Shown here: positions 1 through 64,000 of the stretch, one piece after another
How positions within the stretch are numbered: position 1 is the first letter of the stretch
Layout: every line of letters begins with the position of its first letter
Source: Nautilia profundicola AmH
GTDB taxonomy: Bacteria; Campylobacterota; Campylobacteria; Campylobacterales; Nautiliaceae
Direction: 5' to 3'
Assembly (NCBI RefSeq): GCF_000021725.1
Contig: NC_012115.1
Span: 62,001-126,000 of the forward strand
DNA: 64,000 bases
Translations under genes and position numbers: made by a program
Notes under the pieces: model-generated
The model's database searches: none
What the model was told of the DNA's origin: nothing
Seen by the model: only the letters and a program-made list of their open reading frames with translations

Positions 1-466
1 GTGCCCTGTTGTCTTTATTTTTTATGGCTTTTTGAAAATATTCCAAGGCTTTTTTATAATTTTTTTCTTCTAATTTTATTACTCCGAGATTATAGTATGA
101 AAGTGCTTCTGAATAACTTGAGAGTTTATTTAGTATTTGAAGGGCTTTTTCTTTTTCACCTTTATTGTATAAAATAGTTGCTCTTTTGATTAATTGTTTT
201 ATTTCGTCTTTTTGAATAATATGTTTTTTTTCAAGTTTTTTTGTAATTTCGGTAATTTCAGGAGAGATATTGGCGGAAGATTTCTTTTTTTTAGTTATTA
301 CTACAGCGGCTAAAACCAAAAGAAGAATAATTGCTGTTAAAAGAAGAATGATTATTATAAGAATAAATTTATTTTTTTTCTTCTCTTGTTCGTTATCGTT
401 CTCTTCTATTACAATAACATTTTCTTCTTGATTTTCGTTTTCTTTGTTTTTGTTTTCTTCCGCCAC
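1..466 (-). CDS. TPR-containing single-pass membrane protein (partial)
   Basis: The gene runs off the left edge, so only its first 155 residues are visible. They show an acidic, Asn/Glu-rich cytoplasmic-type head (about residues 1-33), a Lys cluster, one hydrophobic transmembrane helix (about 38-58), a second Lys cluster, and then helical repeats with TPR spacing (for example A-L-x-Y-Y-N-L-G-V and Y-x-x-A-L-E-Y-F-x-K-A). The start is GTG, preceded by AAGGT, and lies 8 bp after the serS stop, so the two genes are probably cotranscribed. A TPR membrane protein next to serS is a recurrent arrangement in Campylobacterota. TPR domains bind other proteins; the partner here cannot be read from sequence, and I assign no specific function. 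Confidence 0.8.
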   Translation of the reverse strand, partial: MAEENKNKENENQEENVIVIEENDNEQEKKKNKFILIIIILLLTAIILLLVLAAVVITKKKKSSANISPEITEITKKLEKKHIIQKDEIKQLIKRATILYNKGEKEKALQILNKLSSYSEALSYYNLGVIKLEEKNYKKALEYFQKAIKNKDNRA

Positions 467-474
467 AATTTACC

Positions 475-1725
475 TTATAGATATTTTTTTAACGCTTCAG
501 GTATTTGTATATTTCCGTCTTTTGTCTGATAATTTTCCATAATGGCCACTAATGTTCTTCCAACTGCTAAACTGCTTCCGTTTAACGTATGAACGAGTTT
601 GTTTTTTTTGCCGTCTTTATATCGGATTTTTGCACGTCTTGCTTGAAAATCTCTCGTGTTTGATACCGAGCTTATTTCTCTGTATTTGTTTTGAGAAGGT
701 ATCCACACTTCAAGGTCTATTGTTTTCGCGGCACTGAAGCCTAAATCTCCCGTACATAGCATAAGCTGTCTGTAAGGGAGCCCCAATTTTTCAAGTGCGT
801 TTGATGCACAAGCAACCATTTCGTCAAACATTTTGTCACTGTCTTCAGGTTTGGTAATTGCTACAAGCTCCACTTTGTCGAATTGGTGTTGTCTGATTAT
901 ACCTTTGGTGTCTTTTCCGTAACTCCCCGCTTCTTTTCTGAAACAAGGAGTATAAGCCGTTAATTTAATAGGCTCATCAAGGTTTGTGATAATTTCATCT
1001 CTGAAAAGGTTTGTCAACGGTACTTCTGCCGTAGGAATCAGATACAGTTCTTCGTTTTCAATTTTAAATAAATCTTCTTCAAATTTAGGAAGCTGACCGG
1101 TACCTGTCATTGTTTCCCTGTTTACCATAAACGGAACATAAACTTCTTCAAATCCCCATTCCCTGTTGTGGTCTAAAAAGAAGTTAATAAGAGCTCTTTC
1201 AAGTCTTGCGGCGTCTTTTTTCATTACAGTAAAACGGCTTTTTGCCAGTTTTACACCTCTTGTGAAATCGAGCCAGTCAAGTTTTTCTCCAAGTTCGTCG
1301 TGAGGTTTGGGTTCGAAATCGAAGGTAGGTATTTCACCAACTCTTTTAATTTCAACGTTTTCATCCTCATCTTTTCCTATAGGGACGTCTTCATCCGGAA
1401 TGTTTGGAATTACCAAAGCTTTTTGCAGTAAAGAATCTTCTATTGTCTTTAATTTTTCTTCAAGAACAGAAATTTCTTCTTTTAAACTGTTTACTTCTTT
1501 TTTTATTTCTTCAGCTTTATCTTTTTCACCGTTTTTCATAAAATTTCCGATTTGTTTTGATAGAATATTTCGTTGTTCTAATAATTTATCAAGTGTTGTT
1601 TTTATCTCTTTTTTTTCTTTGAATAGTTTTTTGATTTCTTCCAGGTTATTTTCATCTACACCTTTTAATTTAAGGCGTTTTGAAACGTTTTCAAAATCTT
1701 TTTCCAGCAGCTTTAAATCTATCAT
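475..1725 (-). CDS. serS: Serine--tRNA ligase
   Basis: Seryl-tRNA synthetase charges tRNA-Ser with serine in the cytoplasm. The 416-residue length is normal for the bacterial enzyme. The N-terminal 110 residues are Lys/Glu-rich and form the long antiparallel coiled-coil arm that grips the tRNA long variable arm. The class II catalytic core follows, with motif 2 near residues 262-290 ([14 protein letters not shown], then RQHQF) and motif 3 near 384-400 ([18 protein letters not shown]). The gene is divergent from the binding-protein gene at 1798, and their promoters share a 72-bp gap. The downstream TPR gene starts 8 bp after its stop. A tRNA-Ser gene (anticodon UGA), one of its substrates, also lies in this window. 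Confidence 0.97.
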
Positions 1726-1759
1726 TAAATCCCTTTATTTATAGTAATTTCATTTTTGG

Positions 1760-1765
1760 TATAAT
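1760..1765 (+). promoter_or_regulatory. Extended -10 promoter of the ABC binding-protein gene
   Basis: The hexamer TATAAT is preceded by TGG, giving the extended -10 form TGnTATAAT. It lies 32 bp before the ATG at 1798, which has a good AAAGGAG ribosome site. No clear -35 box is visible. The serS promoter on the other strand must overlap the same 72-bp gap. Confidence 0.6.
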
Positions 1766-1797
1766 ACTTGGGTAATTTTAACATAAAAGGAGCGTGA

Positions 1798-2937
1798 ATG
1801 AAAAAGAAATTGTTAGCACTTGGGCTTAGCGCACTTGTTGCAAGTACATTAGCGGCAAAAGAAATTAAAGTAGGTGTTTTACAACCTTTAACAGGGCCTA
1901 TTGCATCATTTGGACAAAAAACACTTGATGGTATCAAGCTTGTTCATGAAAAATATAATACTTTACCAAACGGTGATAAAATTGTATTAGTTGTAGTTGA
2001 CGGTCAATTTGACAAAGTTCAAACTGTTAATGGTTATAAAAGATTAGTAAGTGGTGAAAAAGTTGTAGCAGTTGAAGGACCTCTTGCAAGTTCAATGAGT
2101 TTGTCAATTAAAAGATTTGCTGGAGCAACAAAAACTCCTACAGTTACTCAAATTGCTACAAATCCAAGAGTTACAAAAGGAAGCAAATATATCACAAGAG
2201 CATGTTTCACAGATGATTTCCAAGGGACAGTAGCAGCAAAATATGCATTAAAACACAATCTTAAAACTGCTGTAATCGTTTTCGATATGAAACAGGATTA
2301 TTCAGTTGGTCTTGCAAAAGCTTTTGAAAAAGCTTATAAAAAAGACGGAGGAAAAGTTCTTAAAAAATTATTTATTAACAGTGGTGATAAAGATTTTAAC
2401 GCGCAAGTTGCACAAATTAAAAAACTTAACCCTGATTTTATCTATACACCAATTTATGCGCCTGAAGAAGGTCTACTTGTAAGACAACTTAGAGCAGCTG
2501 GCGTAAATTCTCCTGTAATGGGTGGTGACGGAATTGCAGACCCTGCACTTCTTAAAAAACTTGCTGGAAAAGCAGCTAACGGTGTAATGTATACTGATCA
2601 CTTCGACCCTGCAAAAGCACCAACTCCGCTTTCTAAAGAATTTATTAAAGACTTTAAAGCTAAATACGGAAGATCTCCAAGTGCATTCGCAGCAACTGGT
2701 GCTGACGGATATTTATTAATTTACAACGCAATTAAACAATGCGATACTAAAGCTAATAAAACTAATCTTCAGTTCAAACAATGTATCAACGATGCACTTA
2801 GACATACTAAAAACCTTGAAGCGGTTACAGGTTATTTAACAATCGATCCTAAAACTGGAAACCCAATTAACAAACCTGCAGTTGTTGAGGAAATCGTAGA
2901 CGGAAAAGTTGTATTTAAAGAACTTATCAAGCCTTAA
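1798..2937 (+). CDS. Branched-chain amino-acid-type ABC transporter substrate-binding protein (LivK-like)
   Basis: A 379-residue periplasmic binding protein of the type I fold used for leucine, isoleucine and valine (Peripla_BP_6 family). A cleavable signal peptide covers about residues 1-20 (MKKKLLALGLSALVASTLAA). The mature N-terminus has the family pattern VGVLQPLTGPIASFGQ. The protein would capture a ligand in the periplasm and deliver it to the LivH/LivM permeases encoded at 5104-7073. Ligand identity is uncertain, because members also bind amides, urea and aromatic acids. It is separated from the permease genes by a strong terminator and two sensor genes, so it is probably a monocistronic, highly expressed unit. 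Confidence 0.88.
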   Translation: MKKKLLALGLSALVASTLAAKEIKVGVLQPLTGPIASFGQKTLDGIKLVHEKYNTLPNGDKIVLVVVDGQFDKVQTVNGYKRLVSGEKVVAVEGPLASSMSLSIKRFAGATKTPTVTQIATNPRVTKGSKYITRACFTDDFQGTVAAKYALKHNLKTAVIVFDMKQDYSVGLAKAFEKAYKKDGGKVLKKLFINSGDKDFNAQVAQIKKLNPDFIYTPIYAPEEGLLVRQLRAAGVNSPVMGGDGIADPALLKKLAGKAANGVMYTDHFDPAKAPTPLSKEFIKDFKAKYGRSPSAFAATGADGYLLIYNAIKQCDTKANKTNLQFKQCINDALRHTKNLEAVTGYLTIDPKTGNPINKPAVVEEIVDGKVVFKELIKP

Positions 2938-2958
2938 TTTTTTCTCCCTTTCGGGAGT

Positions 2959-2998
2959 AAAAACATTAAACGGCATTATGGTGCTTTTTAATGTTTTT
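2959..2998 (+). terminator. Rho-independent terminator after the binding-protein gene
   Basis: A 12-bp perfect arm (AAAAACATTAAA at 2959-2970, pairing with 2987-2998) encloses an inner GCA/TGC pair and ends in a T-run. A second small hairpin (CTCCC-TTTC-GGGAG, 2944-2957) lies just before it. The A-rich left arm would also let it work from the other strand. Confidence 0.8.
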
Positions 2999-3019
2999 AT
3001 TATTTAATAAAGAGGAAAA

Positions 3020-4696
3020 ATGGATTATAGTAAACCGATTGAAATTGCACCTAATGTATATTGGGTAGGATATGTAATACCCGATGACCCATTCCAGTGT
3101 CATGTGTATTTGATTAAAAACGGAAGCGAATCTATTTTAATCGATCCCGGGAGTATGATTACGTTTCCGGTTGTTTTGGAAAAATTGAATTCTTTGATTA
3201 ATTTGAAAGACATTAAGTATATTATTATGCATCATCAGGATCCTGATATAGTCGGATGTTATTCTACGTTTGAGAAAATTATGCCAAAAAATGAAAGGTA
3301 TATTGTTACCCATTGGCGAACCGAAATGCTTTTAAAACATTATATGTGGGACACTCCTTTTTATCTTATAGACCAGCACAACTGGAAATTAAAAGCCGGA
3401 AAGAGAGAACTTGAGTTTGTATTTACCCCATATGCTCATTTTCCTGGAGCATTTTGTACTTATGATAAAAAAACCGGTATTTTATTTTCAAGTGATTTAT
3501 TCGGTGGGTTAACGGATGAATTTTCACTTTTTGCAAAAGATGTCGACGATTACTTTGAAGCGGCCAAACCGTTCCATAAGCATTATATGCCGAGTAGAGA
3601 AGTATTACACCATGCGCTGAAACAGGTTCAGAAAAAACATCCTTTAATGATTGCACCTCAACACGGTTCAATAATCAAAAAAGATATGATCGATCCGCTT
3701 ATAGATAAGCTTAAAGAATTAGAATGCGGGCTTTATTTGTTGGATGATTATGAAAGTGACTTATATATTTTAAACAAAACCGATGAGGTTTTAAAACAGT
3801 TTTTTAAAGACACGGTATCGCTCAGTTCATTTAATTTAGTGCTTAGAAATCTTTTTGATAATATTAAGAAAGTTATTCCTTCTATTCAAAAGATTGAAAT
3901 TTGTGGTATTTCTCCTTTATCAGAAGTAGAACATTGTTTTTCTTTCGGAGAAGACCACAAAATAGTTGAAATTGATCATATGGATGAAAATTATTCATTT
4001 AAAAAAGAGCTCAAACAAAACGATAAAAAAATAGGTGACATTTATATAATTATTAATAAAAACATGAATAAAAAAGAAAAAACGCTCCTTGAAATGTTGT
4101 TGAATAAAATATCCGTACCTGTTGCGATTTCTTTAGAAAAAGAACTCATATTAAGAGAACTTGAAGATAGTAACAAAATGCTTTATGAAAAATCAATTTC
4201 AGATCCTTTAACAAAACTTTACAACAGAGAATATATGAAAGAATTTTTATCTCAAAAAGTACAAGAGGCTAAAAGATACAAGTTTCCGTTAAGCGTAGCA
4301 ATGATAGATATAGATTTTTTTAAAAAAATTAATGATACATACGGACATTTAATAGGTGACTGTGTTTTAAAAGAATTGGCTGAACTGCTCAAGGATAATT
4401 TCAGAGGATCCGATATCGTTTCAAGATACGGCGGTGAAGAAATATTTATAATAATGCCTTTTACAGATGGAATTAATGCTTGTAAAAAGTTGGAAAATTT
4501 TAGAAAGTTTGTTGAAGAACATGATTTTTGCGAAAAAAAGAGAATCAAAATTACAATTAGTGCAGGAGTGAGTGAATTTGATTTTGGTGAGGATATTGAA
4601 GATTTAATATTAAAAGCTGACAGAAAAGTGTATTTTGCTAAAAAACAAGGAAGAAATAAAGTTGTGTGTGATAAAGGGGAAGGAAGTGATACTTAA
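3020..4696 (+). CDS. Di-iron (ODP/flavodiiron-type) metallo-beta-lactamase domain fused to a GGDEF diguanylate cyclase
   Basis: 558 residues. The N-terminal half is a metallo-beta-lactamase fold of the flavodiiron/ODP branch. Candidate iron ligands are H72, D74, D76, H140, D159 and H215, with spacings of 63, 18 and 55 residues that closely follow flavodiiron proteins; the usual H-x-E-x-D is H-x-D-x-D here. There is no flavodoxin domain. A linker region (about 230-390) precedes a GGDEF domain (about 395-552) with DPLTKLYNRE, DIDFFKKINDTYGH and an active-site loop G471-G472-E473-E474-I475, so cyclic di-GMP synthesis is plausible. By family precedent the di-iron domain senses oxygen or iron redox state; that is inference. 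The start has a GAGGA ribosome site. The gene overlaps the PAS gene downstream. Confidence 0.85.
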   Translation: MDYSKPIEIAPNVYWVGYVIPDDPFQCHVYLIKNGSESILIDPGSMITFPVVLEKLNSLINLKDIKYIIMHHQDPDIVGCYSTFEKIMPKNERYIVTHWRTEMLLKHYMWDTPFYLIDQHNWKLKAGKRELEFVFTPYAHFPGAFCTYDKKTGILFSSDLFGGLTDEFSLFAKDVDDYFEAAKPFHKHYMPSREVLHHALKQVQKKHPLMIAPQHGSIIKKDMIDPLIDKLKELECGLYLLDDYESDLYILNKTDEVLKQFFKDTVSLSSFNLVLRNLFDNIKKVIPSIQKIEICGISPLSEVEHCFSFGEDHKIVEIDHMDENYSFKKELKQNDKKIGDIYIIINKNMNKKEKTLLEMLLNKISVPVAISLEKELILRELEDSNKMLYEKSISDPLTKLYNREYMKEFLSQKVQEAKRYKFPLSVAMIDIDFFKKINDTYGHLIGDCVLKELAELLKDNFRGSDIVSRYGGEEIFIIMPFTDGINACKKLENFRKFVEEHDFCEKKRIKITISAGVSEFDFGEDIEDLILKADRKVYFAKKQGRNKVVCDKGEGSDT

Positions 4697-5102
4697 TGAA
4701 GAAGTAAGGTTTGAAGATATAAATAAAGACAATAGGCCTGTTGTTTCGAAAACAGATATAACAGGGAAAATCACTTATACGAACTCGGTTTTTAGGGCAC
4801 TATCTGGATATGAAAAAGGTGAAATGGTAGGTAGACCGCACAGTATTGTAAGACATCCTGATATGCCTAAAAAAGTATTTAGAGAAATGTGGAATACCAT
4901 TTTGCAAGGCAAAGAATGGAATGGAATTGTAAAAAATTTAAGAAAAGATGGAAAATATTACTGGGTAGATGCTACAATTACGCCTATAAAAGATGAAAAT
5001 AATGATATAATCGGTTTTATTTCTGCAAGAAGAAAAGTTAGCGATGATGTTAAAAAAGAATATGAAAAAATCTATAAAGAAATGAGAGAAAAGGAAAAGT
5101 AA
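4686..5102 (+). CDS. Aer-like single PAS-domain redox sensor protein
   Basis: About 138 residues forming one PAS domain of the Aer/CetB type: SKTDITGKITYTN, then the characteristic VGRPHSIVRHPDMPKKVFRE block, then W-x-G-I-V-K-N-L-R-K-D-G and YYWVDATITPI. This group usually binds FAD and reports redox state or electron-transport activity. No output domain follows, only a charged helix (about 25 residues), so it must signal through a partner. I chose GTG at 4686 because AGGGG sits 6 bp upstream; an ATG at 4635 in the same frame has no ribosome site and would overlap the upstream gene by 62 bp. The gene overlaps the di-iron GGDEF gene by 11 bp and ends 1 bp before livH. Confidence 0.83.
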   Translation: MILNEEVRFEDINKDNRPVVSKTDITGKITYTNSVFRALSGYEKGEMVGRPHSIVRHPDMPKKVFREMWNTILQGKEWNGIVKNLRKDGKYYWVDATITPIKDENNDIIGFISARRKVSDDVKKEYEKIYKEMREKEK

Positions 5103-5103
5103 G

Positions 5104-6018
5104 ATGGACATCGGTTTTGTGTTGCAACAGATTGTAAACGGGTTTTCGCTTGGAAGTATGTACGCATTAATTGCAATCGGGTATACATTGGTTTATGGTG
5201 TGTTAAGACTTATTAACTTTGCACACGGTGATATTATGATGGTGGGTGCTTTTATGGCATTTATTTTTTTCAAAATAATCGGACTTAATTTTTATGTTTC
5301 GGTATTGTTTGCGATCATTTTTACAGCCGGGGTCGGTATTTTGACATATGCAAGCGCATATAAACCTTTATTGGATAAAGATGCGCCTAAAATTTCACTT
5401 TTGATTACAGCAATTGGTATTTCATTTTTCTTGGAATCTTTATTTAACGTTATTGCCAATCAATATTTGGGAGGAACATATCAGGCTTTCTATTTTCCTA
5501 AATGGTTTTCTCATATTTTACATGTAGGTTCACTTACAGTTCCGGTATTGACAGTTCTTGTTCCGATTTTAACATTGGCGTTATTAGGTATTGTGTTATT
5601 TATATTATATAGAACGAAAATAGGTATAGCAATTAGGGCATTGGCATTTGATATCCAAACAGTAAAATTAATGGGTGCAGATTCAAATAAAATCATTGCT
5701 TTTGTATTTGCATTAGGTAGTGCGCTTGCAGCAATAGGAGGAATTGCTTATGCTATGGCTTACCCGAGCATTGACCCTTATATGGGTATGCTTGTAGGTC
5801 TTAAAGCGTTTGCTGCCGCTGTTGTTGGTGGAATCGGAAGTGTTACAGGTGCGGTAATAGGTGGGTTTATTTTAGGATTTGCAGAAGTTGCAATTCCTGG
5901 GTTCTTCCCAGAACTCGGAGGATGGAAAGATGCGTTTGCATTTATTTTCCTGATTTTCGTACTACTGTTTAAACCTACAGGAATTATGGGTATAGATTTT
6001 GAAAGACAAAGGTTTTAA
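5104..6018 (+). CDS. livH: Branched-chain amino-acid-type ABC transporter permease LivH
   Basis: 304 residues, almost entirely hydrophobic, with about eight transmembrane segments. The start QQIVNGFSLGSMYALIAIGYTLVYG followed by LRLINFAHGDIMMVGA is the signature of the LivH permease family, and GLKAFAAAVVGGIGSVTGAVIGG is the loop that contacts the ATPase. It forms a heterodimer with LivM in the inner membrane. Its stop overlaps the livM start (TAATG). The upstream neighbour is the PAS sensor gene, 1 bp away. No livG or livF ATPase gene follows, so the transporter must use ATPases encoded elsewhere. Confidence 0.92.
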   Translation: MDIGFVLQQIVNGFSLGSMYALIAIGYTLVYGVLRLINFAHGDIMMVGAFMAFIFFKIIGLNFYVSVLFAIIFTAGVGILTYASAYKPLLDKDAPKISLLITAIGISFFLESLFNVIANQYLGGTYQAFYFPKWFSHILHVGSLTVPVLTVLVPILTLALLGIVLFILYRTKIGIAIRALAFDIQTVKLMGADSNKIIAFVFALGSALAAIGGIAYAMAYPSIDPYMGMLVGLKAFAAAVVGGIGSVTGAVIGGFILGFAEVAIPGFFPELGGWKDAFAFIFLIFVLLFKPTGIMGIDFERQRF

Positions 6019-7073
6019 TGATGGAAAAGGTAAAATTAAATTTAAAAGATATGAGTGCCGCAAAATATTTTGGAATAATTGCTGCGGTAACAGCTGTATT
6101 TTTAGGATTTTTATATATTTCACCAAACTTGTTTAATGATTATACGATTACGGTATTGGGGAATGTGTATATTTTTATTATCCTTGCTGTCAGTTATAAT
6201 TTAATCAATGGTGTTACAGGGCAGTTTTCACTTGAACCTAATGGATTTGTAGCTATAGGTGCGTACGTTACGGCACTTTTAATGCTAAGTCCGGAAGTAA
6301 AAGCTGATATGTATATGATTGCAGACCCTTATCCGTTTATTAAAGACATATTTTTACCTAATCCGTTTTTTACATTAATTATCAGCGGAATCGTTTCAGC
6401 TTTAGTAGCACTGACACTTGCTTTTCCTGTATTTAGGGTAAGAGGTGATTATCTTGCTATCGTTACTTTAGGATTCGGATTTATTATCAGAATTTTCTTA
6501 ATCAATAATCCGGAAATTTCAAACGGTTCTATGGGGCTTGACTCAATTCCCGGGTTTGCAAGTTATTTCTGGATAGGGTTTACCGCTCTTGTAACTATCG
6601 TACTTGTTTATAATATTGTATATTCTAAATACGGACGTGCGATGAAAGCGGTAAGAGATGATGAAGATGCGGCTCTTGCGATGGGTGTTAATACATTTAA
6701 AACAAAAACATTGGCTTTTATGACAAGTGCATTTTTTGAAGGTGTGGGAGGAGGACTTTTAGCAAGTTCTATCGGTTCAATTTCTCCTGATCAGTTTACG
6801 TTTATGCTAACATTCCAATTATTAATTATTATCGTTCTTGGCGGTCTTGGAAGTATGAGTGGTGCTATTATAGGAACGCTTCTGTTTATCGGCGGTATGG
6901 AAGTGTTGAGACCTCTTGACGACGCAACGTGGTCAATTGGTCCTGTGCATGGAATTCCGGGCCTTAGAATGGTTGTGTTTAGTTTAATTCTTTTAGGCAT
7001 AATGTTATTTGCGAGAAAAGGGCTTTTCGGTGACAAAGAAATTTGGGATTATGTTAAATTTAAAAAGAAATAG
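6018..7073 (+). CDS. livM: Branched-chain amino-acid-type ABC transporter permease LivM
   Basis: 351 residues with an N-terminal helix and about eight further membrane segments. Family marks are GQFSLEPNGFVAIGAY near residues 70-85, FRVRGDYLAIVTLGFGFIIRI, and the ATPase-coupling loop IIVLGGLGSMSGAIIG. It pairs with LivH to form the inner-membrane channel. The first ATG shares its A with the livH stop codon; a second ATG follows at once, so the exact start is uncertain by one codon. A 16-bp gap leads to thiG rather than to the ATPase genes that normally complete a liv operon. Confidence 0.92.
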   Translation: MMEKVKLNLKDMSAAKYFGIIAAVTAVFLGFLYISPNLFNDYTITVLGNVYIFIILAVSYNLINGVTGQFSLEPNGFVAIGAYVTALLMLSPEVKADMYMIADPYPFIKDIFLPNPFFTLIISGIVSALVALTLAFPVFRVRGDYLAIVTLGFGFIIRIFLINNPEISNGSMGLDSIPGFASYFWIGFTALVTIVLVYNIVYSKYGRAMKAVRDDEDAALAMGVNTFKTKTLAFMTSAFFEGVGGGLLASSIGSISPDQFTFMLTFQLLIIIVLGGLGSMSGAIIGTLLFIGGMEVLRPLDDATWSIGPVHGIPGLRMVVFSLILLGIMLFARKGLFGDKEIWDYVKFKKK

Positions 7074-7089
7074 TTTTTAAGGAGATTTA

Positions 7090-7869
7090 ATGAGCGATAT
7101 TTTAAAAATAGGAAAATATGAATTTACAAGCAGACTGATAGTAGGAAGCGGTAAATATCCAGATTTTCAAACTACAAGAGACGCAACACTTGCAAGTGGT
7201 GCGGAAATGATTACTGTTGCGGTAAGACGTGTAAATATAATGGATCCTAATGAAGAAAACTTAATGGATTATTTCAAAGATACGGATGTTAAGATTTTGC
7301 CAAACTCTGCTGGTTGTACTACGGCAGAAGAAGCGATCACACTTTTCAGACTTGTGAGAGAAGCTACAGGAATTGATATTATTAAACTTGAAGTTATCGG
7401 TGACACGGCTAAAACTCTTTATCCAGATGTAATGGAGACGCTAAAGGCGTGTGAAGTATTAGCCAAAGAAGATTTCACAATTATGGCTTATACGAACGAT
7501 GATCCTATTATGGCAAAAAGATTGGAAAATGCCGGAGCTCATGCGGTTATGCCTCTTGCCGCGCCTATCGGAAGCGGACTTGGCGTTCAAAACAGATACA
7601 ATGTTGTATTTGTAAAAGACGCTGTAAACGTACCTGTAATTGTTGATGCGGGTATAGGAACTGCAAGCGACGCTGCAGTAGCGATGGAACTTGGAGCTGA
7701 CGGAGTGCTTACAAATACGGCAATCGCACAAGCCAAAAACCCTATAGCGATGGCGGAAGCTATGAAACATGCAGTTATTGCAGGTAGAATGGCTTACAAA
7801 GCCGGAAGAATACCTAAAAAGCCTTATGCAACAGCCTCATCTCCTCTTGAAGGTCTAATAGAGTTTTAA
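7090..7869 (+). CDS. thiG: Thiazole synthase ThiG
   Basis: 259 residues, the usual length. ThiG builds the thiazole phosphate ring of thiamine from deoxyxylulose phosphate, dehydroglycine and the ThiS thiocarboxylate. The Schiff-base lysine is K99 in [10 protein letters not shown], and phosphate-binding glycines appear in [11 protein letters not shown] and [10 protein letters not shown]. The ribosome site is AAGGAG. It seems to be the last gene of the sensor-livHM transcript, since a clean terminator follows within 5 bp of the stop. No other thiamine gene is in the window. Confidence 0.96.
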
Positions 7870-7873
7870 TTAT

Positions 7874-7899
7874 AAGCGGGGATTCCCGCTTTTATTTTT
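7874..7899 (+). terminator. Terminator after thiG
   Basis: Perfect 7-bp stem AAGCGGG/CCCGCTT with a 4-base loop (GATT), followed by a T-rich tail. It begins 5 bp after the thiG stop and closes the operon that starts at 3020. Confidence 0.85.
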
Positions 7900-7908
7900 G
7901 ATTTTATA

Positions 7909-7920
7909 AGTGACAGACAC
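7909..7920 (+). repeat. AGTGACAGACAC dispersed motif, copy 1
   Basis: A 12-base match to the 13-base motif found exactly at 9828-9840 and, inverted, at 23031-23043. It lies in the short gap between the thiG terminator and the hydrolase gene. Confidence 0.6.
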
Positions 7921-7992
7921 TTAATATATTTATATATTTTAAATTAAGATACAATTTTAATATGTGTTTAAAAAGGTTTAAAAAGGTATATT

Positions 7993-8757
7993 ATGAAAAC
8001 ATTTGTATTTATTTTATTAGTAGGAATAGTTATTTATTTTGGAGCGGTTATTTATTTGTATGTTACGCAAGAAAGTAAAATATTTAATCGAAAATGGGCT
8101 AAAGAGTATGTGCCTAAGGTTGCTAAAAAGATATCGTTTAAAACAAGTGATGGAATTATTTTGGAAGGTGCGGTTACAAAAAACAATGAAAACTCACCTT
8201 TGGTTTTGTATTTTAGCGGTAATGCTAATAATGTTATTGAGTTTTTAGATAATATTGCCCCTAAAATCAGAGGATTTAATTTTATAGGTTTTAATTATCC
8301 GGGATATGCAGGAAGTGAAGGCAAACCTTGTGAGAAATGTATATTAAAATATTCTCTTGAGATATTTGACAAATACAAACCAGATATCATTATCGGAAGA
8401 AGTTTGGGAAGCGCAGTGGCAGCGTATGTAGCATCTAAAAGAGGCATCAAAAAACTTGTTTTAATAACACCTTTTGACTCAATTGTTAATGTAGCAAAAA
8501 GTAAATATCCTTTTTTACCTGTTGATAAATTAGTAAAATATAAATTTACTGAGATTGAATGGATAAAAAAAGTTAAAGCACCCGTTAATGTTTTATTGGT
8601 TGAAAATGATGATATCATTCCGCAAAGAAATATTGATAATCTATTAAAAAACATACCAAACTTAAATAAGAAAATTATAATTAATGGTGTTAAACATGGA
8701 TATATATATGAATATAAAAATATTGAAAAGGTAATAGAGGATTTATTGCTTCAATAA
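7993..8757 (+). CDS. Membrane-anchored alpha/beta hydrolase (BEM46/YfhR-like)
   Basis: 254 residues. A single N-terminal transmembrane helix (about 3-24) anchors a serine hydrolase domain. Visible marks are the oxyanion strand LVLYFSGNANNV, the nucleophile elbow GRSLGS with the serine at residue 137, an acid in the VENDD region (about 212-215) and the histidine in VKHGY (about 236). This is the BEM46/YfhR-like S33 group; substrates are generally unknown. It is preceded by TACAAT about 40 bp upstream and an AAAAGG ribosome site. Its 3' end overlaps the convergent diguanylate cyclase gene by 7 bp. Confidence 0.83.
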   Translation: MKTFVFILLVGIVIYFGAVIYLYVTQESKIFNRKWAKEYVPKVAKKISFKTSDGIILEGAVTKNNENSPLVLYFSGNANNVIEFLDNIAPKIRGFNFIGFNYPGYAGSEGKPCEKCILKYSLEIFDKYKPDIIIGRSLGSAVAAYVASKRGIKKLVLITPFDSIVNVAKSKYPFLPVDKLVKYKFTEIEWIKKVKAPVNVLLVENDDIIPQRNIDNLLKNIPNLNKKIIINGVKHGYIYEYKNIEKVIEDLLLQ

Positions 8758-9794
8758 TAAACAGCTTTATTTCTTCCGGTTTTTTTCGCTACATAAAGTG
8801 CTTTATCAGCGTTAATTAAAGCTTGTTGAATATTGTCTTCATTGTAAGACTGAATAATATATATACCTAAACTCACCGTTATTTGTATCATTGTATTTTC
8901 GTTAATTGAAATATGCATGTTTCTTATGGCGTTTAAAATTTTATCAACAATAGCATCTACGTCTTTTTCCGAAGTATCATACAAAAGAAGTACAAATTCT
9001 TCGCCTCCAATTCTTGCAAACAAATCATTTTGTCTAATAATTTTTTGAATTTCTGAAACAAAACTTTTTAACACGATATCTCCGGCTTTGTGTCCATATG
9101 TATCGTTTATTTTTTTAAAATGATCGATATCCATCATGATAAGAGTTAGTGTTTTTTCTTCTCTTTTTGCTTGCATTAAGAGTTTTTGGGCAATTTTAAA
9201 AAAAGCCCTCCTGTTAAAAATTTGAGTTAGCTCATCTATTAAAGCAAGTTTTTCTAATTTTTTACTTTGCTCAAGTGTTTCTTTTGCGTATTTGTCTAAT
9301 TGTAGGGAAATTAAAAAACCTAATATTGAAAATGCTACGAGACTCATTATAAGGGTCATGAAGGAAAATGCATCGATATTATATAGATTGAACAGTTTTA
9401 TAAAAAAAAGAGCAAATAAACTATAAACTGAGATGATTATGGCTATTTTTTTATTTGTTGTAATATATGCTGTTAAAATGGTAAAATCAACCCATACAGG
9501 TAGAAAAACATTATATTTTGCAATAACAGTTTGAAGTGTTATAAAAGTAATAATTACAAAATATGTTACTAACTGTATTGTATAAAGTTTATTTTTGCAT
9601 TTTAATAAGCAAACATACATTGCTATTAAAAAGAAAAGCAGACTTGTTGTGTTTAATGTTGCCAATGACGGTCTTGGTATTATGTCTAACAGTCTTAAAA
9701 CAAAAAATACAAATGTAATAATTATTGCAAGAAACAAACTTATTCTTGTAACATTATATTTAAAACTATCTAATCCTAATATATTTTTATCCAT
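8751..9794 (-). CDS. Membrane diguanylate cyclase (GGDEF)
   Basis: 347 residues. About six transmembrane helices fill residues 15-170, without a recognisable named sensor domain. A short helix (about 172-188) leads into a complete GGDEF domain: DELTQIFNRRAFF, DIDHFKKINDTYGHKAGD, and the active site RIGGEEF at about residues 261-267. It should make cyclic di-GMP at the inner membrane. No RxxD inhibitory site is evident at the usual position ahead of GGEEF. The gene is convergent with, and overlaps, the hydrolase gene by 7 bp. An AAAAGGAG ribosome site precedes the ATG. Confidence 0.9.
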   Translation of the reverse strand: MDKNILGLDSFKYNVTRISLFLAIIITFVFFVLRLLDIIPRPSLATLNTTSLLFFLIAMYVCLLKCKNKLYTIQLVTYFVIITFITLQTVIAKYNVFLPVWVDFTILTAYITTNKKIAIIISVYSLFALFFIKLFNLYNIDAFSFMTLIMSLVAFSILGFLISLQLDKYAKETLEQSKKLEKLALIDELTQIFNRRAFFKIAQKLLMQAKREEKTLTLIMMDIDHFKKINDTYGHKAGDIVLKSFVSEIQKIIRQNDLFARIGGEEFVLLLYDTSEKDVDAIVDKILNAIRNMHISINENTMIQITVSLGIYIIQSYNEDNIQQALINADKALYVAKKTGRNKAVYY

Positions 9795-9827
9795 AAATAT
9801 ATTATATCAAAAAAGGAGTAATTTATT

Positions 9828-9840
9828 AGTGACAGACACC
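9828..9840 (+). repeat. AGTGACAGACACC dispersed motif, copy 2
   Basis: An exact 13-base match to the inverse of 23031-23043 and a 12-base match to 7909-7920. It lies between the diguanylate cyclase gene and the 3' end of the tRNA operon. Confidence 0.65.
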
Positions 9841-9857
9841 TTGTGTAGAGTTAAAAA

Positions 9858-9947
9858 TGGCGGAGAGGGCGGGATTCGAACCCGCGGAGGCCTTGCGACC
9901 TCAACGGCTTTCAAGGCCGCCGGTTTCAACCACTCACCCACCTCTCC
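9858..9947 (-). tRNA. tRNA-Ser (UGA)
   Basis: A 90-base gene including an encoded CCA end. The acceptor stem GGAGAGG pairs with CCTCTCC, the T-arm contains GGTTCGAATCC, and a long variable arm typical of serine tRNA is present. The anticodon TGA reads from 9913 to 9911. It is the last gene of a four-tRNA cluster. Confidence 0.97.
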
Positions 9948-9981
9948 ATTTATTGTTTATAAACAATAATTTATCTGGGAA

Positions 9982-10068
9982 TGGTGCCCGGGGCCGGACT
10001 CGAACCGGCACGGGATTGCTCCCGAGGGATTTTAAGTCCCTTGCGTCTACCAATTCCGCCACCCGGGC
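9982..10068 (-). tRNA. tRNA-Leu (UAA)
   Basis: 87 bases including an encoded CCA. The acceptor stem is GCCCGGG, the T-loop is GGTTCGAGTCC, and the long class II variable arm fits leucine. The anticodon loop CTTAAAA has anticodon TAA at 10034-10032. Confidence 0.97.
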
Positions 10069-10114
10069 TTTGTGAAGTGAAAGTTTATCAAAAAACTCTT
10101 AAAGTTCCCTTAAA

Positions 10115-10189
10115 TGGAGGCGCCACCCGGATTCGAACCGGGGATCAGGGCTTTGCAGGCCCCTGCCTTAGCCACTTGGCTATGGCGCC
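10115..10189 (-). tRNA. tRNA-Cys (GCA)
   Basis: 75 bases including an encoded CCA. The acceptor stem is GGCGCCA with discriminator U, as expected for cysteine tRNA. The anticodon GCA is at 10156-10154, and the T-arm carries GGTTCGAATCC. Confidence 0.97.
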
Positions 10190-10215
10190 GTGTAAACTTA
10201 AAGCTTTAAGTTTAA

Positions 10216-10292
10216 TGGAGCGGGCTACGGGATTCGAACCCGCGACCTCCACCTTGGCAAGGTGGCGCTCTAGCCAGCTGAGCTAAGCCCGC
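10216..10292 (-). tRNA. tRNA-Gly (GCC)
   Basis: 77 bases including an encoded CCA. The acceptor stem is GCGGGCT, the D-arm has TAGCTCAGCTGG, and the anticodon GCC is at 10258-10256. It is the first gene of the cluster, about 8 bases after the predicted transcription start. Confidence 0.97.
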
Positions 10293-10306
10293 ATTTAAGG
10301 ACTAAA

Positions 10307-10335
10307 ATTATATAAAAAAACTTAATAAAATGCAA
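10307..10335 (-). promoter_or_regulatory. Promoter of the tRNA operon
   Basis: On the minus strand, TTGCAT and TATAAT are separated by exactly 17 bases. The hexamers lie at 10335-10330 and 10312-10307. Transcription would begin near 10300, just ahead of tRNA-Gly, and read Gly-Cys-Leu-Ser. Confidence 0.75.
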
Positions 10336-10415
10336 TAGCACTGAAGTGTTAAAATGATAAAAATATTAAAAAGATAAGGAAAAAAAGAGGGAATATAAAA
10401 GTTTATGTTTCTAAA

Positions 10416-11993
10416 TTATACTTTTGGCCCCGCTTTTTCGTACTCTACGCCCTCAGGTACGTCTTCGTATCTTTTGAAGTTTTCAACAAACATACTTGCA
10501 AGTTTTTTTAGTTGCTCATCGTATGCGTTTTTGTCTTCCCAAGTGTTTCTTGGATTTAATACCTCAGTATTTACTCCAGGAAGCTCTTTTGGTATTTGAA
10601 GTTCAAATACAGGAAGAGTTTCAAATTCAGCATTATTGATACTTCCGTCAAGAATAGCGTTAATACATGCTCTTGTATCTTTAATACTCATTCTGTGACC
10701 TACACCGTAAGGACCACCTGTCCATCCTGTATTTACAAGATAAACGTTTACTTCGTGTTTATCGATTTTTTCACCAAGGAGTTTTGCGTATGCAGTAGGA
10801 TGTAATGGTAAGAAAGGTTCACCGAAACATGCACTAAATGTTGCAACTGGTTCTGTGATTCCTCTTTCAGTCCCAGCAACTTTAGCAGTATAACCGCTTA
10901 AGAAATAATACATTGCCTGCTCTTTAGTTAGTTTAGAAACAGGAGGTAGAACACCAAACGCATCAGCACTTAAGAATATAATATTTTTAGGGTGTCCTCC
11001 CTGAAGTGTGCATTCATGGTTTTCAATATGTTCAATAGGATATGAAACTCTTGTGTTCTCAGTTTTGCTTCCGTCAGTATAATCAACTTCACCGTTTTCT
11101 TTAAGTACTACATTTTCAAGAAGTGCTCCTCTTTTGATTGCTCCGTAAATTTCTGGCTCACTCTCTTTATCAAGATTGATAACTTTTGCGTAACATCCAC
11201 CTTCGAAGTTAAATACACCGTTATCATCCCATCCATGTTCGTCATCACCTATAAGTTTTCTTTTTGGATCAGTAGATAGAGTTGTTTTACCAGTTCCAGA
11301 AAGACCGAAAAATAAAGCAACATCTCCTTCTTCACCAACATTTGCCGAACAATGCATAGAAAGTTTACCCTCAAGCGGCAACCAGTAATTCATCATGGTA
11401 AATATACCTTTTTTCATTTCGCCGCCGTACATTGTTCCGCTCATGACAGCAAGGTTTTCTTCTATGTTAAATGCTACGAAAATATCACTATTTAATCCTT
11501 CTTCTTTCCACTCAGGATATCTGGCTTTTCCGGCAACCAAAAAAGTAAAATCAGGTTTGAAGTTTGCTTTTTCTTCTTCTGTTGGCAATATAAACATATT
11601 CATTACAAAATGTGCTTGCCATGCGATAGGAGTTACGAATCTTATACCTCTTCTACTTTCTTTACTTGCACCTACAAAAACATCAACAACATATAATTCG
11701 TCTTTTTTTGAAAGTTCTTCTTTTGTGAAAGCTTCTAATTTTTTAAAAGTTTCAAGTGAGATCGGTTGATTTATATCACCCCATGCAATATATTGATCAC
11801 TCGGAGATTGTTTTACAAAATATTTATCTTTTGGGCTTCTACCCGTAAACTCACCGGTATCAACAGCAGTTGCGCCACTTGCGGTTAACTCAACTTCACC
11901 TTTTTTTAGTGTGTCTTCAATAATTTTATCATAACTTGGATTGTGTATTATTTTGTTCGCTTTAATACCAATCTTGTCTAATTCTTTTATCAT
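10416..11993 (-). CDS. pckA: Phosphoenolpyruvate carboxykinase (ATP)
   Basis: 525 residues, normal for the ATP-dependent enzyme. It interconverts oxaloacetate plus ATP with phosphoenolpyruvate, CO2 and ADP; in an autotroph it would feed gluconeogenesis from reductive-TCA-cycle products. The kinase P-loop [11 protein letters not shown] is at about residues 230-240, preceded by the CSANVG segment and followed by [21 protein letters not shown], which holds the metal-binding and kinase-2 residues. [10 protein letters not shown] near the N-terminus binds oxaloacetate. The ribosome site is AGGAGA; a minus-strand -10 TATAAT lies at 12035-12030. It is transcribed toward the tRNA operon. Confidence 0.97.
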
Positions 11994-12121
11994 AAAGTTC
12001 TCCTAATAAATGTGGTTGTATGGAGTAAAATTATAGCAAAAAAATAGCAACTCAAATAGTTGAAAATGAAATTTAATTTTTGAAGAATTAGTAAGAGAAT
12101 ATAATAAAAGAAGGGGAGAGA

Positions 12122-12334
12122 TTAAAGATCTTCTTCAACCCCGCTTTTTTTAAGAGTAAATTCTACGAATTTGTAAGCCACAATAATTAAAATAGGCCAC
12201 ATAAAGAATAAAATTAGTCCCCATGTTGAATTGATATGTTGAGCCTCAGGTGTAATTCCGTTTGGCAATAATTTCTCAGAAGCGAAAAGGAAGCTTCCAA
12301 GAAATAGTGTGATTAATGCTAAAAACTTTCTCAT
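12122..12334 (-). CDS. Small membrane protein of the cytochrome bd operon
   Basis: 70 residues: a signal-like hydrophobic N-terminus (MRKFLALITLFLGSFLFAS), a short polar stretch, then one clear transmembrane helix (about 37-57) and a charged tail ending KKSGVEEDL. It starts 10 bp after cydB, so it is very likely part of the same transcript. Small single-helix subunits (CydX, CydS, CydH) are known partners of cytochrome bd oxidases, but I cannot align this protein to any of them; the extra signal-like segment and larger size differ from CydX. A structural or assembly role in the oxidase is inference from position. Confidence 0.72.
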   Translation of the reverse strand: MRKFLALITLFLGSFLFASEKLLPNGITPEAQHINSTWGLILFFMWPILIIVAYKFVEFTLKKSGVEEDL

Positions 12335-12343
12335 TTTCGCTCC

Positions 12344-13540
12344 TTAATATGCATGGTCATCTGTTAAGATTTCTTCTTTTGTAATAGGACCTTGTTTTTT
12401 CATTTGATACCAAACGTAAATAATATATCCTAAAACAAAAGGAACAGCAACACTAACCCATGCCATAACCATTAGTGTGTATTTAGAACCTGATGCATTT
12501 TGGATTGTTAAGCTACTTTGTAAATCAGCATAACTTGGATAAAACGCAGTTCCATTTAAACCAGCTAATGTAAATACGATAATTCCGATTAATACAGTAC
12601 CAAGACCTGCAGCCCAGATACCTTTTCTTGAACTACCGAATCCGCTTTGGAATACACCAAGAACGAATAATACAACACCTACTAAGAATACGATTAACTG
12701 AATAGCACCGAATGCTAATAAGTTTTGTAAATATTTACCTGCCACTAATGAAACAGTACCTTTAGGATCGTGAATGTCGTACGCGTAACCTTTTAATGTA
12801 ATTAGTCCGTAAAGAACGATTACTAAAGCTACAAGTAAAACTACGAAACATCTTTTAACTACAGCTCTAAGTCTTGCAACTACGTCTGCGAAATCTTTTT
12901 CATCAAGGTCGTTAATTAACCATAATGCCCCAAGAATTCTTGCTACTGCGAATACTAAAACACCCATTGCAAGGTTAAACCATGCTCCGTGTTTAAAATC
13001 GATTGCAGCTTCAAGACCTCTTAAGTTGAATCCGTCTTTAGCTGTACCCCACTCAAGGATTCTTGTAGCAGGATCATAAGTAAAGTTTGAACCTGTAAAG
13101 AATGTTCCAACTGCAGCACCGATTAATACAATACCAACAACACCGTTGAAATATAAGAAGAATTTGTATGCACCTTTACCGATAAGGTTACCTGTTCTGT
13201 TCATATATTCATATGATACTGCCTGAAGTACGAATGCGAAAAGAATTAGCATCCATACCCAGTAAGCTCCACCGAAAGATACTGAGTAAAATAGTGGGAA
13301 TGCTGCGTATAACGCACCACCGAACATAACAAGAGTTGTAAATGTGAGTTCCCATTTTCTACCAAGAGAGTTAAGAATACCTCTCTCTTCAATTTCATCT
13401 TTTGCTACGTGAAATAATGTTTGTCCACCTTGAACAAATGTCATAAATAAGAATAGTCCTCCAAGAACCGCAACAATTATCCACCAATAAAACTGTAGAT
13501 AAAAATGAGTTGCGTCCACTGTAATTGGTGCCCAAGTCAT
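12344..13540 (-). CDS. cydB: Cytochrome bd ubiquinol/menaquinol oxidase subunit II
   Basis: 398 residues with about nine transmembrane helices. The N-terminal region (FYWWIIVAVLGGLFLFMTFVQGGQTL) matches the CydB pattern W-x-x-x-x-x-L-x-x-x-F-x-x-x-x-G-x-x-x-L. CydB stabilises the haem-bearing CydA subunit in the inner membrane and may provide a proton path. The start codon shares its A with the cydA stop codon (TAATG), implying translational coupling. In this lineage the electron donor is expected to be menaquinol. Confidence 0.95.
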   Translation of the reverse strand: MTWAPITVDATHFYLQFYWWIIVAVLGGLFLFMTFVQGGQTLFHVAKDEIEERGILNSLGRKWELTFTTLVMFGGALYAAFPLFYSVSFGGAYWVWMLILFAFVLQAVSYEYMNRTGNLIGKGAYKFFLYFNGVVGIVLIGAAVGTFFTGSNFTYDPATRILEWGTAKDGFNLRGLEAAIDFKHGAWFNLAMGVLVFAVARILGALWLINDLDEKDFADVVARLRAVVKRCFVVLLVALVIVLYGLITLKGYAYDIHDPKGTVSLVAGKYLQNLLAFGAIQLIVFLVGVVLFVLGVFQSGFGSSRKGIWAAGLGTVLIGIIVFTLAGLNGTAFYPSYADLQSSLTIQNASGSKYTLMVMAWVSVAVPFVLGYIIYVWYQMKKQGPITKEEILTDDHAY

Positions 13541-15114
13541 TAGTGCGCTCCTTTTGGTCCGTGTTTAACGACCGTAAATAGGATTTTAAGCTCTGCAATA
13601 CCAAGGATTACGAAAGCTGTTAAGAATAGGAAGAATGTCGCTTGAACATTTTGTAATGCAATTGGTGTTACTGATTCGCTTGTTGGTAACACACCAAATA
13701 CAGTCCATGGTTGTCTTCCGATTTCTGCAGTCATCCATCCGAAACTTGTACCGATCCATGGTAATGGAACAGATAGCACTGCAAGTTTTTGAACAAGTGT
13801 ATTGTTTTCGAATGTACCTTTTAAGATAGATACATAAGCAAGTAAGAATAGTAAGATGAACCAGAATCCTAACGCAACCATAATATGGAATGAATAGAAT
13901 ACCGGCGCTACTGGCGGATATAATTTAGTAGGGTCTGTTAAATATCCGTAACCCATTAAGTCTGCTCTTGTTACTTTTACACCGTTAACATCAGCAACAA
14001 CTTTATAGAATTCAGCTTTTGCCGCTTCCATTCCAGCTTTGTCGCCGTTAGCTTTAGCAGTGTGATATGCTTTAAGTGCTTCAATAGCTTTAGCACCTTC
14101 CGCATGAAGTTTTTCAAATGGCCAAATACCATATTTTTCATTTCCGTTTACTAAGTCTTTTAGACCAGGAACGAATGCATTAATGTCTCTTTTTCCAAGA
14201 AGTGATAACATACCAGGAAGTTCGATTTTGAATGCGAACGCTTCGTCATTGCTGTTTGTGTTTCTTGGATCAACAGTTTTAGGAATACCGATAGCTACTA
14301 TTGGTGCACCTTTTTCACCAACAATTAAACCTTCTGCCGCTGCAATTTTAGTAGGCTGAGTATTTGCAACTTCATATGCGTGCTCGTCACCGATTACTGC
14401 AGTAAAGATTGAAGCCACTAAACCGAAAGCCGCTGCAACAGTAGCAGATTTTTTCGCGAAATCTTTATGTTTTCCTCTAAGTAAATAAAGAGATGAAATA
14501 CCAAGTACGAATACTGCCGCAAGTGTGTATGCACTACTTACAACGTGTAAGAATTTAACCTGTGCAACAGGCTGAGTAATCATTGCAAAGAAGTCTGTCA
14601 TTTCAAGTCTTGCATTGTCAATGTTGTATTTATAAAATTCGCTTGTAGGATGTTGCATAAATCCGTTTGCGATAAGAATCCATAATGCTGAAAGGTTTGA
14701 ACCGATCGCAAGTAACCAAGATGATGTTAAGTGAACACCTTTACTTACCCTTTTCCATCCGAAGAATGCGATTGCCGCAAATGTTGCTTCAAGGAAGAAT
14801 GCAACAATACCTTCAACTGCTAATGGTGCTCCGAATAAGTCACCAACAACCCATGAGTATGTAGACCAGTTAGTCCCGAACTCAAATTCGTGAATAATAC
14901 CTGTAGATAAACCGATTGCGAAGTTAATACCGAAGATTAACTGCCAAAATTGTGTTATTTCTTTCCATTCAGCTTTTCCAGTTTTTACGTAAATTGTTTC
15001 GAAAAACGCTACAATAAACGACATACCGAGTGTAAACGGTACGAAGAAAAAGTGGAAAAGTGCCGTCATAGCAAACTGGGCTCTCGCCCATTCAAGCATG
15101 CTGTAATCTACCAT
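13540..15114 (-). CDS. cydA: Cytochrome bd oxidase subunit I
   Basis: 524 residues. CydA carries all the haems of the bd-type oxidase and reduces oxygen to water with very high affinity. Family marks are LEWARAQFAMTALFHFFFVPFTLG near the N-terminus (haem-ligand histidine in FHF), KFLHVVSSAY (second haem histidine) and the GRQPWTVFGVLPTSESVTP block near residues 445-465. The region between about 240 and 375 forms a periplasmic Q-loop rich in Ala and Lys. The gene starts 1 bp after the DUF4492 gene and overlaps cydB. It probably scavenges traces of oxygen in a microaerophile or anaerobe. Confidence 0.97.
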   Translation of the reverse strand: MVDYSMLEWARAQFAMTALFHFFFVPFTLGMSFIVAFFETIYVKTGKAEWKEITQFWQLIFGINFAIGLSTGIIHEFEFGTNWSTYSWVVGDLFGAPLAVEGIVAFFLEATFAAIAFFGWKRVSKGVHLTSSWLLAIGSNLSALWILIANGFMQHPTSEFYKYNIDNARLEMTDFFAMITQPVAQVKFLHVVSSAYTLAAVFVLGISSLYLLRGKHKDFAKKSATVAAAFGLVASIFTAVIGDEHAYEVANTQPTKIAAAEGLIVGEKGAPIVAIGIPKTVDPRNTNSNDEAFAFKIELPGMLSLLGKRDINAFVPGLKDLVNGNEKYGIWPFEKLHAEGAKAIEALKAYHTAKANGDKAGMEAAKAEFYKVVADVNGVKVTRADLMGYGYLTDPTKLYPPVAPVFYSFHIMVALGFWFILLFLLAYVSILKGTFENNTLVQKLAVLSVPLPWIGTSFGWMTAEIGRQPWTVFGVLPTSESVTPIALQNVQATFFLFLTAFVILGIAELKILFTVVKHGPKGAH

Positions 15115-15115
15115 G

Positions 15116-15346
15116 CTATTCCTCCTTTTTTTGTTTGTCGGATGTGATTTTTGTTAGTTGATTAATGTAAAGCGCTTTTTGTGCTTCTTCCCCTTTGACT
15201 TTAGAACTAACAGTCGGGAAGAAAAACACTTTAAGCACAACAAAAATCACAACCAACTTAATGATGATGATCAGCCAAAGTTTTTGACCGACGCTTGACA
15301 TGTTTTTAAAACCGTCAATGTAAAAAAACAGAATGCGTTTAATCAT
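15116..15346 (-). CDS. DUF4492 protein of the cytochrome bd operon
   Basis: 76 residues matching the DUF4492 pattern: ILFFYIDGFKNMSSVGQKLWLIIIIKLVVIFVVLKVFFFP, with one transmembrane helix (about 24-44), then a Lys-rich helical tail. This family is found beside cydAB in Campylobacterota and Bacteroidota, and its role is unknown. I chose the ATG at 15346 because GGAGGG stands just upstream; an in-frame ATG 12 codons earlier would overlap the promoter region. It is the first gene of the operon, lies 2 bp ahead of cydA, and follows a near-consensus promoter. An oxidase assembly or accessory role is inference. Confidence 0.85.
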   Translation of the reverse strand: MIKRILFFYIDGFKNMSSVGQKLWLIIIIKLVVIFVVLKVFFFPTVSSKVKGEEAQKALYINQLTKITSDKQKKEE

Positions 15347-15370
15347 AAGCCCTCCTTCGAGGCTACGGAA

Positions 15371-15399
15371 ATTATATATCAAAAAAAATAGGGTGTCAA
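15371..15399 (-). promoter_or_regulatory. Consensus promoter of the cytochrome bd operon
   Basis: On the minus strand TTGACA (15399-15394) and TATAAT (15376-15371) are both perfect and separated by 17 bases. The start would be near 15364, about 18 bases before the DUF4492 ATG. A perfect ATGAA-CA-TTCAT inverted repeat at 15445-15456 lies farther upstream. Confidence 0.85.
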
Positions 15400-15483
15400 T
15401 AAATTTTAATGTAGATTTAATAGAAAAATAGTCTTTTTATACATATGAACATTCATTTGCTTTAATCAATGTAAAATTTTTGT

Positions 15484-15504
15484 AAAAAAGCCCTAAAAAA
15501 GGGC
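15484..15504 (-). terminator. Terminator after the superoxide reductase-like gene
   Basis: On the minus strand GCCC and GGGC pair around a 7-base T-rich loop, followed by six T. It begins about 22 bases after the stop codon and separates this gene from the cytochrome bd operon. Confidence 0.75.
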
Positions 15505-15525
15505 AATTTAAGAGAAAGATATCTT

Positions 15526-15912
15526 TTATTCTGATACAGAAACTTCTTTAACTTCACTTTCCCATAAGCCATGTTTTGTACAGTAAGCCATTGCAGTAAG
15601 TTTAAGTTTGTTTGAAGTAGGAACGATGTAGAAATCAACTTCAACATGATCTTTTTGGTTACCAAGTGTACCAGGTGTAAATGTAGCCTGTCCAAGTAGA
15701 GTTTCTCCGTTCCATAATTGAACATATGCAATGTAGTGATCAAAATCATCAGGATGCGAATATTCGTTACCAACTTTTACTTTAACTTTGAATTTTTCAC
15801 CTTTTTTTGCAGTGTCTTCACAATGCACGAACGGTGAATGTCTGTCGATGTAATCTTTTTTTGCTTCTCTGTCGATTTGAGAGATGTCTTGATATCTGTT
15901 AATTTTTGGCAT
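15526..15912 (-). CDS. Class II superoxide reductase-like protein (SORL domain, neelaredoxin type)
   Basis: 128 residues, one SORL domain without the N-terminal desulforedoxin domain. The His4-Cys iron site is visible: H25, H53, H59, C111 and H114 ([25 protein letters not shown]). Known superoxide reductases reduce superoxide to hydrogen peroxide in the cytoplasm. The usual catalytic Glu-Lys before the first histidine (EKHxP) is Asp-Arg here (DRHSP), so activity or mechanism may differ. The strong AAAGGAGG ribosome site and a 17-spaced promoter suggest abundant expression. It lies just upstream of the cytochrome bd operon on the same strand but behind its own terminator. Confidence 0.85.
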
Positions 15913-15942
15913 TTTTGCCTCCTTTTGTTAAAATTTTTATGA

Positions 15943-15971
15943 ATTATAACAGAAAAAAAGAAAAAAGACAA
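15943..15971 (-). promoter_or_regulatory. Promoter of the superoxide reductase-like gene
   Basis: On the minus strand TTGTCT (15971-15966) and TATAAT (15948-15943) are 17 bases apart. The start would be near 15936, about 24 bases before the ATG. Confidence 0.7.
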
Positions 15972-16025
15972 ATTTTATCTTTTTACTTAAATACTCAATT
16001 GATAAAAAATATTAAAAAGGTAGTT

Positions 16026-16448
16026 ATGAAAAAAATAGAGATATATACCGACGGCAGTTCCTTGGGAAATCCTGGACCGGGAGGATGGTGTTCCGTTTTA
16101 AGATATAAAGGTCATGAAAAAACTATAAGTGGGGGAGAAGAACTGACAACAAATAACAGAATGGAATTAAAAGCCGTAATCGAAGCGTTAAAATTATTAA
16201 AAGAGCCTTGTGAAATTGATTTGTATGCCGATTCGACTTATGTGTTAAAAGGTATAAGCGAATGGTTGGAAAATTGGAAAAAAAAGAATTTTAAAAATGT
16301 TAAAAATGTTGATTTATGGCAGGAGTTTATTGAAATAAGCAAACCTCATATTATTAATGTGAATTGGGTTAAAGGGCATTCGGGACATAGGGAAAATGAA
16401 ATTTGTGATAAAATTGCAAAAGAAGAAGCAGCAAAAAGGAAAAAATAA
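16026..16448 (+). CDS. rnhA: Ribonuclease HI
   Basis: 140 residues. It cuts the RNA strand of RNA-DNA hybrids, removing primers and R-loops. The acidic metal-binding residues are visible in order: Asp in [14 protein letters not shown], Glu in NNRMELKAV, Asp in LYADSTYVL, and the late Asp in [12 protein letters not shown], with the GHSGH loop carrying the mobile histidine. I take the ATG at 16026, with AAAAGGT upstream; the frame is open 40 codons earlier but that stretch is not RNase H sequence and overlaps the opposing promoter. The stop overlaps the HDOD start (TAATG). Confidence 0.95.
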
Positions 16449-17224
16449 TGCTTATATCTCAAGAAGAGATTAAAAAATATTTGTCTCAAGTGCCTCCTGT
16501 ACCGGAGAGCGCTATGAACACTTTGAAATATTTAAAAGAAGGCGATTTAAAAAAAGCGGCACTTGAAGCAGAAAATGATCTGGTTTTAAAAAAACAGATC
16601 GAACATGTAGTTAATTCCGCTTATTTTTCTCTACCTAATAAAGTGGAAGACACGGTTCAGCTTTTTACCATGATAGGTCTTGAAATGGCTAAAAGCCTTG
16701 TTTATAGTTATATTGTATCTCTTCTTGAGCCTAAGGAATGGAGAATATTTCAAATTAACTTTAAGGATTTTCAAGCACAGTTTTTGTCAGATTATGAAGA
16801 ATATATGATATTGGAGTTCGGAAAAGAAACATATAAAAAGTATCCGGAAATAGGAGCAATTATTCCGGTGGCGGTTTGTGTTTGTGATATGCTTTTAGGC
16901 GATAAAAAAGATAAAGTTGAGTTAATCACTGAGTCTGCACCGTTAGAACTCGGTACATTGCTTAAAAGAATGACAGGAATGTCGTTATTTGAAATAGCTG
17001 CAAAAATTGCTGAAATTTGGGAACTTGAAAAAGAAAAATGTGATATTATAAGAAACAGTGAATGTGAAAAATGCGAAAATCCTATAAGTGCACTTACTCA
17101 TTTTCTGTTTTTTTATCTTGCAAGCAAACCGGCTTTTATGGATTTGAACTCATTAATTGAATTTAATCCTAAATGCATGGATTTAATACCTAAAACAACA
17201 CAAAGGATAATGAATGCAGATTAG
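16448..17224 (+). CDS. HDOD-domain signalling protein
   Basis: 258 residues. The first 110 residues fit the HDOD domain: [15 protein letters not shown], then a helix ending [38 protein letters not shown], close to the family block N-S-A-x-F followed by I-x-x-x-x-x-A-x-x-x-L-G. HDOD proteins are HD-like domains lacking the catalytic residues and usually act as scaffolds in signalling, motility or chemotaxis. No other recognisable domain is present; the C-terminal half has four cysteines ([15 protein letters not shown]). The gene sits between rnhA and rnc with overlaps at both ends (1 bp and 11 bp), so it is cotranscribed with them. Its role there is unknown. Confidence 0.8.
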
Positions 17225-17894
17225 TGAACTTGAAAAGAGCTTGGGGTATCAGTTTAAAAACAAAAAATTGATAACCGAGGCTCTGACGCACAGAAGTTAT
17301 AAGAAAGAAGTAAATAATGAAAGATTGGAATTCTTAGGTGATGCGGTAATGGATTTGATAGTAGGTGAATATCTTTTTCATCTATTTCCTAAAGCTGAGG
17401 AGGGAATTCTTTCAAAACTGAGAGCGGCGCTTGTAAATGAAGACTCTTTTACAAGGCTTGCTAAAAGATTAAATCTTGGTAAATATTTATATCTTTCGCC
17501 TGCGGAAGAAAATAATAACGGACGTGAAAAGCCGTCAATACTTTCAAGCGCATTTGAAGCGGTTATAGGGGCTATATATTTGGAAGCCGGGTTTGAAAAG
17601 GCAAAAGATGTGGCTCTTAGACTTTTAAAAGAAGAGTTTCCTATTATTACACCTGAGGAGTTGCTTAAAGATTATAAAACCACACTTCAGGAAATTACAC
17701 AGGCTCATTTCGGAGTGGTACCTGAATACAGATTGATAAGTGCCAGCGGGCCTGATCATAAAAAAGAGTTTGAAATCGGTGTATTTATACAAGATAAAGA
17801 ATACGCAAGGGCAAAAGGCAAAAGCAAAAAAACGGCGCAACAAGAAGGAGCGAGGCTTACTATTGACATGCTTAAAAAAGAGCTTAATTTATAA
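17214..17894 (+). CDS. rnc: Ribonuclease III
   Basis: 226 residues. It cleaves double-stranded RNA in rRNA processing and mRNA decay. The catalytic signature [21 protein letters not shown] is at about residues 36-56, the second acidic pair is near [18 protein letters not shown], and a double-stranded RNA-binding domain (about 150-222) ends [19 protein letters not shown]. Its start overlaps the HDOD gene by 11 bp. The rnhA-rnc-aroC order is conserved in Campylobacterota. Confidence 0.97.
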
Positions 17895-17935
17895 GTTGTG
17901 AAGTAGATAAGTTGTGAAGTTGTGAAGTGGTGAAA
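17891..17935 (+). repeat. Short tandem repeat between rnc and aroC
   Basis: The 14-mer ATAAGTTGTGAAGT occurs at 17891-17904 and 17907-17920, followed by degenerate TGTGAAGT and GGTGAA units. It begins inside the last codons of rnc. A degenerate relative of the AGTGACAGACACC motif (GGGGACAGATACGGCTA) follows at about 17948. Confidence 0.7.
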
Positions 17936-17977
17936 GATGGCAAAGATGGGGACAGATACGGCTAAAAAAGGAAAATA

Positions 17978-19051
17978 ATGTTTAACAGTTTCGGAGAACT
18001 ATTCAGATTTACGACATTCGGGGAGTCGCACGGAAAAGCCATAGGTGTTATCGTTGACGGTGTACCTGCCGGGCTTGATTTTGACGAAGAGTTTTTGCAA
18101 AACGAGCTTGATAGAAGAAAACCGGGCAAAAACAGATTCGCAACACAAAGAAAAGAAAGCGACAGGGCAGAAGTGCTAAGCGGTGTGTTTGAAGGTAAAA
18201 CGACAGGTACTCCTATTGCAATAGTGATTTTCAATAAAGACCAAAAAAGCAAGGATTATTCAAACATAAAAGACTTGTTCCGTCCTGGGCATGCCGATTT
18301 TACGTATTGGAATAAATACGGAATCAGGGATTACAGGGGAGGAGGCAGAAGCTCTGCGCGTGAAACCGCCGCAAGGGTTGCAGCAGGTGCGGTTGCTAAA
18401 ATGCTTTTAAAAGAGCTGAATATTGATATTAAAGCCGGAGTTATTGAAATTGGCGGGGTAAGAGCCAAAAAAGAAGATTATGAATACGCAAAAACATCAC
18501 CTCTTTTTGCACTTGATGAAAAAGCTGAAGAAAAATGGATAGAACTTATAGATGAAAAAAGAAACGAGCATAATTCTTTGGGTGGAGTTGTGAAATTAAA
18601 AATTGACAATCTTCCCGTAGGCCTTGGAGAACCTATTTATTATAAACTTGACAATGTGCTGGCAAGCGCAATGGTGAGTATCAACGCCGTAAAAGGAATC
18701 TATATAGGAAACAGCGAAGCACATAAACTTACAGGCCTTGAAAATAACGATGAAATTACAAAAGAAGGTTTTTTGAGTAATAATGCCGGAGGTGTTTTAG
18801 GAGGTATAAGCAACGGGGAAAGTGTAGAAGCCGAAATATATTTCAAACCAACACCTTCGATTTTCAAAACCCAAAAAACAGTTGATATATACGGAAATGA
18901 AGTTGAAGTAGACCTTAAAGGAAGGCATGATCCGATAGTGGCAATCAGAGGAAGTGTTGTTGTGGAGGCAATGGCGGCATGCGTAATAGCCGATATGTTA
19001 ATGCTTAATATGACAAGAAGAATAGATTATATTAAAAAAATATATCAGTAA
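17978..19051 (+). CDS. aroC: Chorismate synthase
   Basis: 357 residues. It converts 5-enolpyruvylshikimate 3-phosphate to chorismate using reduced FMN. Signatures are FGESHGKAIGVIVDGVPAG (about 14-32), RPGHADFTYWNKYG with the following RGGGRSSARETAARVAAGA, and a C-terminal RHDPIVAIRGSVVVEAM. Chorismate also feeds menaquinone synthesis, and the menaquinone gene mqnA lies just downstream on the opposite strand. The 3' end overlaps the convergent cupin gene by 7 bp, and its terminator lies inside that gene. Confidence 0.97.
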   Translation: MFNSFGELFRFTTFGESHGKAIGVIVDGVPAGLDFDEEFLQNELDRRKPGKNRFATQRKESDRAEVLSGVFEGKTTGTPIAIVIFNKDQKSKDYSNIKDLFRPGHADFTYWNKYGIRDYRGGGRSSARETAARVAAGAVAKMLLKELNIDIKAGVIEIGGVRAKKEDYEYAKTSPLFALDEKAEEKWIELIDEKRNEHNSLGGVVKLKIDNLPVGLGEPIYYKLDNVLASAMVSINAVKGIYIGNSEAHKLTGLENNDEITKEGFLSNNAGGVLGGISNGESVEAEIYFKPTPSIFKTQKTVDIYGNEVEVDLKGRHDPIVAIRGSVVVEAMAACVIADMLMLNMTRRIDYIKKIYQ

Positions 19052-19353
19052 ATATATACGGCCAGCCATACGGCCGTTTTTTTTGTTTTTATTAATGTGT
19101 GAGTCGTGTTTGCAGGAATAAAAAGCCAATCTCCGGCTTTTAGTTTTTTAATTTCTCCGTTTATCTCTATTTTCGCACATCCTTTTAAAAGCACTACAAA
19201 CTCGTCTTCTTCCTGAACAAAAGTCTGAGGTGTCTTTAACGTATTTGAAATGATTTTTTTAACCGTTACGTTTTTATGTTTGATGAGTGTTTCAAATATT
19301 TCGCTGTCTATCTGAGGGAGTTGTTCTATTTCAAATAGATTTGAGTTTTTCAT
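19045..19353 (-). CDS. Small cupin-domain protein
   Basis: 102 residues forming a single cupin barrel. The two cupin motifs are recognisable in relaxed form: EEDEFVVLLKGCAKIEINGE (E-D-E-x-x-x-V-L-x-G) and GDWLFIPANTTHTL (G-D-x-x-x-I-P-x-x-x-x-H). The first histidines of motif 1 are replaced, so metal binding is uncertain. I chose the ATG at 19353 because it forms an ATGA overlap with the mqnA stop; the frame extends eight codons further but into mqnA. Such cupins are often small sensor or sugar-binding proteins; the function here is unknown. Confidence 0.8.
   Translation of the reverse strand: MKNSNLFEIEQLPQIDSEIFETLIKHKNVTVKKIISNTLKTPQTFVQEEDEFVVLLKGCAKIEINGEIKKLKAGDWLFIPANTTHTLIKTKKTAVWLAVYIY
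19059..19084 (+). terminator. aroC terminator, inside the cupin gene
   Basis: CGGCC (19059-19063) pairs with GGCCG (19072-19076) around an 8-base loop, followed by eight T. The whole structure lies within the 3' coding end of the opposing cupin gene. Confidence 0.75.
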
Positions 19354-19964
19354 TTTATACTCTTTGAAAGTTGCCAAAAAGTTTTTAACGCTTTTTTTTC
19401 TCTCCAGCCTATTTTATAATATATAATGTTGTCTAAATAATCTTTTGCTTCTTTTGTTGAAATACCGGCTTTCTGAGCGTATTTTTTTATAACTGAATAC
19501 GGTATTTTTTGTTTTTTAATTAAAAATTCGTTTATAAGTTTTTTGTATTTTTTTTGATTTTTATTTGTACAAAAAAGTGCAAATACGAATGGAAGCTTAT
19601 ATTTTTGATGCCATACTTTTGCTAAATCTATGCAGTTGTTTTCTTTAAATGCTTTATCTCCTATTACAACCCTGCCTTTAATTTTAAGCACTTTTGCCAG
19701 AACATTTGATGTGGCAGATTCAAAATCATCTCCCTCTCCTGGACAAACCAAAACGGTTTTTACTTTTTTATTTGCCGCTATACCGGCATTTAAGCATTTT
19801 TTGTTTTTGGCTTTGACGGACGATATAAAAGCAGCATCGATGATGCCTTTTTCAAACCATTCATTAATTTCTGCAGGATATGATTTTTTGACCTTTATCC
19901 CTTTTTTCTTCAAAAATTGATAAAATGGCAAAAGGTTTAAATAATCAATATGACCTATAAGCAT
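19350..19964 (-). CDS. mqnA: Chorismate dehydratase (futalosine pathway)
   Basis: 204 residues with the MqnA/MqnD periplasmic-binding-like fold used by a cytoplasmic enzyme. Marks are IGHIDYLNLLPFYQFLKK at the N-terminus, DAAFISSVKA (substrate-binding serines) and VVIGDKAF. MqnA makes 3-enolpyruvoylbenzoate from chorismate, the first step of the futalosine route to menaquinone used by Campylobacterota. The protein is shorter than typical members (about 230-280 residues), and the middle region looks trimmed. I prefer the ATG at 19964 (AAGG upstream) over one 18 codons earlier. It overlaps the cupin gene by 4 bp and is divergent from moaD. Confidence 0.82.
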   Translation of the reverse strand: MLIGHIDYLNLLPFYQFLKKKGIKVKKSYPAEINEWFEKGIIDAAFISSVKAKNKKCLNAGIAANKKVKTVLVCPGEGDDFESATSNVLAKVLKIKGRVVIGDKAFKENNCIDLAKVWHQKYKLPFVFALFCTNKNQKKYKKLINEFLIKKQKIPYSVIKKYAQKAGISTKEAKDYLDNIIYYKIGWREKKALKTFWQLSKSIK

Positions 19965-20032
19965 ATTAGCCTTTTTTAGATAATATTTTATCATATAATC
20001 AGGCGGTTGATATGTCAAAAAAAGGAGTGTTA

Positions 20033-20254
20033 ATGGTTAAAGTAGAGTTTTTAGGGCCAATTGCAAAAGAAAATATTGAAATTAATGTAAAAAATTTAAA
20101 GGAACTTAAAGAAGTGTTAAGCAAAGATGATGAAATAAAAAAATGGTTGGAAAATTCGGCAGTAGCTGTTAATGATAAATTAACAACAACATTGGATGTA
20201 GAACTAAAAGATGGAGACAGGGTTGCGATACTTCCGCCTGTATGCGGAGGGTGA
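20033..20254 (+). CDS. moaD: Molybdopterin synthase sulfur carrier subunit
   Basis: 73 residues of ubiquitin-like fold ending in PPVCGG, the di-glycine tail that is thiocarboxylated. MoaD donates sulfur to make the dithiolene of molybdopterin, together with MoaE encoded 30 bp downstream. The ATG at 20033 follows AAAGGAG at good spacing; an in-frame ATG seven codons earlier lacks a ribosome site. Confidence 0.93.
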   Translation: MVKVEFLGPIAKENIEINVKNLKELKEVLSKDDEIKKWLENSAVAVNDKLTTTLDVELKDGDRVAILPPVCGG

Positions 20255-20284
20255 TAGATTTAAAAATTAAAAACGGAGGAGAAT

Positions 20285-20719
20285 ATGTTAGAAGTATTTA
20301 AAGGCGGAGTACCGGTTATACCAACTCTTGAGAGGTGGTATGAGGAATTTAAACTTGAAGGATACGGAGCGATGATTCCGTTCATCGGTATTGTTAGACC
20401 GGATAACGGAATTGAAGGACTAAGTTTTGATTTGTATCTTCCAATGCTTAATGAATGGTTTAAGAAATGGCAAAATTTAGATGATTGTAAAATAACGATG
20501 GCGCATAGTTTCGGCGATGTAATGGTGGGAGAAACAAGCTTTTTATGTGCGATTTTTACAAAGCACAGAACGGAAGGTTTTAAATATTTGGAAGAGTTCG
20601 TGGAAGATTTTAAAGCAAATGCACCAATTTGGAAATACGATCTAATAAACGGAGAAAGAGTATTTGCCAAAGACAGAGCAAAAGAATTACCCGGAGCAGG
20701 GATTTTAAGTGAGGAATAA
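20285..20719 (+). CDS. moaE: Molybdopterin synthase catalytic subunit
   Basis: 144 residues. MoaE binds precursor Z (cyclic pyranopterin phosphate) and, with MoaD, converts it to molybdopterin. Family marks are GAMIPFIGIVRPDN (the G-A-x-x-x-F-x-G-x-V-R block), TMAHSFGDVMVGE (I-x-H-R-x-G-x-x-x-x-G-E variant) and APIWKYD, which contains the expected active-site lysine. The ribosome site GGAGGA is strong. It is the second gene of moaD-moaE-moeA. Confidence 0.94.
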   Translation: MLEVFKGGVPVIPTLERWYEEFKLEGYGAMIPFIGIVRPDNGIEGLSFDLYLPMLNEWFKKWQNLDDCKITMAHSFGDVMVGETSFLCAIFTKHRTEGFKYLEEFVEDFKANAPIWKYDLINGERVFAKDRAKELPGAGILSEE

Positions 20720-20728
20720 GGAGAAGTT

Positions 20729-21916
20729 ATGGCACATATAAGTTTTGATGAATCTATAAAAATTTTAAATGAAAATCTTCCGAGCGTAAAAGCAAGTGAG
20801 AGAGTTTTTTTAGAAAATGCTCTAAACAGGGTGCTTGCAGAGGATATAAAAGCAAAATATGATAATCCGTATATGCCTACTGCTTCTATGGATGGATATG
20901 CCATAAAATACGAAGATATTGATAAAGAAATCAAAATAATAGGAAAAAATCCTGCCGGGAGTTTTAAATATAAAAAAATAGAAAAAGGTGAAACAGTTAA
21001 AACATTTACAGGTAGTTTTATGCCGGAAAACAGTGATACATTGGTCCCTATTGAAAATGTCGAAGTAATTGGAGACAAATTAATAATAAAAGAAAAAGTT
21101 GAAAAAGGGTTTTCAGTAAGACCTGTAGGAGAAGATTTTAAAGAAGGTGAAACGTTAATTAAAAAAGGAACGTTAATTAAGGCGGGGGAAATAGGTGTAT
21201 TGGCATCTCTTGGAATACCTGTTGTAAGTGTAGTTAAAAAGCCTGTAGTTTCAGTGCTTGCCACGGGTGAAGAAGTGGTGGATTTGGATGAAGAATATAA
21301 AATGGGACAGATAAGAAGTTCTAATAATTACACACTTACAGCTCTTGGGAGAAGTTTGGGTTATGAGACTCATAATCTTGGAATAGCAGGAGACAATAAA
21401 GAGTCGATAAAAAACAAGATAATTTCAGCCCTCCAAAATAGTGATATAGTTGTTACGACCGGAGGAGTAAGCGTAGGGGATTTTGATTTCGTAAAAGAAA
21501 TTACAGGAGAGTTTGATGTTTTATTTCACGGGGTTAATATAAAGCCCGGTCAGTGGATTATGATAGCACGTGCAGGTGAAAAGTATATCGTTTCCCTTCC
21601 CGGATTCCCTTACAGCAGTTTTGTGACGTTTTTACTTTATGTGGTACCTATTGCGGATGCATTTGAAAATAAAAAATCATTAAAAGTAATTGAGGCTAAA
21701 TTAAGAGACGATTTTATTAAAAAATTCAAAAAAACACAGTTTGTGGCAGTTAATGTTTCTTTTGAGAACGGAGAATATGTTGTTGATACAAAAGGTAAAA
21801 AACAAGGCAGCAGCGGAATTTTGACAAACCTTATAGGTAATGAGGCTTTAATGGTGTTAAATGAAGGGCTGTACTCTTTAAGTGCCGGTGAAAAAGTAAA
21901 AGTAATATTATATTAG
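20729..21916 (+). CDS. moeA: Molybdopterin molybdenumtransferase
   Basis: 395 residues. MoeA inserts molybdate (or tungstate in many thermophiles) into adenylated molybdopterin. Visible marks are PTASMDGYAIKYEDI, TGSFMPENSDTLVPIENV, the MoCF-type domain GEEVVDLDEEYKMGQIRSSNNYTL with TTGGVSVGDFDF, and KPGQWIMIARAGEKYIVSLPGFPYSS. It closes the three-gene molybdenum-cofactor set. Which metal is used cannot be told from sequence. Confidence 0.95.
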   Translation: MAHISFDESIKILNENLPSVKASERVFLENALNRVLAEDIKAKYDNPYMPTASMDGYAIKYEDIDKEIKIIGKNPAGSFKYKKIEKGETVKTFTGSFMPENSDTLVPIENVEVIGDKLIIKEKVEKGFSVRPVGEDFKEGETLIKKGTLIKAGEIGVLASLGIPVVSVVKKPVVSVLATGEEVVDLDEEYKMGQIRSSNNYTLTALGRSLGYETHNLGIAGDNKESIKNKIISALQNSDIVVTTGGVSVGDFDFVKEITGEFDVLFHGVNIKPGQWIMIARAGEKYIVSLPGFPYSSFVTFLLYVVPIADAFENKKSLKVIEAKLRDDFIKKFKKTQFVAVNVSFENGEYVVDTKGKKQGSSGILTNLIGNEALMVLNEGLYSLSAGEKVKVILY

Positions 21917-21943
21917 ATATAATTTTATAAAAAAGGATGCGGA

Positions 21944-22465
21944 ATGAAAAAGTTACTATTAAGCGTATTTGCTGCAGGTAGTTTGTTTGCGGGCAATTTT
22001 GCTAATTTACAGATTACAAATGATACTATAATGGTGGAAGGACAAGCAAAAGTATCTTACGAACAGCCTTTTTATGTAAGAGGCGGGTATTTAATTAATT
22101 CTGATAAATCGAATTTCTTTTATGCAGGAGTCAAAAGTGAAGGCCAGGCTATAGGTATTGATTTGCCGATTAAGTTTTCTTTGTTTGTTGATTTTGTGCA
22201 TACGACTAAAAATTCAGCGCTTCCGGTAGGTATAGGCGCTTCAAGTTATATCGGGCAGTTTTCAATTCCTGTTTTTGTAAGAGGAGAGTTTGAATATGCT
22301 CCTAAAATTTTAAGTTTTGACGAAGCTGATAAGTTTATGAAATTTAAAGTTGAAGCAGGAACTCAGTTTATTGAAAACGGAGAAGTGTTTGTCGGATATA
22401 GAGATATTAGTTTTGATAACAATTATGACAGTAGTTTATATGTAGGGGTAGGTTTTACATTTTAA
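21944..22465 (+). CDS. Outer-membrane beta-barrel protein (YfaZ-like)
   Basis: 173 residues. A signal peptide (MKKLLLSVFAAGSLFAG) is followed by alternating polar/hydrophobic strands and the C-terminal signature VGVGFTF ending in Phe, which targets barrels to the outer membrane. The pattern of strands fits the small YfaZ-type barrels. The function is unknown. TATAAT lies 20 bases upstream of an AAAAAAGGA ribosome site, and the gap to moeA is 27 bp, so it could have its own promoter as well as read-through. Confidence 0.75.
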   Translation: MKKLLLSVFAAGSLFAGNFANLQITNDTIMVEGQAKVSYEQPFYVRGGYLINSDKSNFFYAGVKSEGQAIGIDLPIKFSLFVDFVHTTKNSALPVGIGASSYIGQFSIPVFVRGEFEYAPKILSFDEADKFMKFKVEAGTQFIENGEVFVGYRDISFDNNYDSSLYVGVGFTF

Positions 22466-22489
22466 TTTAGTGAAATTGACTCAATATAC

Positions 22490-22518
22490 TTGACTTTTTG
22501 TTGATTAAGTTATATAAT
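22490..22518 (+). promoter_or_regulatory. Near-consensus promoter of the histone-fold gene
   Basis: TTGACT (22490-22495) and TATAAT (22513-22518) are separated by 17 bases. A second TTGACT stands 14 bp upstream at 22476. The predicted leader is only about 17 bases and contains AAGGAGAGG, a strong ribosome site. Confidence 0.8.
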
Positions 22519-22541
22519 TTTAAAAAACTTAAGGAGAGGAA

Positions 22542-22991
22542 ATGGCAAGAGTAGTAGGATTTAAAAAAATTGAAGCAGTTTTCAAAAAAGCGGCAAGTTT
22601 AGAGCTTGATAAATCTAAAGCTGACAGAATAATCGATATAGTTGAAAAAAAATTCCATGATTTATTATTGGTTGCTGTTGAAAAAACAGGATACAACGGA
22701 AGAGATGTGATTCAACCGGCGGACATGCCTTTAACAAGAGGTTTTGAAGAAAGTATCAGAGAATTTAAAAAACTTGAAGAAGAAGTGGATCTTAAAGACG
22801 TTCTATTATATTTAGAACAAATTCCACCGTTAAAATACCCTATTTCAAAAGAACTTGAAGAAGTTTTACCTGAATATATCGGTGCGTTAATGTTAATAGT
22901 TGCGAGAGTTCTTAAACAAATCGGAGCACATAAAAAACCAAGTGTTGAAGATATCGAAAAAGCAGAAAGAATTTTAGACCTGACTTTATAA
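22542..22991 (+). CDS. DUF1931 histone-fold protein
   Basis: 149 residues matching DUF1931, a family with a solved Aquifex member showing two histone folds in one chain (a pseudodimer). The visible pattern is two successive helix-strand-helix units: residues 1-75 (KIEAVFKKAASLELDKSKADRI) and 76-149 (ending SVEDIEKAERILDLTL, which resembles the last helix of archaeal histones). It is small, charged and lacks cysteine. A near-consensus promoter, very strong ribosome site and a tight terminator suggest abundant monocistronic expression, as for a nucleoid protein. DNA binding has not been shown by sequence; that role is inference. Confidence 0.87.
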   Translation: MARVVGFKKIEAVFKKAASLELDKSKADRIIDIVEKKFHDLLLVAVEKTGYNGRDVIQPADMPLTRGFEESIREFKKLEEEVDLKDVLLYLEQIPPLKYPISKELEEVLPEYIGALMLIVARVLKQIGAHKKPSVEDIEKAERILDLTL

Positions 22992-23002
22992 TCAGGTTTT
23001 TT
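22978..23002 (+). terminator. Terminator overlapping the end of the histone-fold gene
   Basis: ACCTGA (22978-22983, inside the last codons) pairs with TCAGGT (22992-22997), with the stop codon in the loop, followed by a run of T. Confidence 0.8.
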
Positions 23003-23030
23003 CCTTTCACTTTTCAAATCACTTCTTATT

Positions 23031-23043
23031 GGTGTCTGTCACT
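23031..23043 (-). repeat. AGTGACAGACACC dispersed motif, copy 3 (inverted)
   Basis: The minus strand carries an exact 13-base copy of 9828-9840. It lies in the 238-bp gap between the histone-fold gene and nspC, which otherwise contains only the terminator, two small inverted repeats and the nspC promoter. Confidence 0.65.
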
Positions 23044-23124
23044 TCTTGAACTAAACTATCTTTAATAATTTATTTATCTGGTTTTGTTATTCAACGTGTA
23101 AAAAATAAAAATAAGAAAATAGTG

Positions 23125-23161
23125 TTGAAAATATATTCAATATCCGCGCATAATTTGGATA
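23125..23161 (+). promoter_or_regulatory. Two adjacent inverted repeats upstream of nspC
   Basis: TTGAA-N6-TTCAA (23125-23140) is followed immediately by TATCC-N11-GGATA (23141-23161). They lie 45-80 bases before the nspC -10 box TATAAT (23205-23210), a position where an operator could act. No known regulator's site is recognised. Confidence 0.35.
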
Positions 23162-23229
23162 GTAACAGAAACGAATATTTTGTATAAAAAATCACTTAAC
23201 TTAGTATAATTTCATTAAAAAGGTTGGGA

Positions 23230-24345
23230 ATGAATATTAATACTCCTGCTTATGTTATAGAAGAAAAACTCCTTGAAAAAAATCTGAAAGTCTTAGACAG
23301 AGTTCAAAAAGAAGCGGATGCTAAAATTCTTGTAGCTCTTAAAGGATATGCAACATGGTCAACGTTTGATCTGCTTGAGAAATATTTAAGCGGGGCAACT
23401 GCCAGCGGTCTTTGGGAAGCAAAATTAGCAAATATGAAACCGTGGGAAGTTCATACTTACTGCCCTGCTTTTAAAGATAGCGAAATAGATGAAGTTGCAG
23501 ATATATCGCATACAGTGGTGTTTAATAGCTTCAATCAGCTTGAAAGATTCGAAAATAGGGTAAAAGACAAATCACTTATCGGGCTTAGGGTGAATCCCGG
23601 AGTGTCAAGTTCTCCTGTACCTTTATATGATCCATGTGCACCATTTAGCCGTCTTGGGATCCCAAAGGTTAATTTCAAGGCAGATAAACTTAAAAACGTA
23701 AGCGGTCTGCATTTTCACGCTCTGTGTGAACAGCTTGATGATGCGCTTGAGAGAACGCTTGAAGGATTTGAAAAACTTTACGGTGAATATCTTAAAGATA
23801 TGGAGTGGGTGAATTTCGGTGGAGGCCATCATATTACAAGAGAAGGGTATGATGTCGAACATTTAATTGAAATGATTAAAGCGTTTAGAAGCAGATATCC
23901 GAATATAAAAGATGTGTATCTTGAACCAGGTGAAGCAGTAGGACTAAATGCAGGATATTTGGTCGCCGAAGTGCTTGATATAATTGACAACGGTATGAAA
24001 ATAGCTATACTTGATACATCTGCCGAAGCTCATATGCCCGATGTCCTTGCAATGCCATATAGACCCGTGGTAAGAGGAGCAGGAGAACCAAATGAGAAAA
24101 AATACACCTACAGACTTGGGGGTGTTACCTGTCTTGCCGGAGACGTTATAGGAGATTACAGTTTTGATAAGCCTCTTGAAATAGGAGACAAGGTTATATT
24201 TGAGGATATGGCTATTTATACGATGGTTAAAAATACAGCATTTAACGGAATCAAACTTCCGGATATAATCATAAAAAGAAAAGACGGATCAATTTATAAG
24301 GCAAGAGAGTTTCATTATGAGGATTTTAAAAATCGCTTAAGTTAA
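23230..24345 (+). CDS. nspC: Carboxynorspermidine decarboxylase
   Basis: 371 residues, an alanine-racemase-fold PLP decarboxylase that makes norspermidine or spermidine from the carboxy precursor. The PLP lysine is in ILVALKGYATWS near residue 30; later marks are GLRVNPG, GLHFHALCEQ, NFGGGHHITREGYD, YLEPGEAVGLNAG and the CLAGDVIGDY motif whose cysteine acts in trans. This alternative polyamine route is standard in Campylobacterota. I use ATG 23230, 7 bases after AAGG; a TTG two codons earlier sits on the ribosome site. The dehydrogenase partner is not in the window. Its 3' end overlaps the EAL gene by 20 bp. Confidence 0.95.
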   Translation: MNINTPAYVIEEKLLEKNLKVLDRVQKEADAKILVALKGYATWSTFDLLEKYLSGATASGLWEAKLANMKPWEVHTYCPAFKDSEIDEVADISHTVVFNSFNQLERFENRVKDKSLIGLRVNPGVSSSPVPLYDPCAPFSRLGIPKVNFKADKLKNVSGLHFHALCEQLDDALERTLEGFEKLYGEYLKDMEWVNFGGGHHITREGYDVEHLIEMIKAFRSRYPNIKDVYLEPGEAVGLNAGYLVAEVLDIIDNGMKIAILDTSAEAHMPDVLAMPYRPVVRGAGEPNEKKYTYRLGGVTCLAGDVIGDYSFDKPLEIGDKVIFEDMAIYTMVKNTAFNGIKLPDIIIKRKDGSIYKAREFHYEDFKNRLS

Positions 24346-26305
24346 AGTTCTCACTGAACTCTTTTACTTTTTCAAACGGTAAAGCAGGTGAAAAATAGTA
24401 TCCCTGAATATAATCTACATCCATAAATCTTAAACTGTTAAGTTGGGCTTTTGTTTCAACACCTTCAGCAACAACTTTAATATTTAAGTCTTTACATAGA
24501 TTAACAGTATTTTGACAAACTAAAAATCCCTTTTTGGTTTCTATTTCATCTATAAGTGTTTTGTCAAGTTTGAGTTCATCAAATTTATTTTTGATTAATG
24601 TCTCTAACGATGAATACCCTACACCAAAATCATCAATAGAAATCAAATATTTGTGTTGTATTAATTTGTTAATGTTTTCTTTTGCGTTACTATCAACAAA
24701 ACTTCTTTCTATAACTTCAAAAACAACGTTTTCGTCTTTAAACATTTCAATTATTTTGTCCATTGCATCACTACTTTTTAATGTATCAGGATGAAGATTT
24801 ATACTTATTTGTGGGAAAAAGTTTTGGAGTTGCCATGTTTGCAAATCTTCTTTTACTTGTTGGCATACCCATATATCTATAATAGGTGCAAGTCCGGATT
24901 TTTCAATAATATCTAAGAAAAAAGGACCTTTTATTTGCCCATTATCGTTATATCTTATTAGGGCCTCAAATTTTTGAGCTTTATTGTATTTCAGGTCTAT
25001 TTTTGGCTGATAATATATAAGCAGATTGTTCTGATTTAAATCGTTAATTAATTCATTCAATTTTGTATTTGCTTCTATTAATTCCTGATTGGCTAAAAAA
25101 GCTTTAATATCTTTTTTTGCTCTTATTTCGTCTTTTATTTCCAGATTGTTTTGAAGAATATATTTTTTGTTTTCAAGGGACTGTATTTCAAAATATTTTT
25201 TAATAAAATGAGAATAAATTATCGTGTCAATTACTATAAGAGATAATTGAAAAGCCGGAACGATAAAAGAATTGGTTTTTAAAAAGCCGTCAATAAATAC
25301 CGGAGTTGACCAAATTACATGATAAGTTGAAAAACTTAAAGGAACGATATTGATAAAAATATAAGCAAGAATAAGATTCAACAAAGGTAAAAACACAAAA
25401 GGCAAAAATAAAAATCTGTTAAATACTACAATTAAGAAAATAATAATATCGTTAATATTGAAAATAACAAACGGAGCAGCAATTTTTGATAATGTTTTTA
25501 CGGTGTTGTCTTTTGCATGTATTAAAAGGGCTATCAACAAGCTTAACCCTACACCGGCACCACCTATATTTATAAAAATTCTATGAAATTCTCCGTATGT
25601 TAAATTAGGAAACATCTGTCTGAATAATATCTCTTTTCCGAAAAGAGCGTTTACCATATGTTCACCATGTATTCCAATAAACCAAAACAGTTGAACCAAA
25701 AAATCCCTTATTGCCAAAATAATAATATTAGGAAGATTTATAACCAGCGGATTGTATTTATCTATAATTATGTCCATAATAGCGTCAACGGAAATATAAA
25801 GCACCATTGTGGCGATATAAGCTGCAAAAAATACAAAAATATAATTGAAAAATCTGTATATATGATAATTACCGTCCGTTAAATTAATATGCAATGAAAA
25901 TTTCGGATATAAAATTTTTAGGAAATAGGTACTTACTATCGGTGCAAAAATTGTAGCCGTGGTAAATCCATAAGGCAGTATTAATGGAAATTTCGGATTT
26001 TCATATACCGTAATAGATAAAAATGTAACGATTGATAAAATAATAGCGATAATTTCTGAAACTTTTATTCTTTTTGCAACAAAAAAAGCAATGGAAACAG
26101 TTGCTATTAAAGAAGTGAAAGATGTTACAGTTTTTGTAAATTTGTCCAAAAGGTCTTTAGGTATAAAACTTATATTAAAATAATTTATAAAGATATAAAA
26201 CAGCATTAAAAATGCTGTAAAAATAATAAAAGGAATAACAGCGACAAATGCTTCTTGTAAAGTAATTATAAACGCTACAATTCTTTTATTTAAAAGAAAT
26301 TTCAA
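24326..26305 (-). CDS. PTS EIIC-like membrane domain fused to an EAL phosphodiesterase domain (paralogue A)
   Basis: 659 residues. Residues 1-375 are a membrane domain resembling the sugar PTS EIIC transporter of the lactose/cellobiose branch, including WFIGIHGEHMVNALFG and GGAGVGLSLLIALL. After a linker comes a complete EAL domain (about 425-650): E447-A448-L449, INLHPDTL, FEVIERSF, IDDFGVGYSSLE, LKLDKTLI and VVAEGVETK. All expected metal and catalytic residues are visible, so cyclic di-GMP hydrolysis is likely. No EIIA or EIIB domain is present and none is encoded nearby, so the EIIC part is more likely a sugar sensor than a PTS transporter; that is inference. It is a tandem paralogue of the next gene. 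Confidence 0.87.
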   Translation of the reverse strand: MKFLLNKRIVAFIITLQEAFVAVIPFIIFTAFLMLFYIFINYFNISFIPKDLLDKFTKTVTSFTSLIATVSIAFFVAKRIKVSEIIAIILSIVTFLSITVYENPKFPLILPYGFTTATIFAPIVSTYFLKILYPKFSLHINLTDGNYHIYRFFNYIFVFFAAYIATMVLYISVDAIMDIIIDKYNPLVINLPNIIILAIRDFLVQLFWFIGIHGEHMVNALFGKEILFRQMFPNLTYGEFHRIFINIGGAGVGLSLLIALLIHAKDNTVKTLSKIAAPFVIFNINDIIIFLIVVFNRFLFLPFVFLPLLNLILAYIFINIVPLSFSTYHVIWSTPVFIDGFLKTNSFIVPAFQLSLIVIDTIIYSHFIKKYFEIQSLENKKYILQNNLEIKDEIRAKKDIKAFLANQELIEANTKLNELINDLNQNNLLIYYQPKIDLKYNKAQKFEALIRYNDNGQIKGPFFLDIIEKSGLAPIIDIWVCQQVKEDLQTWQLQNFFPQISINLHPDTLKSSDAMDKIIEMFKDENVVFEVIERSFVDSNAKENINKLIQHKYLISIDDFGVGYSSLETLIKNKFDELKLDKTLIDEIETKKGFLVCQNTVNLCKDLNIKVVAEGVETKAQLNSLRFMDVDYIQGYYFSPALPFEKVKEFSENFNLSDF

Positions 26306-26364
26306 TCTCCTGGCCTTTAAAATTTTTGGAATTATATCAAATGTTGCAATCGCAACTTTTATTT

Positions 26365-28416
26365 TTATATGTGTTTATTAAACTCTGTATAAAAAGTGTG
26401 TACACGGTTAAATGGAAGTGCAGGTGAAAAATAATACCCCTGAACATAATCTATGTTTATTAATTTTACCTTTTCATACTGTTCTTTTGTTTCAACTCCT
26501 TCCGCGACAACTTTATAATATAAATCATGGCATAGATTAACCGTATGTTTGCAAACTGCAAATCCTTTTTCCGTATTAATAATATCGATTAAAGATTTGT
26601 CGATTTTCAGTTCGTCAATTTTTAGTTTTGTTATTATTTCCAAACTTGAATAACCTATTCCATAATCGTCAATTGCTATTTTAAATCCGTTGTTTTGAAG
26701 CCTGTAGACGTTGTTTTCAGCAATTTTTCCATATAAAAAGCTTCTTTCAATAATTTCAAACATTATATTTTTTTCATATAATATGTCTATTATTTTATTA
26801 ATTGCGTCTTTACTTTTTAACGTATCAGGGTGAAGATTTATGCTTATTTGGGGATTGAAACCTTCTTTTTCCCATAGGTTTAAATGTTTTTTAACTTCTT
26901 TACATGCCCATATGTCTATAATAGGGGCTAAGCCGGCTTCTTCAATTATGGGAAGAAATTCCGGTCCGGTGATTTTTCCATTTATGCTGTGTCTTATTAA
27001 CGCTTCGAATTTATTGCAAGAATTGTTTGTAATATCTATTTGAGGCTGATAATAGATTTTTAGTGTGTCTTTATTTAGAGAATTGATCACTTCATCTAAT
27101 TTCGCCTGTGCGGCAATTAATTCTTTGTGGGCTTTGAATGCGTAAATCCCTTCTTTTGACTTTATTTCTACAGGAATTTCCAAGTTTTTTTCTAATATGT
27201 CAATATGAGAAGAATATGAGTTTGAAGTGACGAATTTTTTGGTGAAATACATGTATACCAACGTATCAATAATAACCAAAAACACCTGTAGTAATATAAC
27301 TAAAATATTGCCATTCGTTTTCAGATATGAGTCGATAAAAACGGGTGTAGTCCATGATACGTAATAGTGAGTGAAATCAATATGTACGATGTGTAAAAAT
27401 ATATATGCGATAATAATGTTTAGTAACGGTAAAAAGATAAAAGGAATAAGAAAAAATCTGTTCAAGACAATAATAGAATATATTAAAAGCGTATTAATGT
27501 TAAAAAACACAAAAGGAGTTGATATTTTAGTAATATACCTAAGGGCTCTGTCTTTGATAAAAATCCAAAATGATATTAACATACCAAGTCCTATACCCGC
27601 ACCTCCGATCAAAACGAACATTCTATTGAATTCACCGTATGTAAGATTTGGACATACTTCTTTAAAAAGAATGGCTTTTCCGAAAAGTCCATTTACCGTA
27701 TGGCTTCCATGAATACCTATAAACCATAAAACCTGCACCATAAAATCCCGTATTATTAAAATAAGCACATCCGGAATATTCATTTCCAACGGATTAAATT
27801 CATGGAAAAATATATTCATGAAAAAATTTACAAAGACATAAAGGATTATAGCAACGAAATATGCTACGAAAAAAACGAATAAATAATTAAAGAGTTTATA
27901 TATATGATAATTTCCATCCATTGCACTAATGTTAAGAGTAAGCTTTGGATAAAAATATTTAAGTAAATATGTGGATAAAATAGGGGAAATTAAAGTCGCA
28001 GGTGTGAAACCGTAAGGCAAAATTAAAGGAATAGAAATATCATCAATTAGTTTAATGATTGAGGTATAATCGTTTACTTTAAAAATATAAACTGAAGAGT
28101 TTTCTATAAGCGTTAATGTTACAAATACGCAAACTGACAAAATAATTGAAATAATCTGAGAAGTTTTAATTCTTAAAGCAAAAAAATATGAAATAGAGAT
28201 TACCGCAACTATAGAAGTAAACGATTGGAGAGTTTTAGATAAATATAAAAGGGCTTTTGGAGAAATAAAAAAAATATCGCTATTGAAGTATATTGCAAAT
28301 GAAAGCAAAAGAGTTACAAATGCTGTTAATAAGAAAAATGGTACAACTGCCGTGAAAGCTTCTTGTAATGTAACTATAAAAAGTAAAATCTTTTTATTTT
28401 TTATAAGTTCGTTCAA
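26365..28416 (-). CDS. PTS EIIC-like membrane domain fused to an EAL phosphodiesterase domain (paralogue B)
   Basis: 683 residues with the same layout as the gene at 24326, which it precedes by 59 bp in transcription. The EIIC-type block is WFIGIHGSHTVNGLFG with GGAGIGLGMLI; the EAL domain has E471-A472-L473, INLHPDTL, FEIIERSF, IDDYGIGYSSLE (Tyr in place of the common Phe), LKIDKSLI and VVAEGVETK. It carries an extra segment of roughly 20 residues near residues 105-125 compared with paralogue A. The two copies are clearly diverged, so the duplication is not recent. It is divergent from topA. Neither copy has a GGDEF domain. Confidence 0.87.
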   Translation of the reverse strand: MNELIKNKKILLFIVTLQEAFTAVVPFFLLTAFVTLLLSFAIYFNSDIFFISPKALLYLSKTLQSFTSIVAVISISYFFALRIKTSQIISIILSVCVFVTLTLIENSSVYIFKVNDYTSIIKLIDDISIPLILPYGFTPATLISPILSTYLLKYFYPKLTLNISAMDGNYHIYKLFNYLFVFFVAYFVAIILYVFVNFFMNIFFHEFNPLEMNIPDVLILIIRDFMVQVLWFIGIHGSHTVNGLFGKAILFKEVCPNLTYGEFNRMFVLIGGAGIGLGMLISFWIFIKDRALRYITKISTPFVFFNINTLLIYSIIVLNRFFLIPFIFLPLLNIIIAYIFLHIVHIDFTHYYVSWTTPVFIDSYLKTNGNILVILLQVFLVIIDTLVYMYFTKKFVTSNSYSSHIDILEKNLEIPVEIKSKEGIYAFKAHKELIAAQAKLDEVINSLNKDTLKIYYQPQIDITNNSCNKFEALIRHSINGKITGPEFLPIIEEAGLAPIIDIWACKEVKKHLNLWEKEGFNPQISINLHPDTLKSKDAINKIIDILYEKNIMFEIIERSFLYGKIAENNVYRLQNNGFKIAIDDYGIGYSSLEIITKLKIDELKIDKSLIDIINTEKGFAVCKHTVNLCHDLYYKVVAEGVETKEQYEKVKLINIDYVQGYYFSPALPFNRVHTFYTEFNKHI

Positions 28417-28515
28417 TTAAAAAACCTTTTGTTTTGAAGGAATGTGTTATTAATTATAGCAAAATTCCTAACATTATTATTAGAAAAAAATTATTAATAG
28501 AATTTTTGTAAAATA

Positions 28516-28541
28516 TTGACAACATTTATCTTTGGTATAAT
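28516..28541 (+). promoter_or_regulatory. topA promoter
   Basis: An extended -10 (TGGTATAAT, hexamer at 28536-28541) is preceded by TTGACA at 28516-28521. The 14-base spacing is short, so the extended -10 probably dominates. Confidence 0.55.
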
Positions 28542-28565
28542 ACCGCCAAAAAAAAGGCATATATT

Positions 28566-30752
28566 TTGGCTAAAAATTTAATTATAGTGGAATCTCCGGC
28601 GAAAGCGAGAACAATAAAAAACTTTTTGGGAAAAGAGTATGAAGTTGTTGCCAGCAAAGGTCATATAAGAGATTTGCCTAAGACTTCTTTTGGAATAAAA
28701 ATTGAAGAAGACAAATTTATTCCTCAATATAGAGTAACGGCTGATCATCAACCTATTGCAAAAGAATTAAAAGAAAAAGCAAAAAAAGCGGAAACGATAT
28801 ATATTGCAACGGATGAAGACCGTGAAGGGGAAGCTATAGGTTATCATATAGCGCATGTAATTGGTAAGAAACCGGAAGAATTACCAAGAATTGTATTTCA
28901 TGAAATCACAAAAACTGCCATAAAAAAAGCTCTTGAAAATCCGAGAACCATTGATTTAAACAGGGTAAACGCACAGCAGGCAAGAAGATTGCTTGACAGA
29001 ATAGTGGGATATAAGCTCTCACCATTGCTTAATAAAAAAATTCAAAAAGGACTTAGTGCCGGTCGGGTTCAAAGTGCTGCTCTTAAACTTGTTGTGGATC
29101 GTGAGAGAGAAATTAAAGCGTTTAAACCTCAAGAATATTGGAGTATTGAAGGTATTTTTAAAAAAATTGAGGGTTCTTTAATTAAATATAACGGTAAAAA
29201 GCTTGATAAATTCGATATTAAATCAAAAGACGAAGCTCAAAAAATCGTAGAAGAGTTAAAACCTCTTGAATATACTGTAAGAGAAATAGAGACTAAAACG
29301 ACTACCGTAAAATCACCTGCTCCGTTTATGACGTCAACACTTCAACAGGTGGCGAGCAGCGAGCTCGGATTTAGTCCGAGAAAAACAATGCAGATTGCAC
29401 AGAAGCTTTATGAAGGTGTGAAAACGCCTGTGGGTGAAACCGGAATTATCACTTATATGAGAACTGACAGTTTAAATATCGCAAAAGAAGCTCAACAGGC
29501 CGCTCTTGAATTTATAAAACAAAACATTGGTGAAGAATATGCTCAGGCTAAAACGTATGCTACGAAAAATCAAAATGCACAAGAAGCGCATGAAGCGATA
29601 AGACCGGTTGATGTAAGACTTACACCTGATGATTTAAAAAACTATCTAAAACCGGATGAACTTAAACTATACGCACTTATTTTTAACAGATTTCTTGCAT
29701 CACAAATGAAAGATGCAAAATTTGAAACACAAAACATATATATAGCAAACGACAAAGGTGAATTTAAAATAAGCGGTAGAAAACTTATATTTGACGGATT
29801 TTATAAAGTGTACGGTAAACCGAGTGCAAACACACTTCTGCCTGAATTTGAAAAAGGTGAAAAATTAAAGCCAGAAGATGTCAAAGCAACTCAGCACTTT
29901 ACAAAACCTCCTGAAAGATATACAGAAGCAAGTCTTATTAAAAAACTTGAATCTCTCGGAATTGGTAGGCCTTCTACATATGCACCGACTATTACGCTGC
30001 TGCAGAACAGAAACTATGTGGAGGTAAAGGATAAAAAACTACATCCGACAGAAATAGCATTTAGTGTAATAGAAACACTTGAGAAGCATTTTCCAGATAT
30101 TGTGGATGCGAACTTTACCGCAAACATGGAAGAGATGCTTGATGAGGTGGCAGAAGCGAAAAAAGACTGGCAGGAAGTTTTAAAAGATTTTTATAATCCG
30201 TTTATGGAACTTGTAAATAAAGGATACAAAGAAATTCCTTCACAAAAAATAGCTAAACCTATTGACGAAACATGTCCTCTTTGCGGATCCCCTCTTGTAA
30301 TTAGAAAAGGTAGATTCGGAGAGTTTATAGCTTGTAGTTCTTATCCGAAATGTAAATATACCCGTCCTCTGGAAGAGAGTAAAGAAGAGAAAAAAACAGA
30401 TGTAAAATGTGATAAATGCGGGGCTGATATGGTTGTTAAAAAAGGGAAAAGCGGTGAGTTTTTAGCTTGCAGCAATTATCCGAAGTGTAAAAACACCAAG
30501 CCCCTAAACGCACCTGAAGTTCTTGATGATGTTAAATGTCCTGAATGTGGGGGAGATATTGTAAAAAGAAAATCAAGAAGAGGTGAATTTTACGGATGTG
30601 CTAATTATCCTAAGTGTAATTTTATTTCTAAATACAGACCTGTAAATAAAAAGTGTCCGGAATGTGGGTATTTAATGGCTGAGCGTACATATAGAAAAAA
30701 AGATGTTTATGAATGCATAAAATGTAAACACAGAGAAGAAGCTAAAAAGTAA
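28566..30752 (+). CDS. topA: DNA topoisomerase I
   Basis: 728 residues. It relaxes negative supercoils by a type IA mechanism. The N-terminal Toprim domain begins KNLIIVESPAKARTIKNFLG and contains DEDREGEAIGYHI; the active-site tyrosine is in GIITYMRTDSL; and four C-terminal cysteine clusters (CPLC...C-x-x-x-YPKC and similar, about residues 575-725) form zinc-ribbon DNA-binding units. The start codon is TTG, with AAAAAAGG upstream; no ATG fits. It leads a short operon with the phosphoesterase (9 bp later), bioB and the antiporter. Confidence 0.97.
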   Translation: MAKNLIIVESPAKARTIKNFLGKEYEVVASKGHIRDLPKTSFGIKIEEDKFIPQYRVTADHQPIAKELKEKAKKAETIYIATDEDREGEAIGYHIAHVIGKKPEELPRIVFHEITKTAIKKALENPRTIDLNRVNAQQARRLLDRIVGYKLSPLLNKKIQKGLSAGRVQSAALKLVVDREREIKAFKPQEYWSIEGIFKKIEGSLIKYNGKKLDKFDIKSKDEAQKIVEELKPLEYTVREIETKTTTVKSPAPFMTSTLQQVASSELGFSPRKTMQIAQKLYEGVKTPVGETGIITYMRTDSLNIAKEAQQAALEFIKQNIGEEYAQAKTYATKNQNAQEAHEAIRPVDVRLTPDDLKNYLKPDELKLYALIFNRFLASQMKDAKFETQNIYIANDKGEFKISGRKLIFDGFYKVYGKPSANTLLPEFEKGEKLKPEDVKATQHFTKPPERYTEASLIKKLESLGIGRPSTYAPTITLLQNRNYVEVKDKKLHPTEIAFSVIETLEKHFPDIVDANFTANMEEMLDEVAEAKKDWQEVLKDFYNPFMELVNKGYKEIPSQKIAKPIDETCPLCGSPLVIRKGRFGEFIACSSYPKCKYTRPLEESKEEKKTDVKCDKCGADMVVKKGKSGEFLACSNYPKCKNTKPLNAPEVLDDVKCPECGGDIVKRKSRRGEFYGCANYPKCNFISKYRPVNKKCPECGYLMAERTYRKKDVYECIKCKHREEAKK

Positions 30753-30761
30753 AGGTAGAAT

Positions 30762-31286
30762 GTGAAAATAGGAATTATGTCCGATACACACAGAAAAACC
30801 GGACGTGCAAAAAAGGTTATTGATCTTTTACTTAAAGAGGGCGTGGAGTTTATTTTACATGCCGGTGATATAGTGGAAGAAGAGGTACTTGAATATCTTG
30901 AAAAAGTTCACGTTAGATATGTAGCGGTTCTTGGGAATAACGATTTTCATTTATATAAAGTTGTTGATAAGTATAATCTTACAACAGAACCTCATTATTT
31001 TAAACTTGCGGGTAAAACGTGGAAACTTATGCATTATCCCAAATATATGTTTCCTTTGGATACGGATATAATAGTTTACGGCCATACGCATGACGTTGAC
31101 ATAACGTTTAACGGTAAAAATCTGATCTTAAATCCCGGAGAAGTATGTGCCAGGGATCATGGGTTTTCAACATGTATGACCCTTGATATTACAGATGAAA
31201 AATATATCGTAACGCTTTTTTACAGAAAAGTGAAAACAAAAGAGTGGAAAACGAAGGTTAAAGAATTTACCCTTCCAAAGGCTTAA
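30762..31286 (+). CDS. YfcE/MJ0936-type metallophosphoesterase
   Basis: 174 residues. The calcineurin-like metal-binding motifs are complete: SDTHRKTGRA (D-x-H), HAGDIVEEE (G-D), GNND, and GHTHDVD (G-H-T-H), plus NPGE. Homologues are phosphodiesterases on artificial substrates; the physiological substrate is unknown. It starts with GTG at 30762, 9 bp after topA, and ends 1 bp before the bioB ATG. Confidence 0.9.
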   Translation: MKIGIMSDTHRKTGRAKKVIDLLLKEGVEFILHAGDIVEEEVLEYLEKVHVRYVAVLGNNDFHLYKVVDKYNLTTEPHYFKLAGKTWKLMHYPKYMFPLDTDIIVYGHTHDVDITFNGKNLILNPGEVCARDHGFSTCMTLDITDEKYIVTLFYRKVKTKEWKTKVKEFTLPKA

Positions 31287-31287
31287 C

Positions 31288-32118
31288 ATGAAAAAAATAT
31301 ATCTCTGCGCCATTAGTAATATAAGAAGTGGAGCCTGCAATGAAGACTGTAAATTCTGCACCCAGAGTGTTAAATGGGGTGCAGATATAAACAGATACAA
31401 ACAAAAAGATCTAAAAACGATCGTAAATGAAGCAAAACTCGCCAAAAAAAACGGTGCAACGGGATTTTGTCTTGTAACAAGTGGAAAGGGTCTTGATGAC
31501 AAGACACTCGAGTACGTTTGTTCGGCTGCAAAATCCGTTATTAAAGAAGTGGATATTTCAATAATAGCATGTAACGGTACGGCGGGAAAAGATTCCTTAA
31601 AAGAGCTTAAAAAAGCAGGGGTAAAAATATATAACCACAATCTTGAAACAAGCCGTGAATATTATCCTAAAATCTGCTCGACCCATACATGGGATGAGAG
31701 GTTTGAAACGTGTGAAAACATCAAATCCGTAGGGCTTCAGCTATGTTGTGGTGGAATTTTCGGAATGGGAGAGAGTAATGAAGATATTGAAAGTTTTATC
31801 AGATCTTTAAAAGAGTTGAAGCCAAACGGTATTCCACTTAATTTTTTTATTGAAAATGAAAAACTTCCTTTAAAGGCTACTCACAATAAGGACTTTGCTT
31901 TAAAAACCGTTAAAAGATTTGCAAATGAGTTTAAAGAAGCTATAATAATGTTAGCGGGAGGAAGGGAAATAGTGTTTGGCAATGAATGGACAGAGGCTTT
32001 AAAGGTCGGTGCGAATTCTATTGTGATAGGGGATTATTTAACTACCAAAGGAGAAAGACCCGATAGGGATCTTGAAATTTTATTAAACGAAGGGTTTGAA
32101 ATAGCAAATGAGTGCTGA
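31288..32118 (+). CDS. bioB: Biotin synthase
   Basis: 276 residues, the short form common in anaerobes and Campylobacterota (the E. coli enzyme is about 346). A radical SAM enzyme, it inserts sulfur into dethiobiotin. The SAM-cluster motif C-x3-C-x2-C is in ACNEDCKFCTQS; further cysteines in the barrel (IIACNGTAG, ETCENI, LQLCCGGIFGMGE) and R in GGREIVFG are in the positions of ligands to the auxiliary cluster. GANSIVIGDYLTTKG closes the barrel. bioF lies elsewhere in the window (45176). The 3' end overlaps the antiporter start by 11 bp. Confidence 0.94.
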   Translation: MKKIYLCAISNIRSGACNEDCKFCTQSVKWGADINRYKQKDLKTIVNEAKLAKKNGATGFCLVTSGKGLDDKTLEYVCSAAKSVIKEVDISIIACNGTAGKDSLKELKKAGVKIYNHNLETSREYYPKICSTHTWDERFETCENIKSVGLQLCCGGIFGMGESNEDIESFIRSLKELKPNGIPLNFFIENEKLPLKATHNKDFALKTVKRFANEFKEAIIMLAGGREIVFGNEWTEALKVGANSIVIGDYLTTKGERPDRDLEILLNEGFEIANEC

Positions 32119-33247
32119 ATTACTGATAATATCTCTTTCAATAATACTTCTTATATCACCGTTTTTGAGTAATACACTTAAATTACCTATTTCTATGGTT
32201 GAAATAACGCTTGGGGCAATATTCAGTGCGGTAGGGCTTATACACCATAATGAAATGTTTAACCTTCTTGCGGAAGTCGGGTTTTTATATTTAATGCTTT
32301 TAGCTGGAATGGAAGTTAATTTAAAAGATTTATTTAAAATGGAAAAATCTATTTTTAAAAAGGGGCTTTTGTTTTTAATCATTTTAAATATTCTTAGTTT
32401 GGTGTTTGTACTGATGTTCGGTTTTTCAAAAGTGTTTTTAGTTATTATGCCGCTGATTTCAATAGGACTTATGATATCAATTCAACAAGAAATTGGGAAA
32501 AAAGAATGGCTTGACTTGGCAATTAAAATAGGTGTTTTGGGAGAACTTATTTCTATTTTGATATTAACGGTCGTGAGCGGATATTTTGAGTTCGGATTTG
32601 GGAAAAAACTTCTTTTTAATATAGGAATCCTATTTTTATTTTTAGCGTTTTTGGCAATAGTATTTTTCCTTATGAGAGCGCTTTTCTGGTGGTTCCCGAA
32701 ACTTAAACATTATCTTATGCCGGGAGTTGACAAGTACCATCAGGATGTAAGGATTGCCATAAGTTTTTTCTTTATTATGATCGCGTTTTTAATGAAAATA
32801 CATCTTGACGTGGTACTTGGTGCGTTTGTCGTAGGGGTATTTATAGCCACGTTTTTTGAGCATAATAAAGACTTGGAGCATAAACTTGCGCCTTTTGGAT
32901 TCGGATTTTTGATTACAATATTTTTTGTTCATGTTGGAAGTTCTTTAAATTTATCATTAATATCGTTAAAAATGATAAAAGACTCTTTAATTATTGTTGC
33001 GGCTATGATTGCAATAAGAGTGTTTGCTTCGACAGTGTTTTATTTTACTTTAGGACTAAAAAAAATGATACTTTTTGCCCTTTCACTTTCTATGCCTTTA
33101 ACGTTATTAATCGCAACGGCTACACTTGCACATCAAAACGGGACAATAAGCGATTATTGGTATAATGTTCTGGTTTTTACGGCAGTACTTGAAGTTATTG
33201 TCGTGATGATAAGTGTAAAAATTATTGAAAAAAAGGTTCAGGAATAA
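32108..33247 (+). CDS. Cation:proton antiporter (CPA2/Kef-type membrane domain)
   Basis: 379 residues with about eleven transmembrane helices and no cytosolic nucleotide-binding domain. The N-terminal SPFLSNTLKLPISMVEITLGAIFSAVG and FLYLMLLAGMEVNL match the Na+/H+ exchanger CPA2 family (L-P-x-x-x-x-x-x-G and F-L-x-F-x-x-G-L-E variants). It would exchange Na+ or K+ for protons at the inner membrane. Its start overlaps bioB by 11 bp, and its 3' end overlaps the convergent hemerythrin gene by 10 bp. Confidence 0.87.
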   Translation: MSAELLIISLSIILLISPFLSNTLKLPISMVEITLGAIFSAVGLIHHNEMFNLLAEVGFLYLMLLAGMEVNLKDLFKMEKSIFKKGLLFLIILNILSLVFVLMFGFSKVFLVIMPLISIGLMISIQQEIGKKEWLDLAIKIGVLGELISILILTVVSGYFEFGFGKKLLFNIGILFLFLAFLAIVFFLMRALFWWFPKLKHYLMPGVDKYHQDVRIAISFFFIMIAFLMKIHLDVVLGAFVVGVFIATFFEHNKDLEHKLAPFGFGFLITIFFVHVGSSLNLSLISLKMIKDSLIIVAAMIAIRVFASTVFYFTLGLKKMILFALSLSMPLTLLIATATLAHQNGTISDYWYNVLVFTAVLEVIVVMISVKIIEKKVQE

Positions 33248-33690
33248 AGAGTATAAAGTTCTTTTTCTTCGAATTCCACCCTGGATTTTAATGCTTTTCC
33301 CAATTTTTGCAATTCATTTTTAAATTTTTCCGTTTGTATTTCTTTGATTGAATCAAATCTGTTTATAAAATCGGCAATAGCTTTTGTGATTGATTTCATT
33401 TCTTCTTGTTTTTGATTTATAAATTCAAGTATTTTATCGTCGTTTTTATATTTTCTTTTCATATATGTATAAAAATAATTATCTTCATATATTATATGCA
33501 ACCTGTATTCATAATGAAATTTCTTTAATATTTCCGGAATTTTTTCATAATTTCTTTTTTGAATATTTTTTTCAATTTTATTAAACAGTGAAAAAAGTTT
33601 TTGATGATCGTGCTTAAGCTCACTTATCAGTTTATCTTCAAAAGAGTAGAATTTTTTCAATTTTTTTAAGATGTTTTTTACAAATCCCAT
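33238..33690 (-). CDS. Hemerythrin-like (HHE) protein
   Basis: 150 residues. A four-helix hemerythrin-type domain carries candidate di-iron ligands: H in LKHDHQKL, H in FHYEYRLHIIYEDNYFY with its Glu, and E in FEEKELYTLY at the end. Relatives bind oxygen or nitric oxide or repair iron-sulfur proteins. The N-terminus is a Lys-rich amphipathic helix (GFVKNILKKLKKFYSF) that may touch the membrane. I use ATG 33690, 6 bases after AAAGGA. An FNR-type site at the class II position precedes it, suggesting control by oxygen or redox state. It is divergent from gltX. Confidence 0.83.
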   Translation of the reverse strand: MGFVKNILKKLKKFYSFEDKLISELKHDHQKLFSLFNKIEKNIQKRNYEKIPEILKKFHYEYRLHIIYEDNYFYTYMKRKYKNDDKILEFINQKQEEMKSITKAIADFINRFDSIKEIQTEKFKNELQKLGKALKSRVEFEEKELYTLYS

Positions 33691-33715
33691 TTTCAATCCT
33701 TTCCGGACTTTTCAA

Positions 33716-33757
33716 ATTTTAACTAATATTAAGTTTAAATTAATTGACTATGATCAA
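33716..33757 (-). promoter_or_regulatory. FNR/CRP-type box and -10 of the hemerythrin gene
   Basis: On the minus strand TTGAT-CATA-GTCAA (33757-33744) matches the FNR consensus at 9 of 10 positions. The -10 TAAAAT is at 33721-33716. With the start at -7 plus 7, near 33709, the box is centred at -41.5, the standard class II activator position. There is no good -35, as expected for an activated promoter. Confidence 0.6.
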
Positions 33758-33783
33758 TAAAATACAAAAAAATAATGATTTGA

Positions 33784-33789
33784 TATAAT
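33784..33789 (+). promoter_or_regulatory. gltX -10 box
   Basis: TATAAT followed by TTCATCAAAAAGGA and the ATG at 33809. The leader would be about 12 bases. The same compact pattern (TATAATTTCAT, then AAAAAGG) precedes nspC at 23205. Confidence 0.6.
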
Positions 33790-33808
33790 TTCATCAAAAA
33801 GGATATTG

Positions 33809-35194
33809 ATGGTAATTACCAGATTTGCACCGTCTCCTACGGGTTATTTACATATCGGTGGGCTTAGAACCGCGCTTTTTAACTGGCTTTGGGCTAAGAA
33901 AAATAATGGAAAATTTAGACTCAGAATCGAAGATACGGATCTTAGTAGAAATAAACAAGAAGCAGTTGACGCAATACTTGAAGCATTTAACTGGACTGGA
34001 CTTCACTGGGATGATGAAGTGGTGTTCCAGAGTGAAAGATTTGATAAATATAAAGAGTATGTAAAAGAACTTTTGGATAAAGGTATGGCTTATAAATGCT
34101 ATCTTACAAAAGAAGAGCTTGAAACAATTAGAGAAGCCAGAATGAAAGGTGAAGAGCCTCCGATTGATATTAGAAAATACAGAGACTTTAAAGGTGAACT
34201 TGACAAACCTTACGTAATCAGATTCAAAGCTCCGCTAAGTGGAAAAGTAGGCTTTGAAGACGGAGTAAAAGGAAAAGCGGAGATCGACGCAAGTCAGGTT
34301 GATGATTTCGTAATTGCAAGAAGCGACGGAACACCTACATATAACTTCGTTGTGGTTATAGACGACCATGAAATGGGAATGACGGATATCATAAGAGGAG
34401 ATGATCACTTTACAAATACATTTAAACAGGTACTTGTATATAAAGCATTCGGATGGGATGTGCCGAAATTTTACCACGTGCCTATGATTCACAATGAAAA
34501 AGGCTCTAAAATGTCCAAAAGGGACGGTGCCGTTGACGTTATGGAATACAAAAGAGAAGGGTACCTTCCGGAAGCTCTTTTAAACTTCCTTGTAAGGCTT
34601 GGATGGAGCCACGGGGATCAGGAAATATTTTCGATTGATGAAATGATTAAACTTTTCGATCCGAAAGATATCAACAAAGCTCCGAGCAGATACAACAAAG
34701 AAAAACTCGACTGGCTAAACCAGCACTATATTAAAAATTCTCCAAATGAGAGAATCGTAAAACTTCTAAAAGAAGATTTCGGTGTTGATATCGAAGGGCA
34801 TGACAAAAAAGAGATTTTAATAGACGAGCTTAAAGATAGGGTAAAAACGCTTAAAGAAATGGCTGAGGAGATTAAAAAGATGTTATCAACACCTGCCGAG
34901 TATAATGAAAAAGCGGTTAAGAAATTCCTAAAAGATGAAGTTATCAGTAATTTAAGGGAATTTTTGGTGTTCTTAAACGATAAAGAACCGAAAACTCCGG
35001 TTGACTGGCATGATGTAATGAATGAATTTTTAGAACTTAAAGGCATTAAACCAAAATTTTTAATGCCACCGCTCAGAATCGCAATGGTCGGTGATACTAA
35101 GGGAATAGATTTAGCCGCAATGCTGAGCATTCTTGGCAAAGACGAAGTTAAAAAAAGAATCTCCAAACTGCTCGCAAACTTCGAGGTTTTTTAA
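33809..35194 (+). CDS. gltX: Glutamate--tRNA ligase
   Basis: 461 residues. A class I synthetase charging tRNA-Glu, or in Campylobacterota with two copies possibly mischarging tRNA-Gln. The HIGH-type motif is PSPTGYLHIGGLRTALFNW (about residues 9-27) and the KMSKS-type motif is GSKMSKRDGAV (about 232-242). The start is ATG 33809 behind AAAAAGGA; a TTG one codon earlier is less likely. Which of the two GluRS types this is needs comparison with the second gene, not present here. Its terminator overlaps its stop codon and the end of the convergent exporter gene. Confidence 0.95.
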   Translation: MVITRFAPSPTGYLHIGGLRTALFNWLWAKKNNGKFRLRIEDTDLSRNKQEAVDAILEAFNWTGLHWDDEVVFQSERFDKYKEYVKELLDKGMAYKCYLTKEELETIREARMKGEEPPIDIRKYRDFKGELDKPYVIRFKAPLSGKVGFEDGVKGKAEIDASQVDDFVIARSDGTPTYNFVVVIDDHEMGMTDIIRGDDHFTNTFKQVLVYKAFGWDVPKFYHVPMIHNEKGSKMSKRDGAVDVMEYKREGYLPEALLNFLVRLGWSHGDQEIFSIDEMIKLFDPKDINKAPSRYNKEKLDWLNQHYIKNSPNERIVKLLKEDFGVDIEGHDKKEILIDELKDRVKTLKEMAEEIKKMLSTPAEYNEKAVKKFLKDEVISNLREFLVFLNDKEPKTPVDWHDVMNEFLELKGIKPKFLMPPLRIAMVGDTKGIDLAAMLSILGKDEVKKRISKLLANFEVF

Positions 35195-35207
35195 ACCTCT
35201 TTTTTTA
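35183..35207 (+). terminator. gltX terminator overlapping both convergent stop codons
   Basis: GAGGTTT (35183-35189) pairs with AAACCTC (35193-35199) around three T, followed by eight T. The stem includes the gltX stop and the last codons of the opposing exporter gene. Confidence 0.85.
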
Positions 35208-36324
35208 GCATATAAAAAACTCCAAGCATAATTAATGCATACACCATATCAAATCCCAAAATCGCAATAATCACACCCATTGTAACAACCGCCAAAAGGG
35301 CTGTTTTGGTTTTGAGTATTTTAAGAGCTGAGAGGGACACTAAAAAATAGATCAAAACAAACACGCCGTTTGAATATGTTATTAAAAGATCTACTTTAAA
35401 ATTGAACATAAATTTTAATACACTAACCGCCAAAATAATCCCCATAATAACAAAAAGAGCCTTTTTAAACCCGATATTCAGAGTCGTAAAAAGACGCGTA
35501 AGGGATGCAACGTATAAATTCAGAGCCATTATACATATGATAAACGCCACCACCGCCATAATTTTATCGGCGTAAGGCATTATGTGTGACGCTACGCTTA
35601 CAAGAGAATGGAGGTTTTTGCTTTCATTCCCGTATGCGTTAAATACAAGAAGCGAAAACGTAACCGCCATATACATAAACGCAACGATTATTATCCCGAT
35701 TACAACCGCTTTGAAAAAGTCGTTTTCGTTTTTAAACTCATGTGAAATATGACTCATCGCTTCAATCCCCACAAAGCACCAGAATATTATCCCGAGGGTT
35801 TTTATTATATGAAATTCATGTGCGCTTATATGGAAGTTCTGAAAAAGTGAAACGGTAAAAAAAGTCGAAATTATCGTAATTATGGTAACAGCCACGGCAA
35901 TGTTTATGTTTGATGAAACTGTGAGGCTCATCAGGTTTAAAATCAGAATAATTCCGCTTGCCAAAAATATAAATTCAATCAGGTATTCACTTCCAAACGC
36001 ACTCGCAAGGTATGAAGCGGCCGTAATTATTACAACCGGAGGACCTATGGGGATGATTGAAAGGTATAGAAGTTTTGTGGCAAATCCCATTTTTTCACCG
36101 AAAGCCTCTTTTACAAACGTCGCACTCCCTCCGGCACTCGGGTACATAATACCGAGTTTTCCGAATACAAACGCAACAGGCAGTATCATTAGGGCTATTA
36201 CAAACCATAAAACAAGTGCGGCCCATCCGCTGTATGTCGCACTAAGAGCCGGTACGATAAACACGCCGCTTCCAAGAAGCGTAATTACGATAGTGGCAAT
36301 TCCCTGAGTTAAAGAAAGTTTCAC
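35191..36324 (-). CDS. APC-family amino-acid exporter (YjeH-like)
   Basis: 377 residues with about eleven transmembrane helices. The start SLTQGIATIVITLLGSGVFIVPALSATYSGW, then YPSAGGSATFVKEAFG, is characteristic of the APC superfamily subgroup containing YjeH, which exports methionine and branched-chain amino acids. Substrate here is inferred only. It is divergent from an XRE-cupin regulator gene 87 bp away, a common arrangement for this exporter, and the regulator probably controls it. Its 3' end overlaps gltX by 4 bp. Confidence 0.82.
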   Translation of the reverse strand: MKLSLTQGIATIVITLLGSGVFIVPALSATYSGWAALVLWFVIALMILPVAFVFGKLGIMYPSAGGSATFVKEAFGEKMGFATKLLYLSIIPIGPPVVIITAASYLASAFGSEYLIEFIFLASGIILILNLMSLTVSSNINIAVAVTIITIISTFFTVSLFQNFHISAHEFHIIKTLGIIFWCFVGIEAMSHISHEFKNENDFFKAVVIGIIIVAFMYMAVTFSLLVFNAYGNESKNLHSLVSVASHIMPYADKIMAVVAFIICIMALNLYVASLTRLFTTLNIGFKKALFVIMGIILAVSVLKFMFNFKVDLLITYSNGVFVLIYFLVSLSALKILKTKTALLAVVTMGVIIAILGFDMVYALIMLGVFYMLKKEV

Positions 36325-36360
36325 AAAAAACCTTTTTTTAAAATTATATCAGTTTTTAAT

Positions 36361-36402
36361 AAAGAAACAAATCTTGTGATATAATTTCTTAAAAGAAACA
36401 AA
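36361..36402 (+). promoter_or_regulatory. Paired direct repeats around the XRE regulator promoter
   Basis: AAAGAAACAAA occurs at 36361-36371 and again at 36392-36402, exactly 31 bp (about three helical turns) apart. TATAAT (36380-36385) lies between them. This is a plausible autoregulatory operator in the divergent exporter/regulator gap. Confidence 0.5.
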
Positions 36403-36411
36403 AGGTTTGAA

Positions 36412-37230
36412 ATGACGCTTGGAGAGAAAATAAAATTTTTTAGAGAAAACAAAGGGCTTAATTTAAGCGAGCTTGCAAGCCGTGCCGGGGTTGCAAAGTC
36501 CACACTTTTTAAAATAGAAGAAAATAAAACCAACCCGACAATAAATACCATCTGGGCAATTGCAGAGGTTTTGGGGGTTCCTTTTGGAGAGCTTGTGGGA
36601 GAAGGTGAAATTAAGGGTGAAGGTGTAAGTGTAGTTTTGATAGAAAAGACTGATGAATTTGAAAGCTATAAAATGAATCTCAAAACCAGTGCCGAATATA
36701 TAGCAAAGCCGCATTTTGCGGGGGCGGTTGAGAGGATATATGTTTTAAAAGGAGATGTGAAAGTAGGAAGTGTTGATGATATTCACACCCTGCATTCAGG
36801 AGAAACAGTGGAATTTGAAGCCGATAAAACGCATATTTATTCGGCCCTTACTCCTTCAACCCTTATCGTTACGATTTATTATCCAAAAGAGAAATATTTT
36901 AAAGAAGATGTGTTTGTGGATGTTTTTGATGAGGAAGTATATGAGAGGCTGAATAATTTAATAAAAAAAGGTGTCGGAATTATCAGGGTTATTGCAAAGC
37001 ATGACAAGTTTGACGCCGAAAACGTGGTAAAAAACGAACACGGCATTTTTATATACGGCGATATAAATGTTAAATTTGACGAAGCTGTGAGTATAAGGGA
37101 GTTTGAGAGAAGGGAAATTTTAAAAAACTTCAGTGAAGAGAATGTTTATGCGGCGTATCTGGCTCTTATAGGGGAAGTGGAAAGGGCGAAGGAGTTTAGT
37201 GAAAAGTTAAAAGTGAAAAATGAAAAGTGA
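36412..37230 (+). CDS. XRE-family regulator with C-terminal cupin domain
   Basis: 272 residues. An N-terminal helix-turn-helix (about 1-60: LGEKIKFFRENKGLNLSELASRAGVAKSTLFKIEENK, then PTINTIWAIAEVLGVPFGEL) is followed by a cupin-like sensor domain (about 85-165) with VLKGDVKVG and LHSGETVEFEADKTHIYSA. A further Glu/Lys-rich C-terminal region (about 190-272) is unassigned. The family typically controls adjacent amino-acid exporters in response to a small molecule. The last codons (EKLKVKNEK) are made of degenerate AAAAGTG-type heptamers, so the C-terminus may have been extended by repeat sequence. Confidence 0.85.
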   Translation: MTLGEKIKFFRENKGLNLSELASRAGVAKSTLFKIEENKTNPTINTIWAIAEVLGVPFGELVGEGEIKGEGVSVVLIEKTDEFESYKMNLKTSAEYIAKPHFAGAVERIYVLKGDVKVGSVDDIHTLHSGETVEFEADKTHIYSALTPSTLIVTIYYPKEKYFKEDVFVDVFDEEVYERLNNLIKKGVGIIRVIAKHDKFDAENVVKNEHGIFIYGDINVKFDEAVSIREFERREILKNFSEENVYAAYLALIGEVERAKEFSEKLKVKNEK

Positions 37231-37278
37231 AGGTATTAAGAAAATGGAGAATTGAGAATGGAGAATGGAAAATTTAGA
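37209..37278 (+). repeat. Heptamer repeat tract between the regulator and EamA genes
   Basis: Two runs of 7-base units. AAAAGTG-AAAAATG-AAAAGTG (37209-37230) codes the regulator's C-terminus. ATGGAGA-ATTGAGA-ATGGAGA-ATGGAAA-ATTTAGA (37244-37278) holds the probable EamA start and its ribosome-binding sequence. The 16-mer at 37244-37259 recurs exactly at 47809 and 52898. Confidence 0.75.
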
Positions 37279-38157
37279 AAAAACTCTGAAAAATTGATAA
37301 ATATTTCAGGGATAAAGAATGAAAAAAAAGGCCTTATTGAAATGATAGGGGCGACGTTTATATGGGGATCTACGCCTCTTATGTCGATATATTCATCTCT
37401 TCCCAGCGGGGTGTTTGTGTTTTTCAGGGTCTTGTTTGCGTTTCCTTTTATACTCTATTTTGCCGTCAGGCGCACCGGAATAAGGGAATTTTTGAAGCTG
37501 CGTCCGTTTTGGCCCCTGCTTATCAGCGGAATTGCGCTTGGGGTTAACTGGGTGTTTTTTTTCTGGGCGTTTGATTATGCGGACGTGGCGACTGTGGTTA
37601 CTATTTATTATGCGGGGCCTGTTATATCTTTGATTTTGGCGGCTGTTTTTTTAAAAGAGGAGATTAACGTTTTTATAGTAATTGCGGCTGTTTTGGCTTT
37701 TGTAGGGGTGATTGTGAGTAACGGGGGAGTCAGTTTAAGCAAGGGTGCTTTTATAGCGCTTTTGGCGGCGGTAAGTTACGGAGCTCTCGGGTTTTTTTCC
37801 AAAATAGCCACAATGCACCACAGAGCAGCCGCCGTGACGGCATGGCAGATAATAATTTCTGTTTTTATAACGGCTCCTTTTTTGTTTTTGAGTGACTGGC
37901 GTTTGAGTGTTCAGGCGATAGTAATAGCGTTTATTACGGGTACGGTGCATACGGCGCTTGCGCTTTTTTTATGGTATGACGCTCTTAATTACATAAAAGT
38001 CTCAATCGCATCCGTTTTACAGTATCTTGATATAGTGTTTGCAATGGTTTTGGCGTTTTTGTTTTTGGGGCAGGTTCCGAATCTCAATCAGCTGATCGGG
38101 GCTGTATTAATTTCGTTTGCCGGGGTGCTCAGTACGTTTAAAATAAAAAAGAGTTAA
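37258..38157 (+). CDS. EamA/DMT-family transporter
   Basis: About 299 residues with ten transmembrane helices in two EamA repeats; recognisable segments are GATFIWGSTPLMSIYS, FFRVLFAFPFILYF, YYAGPVISLILAAVFLKEEIN (the family G-P-x-x-x-x-x-x-x-x-x-L-x-E block) and a second half ending QVPNLNQLIGAVLISFAGVLST. Such transporters export or import small organic molecules. The first 30 residues (ENGKFRKNSEK...) are polar and derive from heptamer repeats, so the native start may lie nearer GLIEMIGATF. GC content appears higher than in flanking genes. It precedes the TRAP genes by 65 bp. Confidence 0.85.
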   Translation: MENGKFRKNSEKLINISGIKNEKKGLIEMIGATFIWGSTPLMSIYSSLPSGVFVFFRVLFAFPFILYFAVRRTGIREFLKLRPFWPLLISGIALGVNWVFFFWAFDYADVATVVTIYYAGPVISLILAAVFLKEEINVFIVIAAVLAFVGVIVSNGGVSLSKGAFIALLAAVSYGALGFFSKIATMHHRAAAVTAWQIIISVFITAPFLFLSDWRLSVQAIVIAFITGTVHTALALFLWYDALNYIKVSIASVLQYLDIVFAMVLAFLFLGQVPNLNQLIGAVLISFAGVLSTFKIKKS

Positions 38158-38222
38158 ACTTTTAAGCTAATTTTAAAATAAATTCCTTATAATTAATAGT
38201 AAATTAATCTAAGGAGAAAGCG

Positions 38223-39179
38223 ATGTTAAAGAAAATTTCAGCAATGCTGGTGACTGCAGGCGCACTGCTTGCATCAACAATGACACTGGATATGAACTGT
38301 GTTTACGGACCTAACAACTTCCATACAAAAGGTGCCGAAACGTTTGCGAAGTTGGTTGAAAAATATTCAAACGGAACGATCAAAATAAGGGTTCATGCCG
38401 GAAACGCCCTTGTTAAAGGCAATCCTTTAAAAGCGGTAAAAAACGGTGTTGTGCCTATTAGTGATATGTTTTTGCCGTTTACTTCGGGCGGGGGTAAAGT
38501 ATTCGGTATTTCTGCGCTTCCGTTTATTGCAAAATCATATGACGACGCATACAGACTGTATGAACTCTCAAAACCAGCTTATCAGAAAGTTTGCAGAAAG
38601 TGGAATCAGAAACTTCTTTATGCGGTAAGCTGGCCTCCAAGCGGTCTGTATACGAAATGGGCGGTTAAAAGTCTTAAAGATTTCAAAGGCATTAAAGCTA
38701 GAACATACGACAAAAACTCCGCGAAATTTATTCAGCTTGCAGGCGGAAGTGCCGTGGCGCTTCCATGGGCTGAGGTTTATTCTGCTCTGAGAACAGGGCT
38801 TGTAAATGCCGTGGTTACTTCTTCGGTATCCGGAAAAGACGGTAAATTCTGGGAAGTTTTAAGCCATTTTACAAAAATCAACTACGCATATCCTCTTCAG
38901 GGAGTGAGTATCAATCTTGATTACTGGAACGCAATGACTCCGGCTCAGAAAAAAGCTATAATGAGAGCCGCAAGAGAAACTGAGGAGATGCAATGGAAAG
39001 TTTCCAAAGAAGAGGACGCAAAAGCGCTTAAAACACTTCAGGCTCACGGAATGGTTGTTGAAGACGCAACGCCTACTCTTAAAAAAGAGCTTGACGGTAT
39101 TGCCGAAAAAATGTTGAACGACTATCTTAAAGACGCACCAAAAGACGTAAAAGAAATCTTTAAAAAATACAGACAATGA
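38223..39179 (+). CDS. TRAP transporter substrate-binding protein (DctP family)
   Basis: 318 residues with a signal peptide (about 1-18). Family marks are FHTKGAETFAKLVEKYSNGTIKIRVHAGNAL, AKSYDDAYRLYE, LKDFKGIKARTYDKNSAKFIQLAGGSAVALPWAEVYSALRTGLVNAVVTSS and VSINLDYWNAMTPAQKKAI. The arginine in KARTYDKNS is positioned to bind a ligand carboxylate. It feeds the DctQ-DctM permease encoded next. Because the operon continues into pxpABC, 5-oxoproline (pyroglutamate) is the likely ligand; that is inference. A TATAAT lies about 30 bp upstream, with an AAGGAG ribosome site. Confidence 0.92.
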   Translation: MLKKISAMLVTAGALLASTMTLDMNCVYGPNNFHTKGAETFAKLVEKYSNGTIKIRVHAGNALVKGNPLKAVKNGVVPISDMFLPFTSGGGKVFGISALPFIAKSYDDAYRLYELSKPAYQKVCRKWNQKLLYAVSWPPSGLYTKWAVKSLKDFKGIKARTYDKNSAKFIQLAGGSAVALPWAEVYSALRTGLVNAVVTSSVSGKDGKFWEVLSHFTKINYAYPLQGVSINLDYWNAMTPAQKKAIMRAARETEEMQWKVSKEEDAKALKTLQAHGMVVEDATPTLKKELDGIAEKMLNDYLKDAPKDVKEIFKKYRQ

Positions 39180-39658
39180 AAAAAATAATTAAATTTTTTG
39201 AAAAGCTCTTGGATCTGGGGGCTTTTTTCTCTTCCATAGCTTTTATACTGTTAACGGGACTAATACTTGTGGAGATATTCTCACGTGCAATATTTAACCA
39301 CTCTACAATGATTGTGGATGAGTACAGCGGTTATTTTTATCTGGCTTACGTGTTTTTAGGGCTTGGATACACCTTTAAAGAAAACGGCCATATAAGAATA
39401 ACCATTATTTATTCCAAGATGCCTAAAAAAATAAGAAAAATTATGGATTTTGTTGCGGGAAGTATCGCACTGGCGGTGGTGGGATTTATATTTTACCGCT
39501 CGATTCTTTTATGTTGGGAATCATACAGTTACGATATGGTAAGCGAGAGTGTGAGTGAGACTCCGTTATATCTTACTCAGATACCTATGGTGGTGGGGCT
39601 TTTTATTTTTATGCTTTCGATTATAGGATTTTTAATAAAGGTTGTAAATGATAAGTGA
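39176..39658 (+). CDS. TRAP transporter small permease (DctQ family)
   Basis: 160 residues with four transmembrane helices, the normal DctQ topology. The block FNHSTMIVDEYSGYFYLAYVFLGLGYTFKENGHIRI is the DctQ signature (E-x-x-x-Y-x-x-x-x-x-x-x-x-G-x-x-x-x-x-x-x-x-H-I-x-x). It stabilises the large DctM subunit. Its start overlaps the binding-protein stop (ATGA), and it overlaps dctM by 11 bp. Confidence 0.92.
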   Translation: MKKIIKFFEKLLDLGAFFSSIAFILLTGLILVEIFSRAIFNHSTMIVDEYSGYFYLAYVFLGLGYTFKENGHIRITIIYSKMPKKIRKIMDFVAGSIALAVVGFIFYRSILLCWESYSYDMVSESVSETPLYLTQIPMVVGLFIFMLSIIGFLIKVVNDK

Positions 39659-40982
39659 TCCTTTGGTACTCACGGCGGTACTTGTCGTTGTGATGTTTGC
39701 GTTTTTGCTTATGGGTGTGTGGATAGCGATATCGTTGATCGTAACGGGAATAGTGGGGATGCTGATTTTTAAACTTAATCTTCCTCCTGTTATCAGTATC
39801 TGGGATAAAATCGGCTCGCTTCTTGCGAGTTCGATGTATGATACGCTTAATTCCTGGTCTTTGGCGGCTCTTCCGATGTTTATTTTTATGGGAGAGCTTT
39901 TATTCAGAAGCGATATTTCCACCAAACTGTTTAACGGACTGATCCCATGGTTTAATAAAATTCCGGGAAAACTTCTTCATATAAACGTGGCGGCGTCTTC
40001 ACTTTTTGCCGCCGTTTCAGGCTCATCCGCCGCTACTACCGCAACTGTCGGGAAAATCACCTTAGAAGAGCTTAAAAAAAGAGGTTATGACAAAAAACTG
40101 GCAATAGGGTCTCTTGCCGGAAGCGGGACACTCGGGTTTTTGATACCGCCGAGTTTAATTATGATTATTTACGGGGTTTTGGCGGATGTATCCATCGGTA
40201 AGCTCTTTATCGGAGGGATTTTGCCGGGACTGTTGCTTGCGAGTGCATATTCTGCGTATATTATAATCATTTCCAAAATTAAAAAAAACGTAACCCCCAA
40301 AGCCGAAAAAGAGTATACCTGGGCTGACAGGATAAGGGCTATTAAAGAGCTGATACCCGTTTTTTTGCTTGTGGCTCTGGTGCTTGGAAGTATATATGCA
40401 GGATTTGCAACTCCTACAGAAGCCGCGGCTCTTGGTGTTCTTGGGAGTTTGCTTTTATCAATTTATTTTAAAACGCTTACGTGGGATGTTTTTAAAACCT
40501 CAATGCTAAATTCGATTAAAACCACGGTGATGATAAGTTTTATTATAGCTGGAGCCGGGTTTCTCTCGCAGGTGGTGGAATATTTGGGAATTGCAAGGGC
40601 GGTCAGTGAATGGATAGCCTCAATGCACCTCAGTCCTTATATGCTGATTTTGGTAATAGGCATTATGTATATAATTTTAGGGATGATACTTGACGGAATT
40701 TCCATTGTGGTTATGACGCTGCCGATTGTGCTTCCTGTTATAATTCATGCGGGGTTTGATCCTCTGTGGTTCGGGATATTTCTGGTGCTTATGGTTGAAC
40801 TTTCGCAGATTACTCCGCCTGTGGGGTTTTCACTTTTTGTAATACAGGATATTTCCGGTGAAAAAATCGACTATATTCTTAAAGCAACCTTTCCGTTTTT
40901 TGTTATAATGATTTTAATAGTAGCGGTAATTACACTGTTTCCTGAAATAGCACTATATCTGCCAAGGACGATGATAAAATGA
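39648..40982 (+). CDS. TRAP transporter large permease (DctM family)
   Basis: 444 residues with about twelve transmembrane helices. It drives solute uptake with a sodium or proton gradient. DctM marks are LAALPMFIFMGELLFRSDI, AASSLFAAVSGSSAATTATVGKI, GSLAGSGTLGFLIPPSLIMIIYGVLADVSIGKLFIGGILPG, and ATPTEAAALGVLGS, with MVELSQITPPVGFSLFVIQ near the end. Its last codons overlap the pxpA start (ATGA), tying the transporter to the oxoprolinase genes. Confidence 0.94.
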   Translation: MISDPLVLTAVLVVVMFAFLLMGVWIAISLIVTGIVGMLIFKLNLPPVISIWDKIGSLLASSMYDTLNSWSLAALPMFIFMGELLFRSDISTKLFNGLIPWFNKIPGKLLHINVAASSLFAAVSGSSAATTATVGKITLEELKKRGYDKKLAIGSLAGSGTLGFLIPPSLIMIIYGVLADVSIGKLFIGGILPGLLLASAYSAYIIIISKIKKNVTPKAEKEYTWADRIRAIKELIPVFLLVALVLGSIYAGFATPTEAAALGVLGSLLLSIYFKTLTWDVFKTSMLNSIKTTVMISFIIAGAGFLSQVVEYLGIARAVSEWIASMHLSPYMLILVIGIMYIILGMILDGISIVVMTLPIVLPVIIHAGFDPLWFGIFLVLMVELSQITPPVGFSLFVIQDISGEKIDYILKATFPFFVIMILIVAVITLFPEIALYLPRTMIK

Positions 40983-41698
40983 TTAAATTAAACGCTGATC
41001 TGGGTGAGAGTTTCGGACATTACAGACTCGGAATGGATGAGGAAATTATGCCTCTTATCGATATGGCCAATATCGCGTGCGGGTTTCATGCGGGAGATCC
41101 GATTATTATGGATAAAACCGTGCTTCTGGCTAAAAACAGCGGTGTAGAAATCGGTGCACACCCTGGATATCCGGATCTTTTGGGATTTGGAAGACGCAGT
41201 ATGAAATGCTCCGCAATGGAGATTGAAAATTATATAATTTATCAGGCGGGAGCGCTTGATGCGTTTTGTAAAAAACACAAAACGGATATTAAATACATAA
41301 AACCCCACGGTGCTCTTTATAACGATATGATGGGGGATGCGGAAGTTTTCAGGGCTGTACTAAACGCAGCGGCCGGGCTGAATTTGCCCGTTATGATTCT
41401 TAGCAGTTCCAAAAATGAAGAATATGAAAAAATAGCACACGAATTCGGTGTTAAACTCATTTACGAAGTATTTGCGGACAGAAACTATACGGATGAAGGG
41501 TTTTTGGTGCCAAGAACCAGAGAAAATGCCGTGATAAGTGACAAAAACGAGATCCTTGAGAGGGTTTTGATGTTTAAAGAGGGGTATATTTTAAGCGAAA
41601 ACAAAAAGGTTTTGAATCTAAAGGTAGACACTATCTGTGTACACGGGGACAATGAAAAGGCGCTTGAAATAATAAAAGCCGTAAGAGAAGTTTTATGA
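40979..41698 (+). CDS. pxpA: 5-oxoprolinase subunit A
   Basis: 239 residues of the LamB/YcsF family. PxpA, PxpB and PxpC together hydrolyse 5-oxoproline to glutamate with ATP. Marks are LNADLGESFGHYRLGMDEEIMPLIDMANIACGFHAGDP at the N-terminus (metal-type residues), IGAHPGYPDLLGFGRR, IKPHGALYNDM and VPRTRENAVI. The start overlaps dctM by 4 bp, and the stop overlaps pxpB (ATGA). Oxoproline arises spontaneously from glutamine, so housekeeping repair is an alternative role. Confidence 0.95.
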   Translation: MIKLNADLGESFGHYRLGMDEEIMPLIDMANIACGFHAGDPIIMDKTVLLAKNSGVEIGAHPGYPDLLGFGRRSMKCSAMEIENYIIYQAGALDAFCKKHKTDIKYIKPHGALYNDMMGDAEVFRAVLNAAAGLNLPVMILSSSKNEEYEKIAHEFGVKLIYEVFADRNYTDEGFLVPRTRENAVISDKNEILERVLMFKEGYILSENKKVLNLKVDTICVHGDNEKALEIIKAVREVL

Positions 41699-42351
41699 AG
41701 TTTAAAGTAGCGGGGGTTGACAGTTTAATTATTGAATTCGGAGAAGTTATTTCACCTGAGACACACAGGCTTGTAATGAAAAATTATGAAATATTAAAGC
41801 CTCATTTTTTGGAAGTAACCCCATCATACACGACTGTTTTGGTTAAGTACGGAATAGACAGAACGTATGAAGACGCTCTTGAGAGTATAAAAAGTATGCT
41901 TGTAAAAGACGTACAGGAGGAAATCTGTTTTTCAGAACCGGTTATAATACCGGCGTTTTATGACGAAAGTGTGGGTTATGATTTAAAAAGGGTGGCGGAG
42001 TATCACAAAATAAGTATTAAAGAAGTAATAAAACGACACTCCTCAAAAATATACGACGTTTACGCGATAGGATTTTTGCCGGGTTTTGCGTATATGGGGA
42101 TTGTGGATATTCCGACCCCCCGCATTCCGCCAAGAAGCGAAGTTGCCAAAGGTTCTGTAGGAATCGCCGGTGAGCAGACGGGTATTTATCCTATGAAGAG
42201 CCCGGGAGGCTGGAATATAATTGCAAGGACTTATAAAGAGATGTTCAGCGAAAAGATTGAGGGTTTTTCACTGCTTAAAGTAGGAGACAGGGTCAAATTC
42301 GAGCCTGTAAGCAGGGCTGAATTTATCAATAGAGGCGGCGAAATTGATTAG
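41695..42351 (+). CDS. pxpB: 5-oxoprolinase subunit B
   Basis: 218 residues of the KipI/allophanate hydrolase subunit 1 family. Marks are ESVGYDLKRVAEYHKISIKEVIKRHSSKIYDVYAIGFLPGFAYMG, PRIPPRSEVAKGSVGIAGEQTGIYPMKSPGGWNIIART. It pairs with PxpC in the ATP-using half of oxoprolinase. ATGA overlap with pxpA. Older annotations call this kinase inhibitor KipI; the A-B-C arrangement supports oxoprolinase instead. Confidence 0.94.
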   Translation: MKFKVAGVDSLIIEFGEVISPETHRLVMKNYEILKPHFLEVTPSYTTVLVKYGIDRTYEDALESIKSMLVKDVQEEICFSEPVIIPAFYDESVGYDLKRVAEYHKISIKEVIKRHSSKIYDVYAIGFLPGFAYMGIVDIPTPRIPPRSEVAKGSVGIAGEQTGIYPMKSPGGWNIIARTYKEMFSEKIEGFSLLKVGDRVKFEPVSRAEFINRGGEID

Positions 42352-43246
42352 GGTGATAAAAAGCGGCTTTTTAAGCACCGTACAGGATATGGGAAGAGCC
42401 GGATATACCGATATAGGGCTTACTCACAGTGGGGCGATGGACGAATTTTCGTATCTTTTGGCAAACGCCCTTTTGGGAGACAAGGAAAAGGCGTGTGTAG
42501 AAATAACGTTTGGCAATTTCGAGTTTGAGGCTATGAGGGATTTTTCGGCGGCTGTTTGCGGAATTGACGGGGAGATTGAGATAAATTCGCAAAAATATAA
42601 AATAAACAGAACCTTTAAACTCAAAAAAGGCGACATAGTAAAAATAAAACCTTTAAAAAAAGGAAATTTCGTATACTTTTGCGTAAAAAACGGTTTTGAC
42701 GCGAAAAAAAAATACGGAAGCTGCAGTGTCAGCGTACGTGAAAAGATCTTAGAGCCATTAAAAGACGGGGATGTTTTAAACCTTAAAGCTCCCGAGGTTA
42801 TTCCCAACAGATATTCAAAACTCTCTGTTGACGTGCCGGATGTTTTGGAACTTAGGATTGTTCTCGGGCATCAAAAAGATCTTTTTAACACGGAAGAGTT
42901 TTTTAAAAGCGAGTTTGAGCTAAAATCGATCAACCGCCAGGGAGCCGTTTTAAAAGGCGGTGTAAAACCCGAAAAAGGCGATATCATCTCGGAAGGTATA
43001 AGTTTCGGAACCGTTCAGGTTCCGGCAAGCGGAGATCCTATCGTGCTTTTAAAAGAGCATCAGACAATCGGAGGGTACCCTAAAATCGGAAACGTTTTGC
43101 CGGTTGACTGTTTCAGGCTCTCGCAGTTTAGAAGAGGAAAAATCAGATTTAAAGAAATAGATCTTGAGAGCGCAAAAAAAGAGGTGATTGAGTTTTATTC
43201 GTTTTTTAAAAAACTGAGGTTTTCGTTTGTGGAGATGTACCACTAA
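42344..43246 (+). CDS. pxpC: 5-oxoprolinase subunit C
   Basis: 300 residues of the KipA/allophanate hydrolase subunit 2 (biotin-dependent carboxylase-like) family. Marks are GFLSTVQDMGRAGYTDIGLTHSGAMDEFSYLLANALLGD at the N-terminus, ITFGNFEFEA, SEGISFGTVQVPASGDPIVLLKEHQTIGGYPKIGNV at the C-terminal part. The start is TTG 42344 with AGAGG 8 bases upstream; a GTG at 42353 is possible. It overlaps pxpB by 8 bp and the convergent PBP gene by 4 bp. It is probably the last gene of the transport and hydrolysis operon. Confidence 0.93.
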   Translation: MIRVIKSGFLSTVQDMGRAGYTDIGLTHSGAMDEFSYLLANALLGDKEKACVEITFGNFEFEAMRDFSAAVCGIDGEIEINSQKYKINRTFKLKKGDIVKIKPLKKGNFVYFCVKNGFDAKKKYGSCSVSVREKILEPLKDGDVLNLKAPEVIPNRYSKLSVDVPDVLELRIVLGHQKDLFNTEEFFKSEFELKSINRQGAVLKGGVKPEKGDIISEGISFGTVQVPASGDPIVLLKEHQTIGGYPKIGNVLPVDCFRLSQFRRGKIRFKEIDLESAKKEVIEFYSFFKKLRFSFVEMYH

Positions 43247-45174
43247 AAAACGGGTACGTAAGTCTCCTGTTTAGGCGGCGGCGACTGAGTTGTGAAAAGC
43301 TCTTTATGTCCGTTTATTTCGTATGTTTTTACGCCTTTAGGGATTTTGAATTTTCTGATAAGTTCAGGGTGTATCTGAAGCAGGTTTTTGTAAAAGTATG
43401 CAAACGCGGGAGCCGAAACCCTACCACCCGACATTCTTTTTCCAAGTGAACTCGAGTCGTCGTTTCCAAACCATACAAGTGTTTCGCTGTTTGGCGTAAA
43501 CCCGCAAAACCACGCATCCCTGAAATCGTTTGTAGTACCCGTTTTACCGGCTATTTCTATTCCTCTGACCCTTGCGTTTCTACCGGTACCTTTTTTTACA
43601 ACGTCTTGGAGGATGTTTACGATTAAGTATGCCTGATAATCCGGTTCTATGTATTCGTGTTTCTGTTCGGTTGTTATTGTGATGTTTTCTCTTGGTATTA
43701 TTATTTTTTTAACAATATGCACTTTGCTTTTTGTTCCGTAATTGCTGAATATCGTATAAAGTTCGCTGAATTTCCACATGCTCTCACCCACACTTCCAAG
43801 AGCGATGCTTAGGTTGTTCGGAAGTTTGTCAAAACCGAAATTGTACATCTCTTTAAGTACCGTATCAAGTCCCATTGATAAGACTAAATTGATAGTAGCC
43901 AAGTTTCTTGAATGTACGAGTGCTTCACGAAGCGTAATAAGACCCAAAGTGTTTTTCTCATAGTTTTTAGGCTTCCAGTATTTATCTTCTTCTGGTGTGT
44001 CGCTCGGGATTTTAAACGTACGGCTGATATCCGGGATAAGGCTTGCCGGGTTGTAACCGATGTTTAGTGCTATTTGGTAAATAAAAGGTTTTATCGAACT
44101 TCCCACGCTTCTTCTTGACTGAACGGCACGGTTGAATTTGCTTTTTTCATAATCGGCGCCGCCCACGATTGCCATAACCTCTCCGGTTTGAGGGTTGATG
44201 TTTATCATTGCTCCGTTAAGCTGCGTTACGTTTAGTTCGGGATTTAGTTTAAGTACCCTTTCTTTATTCCATTTGATTGTTTTTTGGGCTATTTTTTGGG
44301 TAGGAAGATCTATGGTTAAGTAAATATCATACCCTCTTGTAAACAGGTCTTTGTATTTCGGAAGGAGTCTCATTATCGCCGTATCCACCGCGTACGGCGC
44401 CTGGTTTTGAATCATTTTTTTATAAACTATAGGACGTTCTAAAATCGCCTGTTTGTATTCGCTCGGGGAAATCCATCCTAATATGTACATTCTTTTTATA
44501 ATTCTGTCGGCTCTTTTGATATTCAGATCGTAATTTTTTGTTGGATCATATAATGAAGGGCCTTTTGGGAGGGCTATTAACATTGCTGTTTCTTTCAGTG
44601 TCAGGTCTTTTAGATTTTTATGAAAATATCCATATGCAGCTGTAGCAATTCCATAATAACCGTGACCAAAATAAATTTGATTTAAATATCTTTCAAGTAT
44701 GTCTTCTTTACTAAGGAAATGTTCCACTTTCATTGAAATTATCATTTCTTTGAGTTTTCTTTCAATAGTTTTTTTTCGGTTTAGATAGATGTTTCTTACA
44801 AGCTGCTGTGTGATTGTGGAAGCACCTTCGACTTTTTTACCGGCTTTGATGTCTTTGATGAGAGCTCTTAATATTGCGTTGAAGTTTATTCCTTCATGTT
44901 CGAAAAACGATGTGTCTTCAGTGGCTATTAATGTTTCTATGAGACGCCCGGGAATATCATCGTATTTTACGTAAAAGCGGTTTTCGTTTTTGTATTTTAT
45001 GGCTAACAGTTTTCCGTTTCTGTCGTAAAATTTGGCACTGAGAGGAGGGTTGTAGTATATGATTTTTTCACTTGCAAAACGTGTGGAGTTATACAGGTAT
45101 ATAAAATAACCGAGTACTCCAAGAGTTACAAAAAAACCTAAAATCAGAAAAAAAGTAAATATTTTTTTAAACAA
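43243..45174 (-). CDS. Penicillin-binding protein 1A (bifunctional class A)
   Basis: 643 residues. One N-terminal transmembrane helix (about 7-28) is followed by a GT51 glycosyltransferase domain (about 55-225) with EDTSFFEHEGI, GASTITQQLVRNIYL, and ERYLNQIYFGHGYYGIATAA. The transpeptidase domain (about 310-600) has the serine motif SVGSSIKP, SRN, and KTGTT. It polymerises and cross-links peptidoglycan on the periplasmic side. It ends with a short proline-rich tail. The gene follows bioF by 1 bp and is transcribed with it. Confidence 0.94.
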   Translation of the reverse strand: MFKKIFTFFLILGFFVTLGVLGYFIYLYNSTRFASEKIIYYNPPLSAKFYDRNGKLLAIKYKNENRFYVKYDDIPGRLIETLIATEDTSFFEHEGINFNAILRALIKDIKAGKKVEGASTITQQLVRNIYLNRKKTIERKLKEMIISMKVEHFLSKEDILERYLNQIYFGHGYYGIATAAYGYFHKNLKDLTLKETAMLIALPKGPSLYDPTKNYDLNIKRADRIIKRMYILGWISPSEYKQAILERPIVYKKMIQNQAPYAVDTAIMRLLPKYKDLFTRGYDIYLTIDLPTQKIAQKTIKWNKERVLKLNPELNVTQLNGAMININPQTGEVMAIVGGADYEKSKFNRAVQSRRSVGSSIKPFIYQIALNIGYNPASLIPDISRTFKIPSDTPEEDKYWKPKNYEKNTLGLITLREALVHSRNLATINLVLSMGLDTVLKEMYNFGFDKLPNNLSIALGSVGESMWKFSELYTIFSNYGTKSKVHIVKKIIIPRENITITTEQKHEYIEPDYQAYLIVNILQDVVKKGTGRNARVRGIEIAGKTGTTNDFRDAWFCGFTPNSETLVWFGNDDSSSLGKRMSGGRVSAPAFAYFYKNLLQIHPELIRKFKIPKGVKTYEINGHKELFTTQSPPPKQETYVPVF

Positions 45175-45175
45175 A

Positions 45176-46234
45176 TCATTCCTTTAAAAAATCAATCGTT
45201 TTAGAAATTATATCAATTTCGACGCTGACTCGTCCAATAACTCTGAATATCGGGGATTGTACGGTTGGGGGCCTTATGGCCCCTATTAGTATGTTGCGGT
45301 TAAATAATTGCTTTTGCTTTAAAAGGAGTGCTTTATTGTCTTGGGCGGGCAGAATTTTAATTAAAGAATCTGAATTTAAGATTAAATTTCTCTTATTTAT
45401 TTCATTTTTATAAAAATTTCTGTTTTTTTCTATCTCTTCAAGGGCGTAATATGCCAAAAGTGCATCAACGGGACTCAGAGCCGTGGTGTAAATTACGCTT
45501 TTCGCCCTGTTTAGAAGATATGAAATAATTTCTTCATTTGCCAGAATATAAGCGCCGTAGCTTCCAAGCGCCTTTCCGAGTGTACCCATTTTGACTGTTT
45601 TTTCGGGATTAAGACTGTATTCGTCCGTAATACCCATAAGATTTTCACCAAGAACCCCCACGCTGTGGGCTTCATCGATTATAAGCGTTCCGATTTGCTG
45701 TGCGTAGTCGGTTATATTTTTATCTACTTTGTCGCCCGCCATCGAATATACACCTTCAACGGCCGTAAACACACGCTTGAAGGATTTGCAGTCTTTTGAT
45801 TTTTCGATTAGATCTTTTATGTCGTTGTGTTTAAAAAACCTAACTTCCGCACCCGTTAGTCTGCTTCCAACTATGCCGCTTGCGTGGTATTCTTCGTCTA
45901 TTAAAAAAAGATCACCTCTTCTTCCGAGTTCAAACAGAGCCATATTCGCCAAAAATCCGCTGCCGAGTACCAAAGCCTCTTCAAATCCGTTCAGGGCTTT
46001 TAATTTTTCTTCAAGCAGTCTGTGTGCGGGGTGGTATCCGTTTACGAGCATGGAGGCTTTTGCACCGTGGGAGTCAAACTCCATTGCATGTGAAAATGCG
46101 TTTTGGCGTACGGTTTTGTTTTCGGCGAGGCCTAAATAGTCGTTGCTGGCAAGGTCTATTGTGTTTTGAGGGTAGATTTTTCTTTCACGGAGTCTGTTTT
46201 TTTTCTTTAAAACTTCTAATTCTTTGTTATACAT
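45176..46234 (-). CDS. bioF: 8-amino-7-oxononanoate synthase (BioF-type)
   Basis: 352 residues of the alpha-oxoamine synthase family of PLP enzymes. BioF condenses pimeloyl thioester with alanine, the first committed biotin step. Marks are [52 protein letters not shown] and the PLP lysine in [15 protein letters not shown]. It is shorter than E. coli BioF (384), within the family range. bioB is elsewhere (31288), so biotin genes are scattered. It is divergent from alaS with a 49-bp gap. A related oxoamine synthase such as KBL is less likely, given bioB in the same genome. Confidence 0.87.
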
Positions 46235-46283
46235 TATTGTTTTGAGACCTTTTTTGTTAAAATTTTATCAAAAAAGGCCTTTT

Positions 46284-48845
46284 ATGGATATAAGAAAAAA
46301 GTTTTTGGAATTTTTTGAAAGCAAAGGGCACAAGGTTTACCCTTCGGCGCCCCTTGTTCCGGATGATCCGACACTTTTGTTTACAAATGCCGGGATGGTT
46401 CCTTTCAAGCCGATTTTTACAGGTGAAAAACCGGCTCCCGAGCCTCCGAGAGCGTGTTCGTCACAGCTTTGTATGAGAGCGGGCGGAAAACACAACGACC
46501 TTGAAAACGTGGGATATACCAACAGACACCATACTCTTTTTGAAATGCTCGGAAACTTCAGCTTCGGTGATTATTTTAAAGAAGAAGCTATAGCTTATGC
46601 GTGGGAATTCGTAACCGAAGTGCTTGAACTGCCAAAAGAGAAGTTATGGATTACGATTCATGAAAGCGATGATGAAGCGGGCAAAATCTGGGAAAAATAT
46701 GTTCCAAAAGAGAGAATCGTAAAAATGGGAGATAAAGACAACTTCTGGCAGATGGGTGATACTGGGCCATGCGGACCGTGCAGTGAAATACATTTCGACC
46801 AGGGTGCGGATAAATTTAATTCTCCTGAAGATTATCTTGGAGGTGACGGAGACAGATTTCTTGAAATCTGGAACCTTGTATTTATGCAGTATAACAGGGA
46901 TGAAAGCGGAAAACTCACCCCGCTTCCGAAACCGAGTATCGATACGGGAATGGGCTTAGAGAGAATTACTGCGATTAAAGAAGGCGTGACAAGCAACTAC
47001 GACAGTTCTATTTTCAGACCGTTACTTGAAAAAATCGTAGAAATTACAGGCAAAGAATACCATACGGACAAAAGAGGCGCGAGCCACAGGGTAATTGCCG
47101 ATCATATCAGGGCTGTTACGTTCCTCACAGCCCAGGGTGTGCAGTTTAGTAGGGAAGGAAGAGGTTACGTTCTTAGAAGAATTTTAAGAAGAGGCGTTAG
47201 ACACGGATATCTTCTTGGGATGAGAGAACCTTTTATGTACAAAATCGTTGATACTTTAGCTGAACAGATGGGAGAGCAGTATCCGTATCTTCTTGAAAAG
47301 AAAGAATCGGTAAAAGATACTATAAAACTTGAAGAAGAGAGGTTTTTCGAAACGATTGACAAAGGAATGCAGCTTTTCGAAGAAGAGCTTAAAAAAACAA
47401 CAGGTGACACGTTCAGCGGCGAGGTTGCGTTTAAACTTTACGATACATACGGATTTCCGCTTGATTTAACTCAGGATATGCTTAGAGAAGTAAACAAACA
47501 GGTTGATATGAAAACGTTTAACGCACTTATGCAGGAACAAAAAGACAGAGCCAGAGCTAACTGGAAAGGAAGCGGGGACGTTAAGATTAATTTAAAAGAT
47601 CTTGAAAAAGTGGAAAACAACAAATTCGTAGGATATGAGCATACGGAGTATAAAACTAAAGTAAAAGCTCTTTTTGATGAGAATATGAATATGGTTGAAA
47701 CTCTAAACGGCAGCGGATGGGTTATGCTTGAAGAGACTCCTTTTTATGCTGAGAGCGGTGGACAGGTAGGAGATAAAGGTGAATTGAGAACCTACCCAAC
47801 CAGCCAAAATGGAGAATTGAGAATTGTCGCCAAGGTGGTAGATACCAAAAAATTTGATGACAAAAACTTAAGCAAAGTCGTTGAAGCCGAGCTTAAAACA
47901 GGCGATGAGGTGGTGGCCAAGGTTGATGAAAACAGAAGCGAAATCGCCAAAAACCATACGGCTACGCACCTTCTTCACGCGGCACTTAGAAAAGTATTAG
48001 GTGAGCATGTAACACAGGCAGGGTCTTTAGTTGAAGCAAACAGACTCAGATTCGACTTCACGCATCCAAAAGCGCTTACAAAAGAAGAGCTTGAGAGTAT
48101 AGAAGAGATGGTAAATAGAGTTATCGCCAAATCAATTCCTGCGGAAGTTAAGGAAATGAGCATTGACGAAGCTAAAAAAATGGGTGCAATGGCGCTTTTC
48201 GGTGAAAAATACGGAGATGTCGTAAGAGTTGTGAAATTCGGAGATTTCAGCGTAGAGCTTTGCGGTGGAACGCACGTAAACAATACGGCTGAAGTAAACA
48301 GCTTTTATATCATTAAAGAAAGCGGTGTAAGTGCCGGGGTTAGAAGAATCGAAGCCGTTGCGGGATTCGGTGCGTACAGATACGCCAAAGGGTTCAGGGA
48401 TCTTGTGGAAGAGATTAAGTCCGAAAACAAAGCAAAAGATCTAAAAGCGTTTGTCGAAAAACAAAAAGAAGAGATTAAAAAACTTAAAACCGAAATCAAA
48501 GAGCTTGAAAAAGCGGCGGTTAAAGAGATTAAACCGGTAAATAAAGACGGTATCAACTATGTAATCGAAAGAATAGACAACGCAAATCTTAGAGAAATCG
48601 CGACGGATCTTAAAGGAAGAGTTGATAATCTTGTAGCGTTTTTAGCGGGTGAAAACAAAGGCAAAGTAACGCTTGTGGCGGTATCTACCGTTGATAGTGT
48701 AAAAGCCGGGGATTTAATTAAAAACTACGCTCCTATCGTCGGAGGAAAAGGCGGAGGAAAACCTGATTTTGCCCAAGGCGGTGGTAAAGATTCAGGCAAA
48801 ATAGATGAAATGATAGCTCAGGTTAAAAAAGATTTAATTAAATAA
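46284..48845 (+). CDS. alaS: Alanine--tRNA ligase
   Basis: 853 residues, normal for AlaRS. The class II core begins [17 protein letters not shown] with [13 protein letters not shown]; the editing domain carries [13 protein letters not shown] and the second zinc-type motif CGGTHV; a coiled coil (about 705-755, Lys/Glu-rich) precedes the C-Ala domain ending [18 protein letters not shown] take ATG 46284, behind AAAAAAGG, over an upstream open frame that runs into bioF. Residues about 500-514 contain a [15 protein letters not shown] duplication, encoded partly by heptamer repeat sequence (47781-47824), which looks like an in-frame insertion in the linker before the editing domain. Confidence 0.96.
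47781..47824 (+). repeat. Heptamer repeat element inside alaS
   Basis: GAATTGAGAA occurs at 47781-47790 and 47814-47823, bracketing 23 bases. The second copy is part of the 16-mer ATGGAGAATTGAGAAT (47809-47824), which is also found at 37244 and 52898. It is read in frame. Confidence 0.65.
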
Positions 48846-48866
48846 AGAGGTGATTCACCTCTATTT
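48846..48866 (+). terminator. Possible weak terminator after alaS
   Basis: AGAGGTG and CACCTCT form a 7-bp stem with a 3-base loop right after the stop, followed by ATTTT. The T-run is short, so read-through into the response-regulator gene is possible. Confidence 0.5.
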
Positions 48867-48881
48867 TAAAAGGATGAGAGG

Positions 48882-49562
48882 ATGAAAATTTTATTAGTAG
48901 AGGATGATAAGCAATTAGGAAGAGTTTTAAAAAAAACATTAGAAGCTAAGGGATATGAAGTTCATCATATTGAGGACGGGGAAGATGCTTTTAATGATAT
49001 TCTTATTAATGAATACGATGTTTATCTGCTTGATATTAACCTTCCTAAAATTGACGGTATTAAATTAATAAAACTTATTAGACATAAAAATCCTAAAGCG
49101 ATTATTATTATGATTACAGCGTCTGCTCAGATTGAAGATATGGAAAAAGCATATGGTGAAAATCACGACGGATGTGACGAATATATTAAAAAACCGTTTC
49201 ATAGTGAAGAGTTGTTGCTTAGAATAAATCACTGGCTTAAAGTTAAAAATGATACATGTAATAACAACGAGGAAAAAGAAAAAATAACGATTGACAATAT
49301 GGAATTTTATTTTGATACATTGGATTTATATATAGACGGGGTGTTGGCTGATTTAAGAAAAAAAGAAAAAAGACTTTTAGCTATTTTGCTCAAAAACATT
49401 GGTAAAACCGTTAAAAAAGATGAAATTGTAAAATATGTTTGGGAAAACGCTAATAGAAAAGAGTACCCTTTAAGACAGCTTGTGAGTGAGCTTAAAAACA
49501 AACTTCCGGGAGATTATATTACATCTGTTGTAGGAATAGGATATCGATTTGATAAAAAGTAA
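48882..49562 (+). CDS. OmpR/PhoB-type response regulator
   Basis: 226 residues. The receiver domain has the acidic pair ED at 7-8, phosphoacceptor D51 in YLLDINLPKIDG, Thr in IMITASAQ and Lys in EYIKKPFHSEELL. A winged-helix DNA-binding domain (about 130-224) ends VRQLVSELKNKLP-type helix and the GIGYRF wing. It is partner to the histidine kinase whose start it overlaps by 14 bp. Target genes are not evident. Confidence 0.94.
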   Translation: MKILLVEDDKQLGRVLKKTLEAKGYEVHHIEDGEDAFNDILINEYDVYLLDINLPKIDGIKLIKLIRHKNPKAIIIMITASAQIEDMEKAYGENHDGCDEYIKKPFHSEELLLRINHWLKVKNDTCNNNEEKEKITIDNMEFYFDTLDLYIDGVLADLRKKEKRLLAILLKNIGKTVKKDEIVKYVWENANRKEYPLRQLVSELKNKLPGDYITSVVGIGYRFDKK

Positions 49563-51405
49563 AATAACGTTAAATAAAGTTATTTTTATTTTTTTTGTAA
49601 TTGTGACATTAGTTACATTTATGTTTATATATATGCAGTATAAAAGTTCAAAAGAGATATTAATTCAGAGTTATGTAAACAAATATGCATTTCAATCACT
49701 TCAGATAAAAGAGAAGTTTAAAAATATATTCGATAAAGCGCTATATTATTTTAAGAGTCATGAAGAAACAGATATAGAAAAACTGTACCTACTTCCTTTT
49801 TTTTATGAAAAAGGGCAAATTGATTTAGAAAACGTTTCAAAAGTTTTAAACTCCGATGTTGAAAAAGGGCATTATGAAATATTTATAATAGATAGGAACT
49901 ATAAAATAGTCAATGCAACCTATAAACCGGATATTGGTTACGACTTGGGTAAATTTCCGGCATTTAAAAAAGTGTTGGATGATGTTTTTAACGGTAAAAA
50001 GGAAATTGACGTATCACCGATATTTTTAGATATAGCATCTATGAATTTAAAAAAATACTATTTAATAAGATCTCCCGATAAAAAATATCTTCTTCAGCTT
50101 GCGTATGTGATTGATATATACAATGACTTGGAAAAAGTATACTATTTTATAAAACCTACCGTAAAAGATCTCCAATTATATTTTGTTAACAAATATATGA
50201 TTTATAATATAAATTTAGAAAAAAGATATCAGAAAAAACTTCCGCTTAACCAGCTGTATCAAAATTCTTTACGTATATTGAATGATATTATCAATTGTGA
50301 TAAAAGTATGTTTCGTAATATATTTACAACGCAAAAAAACGAAGTGCTATTTAAAAAAGTTGTCAATCTTTTCGATAAAAACAATAATATAATTAAAAAA
50401 ATCGATTTAAAAAGAAACAACTTAACAATGTATACGCTAATCAACTCCGTTTTTGATAGAAATGATAACCGCGTAATTATAAAAACAGTTTATGACATCA
50501 AACATTTAAATGAAGATTTGGATAAATTGTTAAATAATCTTTTATTAACGTTTTCATTTTTAATTTTGGTATTTGTACTTTTATATATTGTAATCATCCA
50601 CAGGGCATCCCAAACAATTATTAAACTTGTATCGTATATGAAAAAAAACGAACCGTGTGATGAATGTGACTCTTTTATTAAAGAAATTGATGAATTAAAA
50701 GAGAGTTATAACTTTTTACATTACAAATTGAACAATGAAATTGAAAAAAATAGAAATTTGTTAGATTTAAACAGAAGGTTTATTGTAGATACAATTCATC
50801 AGATAAGAACACCTTTAAATGTTATTATGTTAAATACCGATCTTTTAAAACTTGAAATTAAAGATAAAAATGTACAAGACATTATAGAAGAAATAGATGC
50901 AGCGGTTGCAATGCTTAATAACTCTTATGAGGATTTGGCGTATTTATCTTCAAATAATACGGCAATTACTTATAAACCGACACATATAAATATTTCTCAA
51001 GTTTTAAAAGAGAGGGTTAACTTTTTCAGTACGATTGCCAAGGTTAATGATAAAAAGTTAATTGTGGATATTGACGAAGATATAGAATATTATATTAATA
51101 GAATTGAGTTTGAAAGAATTGTGGATAATAACATTTCTAATGCAATCAAATATTCAAATGATGAAGAAATATATATAGCTTTGAAAAGAAAAAAAGATAA
51201 AATTGTGTTGACATTTAAATCATATGGCGAGCCGATTAAAGAGCCTAAGAAAATCTTCGAAAAAAATTATAGGGAAAAAACGCATAAAAGAGGATTAGGA
51301 CTCGGACTTAACATTGTTAAAAACATTTGTGATAAATACGGTATAAGATACAGGGTTTATTATGTAAACGAGATGAATGTGTTTGAATATGTTTTTAAGG
51401 TATAA
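49549..51405 (+). CDS. Membrane sensor histidine kinase
   Basis: 618 residues. A first transmembrane helix (about 9-28) and a second (about 325-348) enclose a large periplasmic sensor region of about 295 residues (the EIFIIDRNYKIVNATYKPDIGYDLGKFP stretch suggests a double-Cache-like fold). A coiled helix leads to the phosphoacceptor H417 in FIVDTIHQIRTPLNVIML, and the ATPase domain has N in NNISNAIKYS and a G-box RGLGLGLNIVKNIC. The start codon is TTG inside the response-regulator end. The signal is unknown. Confidence 0.9.
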   Translation: MIKSKITLNKVIFIFFVIVTLVTFMFIYMQYKSSKEILIQSYVNKYAFQSLQIKEKFKNIFDKALYYFKSHEETDIEKLYLLPFFYEKGQIDLENVSKVLNSDVEKGHYEIFIIDRNYKIVNATYKPDIGYDLGKFPAFKKVLDDVFNGKKEIDVSPIFLDIASMNLKKYYLIRSPDKKYLLQLAYVIDIYNDLEKVYYFIKPTVKDLQLYFVNKYMIYNINLEKRYQKKLPLNQLYQNSLRILNDIINCDKSMFRNIFTTQKNEVLFKKVVNLFDKNNNIIKKIDLKRNNLTMYTLINSVFDRNDNRVIIKTVYDIKHLNEDLDKLLNNLLLTFSFLILVFVLLYIVIIHRASQTIIKLVSYMKKNEPCDECDSFIKEIDELKESYNFLHYKLNNEIEKNRNLLDLNRRFIVDTIHQIRTPLNVIMLNTDLLKLEIKDKNVQDIIEEIDAAVAMLNNSYEDLAYLSSNNTAITYKPTHINISQVLKERVNFFSTIAKVNDKKLIVDIDEDIEYYINRIEFERIVDNNISNAIKYSNDEEIYIALKRKKDKIVLTFKSYGEPIKEPKKIFEKNYREKTHKRGLGLGLNIVKNICDKYGIRYRVYYVNEMNVFEYVFKV

Positions 51406-51440
51406 GGCTATTTTGATACAATTTCATAAGAAAGGTTAAA

Positions 51441-51998
51441 ATGATTGTTCTTTGCAGCGGATCATCTACAAGGGCGTTATTGTTAAAAAAAGCGGGTATT
51501 GATTTTATTCAGAAAAGCTGTGATTTTGATGAAGAAACAATTAAAAGTACAGATCCTTATGAATTTGTAACATTAGCTGCTTACGGGAAATTTAAAGCAT
51601 GTAAAAAATGTTTTGAAAATGAAAACATTGTTTCTGCCGATACGGTTGTGAGCGATGGAAAGAATATTCTTAGAAAAGCGAAAGATATAAACGATGCAAA
51701 ACGAATTCTTTTAGCTCAGAGCGGAAAAGAGATTAAGATTATTACATCAATGTGGGTGAGAGTTAACAAACAGATTTTTTCAAGGCTTGATGAAACAATA
51801 TATGAATTTGATGTGTTTGATGAAACTGATCTGAACGAATATTTGACTTCCGGAGAATGGGAAGGCAAAGCCGGAGCATGTATGGTGGAAGGCTTTTGTA
51901 AAAAATACATAAAAAATGTAAAAGGTTACGAATCAACTGCAATGGGACTTTGTATCGAAGAACTTTTAAAAATTATAGGAGGGGATAATGCTAATTAG
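51441..51998 (+). CDS. maf: Maf-family nucleotide pyrophosphatase
   Basis: 185 residues. Maf proteins hydrolyse non-canonical nucleoside triphosphates. Marks are LCSGSSTRALLLKKAGIDF (the S-x-S-x-R-x-x-L-L motif), VSADTVVSDGKNIL, LAQSGKEIKIITSMWVR and YLTSGEWEGKAGACMVEG (usually G-x-x-x-x-K-A-G-A-Y; Cys in place of Tyr). It has its own TACAAT-type -10 and an AAAGG ribosome site. It overlaps the PDC-sensor gene by 11 bp. Confidence 0.9.
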   Translation: MIVLCSGSSTRALLLKKAGIDFIQKSCDFDEETIKSTDPYEFVTLAAYGKFKACKKCFENENIVSADTVVSDGKNILRKAKDINDAKRILLAQSGKEIKIITSMWVRVNKQIFSRLDETIYEFDVFDETDLNEYLTSGEWEGKAGACMVEGFCKKYIKNVKGYESTAMGLCIEELLKIIGGDNAN

Positions 51999-52884
51999 AG
52001 AAATACAGGAATTTCAAAAAATAAGAAAAGACGCAAGAGCTTATTTTTGCTATCTTTTGCAGAGAAATCTTCCAAACAGACTGCCGAATATTGGTATAGA
52101 TGTGATTTATGAGGGGCTTGAAAGAATAGTTCATGAGATTCCTGGCGCAAATGCCGCTTATATATTAGATGCCGGAGGTAAACAGATCAGTAAAATGATT
52201 ACAGTCAAAGAAAAATATAAAAATTTTCAGGTTGAATTTAATCAAGCAAACAGAACATATTTTTATAAAGCGGTAAAAGAGAAAAAGTGCATTTTAACAG
52301 ATCCTTATCCAAGTTTAATCGGGGGAGATATGGTTGTAAGTGCGGCAATGCCGATTTTTAACGATAAAGGTGAACTTTTATATGTGGCTGTAATTGATCT
52401 TCCTTTGGATGAAATTTTAAAATTCGTTCACCAGGAAAGAGGGGATACCTGGGCTCACAACTTTAACAGAGTGGTGTACGGAATTTTCGCAGGGGCTCTG
52501 TTTGCTATTTGTGTTTTATTATTTATTGACGGAATAAAAATGTTTTTTACATATACGATTAACAACATTGACGTTAAAAAAATGTTCGAATCCACCATTT
52601 TAATTACGCTTTCGTTAGCGCTTTTCGATCTGGTTAAAACGCTTTTATTCGAAGAGGTGATAGGAGAAAAAGAAGACCATCCTTTTGCAATACATAAAAC
52701 GATGATCAAGTTTTTGGGAAGTATTGTAATCGCCCTTGCGATTGAAGGGCTGATGCTCGTATTTAAGTTTGCTATGATTGCACCTCAGAAACTGATGTAT
52801 GCGGCTATGCTTTTGGCTGCTGTGACGTTTCTTTTAATAGGACTTGCTTATTATATGAAGAATGTCGGAAAAGACATTAAATAA
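51988..52884 (+). CDS. PDC/Cache sensor-domain membrane protein without output domain
   Basis: 298 residues. Residues 1-145 form a PDC (Cache-like) sensor domain with no preceding signal or transmembrane helix: GANAAYILDAGGKQIS, then NRTYFYKAVKEKKCILTDPYPSLIGGDMVVSAAMPIFNDKGELLYVAVIDL. Four or five transmembrane helices follow (about 165-295), the loops having short charged segments. There is no kinase, GGDEF or methyl-accepting domain. The sensor would face the cytoplasm unless the N-terminus is flipped. The ribosome site GGAGGGG is strong. Function unknown; a chemotaxis-related or ion-channel-like sensor is only a guess. Confidence 0.82.
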   Translation: MLIREIQEFQKIRKDARAYFCYLLQRNLPNRLPNIGIDVIYEGLERIVHEIPGANAAYILDAGGKQISKMITVKEKYKNFQVEFNQANRTYFYKAVKEKKCILTDPYPSLIGGDMVVSAAMPIFNDKGELLYVAVIDLPLDEILKFVHQERGDTWAHNFNRVVYGIFAGALFAICVLLFIDGIKMFFTYTINNIDVKKMFESTILITLSLALFDLVKTLLFEEVIGEKEDHPFAIHKTMIKFLGSIVIALAIEGLMLVFKFAMIAPQKLMYAAMLLAAVTFLLIGLAYYMKNVGKDIK

Positions 52885-52918
52885 TTGAGAACTGAGAATG
52901 GAGAATTGAGAATGAAGA
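52884..52918 (+). repeat. Heptamer repeat tract at the hisH start
   Basis: ATTGAGA-ACTGAGA-ATGGAGA-ATTGAGA-ATGAAGA. It fills the gap between the PDC gene and hisH; the GGAG inside it is the only ribosome-binding sequence for the hisH ATG at 52912. Confidence 0.75.
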
Positions 52919-53517
52919 TTGGTATTGTCGATTACAATATGGGTAATCTTGCAAGTGTAAACAACGCGTTTAAAAAAATCGGAACCGAGGCTGAAATAGT
53001 AAACGATGCGGATAAATTAAAAAACTATGATAAACTTGTTTTTCCGGGGGTCGGAGCGTTTGGAGATGCAATGGAGCATTTAAGGGAGACCAATCTTGAT
53101 GAAGCTATGAAAGAATTTGTTAAAAGCGGGAAATATGTAATTGGTGTGTGTCTCGGAATGCAGCTTTTATTTGAGAGTTCTGAAGAGTTCGGTAAGCATA
53201 AAGGTCTTGGAATAATTGAAGGAAATGTAGTTAAATTTGATAAAAACAAAATGCAGGGGCATAAAATCCCACATATGGGATGGAATAAGATGTTTGTAAA
53301 AAACGATGCGTTGTTTGAGGGTGTAAATGATCCTTATTTATATTTTGTGCATTCATATCATGTTGTTTGTGATAAGAAATATATTATAGGTAAAACAATT
53401 TACGAATATGAATTTGTAAGTGCAGTGAATAAGGACAATGTTTACGGTTTTCAGCCGCATCCTGAAAAATCTCATAATGCGGGGCTTAAAATATTAGAAA
53501 ATTTTGTAAAACTTTAA
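52912..53517 (+). CDS. hisH: Imidazole glycerol phosphate synthase subunit HisH
   Basis: 201 residues, a class I glutamine amidotransferase that hands ammonia to HisF in histidine synthesis. The nucleophile cysteine is in GVCLGMQLLF (about residue 80), preceded by LVFPGVGAFGDAM; the late histidine and glutamate are in FQPHPEKSH. The oxyanion strand and YFVHSYHVV are intact. I start at ATG 52912; the nine upstream in-frame codons (RTENGELR) are pure heptamer repeat. hisA follows 9 bp later; hisF is not in the window. Confidence 0.95.
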   Translation: MKIGIVDYNMGNLASVNNAFKKIGTEAEIVNDADKLKNYDKLVFPGVGAFGDAMEHLRETNLDEAMKEFVKSGKYVIGVCLGMQLLFESSEEFGKHKGLGIIEGNVVKFDKNKMQGHKIPHMGWNKMFVKNDALFEGVNDPYLYFVHSYHVVCDKKYIIGKTIYEYEFVSAVNKDNVYGFQPHPEKSHNAGLKILENFVKL

Positions 53518-53526
53518 GGAGTGTAA

Positions 53527-54234
53527 ATGATAATTTTTCCAGCTATTGATTTAAAAGACGGACAGGCCGTAAGACTGACGAAAGGTCTGATGGACAGTGC
53601 TAAAGTTTACAGTAACGAACCGTATGAACTTGCAAAAAGATTTGAAGAAATGGGTGCCGAGTGGTTACATATAGTCGATTTAAACGGAGCTTTTGCGGGT
53701 GAACCTAAAAATATCGAACAAATTGAAAAAATAAGAAAAAATACAAATCTAAAAATTCAGCTTGGCGGTGGAATCAGGGACGAGGATACTATTAAAAGAT
53801 ACCTTGATCTTGGAATTAACAGATTGATTTTAGGCAGTATTGCAGCTAAAAATCCTAAATTAGTTTCTGAACTTGCAGAAAAGTATCCTATCGCAGTAGG
53901 GATAGACGCAAAAGACGGTTTTGTTGCAATTGATGGTTGGGATAAAACGGAAGGTATTCTTGCGAAAGATTTGGCGGAAAAATATAAAGATTCGAAAATA
54001 GAGTGCATTATTGCTACGGATATATCAAAAGACGGAACACTTACAGGATTAAATATTGATTTTATACTCGAAATACAAAACGCAAGTCAAAAACCTGTAA
54101 TTGCAAGTGGGGGAGTGGCAAGTGAAGAAGATATAAAAAAAGTAAAAGAAAACAATATATACGGTGTAATAATCGGTAAAGCATTTTATGAAGGGAAGAT
54201 AGATTTACAAAATGTTTTAAGAGAAAATGCGTAA
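53527..54234 (+). CDS. hisA: Phosphoribosylformimino-5-aminoimidazole carboxamide ribotide isomerase HisA
   Basis: 235 residues of TIM-barrel fold. The catalytic acids are in [15 protein letters not shown] (Asp 8) and [11 protein letters not shown] (Asp near 127-130); phosphate loops are [10 protein letters not shown] and [11 protein letters not shown]. It converts ProFAR to PRFAR, the substrate of HisH-HisF. The AAGGAG ribosome site is strong. The stop overlaps a 16-codon open frame of unclear meaning. A 231-bp gap to cheY follows. Confidence 0.96.
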
Positions 54235-54247
54235 TGAAAGTAGAAAC

Positions 54248-54274
54248 TAAAAAAGTGTGTTTAGTTGCCGATAA
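54248..54274 (+). promoter_or_regulatory. Candidate sigma-28 (FliA) promoter upstream of cheY
   Basis: TAAA (54248-54251) and GCCGATAA (54267-54274) are separated by 15 bases, an exact fit to the flagellar sigma-28 consensus. It lies about 190 bp before cheY. An alternative sigma-70-type TATAAT sits at 54374-54379. The same spot also contains a perfect GATAATTATC palindrome (54270-54279). Confidence 0.45.
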
Positions 54275-54465
54275 TTATCAATAACTTTATTAAGTTAATA
54301 TAAAGAAACTAAAATTAATGAATGTTTTTAAATAAAGATTTTGAAAAATTTATTAAAAATTGAAAATTGATTGTATAATTGCAATAGATAATATTTTGAA
54401 AAAAAGTAATTATATAGCGATTTCATATATTAAATTTGCAATATTGAATATCTAAAGGAGTAAGT

Positions 54466-54843
54466 ATGAAGATTTTGGTTGTAGATGATAGTTCTACTAT
54501 GAGAAGAATTATTGTTAATACCCTTGCAAGACTCGGTTATAAAGATGTTGTTCAAGCCGCTGACGGTGTGGAAGCTTGGGAAGTAATGCAAGCAAATCCG
54601 GATATTGGCGTTGTTATTACAGATTGGAACATGCCTAATATGAACGGACTTGAACTTGTTAAAAAAATTAGAGCGGAAGAAAAATACAAGGATATTCCTA
54701 TTATTATGGTGACTACTGAAGGTGGTAAAGCGGAAGTTATTACCGCGCTTAAAGCAGGAGTAAACAATTATATCGTTAAACCGTTTACACCACAGGTTTT
54801 AAAAGAAAAGTTACAGGCAGTTCTTGGTACAAATGATGAATAA
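54466..54843 (+). CDS. cheY: Chemotaxis response regulator CheY
   Basis: 125 residues, a single receiver domain. The acidic pair DD is at 7-8, phosphoacceptor D53 in VITDWNMPNMNG, Thr in MVTTEGGKAE, and Lys in NYIVKPFTP. Phospho-CheY binds the flagellar switch. It heads the cheY-prmA-ftsH-psd-pssA run conserved in Campylobacterota. The ribosome site is AAAGGAG, and the long 231-bp upstream gap holds the candidate promoters. Confidence 0.95.
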   Translation: MKILVVDDSSTMRRIIVNTLARLGYKDVVQAADGVEAWEVMQANPDIGVVITDWNMPNMNGLELVKKIRAEEKYKDIPIIMVTTEGGKAEVITALKAGVNNYIVKPFTPQVLKEKLQAVLGTNDE

Positions 54844-55657
54844 TGTTTATTATGAGACTACAGTTTCGGTTTCATCTTTTAAAGATGAAATTGAAAATTT
54901 TTTAATGGAACATTTTTACAACGGAATAGAAGAAAAAAACGATAAATTAATTTTAAGAAGCGAAGAGCCTTTAGATGATCTGATTAATAAATTGAAAGAA
55001 TATAAAAAAGCTTTAGAAGAGATATTTGATACTGAAATAGATTTAAAGATAAAAACAGAAAAAAAATCAAATAAAGACTGGATAAAAACATATCAAGAAT
55101 CTGTACAGCCGGTTGAAATAGATGAATTTTACATTCATCCGAGCTGGTATCCTCCAAAAGAAGATAAAATCAATATTCTTATCGATCCCGCTTTGGCATT
55201 CGGAAGCGGTCATCATGAAACCACGAGAAGTTGTGTTAAAGCAATTAAAAAATATGTAAACGAAAATGACACTCTTCTTGATGTCGGATGCGGAAGCGGG
55301 ATTTTAGGAATTGTAGCAAGTAAACTCGGTGCAAAAGTCGATGCGTGTGATACCGATTCTATAGCGGTAGACAGTGCAAAAGAAAATTTTGAACTGAATA
55401 ACGCAACATATGAAAACATCTGGCACGGTAGTGCAAACAATACCGAAAAAAAATATGATGTGGTAGTGGCGAATATTATTGCGGATGTGTTGGTGTTTAT
55501 AGCAAACGAGCTTAAACAAAGAGTTAATAATTATTTAATACTATCAGGTATAATTGACAAGTACAAAGATAAAGTCTTAAAAAAGTACAGTGACTTTGAA
55601 CTTGTAGAAGAAATCCCTGAAAATGAATGGGTAACATTAATTTTAAAAAGGAAATAG
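54833..55657 (+). CDS. prmA: Ribosomal protein L11 methyltransferase
   Basis: 274 residues. It trimethylates ribosomal protein L11 using S-adenosylmethionine. Marks are DPALAFGSGHHETTRSCVKAI and the SAM-binding LLDVGCGSGILGIVASKLGAKVDACDTDSIAVD, then VVVANIIADVLV. The ATG overlaps the end of cheY by 11 bp; a second ATG follows immediately and no strong ribosome site is visible, so translational coupling is likely. It ends immediately before ftsH. Confidence 0.93.
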   Translation: MMNNVYYETTVSVSSFKDEIENFLMEHFYNGIEEKNDKLILRSEEPLDDLINKLKEYKKALEEIFDTEIDLKIKTEKKSNKDWIKTYQESVQPVEIDEFYIHPSWYPPKEDKINILIDPALAFGSGHHETTRSCVKAIKKYVNENDTLLDVGCGSGILGIVASKLGAKVDACDTDSIAVDSAKENFELNNATYENIWHGSANNTEKKYDVVVANIIADVLVFIANELKQRVNNYLILSGIIDKYKDKVLKKYSDFELVEEIPENEWVTLILKRK

Positions 55658-57580
55658 ATGGCACAAAAGAAAAATAATAACGACGATAATAATTTTTTTA
55701 ACAAGAACCCTTTAATACTATTTGTAATATTCGCACTTGTAATTATAGTTATTTTTAGAAGTATAGCACCTACTGCAACAGGTGAAGTAAGCGCTATAGT
55801 AAACGGTAAACAGCCTGTAATGCATTTAACATATTCTGATATTAAAAAATTGGCTAAAGAAAAAAAACTTGAATATGTAGCAATCGGTAAAGCAATAATA
55901 AAGGCTAAATTAAAAGACGGAAGCATAGTTACGGTACAAAAAGTTCCGGGTGATACAACTTTGATTCCTTTGCTTGATAAAAACAATATTCCATACGGGG
56001 CGATTAACGACAGTAATTGGCTCAATGATCTGATTTTCGGATGGATTATTCCGATATTTATATTCTTTGCAATTTGGATGTTTTTGGCAAGCAGAATGCA
56101 AAAAGGTATGGGCGGAGTTTTAGGAGTCGGAAGTGCAAAAGGGCTTATAAAAAGTGAAAAACCCGATGTAAAATTTGACGACGTTGCTGGAAACGATGAA
56201 GCAAAAGAGGAAGTTAAAGAGATAGTTGACTTTTTAAAACACCCTGACAGATATATTGAGCTCGGTGCAAAAATTCCTAAAGGTGTTTTACTTGTAGGAC
56301 CTCCGGGTACCGGTAAAACGCTTCTTGCAAAAGCCGTGGCTGGTGAAGCGGATGTTCCGTTTTTCGCAGTTAGCGGTAGTAGTTTTATTGAAATGTTTGT
56401 TGGTGTAGGTGCAGCAAGGGTTAGAGATCTTTTTAACCAGGCTAAAAAAGAAGCACCGAGTATTATATTTATAGACGAAATCGATGCAATAGGTAAAAGT
56501 AGAGCTGCAGCGGGGCAATTTGGAGGAAATGACGAAAGAGAACAAACTCTAAACCAGTTGTTAGCGGAAATGGATGGATTTGATTCAAATGAGCCTGTAA
56601 TAGTACTTGCCGCAACAAACAGACCTGAAGTGCTCGATCCTGCGCTTCTTAGACCCGGAAGATTTGACAGACAGGTACTTGTAGATAAACCTGATTTTGA
56701 AGGAAGGGTTCAAATTCTACAGGTTCATGTTAAGAAAATAAAAGCCGGAAAAGATGTTGATTTAAGAGAAATCGCAAAAATGACGGCTGGACTTGCTGGG
56801 GCCGATCTTGCAAACATTGTAAACGAAGCGGCGCTTCTTGCCGGAAGAAAAGGTAAAAAAGAAGTTAACCAAGAAGAATTTGTAGAAGCGGTTGAGAGAC
56901 AGATTGCGGGGCTTGAGAAAAAAAGCAGACGTCTTAATGAAAAAGATAAGAAAATTGTTGCTTACCATGAAAGCGGACATGCTGTAATTGCGGAGATTAC
57001 ACCTGAGGCCAGAAAAGTTAAAAAAGTTTCAATCGTACCAAGAGGACTTGCGGCATTAGGATACACGCTTAATCTTCCTGAAGAAGACAAATATTTAATG
57101 CAAAAACGAGAGCTTATTGCTGAGGTTGACACACTTCTTGGCGGACGTGCGGCGGAAGAAGTATTTATAGGTGAAATATCAACCGGGGCCGGAAACGACC
57201 TTGAAAGAGCAACTGATATTATTAAATCTATGGTAATGCTTTACGGTATGACTGAGGTTGCGGGACTAATGGTTCTTGAAAAACAGTCGAACAGATTTTT
57301 AGGCGGAGGATTTGCGCAAGCAAGAGAATACTCTGAAAAAATGCAAGAAGAAGTAGATAAATTTATAAAAGAGACTCTTGAAGAGAGATATAAGCATGTG
57401 AAAAATAAACTTAAAGAGTATGCACCTGTAATTGAAAAAATGGTAAAAGAGTTGTATGAAAAAGAAGTTATTGAAGGTGAAAGAGTAAGAGAACTTATAA
57501 AAGAATTCGAAAATCCTGAAACGCAAAAAGAAAATAATGAAAAAAATGAGGAGAATAATGAAAACGGAAATAATTCTTAA
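55658..57580 (+). CDS. ftsH: ATP-dependent zinc metalloprotease FtsH
   Basis: 640 residues. A membrane-anchored AAA+ protease that degrades damaged membrane proteins and regulators. Two transmembrane helices (about 22-40 and 125-145) flank a small periplasmic domain; the AAA domain has Walker A GPPGTGKT near residue 214, Walker [10 protein letters not shown] and the second region of homology [18 protein letters not shown]; the zinc site HESGH is near 437 with a downstream acidic ligand in GNDLERATD. The C-terminal tail is Asn/Glu-rich. It overlaps psd by 23 bp. Confidence 0.97.
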
Positions 57581-58196
57581 AGAAGGCTATCCGTATATTT
57601 TTGTAAGCGGAGGTCTTTTTTTACTGTCTTTAATTTTCCATTTTAATGCATTTTGGCAAATACTTTTTTTTGTATTATTTGCTTTTTTTGTATTTTTTTT
57701 CAGAAATCCCGAACGTATACCGGAAGATGAAAGCAAAGGGGCTATTATTTCTCCGAGTGACGGTGAAATTATTGAGATAGTTGAGGAAATTGCCCCTATT
57801 GTAAAAGAAGAAATGATTAAAATATCTATTAGACTTTCTATTTTTGATGTACATGTGCAAAGATCTCCGATTGAGGGAGAAATAACGGCTAAAGAGTATA
57901 TTCACGGTCTGTTTTTAGCTCTTGGAAATAAAAAAGCGAGTGAACTGAACGAACAACATAGAGTATTGTTTACAAACAGTTCAAAAATCGTTGTTAATCA
58001 AATAGCAGGGTTTATTACAAGAAGAATAGTTGATTTCGGACTTTTTGGAAGGGTAAAACTCGGTGAAAGATATGGAATGATTATGTTCGGAAGTCAGGTA
58101 GATATGTATGTACCAAAAAATACAAAATTAAAAGTAACAGAATTTCAAAAAGTTAAAGCGGGAGAAAGTTTAATAGGATTTTTGAATGAAAATTAA
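57558..58196 (+). CDS. psd: Phosphatidylserine decarboxylase proenzyme
   Basis: 212 residues, the short form. It makes phosphatidylethanolamine after self-cleavage to a pyruvoyl enzyme; the cleavage site is the Gly-Ser in [11 protein letters not shown] near residue 179. Other marks are [20 protein letters not shown] and [15 protein letters not shown], with the catalytic histidine. Two hydrophobic helices (about 15-50) anchor it in the membrane. I take ATG 57558, behind GAGGAG; an ATG seven codons earlier lies deeper within ftsH. It overlaps pssA by 11 bp, giving the full serine-to-ethanolamine lipid branch. Confidence 0.94.
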
Positions 58197-58893
58197 ATTC
58201 GCATACTTAATTCCGAATTTTTTTACAGCTCTTAGTGTATTTTTCGGAGTAATGAGTATTATTGCAGCATCACAGGGCAAATATGAAAAAGCGTTTATTT
58301 ATATTGTGTTTTCGTTAATAGCGGACGGACTTGATGGTAGAGTAGCGAGGCTTACAAATACAACAAGTAAATTTGGTGTTGAGTTTGATTCTTTAGCTGA
58401 CATTGTGGCGTTTGGTGTTGCACCGGCAATGCTTTTGTTTTTTGCTATAGGTGAGCATTACGGCAGATTCGGGGCACTTGTAAGCGGACTTTATGTTGTG
58501 TTTGGAGCAATAAGGCTTGCAAGATTTAACGTTACAACAAATGAGAATGATCCGAGATATTTTATAGGTTTGCCTATTCCAACTGCTGCGGTTGTACTTG
58601 GAAGTTGGGTGATGCTTGATGTTAGTTATAGCAGCGGGTTTGATATATTAATATTGATTGGGGCCCTGTTTTTAGGACTTATTATGGTCAGCAACTTCAG
58701 ATACCCGAGTTTCAAAAAGATAGATTTGAATAAAAACATTGCGCTAAAAGTATTAATAGTTATTATTATAATAGCTTCCTTTATTTATTTGTATCCGGTT
58801 GAAGCTATTTCGACTATATTAACACTATATGCGTTTTATGGAGTCTTTAGGGGAATTAGAGGATATATAAAGGTAATAAAAGCTAAACGATAA
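58186..58893 (+). CDS. pssA: CDP-diacylglycerol--serine O-phosphatidyltransferase
   Basis: 235 residues with about six to seven transmembrane helices. The CDP-alcohol phosphotransferase signature is complete: DGLDGRVARLT then GVEFDSLAD (D-G-x-x-D-G/x-x-A-R-x8-G-x3-D-x3-D). It makes phosphatidylserine, substrate of Psd encoded just upstream. A leuA promoter region follows. PssA and Psd are both inner-membrane enzymes. Confidence 0.95.
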   Translation: MKIKFAYLIPNFFTALSVFFGVMSIIAASQGKYEKAFIYIVFSLIADGLDGRVARLTNTTSKFGVEFDSLADIVAFGVAPAMLLFFAIGEHYGRFGALVSGLYVVFGAIRLARFNVTTNENDPRYFIGLPIPTAAVVLGSWVMLDVSYSSGFDILILIGALFLGLIMVSNFRYPSFKKIDLNKNIALKVLIVIIIIASFIYLYPVEAISTILTLYAFYGVFRGIRGYIKVIKAKR

Positions 58894-58967
58894 TTTTTTT
58901 CCATTGACAATAAATTAAAATTACAGTAAAATGATATAATTTTAAATTATAAATATAAAGGATTTCC

Positions 58968-60518
58968 ATGGAAATGGTAAAAATTTTTGATACTACATTA
59001 AGAGACGGAGAACAAAGTCCGGGCGCTTCAATGACAATAGAAGAAAAAATAAAAGTCGCTCGTCAACTTGAAAAATTAAAAGTAGATATCATCGAAGCAG
59101 GTTTTGCTGCAGCAAGCCCAGGTGATTTTGAGGCAATAAATAATATTGCAAAAGAAGTGAAAAACAGTACGGTATGTTCACTTGCAAGGGCTGTTGAAAA
59201 AGATATTAAAGCGGCGGCTGATGCAATAGCGCCGGCACCTTTGAAAAGAATACACACGTTTATTGCGACAAGTCCTATTCATATGGAATATAAACTCAGA
59301 ATGAGTCCGGATGAAGTAATCAAAAGAGCGGTTGACGCGGTTAAATATGCAAGAAGTTTTGTGGAAGACGTAGAATTTTCGTGTGAAGACGCCGGAAGAA
59401 GCGAAATGAGCTTTTTAAAAGAAATTATTGCAGCCGTTATTGAAGCGGGAGCTAAGACAATTAATATACCTGATACCGTGGGATACAGATTCCCGACTGA
59501 AATGGGAGCTATGATTAAAGAGCTTGTTGATTATTTTCCAAAAGACGTGATTTTCAGCGTACACTGCCATAATGATTTGGGTCTTGCGACTGCAAACTCG
59601 CTTTACAGCGTACTTAACGGTGCGAGACAGGTTGAATGTACCATTAACGGGCTTGGTGAAAGAGCAGGAAACGCGGCTCTTGAAGAGATTGTAATGGCTA
59701 TTAAAGTAAGACGTGATTTGTTTGAGGGAACTGATACGAGAATAGAAACAAAAGAGATTTATCCGACAAGCAGACTTGTCGCAAGTGTAACGGGCATAGA
59801 GCCTCAGCCGAATAAAGCTATTGTAGGTAAAAACGCATTTGCTCATGAGAGCGGAATTCATCAAGATGGTGTGCTTAAACACAAAGAAACATATGAAATT
59901 ATGAGTGCTGAGAGTATCGGGCTTGATGTAAAAGACACTATTGTTCTTGGTAAACACAGCGGAAGACATGCATTTTCTAAAAAGCTTGAGGCGTTAGGAT
60001 TTAAACTAAACCAGGAAGAGTTGGACGAAGCGTTTATGAAGTTTAAAAAACTGGCTGATAAGAAAAAAGAAGTATACGATGAAGATATCATTGCAATTCT
60101 TAACGATACAATGGATTCGACACCTAAAACGTATGAGTTGATATCTTTACAGCTTAGTGACTGTAGCGACGGTATGCCGAGTGCCGCTGCAAAAATAAAA
60201 TTTGAAGACAAGGTTTACGTTGACGCGGCAATAGGTGAAGGTACAATTGATGCGGTATTTAAAGTAATAGACAGAATCAGCGGTATTAACGGCAAACTTA
60301 TGGATTATAAAGTTGAGGCGGTAACGGAAGGAAAAGACGCGCTTGCTAAAGTTATGGTAAAAGTCGTGTTTGACGAAGACAAACCGGCTGTTATGGGACA
60401 CGGACTGAGCATTGATACGATGCTTGCAAGTGCGAGAGCATATATAAACGCACTAAATAACTATGTGCATATGAAAGATTTATTACAGAAAAAAATCAGT
60501 TATAAAGACAGTATATAA
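58968..60518 (+). CDS. leuA: 2-isopropylmalate synthase
   Basis: 516 residues. First committed step of leucine synthesis: acetyl-CoA plus 2-oxoisovalerate. Marks are [16 protein letters not shown], the metal-binding [13 protein letters not shown] and [16 protein letters not shown] in the catalytic barrel, and a C-terminal regulatory LeuA dimer domain (about 385-505) that should bind leucine for feedback control. A -10 TATAAT is at 58935-58940, and AAAGGA precedes the ATG; an alternative ATG lies two codons in. It is a candidate consumer of the branched-chain pathway, contrasting with the Liv-type uptake genes at 1798-7073. Confidence 0.96.
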
Positions 60519-60536
60519 TTTAAAAATAGGATAAAA

Positions 60537-61922
60537 ATGATAAAAGTAGCAATATTAGGTAAGCCAAACGTAGGGAAAAGCTCACTGTTTAACAGAATTC
60601 TTAGAGAACGTGACGCAATTGTAAGTGAAAAAGCCGGAACTACGAGGGATATTAAAAAAAGAGAAGTAAGTCTTGATGACGATCTCGAAGAGATTGTACT
60701 TCTTGATACCGGAGGGCTTGAAGAAAGAGACGAGCTTTTTAACAAGGTTAAAGAAAAAGCCCTTGAAGTAGCAAAAGAAGCGGACTTGGTACTGTATATG
60801 GTAGACGGAAAGACAATACCTGACGAAGAAGAGATTAAATATTTCAGAAATCTTCAAAAATTAGGGAAACATATCATATTGGTCGTCAATAAAATCGACA
60901 ATGATAAAATGATGGAAAAAGTATATGATTTTTATGAGCTCGGAGCTGATGAAATTTTCCCTATTTCCGTTTCACACAACAGAGGGGTTGGAAAACTTAT
61001 TGAAAGAATTAAAAAATTTGTTCCTAAAAAACCTAAAACATTTGAAGTTAGTGAATTTGAACAAGAAATTCCACTTGAGGATCTTTTAGTAGCAGAAGAA
61101 AATGAAGAAAATCTTGAAGAACTTAAAGAAATAAAAGTAGCGATTGTAGGACGTGTGAATGTAGGAAAAAGTTCACTTTTAAATGCACTTGTAGGTGAAG
61201 AGAGGGCGATTGTCAGCGATGTTGACGGAACTACTATTGACCCTATTGACGAAAATATTTATCATGACGGATGGAATATTACGTTTGTTGATACGGCAGG
61301 TATCAGAAGAAGAAGCAAAATTAAAGATATTGAGAAATATGCGCTTTTAAGAACGGAAAAAGTACTTGAAGAAGCGGATATTGCAATACTTGTAATCGAT
61401 GCTAAAGAGGGAATTGTAGAACTTGATGAAAAAATCGGAGGACTCATTGATAAACACAAAAACGGAGTAATTATAGTAGCAAACAAATGGGATGAAAACG
61501 CTGAAGAGTTTCATAAATTTAGAAAAGAAGTGTATTACAGATTCAAATATTTATATTTTGCGCCGTTTTTGGCGGTAAGTGCGAAAACAGGCAGAAATAT
61601 TGATAAATTAAAAGATGAAATTATCAGGGTGTATAAAAACTATTCTAAAAGAATACCTACCGCAACACTTAATAAATGGATTGAAGAGGCAACGATAAGA
61701 CATCATCTTCCTACCGATATAGGTGGAAAAGAAGTTAAAATATTTTATGCTACACAGTATAAAACAAAACCACCGACAATTGCACTAATTATGAACAGAA
61801 ACAAATTACATTTCTCTTACAGAAGATATTTGGTAAACTTTCTTAGAAAAAAAGAGGATTTTGAAGGTACGCCTATTATTTTTGTTGCGAGAAAAAAAGG
61901 AGAAAAACATGAAGAAGCTTAG
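60537..61922 (+). CDS. der: Ribosome-assembly GTPase Der (EngA)
   Basis: 461 residues with two tandem GTPase domains: G1 motifs GKPNVGKSSLFN (about 8-19) and GRVNVGKSSLLN (about 204-215), with NKID and NKWD specificity motifs and DTGG/DTAG switch motifs. A C-terminal KH-like domain (about 370-455) binds RNA. It acts in 50S subunit assembly. An acidic linker (EENEENLEELKE) joins the GTPase domains. Its last 14 bp overlap the start of the outer-membrane protein gene. Confidence 0.96.
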   Translation: MIKVAILGKPNVGKSSLFNRILRERDAIVSEKAGTTRDIKKREVSLDDDLEEIVLLDTGGLEERDELFNKVKEKALEVAKEADLVLYMVDGKTIPDEEEIKYFRNLQKLGKHIILVVNKIDNDKMMEKVYDFYELGADEIFPISVSHNRGVGKLIERIKKFVPKKPKTFEVSEFEQEIPLEDLLVAEENEENLEELKEIKVAIVGRVNVGKSSLLNALVGEERAIVSDVDGTTIDPIDENIYHDGWNITFVDTAGIRRRSKIKDIEKYALLRTEKVLEEADIAILVIDAKEGIVELDEKIGGLIDKHKNGVIIVANKWDENAEEFHKFRKEVYYRFKYLYFAPFLAVSAKTGRNIDKLKDEIIRVYKNYSKRIPTATLNKWIEEATIRHHLPTDIGGKEVKIFYATQYKTKPPTIALIMNRNKLHFSYRRYLVNFLRKKEDFEGTPIIFVARKKGEKHEEA

Positions 61923-62712
61923 TATTGCTTTAATTACTGCCGGACTTGTTAGTTTTGCAAGTGCGGATTTACTCAGTATCAGTGCCGGTGCGGGGTATGA
62001 ACAGCAAAATATTAGCGGATATGTAAAACTTAACAGTACTATAAACTATTTTAATAATTCTTCAGCTGAAACGGACGGAAATACGAATACAGGAAATTTC
62101 GGACTGCAAGATGAAAAAAATCCTTATTTTTGGGTTAAATTAATTTACCCTGTTCCGTTGTTTCCAAATGTTAAATTTCAATATACAAAATATGATACAA
62201 GCGGGCATAGTAATTATATTGCGGGAAATGTGGAAATATTCGGGGACGTTTCTATTCCAACAGCAATTACAAACGCAAGTACAACACAAACAATAGATTC
62301 TTATGATTTTACGTTTTTTTATGAATTTAAGCCTGTAGTAGCTGACTTTGAAGCAGGATTTGGTCTTGATATATGGAAGGGACATACTAAAATATATGGA
62401 ACAGGAGGAGGCATAACAAAAACATGGATTGACAATGATTGGGATGTGATTTTGCCTTATTTATACGGACATGTTGAAACGATGAAAATTTTTGGCTTTT
62501 CGGTAATTGGGGATGTAAAATGGGCAAAAGCCGGAGACAATCATCATTATGATTATCAAGGAGCGGTAAAATACACAATTGACGTTCCGGGACCTGTTAA
62601 TCCTTTTATCAAACTCGGATATAGATATAAAGAGGCATATGGGGTTGATGGTGATAATGAAACACTTTTAAAATATAAAGGTGCATTTTTAGAAATAGGA
62701 GCGAAGTTTTGA
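61909..62712 (+). CDS. Outer-membrane beta-barrel protein (TIGR04219 type)
   Basis: 267 residues. A signal peptide (MKKLSIALITAGLVSFASA) is followed by DLLSISAGAGYEQQNISGYVKL, typical of TIGR04219 outer-membrane proteins, and amphipathic strands; the protein ends FLEIGAKF with terminal Phe. Function is unknown; a pore or structural barrel is likely. I use ATG 61909, with AAAAGGAG upstream. The start overlaps der by 14 bp, and the stop TGA overlaps the trpS TTG start. Confidence 0.88.
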   Translation: MKKLSIALITAGLVSFASADLLSISAGAGYEQQNISGYVKLNSTINYFNNSSAETDGNTNTGNFGLQDEKNPYFWVKLIYPVPLFPNVKFQYTKYDTSGHSNYIAGNVEIFGDVSIPTAITNASTTQTIDSYDFTFFYEFKPVVADFEAGFGLDIWKGHTKIYGTGGGITKTWIDNDWDVILPYLYGHVETMKIFGFSVIGDVKWAKAGDNHHYDYQGAVKYTIDVPGPVNPFIKLGYRYKEAYGVDGDNETLLKYKGAFLEIGAKF

Positions 62713-63680
62713 GAGTAGTTAGTGGAATGAGACCTACGGGGAATCTGCATTTAGGACATTACATAGGTGTACTTAGAAATTGGTTGGAGTTACAGGAAAA
62801 GTATGACACATTCTTTTTTGTTGCTGATTGGCATGCGCTTTCAACAAAATATGATGAGGGGCTTGATTTAAAAGAGCTTAGCATAGAACTTGTTAAAGAA
62901 TGGATTGCATGCGGAATCGATCCGGAAAAATCAACTATTTTTGTTCAAAGCGATATAAAAGAACATGCGGAACTTTATCTTGTTTTAAATATGATTACGC
63001 CAGTAAGCTGGCTTGAGAGAAACCCAACATACAAAGATGCAATGGCACAGGTTGAATATAAAGATAAAAACAATGCAGGATTTTTAACATACCCGGTACT
63101 ACAGACTGCAGATATTATTTTATACGATGCGAATCTTGTACCTATCGGAGAAGATCAAAAACCGCATCTTGAAATAGCAAGGGAAATAGTAAGAAGATTT
63201 CATTATTTGTTTAAAAAAGAAGATGTTTTTGTTGAACCGAAAGAACTTTTAACGGAAATGCCTCGTCTTCCTGGACTTGACGGCAGAAAAATGTCGAAAA
63301 GTTTTAATAACGCAATTTATCTTGATGAAACAAGCGAGGATATCTGGGCAAAAGTACGCCAGGCGAAAACGGATCCAGCAAGAATTAAAAAAACAGATCC
63401 GGGACATCCGGAAGTTTGTATAGTTTTTGAATACCACAAAGCTTTTTCAAGTGCTGAAGAAGTAAAAGAAATAGAAAATGCCTGCAGGGCCGGAAGCATA
63501 GGGTGTGTGGAGTGTAAAAAGAGATGTGCGGCGAATATTGAAAACATAGTTGCACCTATACGTGAAAAAAAAGCATCTCTTAATGATGATGAAATTTTGG
63601 ATATAATAAAGACAGGAGAAAGAAAAGCAAAAGAACTTGCTTCTAAAAAAATGGAAGAAGTTAATAAATTAATTTTTTAA
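62709..63680 (+). CDS. trpS: Tryptophan--tRNA ligase
   Basis: 323 residues. A class I synthetase with the HIGH-type motif PTGNLHLGHYIG (about 10-21) and KMSKS in GRKMSKSFNNAIYL (about 195-208). DWHALS and the DQKPHLEIAREI block form the tryptophan and ATP site. The start is TTG, overlapping the preceding stop by 4 bp; its first residues RVVSGMRPTGNLHLGH fit the family, so no later start is likely. The small membrane-protein gene follows after 9 bp. Confidence 0.95.
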   Translation: MRVVSGMRPTGNLHLGHYIGVLRNWLELQEKYDTFFFVADWHALSTKYDEGLDLKELSIELVKEWIACGIDPEKSTIFVQSDIKEHAELYLVLNMITPVSWLERNPTYKDAMAQVEYKDKNNAGFLTYPVLQTADIILYDANLVPIGEDQKPHLEIAREIVRRFHYLFKKEDVFVEPKELLTEMPRLPGLDGRKMSKSFNNAIYLDETSEDIWAKVRQAKTDPARIKKTDPGHPEVCIVFEYHKAFSSAEEVKEIENACRAGSIGCVECKKRCAANIENIVAPIREKKASLNDDEILDIIKTGERKAKELASKKMEEVNKLIF

Positions 63681-63689
63681 AGGAGAATT

Positions 63690-63923
63690 ATGAAAAGTAA
63701 AAAATTCGCATGTGCTGAAAGACTACAAAGATTTTTAATGGCATTTATGATGATAATTATTTTAATGTTGTTGGCAAATGGTTCTACAACAATCGCACTT
63801 GCTCTTTTGGCATTTGTAGCTATTATGCTTTTTATATACGGAGCATTTGATTTTTGTCCGAGTACATGGGTACTTACTAAACTGTTCGGCAGTTGTTATT
63901 GTGAATGTAAAGAGGAGGAATAA
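63690..63923 (+). CDS. Small membrane protein (possibly YgaP-like/DUF2892 helices)
   Basis: 77 residues with two transmembrane helices (about 14-33 and 36-53). The start with a polar head and ERLQRFLMA fits the DUF2892 pattern (E-R-x-x-R), though weakly. The C-terminal part has four cysteines, including the cluster CYCEC, which could bind a metal or carry persulfide; that is a guess. The ribosome site is AAAGGAG. The stop shares its last base with the purM start, so the genes are cotranscribed. Confidence 0.7.
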
Positions 63924-64000
63924 TGGGAACAATCAGTTATAAAGACGCCGGTGTAGATATTGATGCCGGAAATACTTTGGTAGAGAGAATAAAACCTTTT
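63923..64000 (+). CDS. purM: Phosphoribosylformylglycinamidine cyclo-ligase (partial)
   Basis: Only the first 26 residues are visible before the window ends. [22 protein letters not shown] is the highly conserved PurM N-terminus. The enzyme closes the imidazole ring (AIR synthetase) in purine synthesis. GAGGAGG provides a strong ribosome site, overlapping the end of the preceding gene. Confidence 0.93.

Follow-up and report, generated by a model that had tools for sequence, protein, structure and literature searches.

An ODP-GAF-GGDEF protein, putatively an oxygen- or iron-responsive diguanylate cyclase, encoded in the branched-chain amino acid transport operon of Nautilia profundicola

The closest described relatives of the protein analysed here are the stand-alone ODPs of Treponema denticola (TDE2498) and Thermotoga maritima (structures 6qnm, 6qrq, 6qwo, and 6r9n; Pfam family PF19583), which share with it the same metallo-beta-lactamase (MBL) fold, the motif HQDPD[VI], and the later ligands, with an identity of about 25-28% over the domain. 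Stand-alone ODPs act on chemotaxis receptors, whereas in N. profundicola the ODP domain is joined to a GAF-like and a GGDEF domain; to our knowledge, the ODP sensors known from experiments act via chemotaxis receptors only, and none of them via a cyclase. The fusion of ODPs to signal-transduction domains has already been described (Muok et al. 2019, in the summary given by the TREND paper, PMC7319448), and, as far as the summary goes, those proteins share with the present one the arrangement of ODP and output in a single chain. In the same summary, no earlier description was found of a GAF relay, of a position in a liv operon, or of a metal-free, cyclase-dead lineage, and a search of the papers available disclosed none on an ODP-cyclase. 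A census of the sensory domains of cyclic di-GMP signalling lists hemerythrin as the only di-iron sensor, ODP not being entered (PMC8846402).

Nautilia profundicola is a strict anaerobe that has to sense and avoid oxygen, and the genome of strain AmH (CP001279) harbors many GGDEF/EAL genes and a cyclic di-GMP system of unusual size (PMC2628731). EAL was found at 16 places in this genome. The window analysed here, i.e., the whole stretch of 64,000 nucleotides, contains a gene whose 558-amino-acid product is, with moderate confidence, a soluble putative O2/Fe(II)-responsive diguanylate cyclase subject to product inhibition. The gene is embedded in a run of liv genes, with the following features (window coordinates):

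1798..2937, + strand, livJ, branched-chain amino-acid periplasmic binding protein (PF13458, E 5e-49)
2944-2957, + strand, short CTCCC/GGGAG hairpin between livJ and the ODP-GGDEF start
2956-3001, + strand, AT-rich long hairpin between livJ and the ODP-GGDEF start
3011..3016, + strand, RBS-like AGAGGA (from the sequence) ahead of the ATG at 3020
3020..4696, + strand, ODP-GAF-GGDEF protein, 558 aa, putative O2/Fe-responsive diguanylate cyclase
3092..3667, + strand, ODP domain, residues 25-216 (PF19583, alignment with 6qrq/6qnm, Foldseek)
3233-3247, + strand, ODP ligand codons H72-D74-D76
3437-3439, 3494-3496, and 3662-3664, + strand, ODP ligand codons H140, D159, and H215, respectively
3752..4195, + strand, GAF-like domain and coiled-coil linker, residues 245-392 (AF2, Foldseek)
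4196..4660, + strand, GGDEF domain, residues 393-547 (PF00990, Foldseek, motif alignment)
4403-4414, + strand, I-site R462-G-S-D465
4430-4444, + strand, GGEEI, residues 471-475
4686..5102, + strand, stand-alone Aer/MmoS-type PAS protein, 138 aa from GTG 4686
5104..6018, + strand, livH permease (PF02653; NCBIfam LivH, under its cut-off; synteny)
6018..7073, + strand, livM permease (PF02653; synteny)
7090..7869, + strand, thiG-like gene closing the gene run (93-100% identity in family loci)
7874-7891, terminator-like hairpin past the thiG-like gene
9858..10292, - strand, four tRNA genes (Ser, Leu, Cys, Gly)

Both open reading frames of the original prediction (558 and 138 aa) were found where it had placed them. 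Among solved structures, the livJ product is best matched by 3td9 (E 7e-72), which binds branched-chain amino acids, and the last gene of the run is the one that, from our own reading of the sequence, we take to be thiG. A second GGDEF protein, apparently membrane-bound, is encoded nearby (8751-9794, - strand), with 65% identity to its counterpart at the same place in the genome G028. The small ORFs at 9858-10292 (- strand) were rejected as proteins, being translations of the tRNA genes.

The N-terminal domain matches the ODP family over the full profile (positions 1-194; E 1.1e-62; 211.8 bits vs. a cut-off of 27.2), and its AF2 model is matched by Foldseek to the ODP structures 6qwo, 6qrq, and 6r9n (peroxy-diiron) with a TMt of about 0.8-0.86. 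The six ligands named beforehand (H72, D74, D76, H140, D159, and H215), together with Ile77, align with the crystal-structure ODPs 6qrq and 6qnm, which read HQDPDV where the window protein reads HQDPDI. Since the solved ODPs, too, have HQDPD with a branched residue after it, the replacement of Glu by Asp and of His by Ile, which the original prediction had read as sensor-type rather than reductase, turns out to be a signature of the ODP family; a flavodiiron-type protein in the locus L038 reads HLEPDH at this motif. The ligands are invariant in all the 18 intact ODP-GGDEF sequences checked, one of which is partial. Both the alignment and the model support the assignment of the MBL domain to the sensor-type ODPs, and not to the flavodiiron reductases. 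The stretch D-P-F-Q-C-H (residues 23-28, window 3086-3103) is common to ODP-GGDEF and ODP-kinase proteins; stand-alone ODPs carry S-V-N-Q or Q-T-N in its place, and its His/Cys pair, a feature of the fused subfamily alone, is gone from the degenerate copies described below.

The MBL domain had been predicted to be fused straight to the GGDEF domain. This does not hold, since about 150 residues (245-392) lie between the two and have the fold of a GAF domain followed by a coiled-coil linker. When this region was modelled alone with AF2 (mean pLDDT 81), GAF domains accounted for almost all of the top Foldseek matches (best E 6e-4, prob 1.00), the similarity being weak (TMq about 0.5-0.56); no Pfam match was obtained for it, even at an E of 10. 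By this weak fold similarity of the model, the region looks like a GAF domain. The AF2 model of the full-length protein, built from four sequences, has a mean pLDDT of 78 and a pTM of 0.48, a value that makes the arrangement of the domains unreliable.

The GGDEF domain (PF00990, E 3e-42) has a model that matches the structure 3ign with a TMt of 0.91 in Foldseek, and the substrate and metal residues and the loop of a diguanylate cyclase are present (GGEEI, DIDFFKKINDTYGH). The loop is intact, as had been stated, and so is the RGSD I-site; the sequence thus supports the view that the domain has every motif required for the predicted cyclase activity. Within the genus, the ODP-GGDEF gene is under strong purifying selection, with a dN/dS of about 0.03-0.05, a value to be taken as approximate because synonymous sites are saturated.

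Close relatives of the ODP fusion (E <= 1e-60) were disclosed in 38 of the 397 sampled Campylobacteria, belonging to 12 genera. The output is a GGDEF domain in some loci (L113, L118, L120, L121, L123, L125, L128) and, in other Campylobacteria, a histidine kinase (L105, L108, L110, L116, L126), which in one case follows a longer middle region (L114), and there are also ODPs with no output domain (L082-L103). That the outputs are exchangeable while the ODP sensor is of one type speaks for a role in signalling. Outside Campylobacterota, a single candidate match was retrieved (L003, on a 3.2-kb MAG contig of Aquificota), and the plasmid records searched contained no full-length relative. In another family, an ODP-GGDEF gene is apparently split by a frameshift (G036:C1:1199327-1199901, - strand).

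According to the proposed mechanism, the N-terminal ODP would bind two irons in the H-x-D-x-D / H / D / H site and would react with O2, or report the Fe(II)/redox state, as the chemotaxis ODPs do; the change might then be relayed via the dimerising GAF-like domain and the coiled coil, and would set the activity of the C-terminal GGDEF diguanylate cyclase, which is predicted to be limited by its own product at the RxxD I-site. It can also be imagined that the ODP reports cytoplasmic Fe(II), the general redox state, or NO, and not O2, the cyclase following iron loading. The ligand set is identical to that of the ODPs, and vent fluids are rich in iron; moreover, the founding ODP paper speaks, in its title, of an 'Fe[II] and oxygen sensor'. 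The peroxy-diiron structure 6r9n reveals, however, that a ligand derived from O2 fits into the site, and this explanation is considered unlikely.

The gene order of the locus in 17 genomes of the family is serS (reverse), livJ, a variable position, livH, livM, and thiG. The variable position is occupied by an intact ODP-GGDEF gene in five genomes (N. profundicola, G028, and G397, of the same genus; G399 and G405, of another genus), by a degenerate one in four (G004, G039, G402, and G404), by a broken relic in one (G223), and by the PAS gene alone in one (G085), nothing being found there in the remaining six. The linkage between ODP-GGDEF and liv is thus lost or absent in 7/17 genomes, with a relic in an eighth, and the synteny with livHM extends to three genera, or four if the relic is counted. 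In G223, the relic is an ODP-GGDEF gene in three fragments located 5' of livH (L148, 5857-6507, - strand). The ODP-GGDEF gene would appear to be an inserted member of the operon for branched-chain amino-acid transport.

This position, found with livJHM in three genera and as a relic in a fourth, together with the GAF fold, might suggest that the main input is the state of amino acids or transport, with a branched-chain amino acid imported by LivJHM as the ligand of the GAF domain and the ODP only tuning the response; the GAF domain of CodY has a ligand of this kind. However, in the 11 intact copies compared, GAF is less conserved than any other domain (3% of invariant positions vs. 44% for ODP), and 6/11 of these copies have no liv linkage, or none that could be shown, so that such an input seems rather improbable.

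The region between livJ and the ODP-GGDEF gene can fold into a hairpin (2944..3001; MFE -26.9 kcal/mol, z -5.8). A long hairpin is located 5' of all nine liv-linked ODP-GGDEF(-like) genes (z -4.6 to -6.6), divergent in sequence and conserved in shape; none of the seven unlinked copies of ODP-GGDEF is preceded by it (z -0.8 to 2.3). Among the six empty liv loci, it is missing in five, and the sixth (G006) has a large hairpin that differs from it. The hairpin of the window has no match in Rfam, a terminator scan of the gap between livJ and ODP gave nothing, and a promoter scan performed no better than shuffles (31 vs. 27.6). The simplest reading is a processing or attenuation of the transcript between livJ and the downstream genes; the hairpin would probably separate a high expression of livJ from that of the regulator and the permeases.

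The 138-aa protein contains a PAS fold (Pfam, E 5e-19), whose nearest PAS domains are those of 3ewk, presumably MmoS, and of Aer (8dik), in agreement with the Aer-type assignment made beforehand. The original prediction had joined this protein to the ODP-GGDEF one in a single module, and the two might form one complex integrating O2 and the membrane redox state, the Aer-like sequence of the PAS being compatible with FAD binding. The predicted overlap of 11 bp is indeed present in the window, and the PAS gene adjoins the ODP-GGDEF(-like) gene in G028 and G039 too. The overlap is, however, not conserved, being particular to N. profundicola: in its closest relative, G028, the PAS gene starts a few bases past the ODP-GGDEF stop. 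Furthermore, PAS is absent beside 6/9 liv-linked ODP-GGDEF(-like) genes, including that of G397, from the same genus; since it adjoins only three of the nine, the recurrent neighbour of ODP-GGDEF is the transporter. In G085, the PAS gene lies between livJ and livH, and the intact ODP-GGDEF gene is located about 11 kb away. The PAS protein is one of many stand-alone PAS proteins, with eight matches in the N. profundicola genome, and its paralogues are mostly found elsewhere, the commonest site being beside an Hpt protein and hslVU. By synteny, the PAS gene is probably no obligate partner but a mobile stand-alone neighbour, and a single complex of the two proteins can be given little credit. Two further observations concern these loci. 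The liv operon of G085 contains two diverged livJ-like genes and PAS in place of ODP-GGDEF (L132, 4659-6927, - strand), and its livH shares no more than 57-59% identity with that of the window. The PAS paralogues of the loci L138-L142 are located, in several genera, by an Hpt-domain-like protein, a sensor-like protein of ~1030 aa, and hslVU/rplI.

It is extremely improbable that the MBL domain works as a flavodiiron-type reductase of O2/NO, with the GGDEF domain incidental: flavodiiron proteins are distantly similar to it (1ycf, E 1e-12), but the best matches are ODPs, and a flavodiiron reductase is ruled out by the ligands, which are those of ODPs (HQDPDI and not H-x-E-x-D-H), and by the missing flavodoxin domain.

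A sister genus harbors, in the same position of the liv operon, four copies in which the metal histidines and the GGDEF motif are lost (coordinates within each locus):

L129, 3344-4846, - strand, degenerate copy
L130, 4004-5521, + strand, degenerate copy
L146, ~5491-6994, - strand, degenerate copy
L147, ~4682-6160, - strand, degenerate copy

They form one clade in the tree (100/100), with a stem of 2.5 changes per column, and have in common the changes H71Q, H72N, Q73Y, D74E, H140Y, and H215Y, D159 being Glu in three of them; the GTP and GGDEF motifs are gone from all four. Each has an open frame (492-505 aa). At half of the ODP positions all four have the same residue, the corresponding figure for the active set being 44%, and their dN/dS lies at roughly 0.1-0.25, with dS saturated; they are under purifying selection and are not decaying. 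An intact ODP-GGDEF copy is located elsewhere in two of the four genomes. The RxxD I-site and the Arg preceding the lost GGDEF are kept in all four copies, few other cyclase-invariant residues survive (8/44), and a rough estimate puts the chance retention of both the R and the D of the I-site at the order of 5%. These copies are read here as converted to a non-sensing, non-catalytic role; their sequence is suggestive, and only that, of a binding of cyclic di-GMP via the I-site. The presence of a metal- and cyclase-dead version at the same operon position implies that the role of the locus can outlive both sensing and catalysis and that O2 sensing is not always the function retained. As a tentative and speculative extension, the ODP-GAF-GGDEF of the liv operon might serve the Liv transporter no less than O2 sensing: an iron-dependent writer would have become, in the sister genus, a dead but selected I-site reader or scaffold tying cyclic di-GMP to branched-chain uptake, with the hairpin controlling the regulator-permease part.

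The sister-genus copies resemble the known degenerate GGDEF receptors of cyclic di-GMP, in that GGDEF is lost and RxxD kept; unlike those, they carry a ligand-free ODP, and their binding of the nucleotide is putative. At a single operon position, the family has copies that are intact, dead, or deleted, a natural series for testing what becomes of a signalling enzyme after the loss of its sensor and of its catalysis. The intact protein, if active, would make cyclic di-GMP under the control of a di-iron oxygen sensor of the metallo-beta-lactamase type, providing a direct route from O2 exposure to the surface/motility decision in a strict vent anaerobe. It would follow the same logic as the heme-globin cyclases of the DosC type and the hemerythrin-GGDEF proteins, in which O2 at an iron centre sets the activity of GGDEF, starting from a sensor fold unrelated to theirs.
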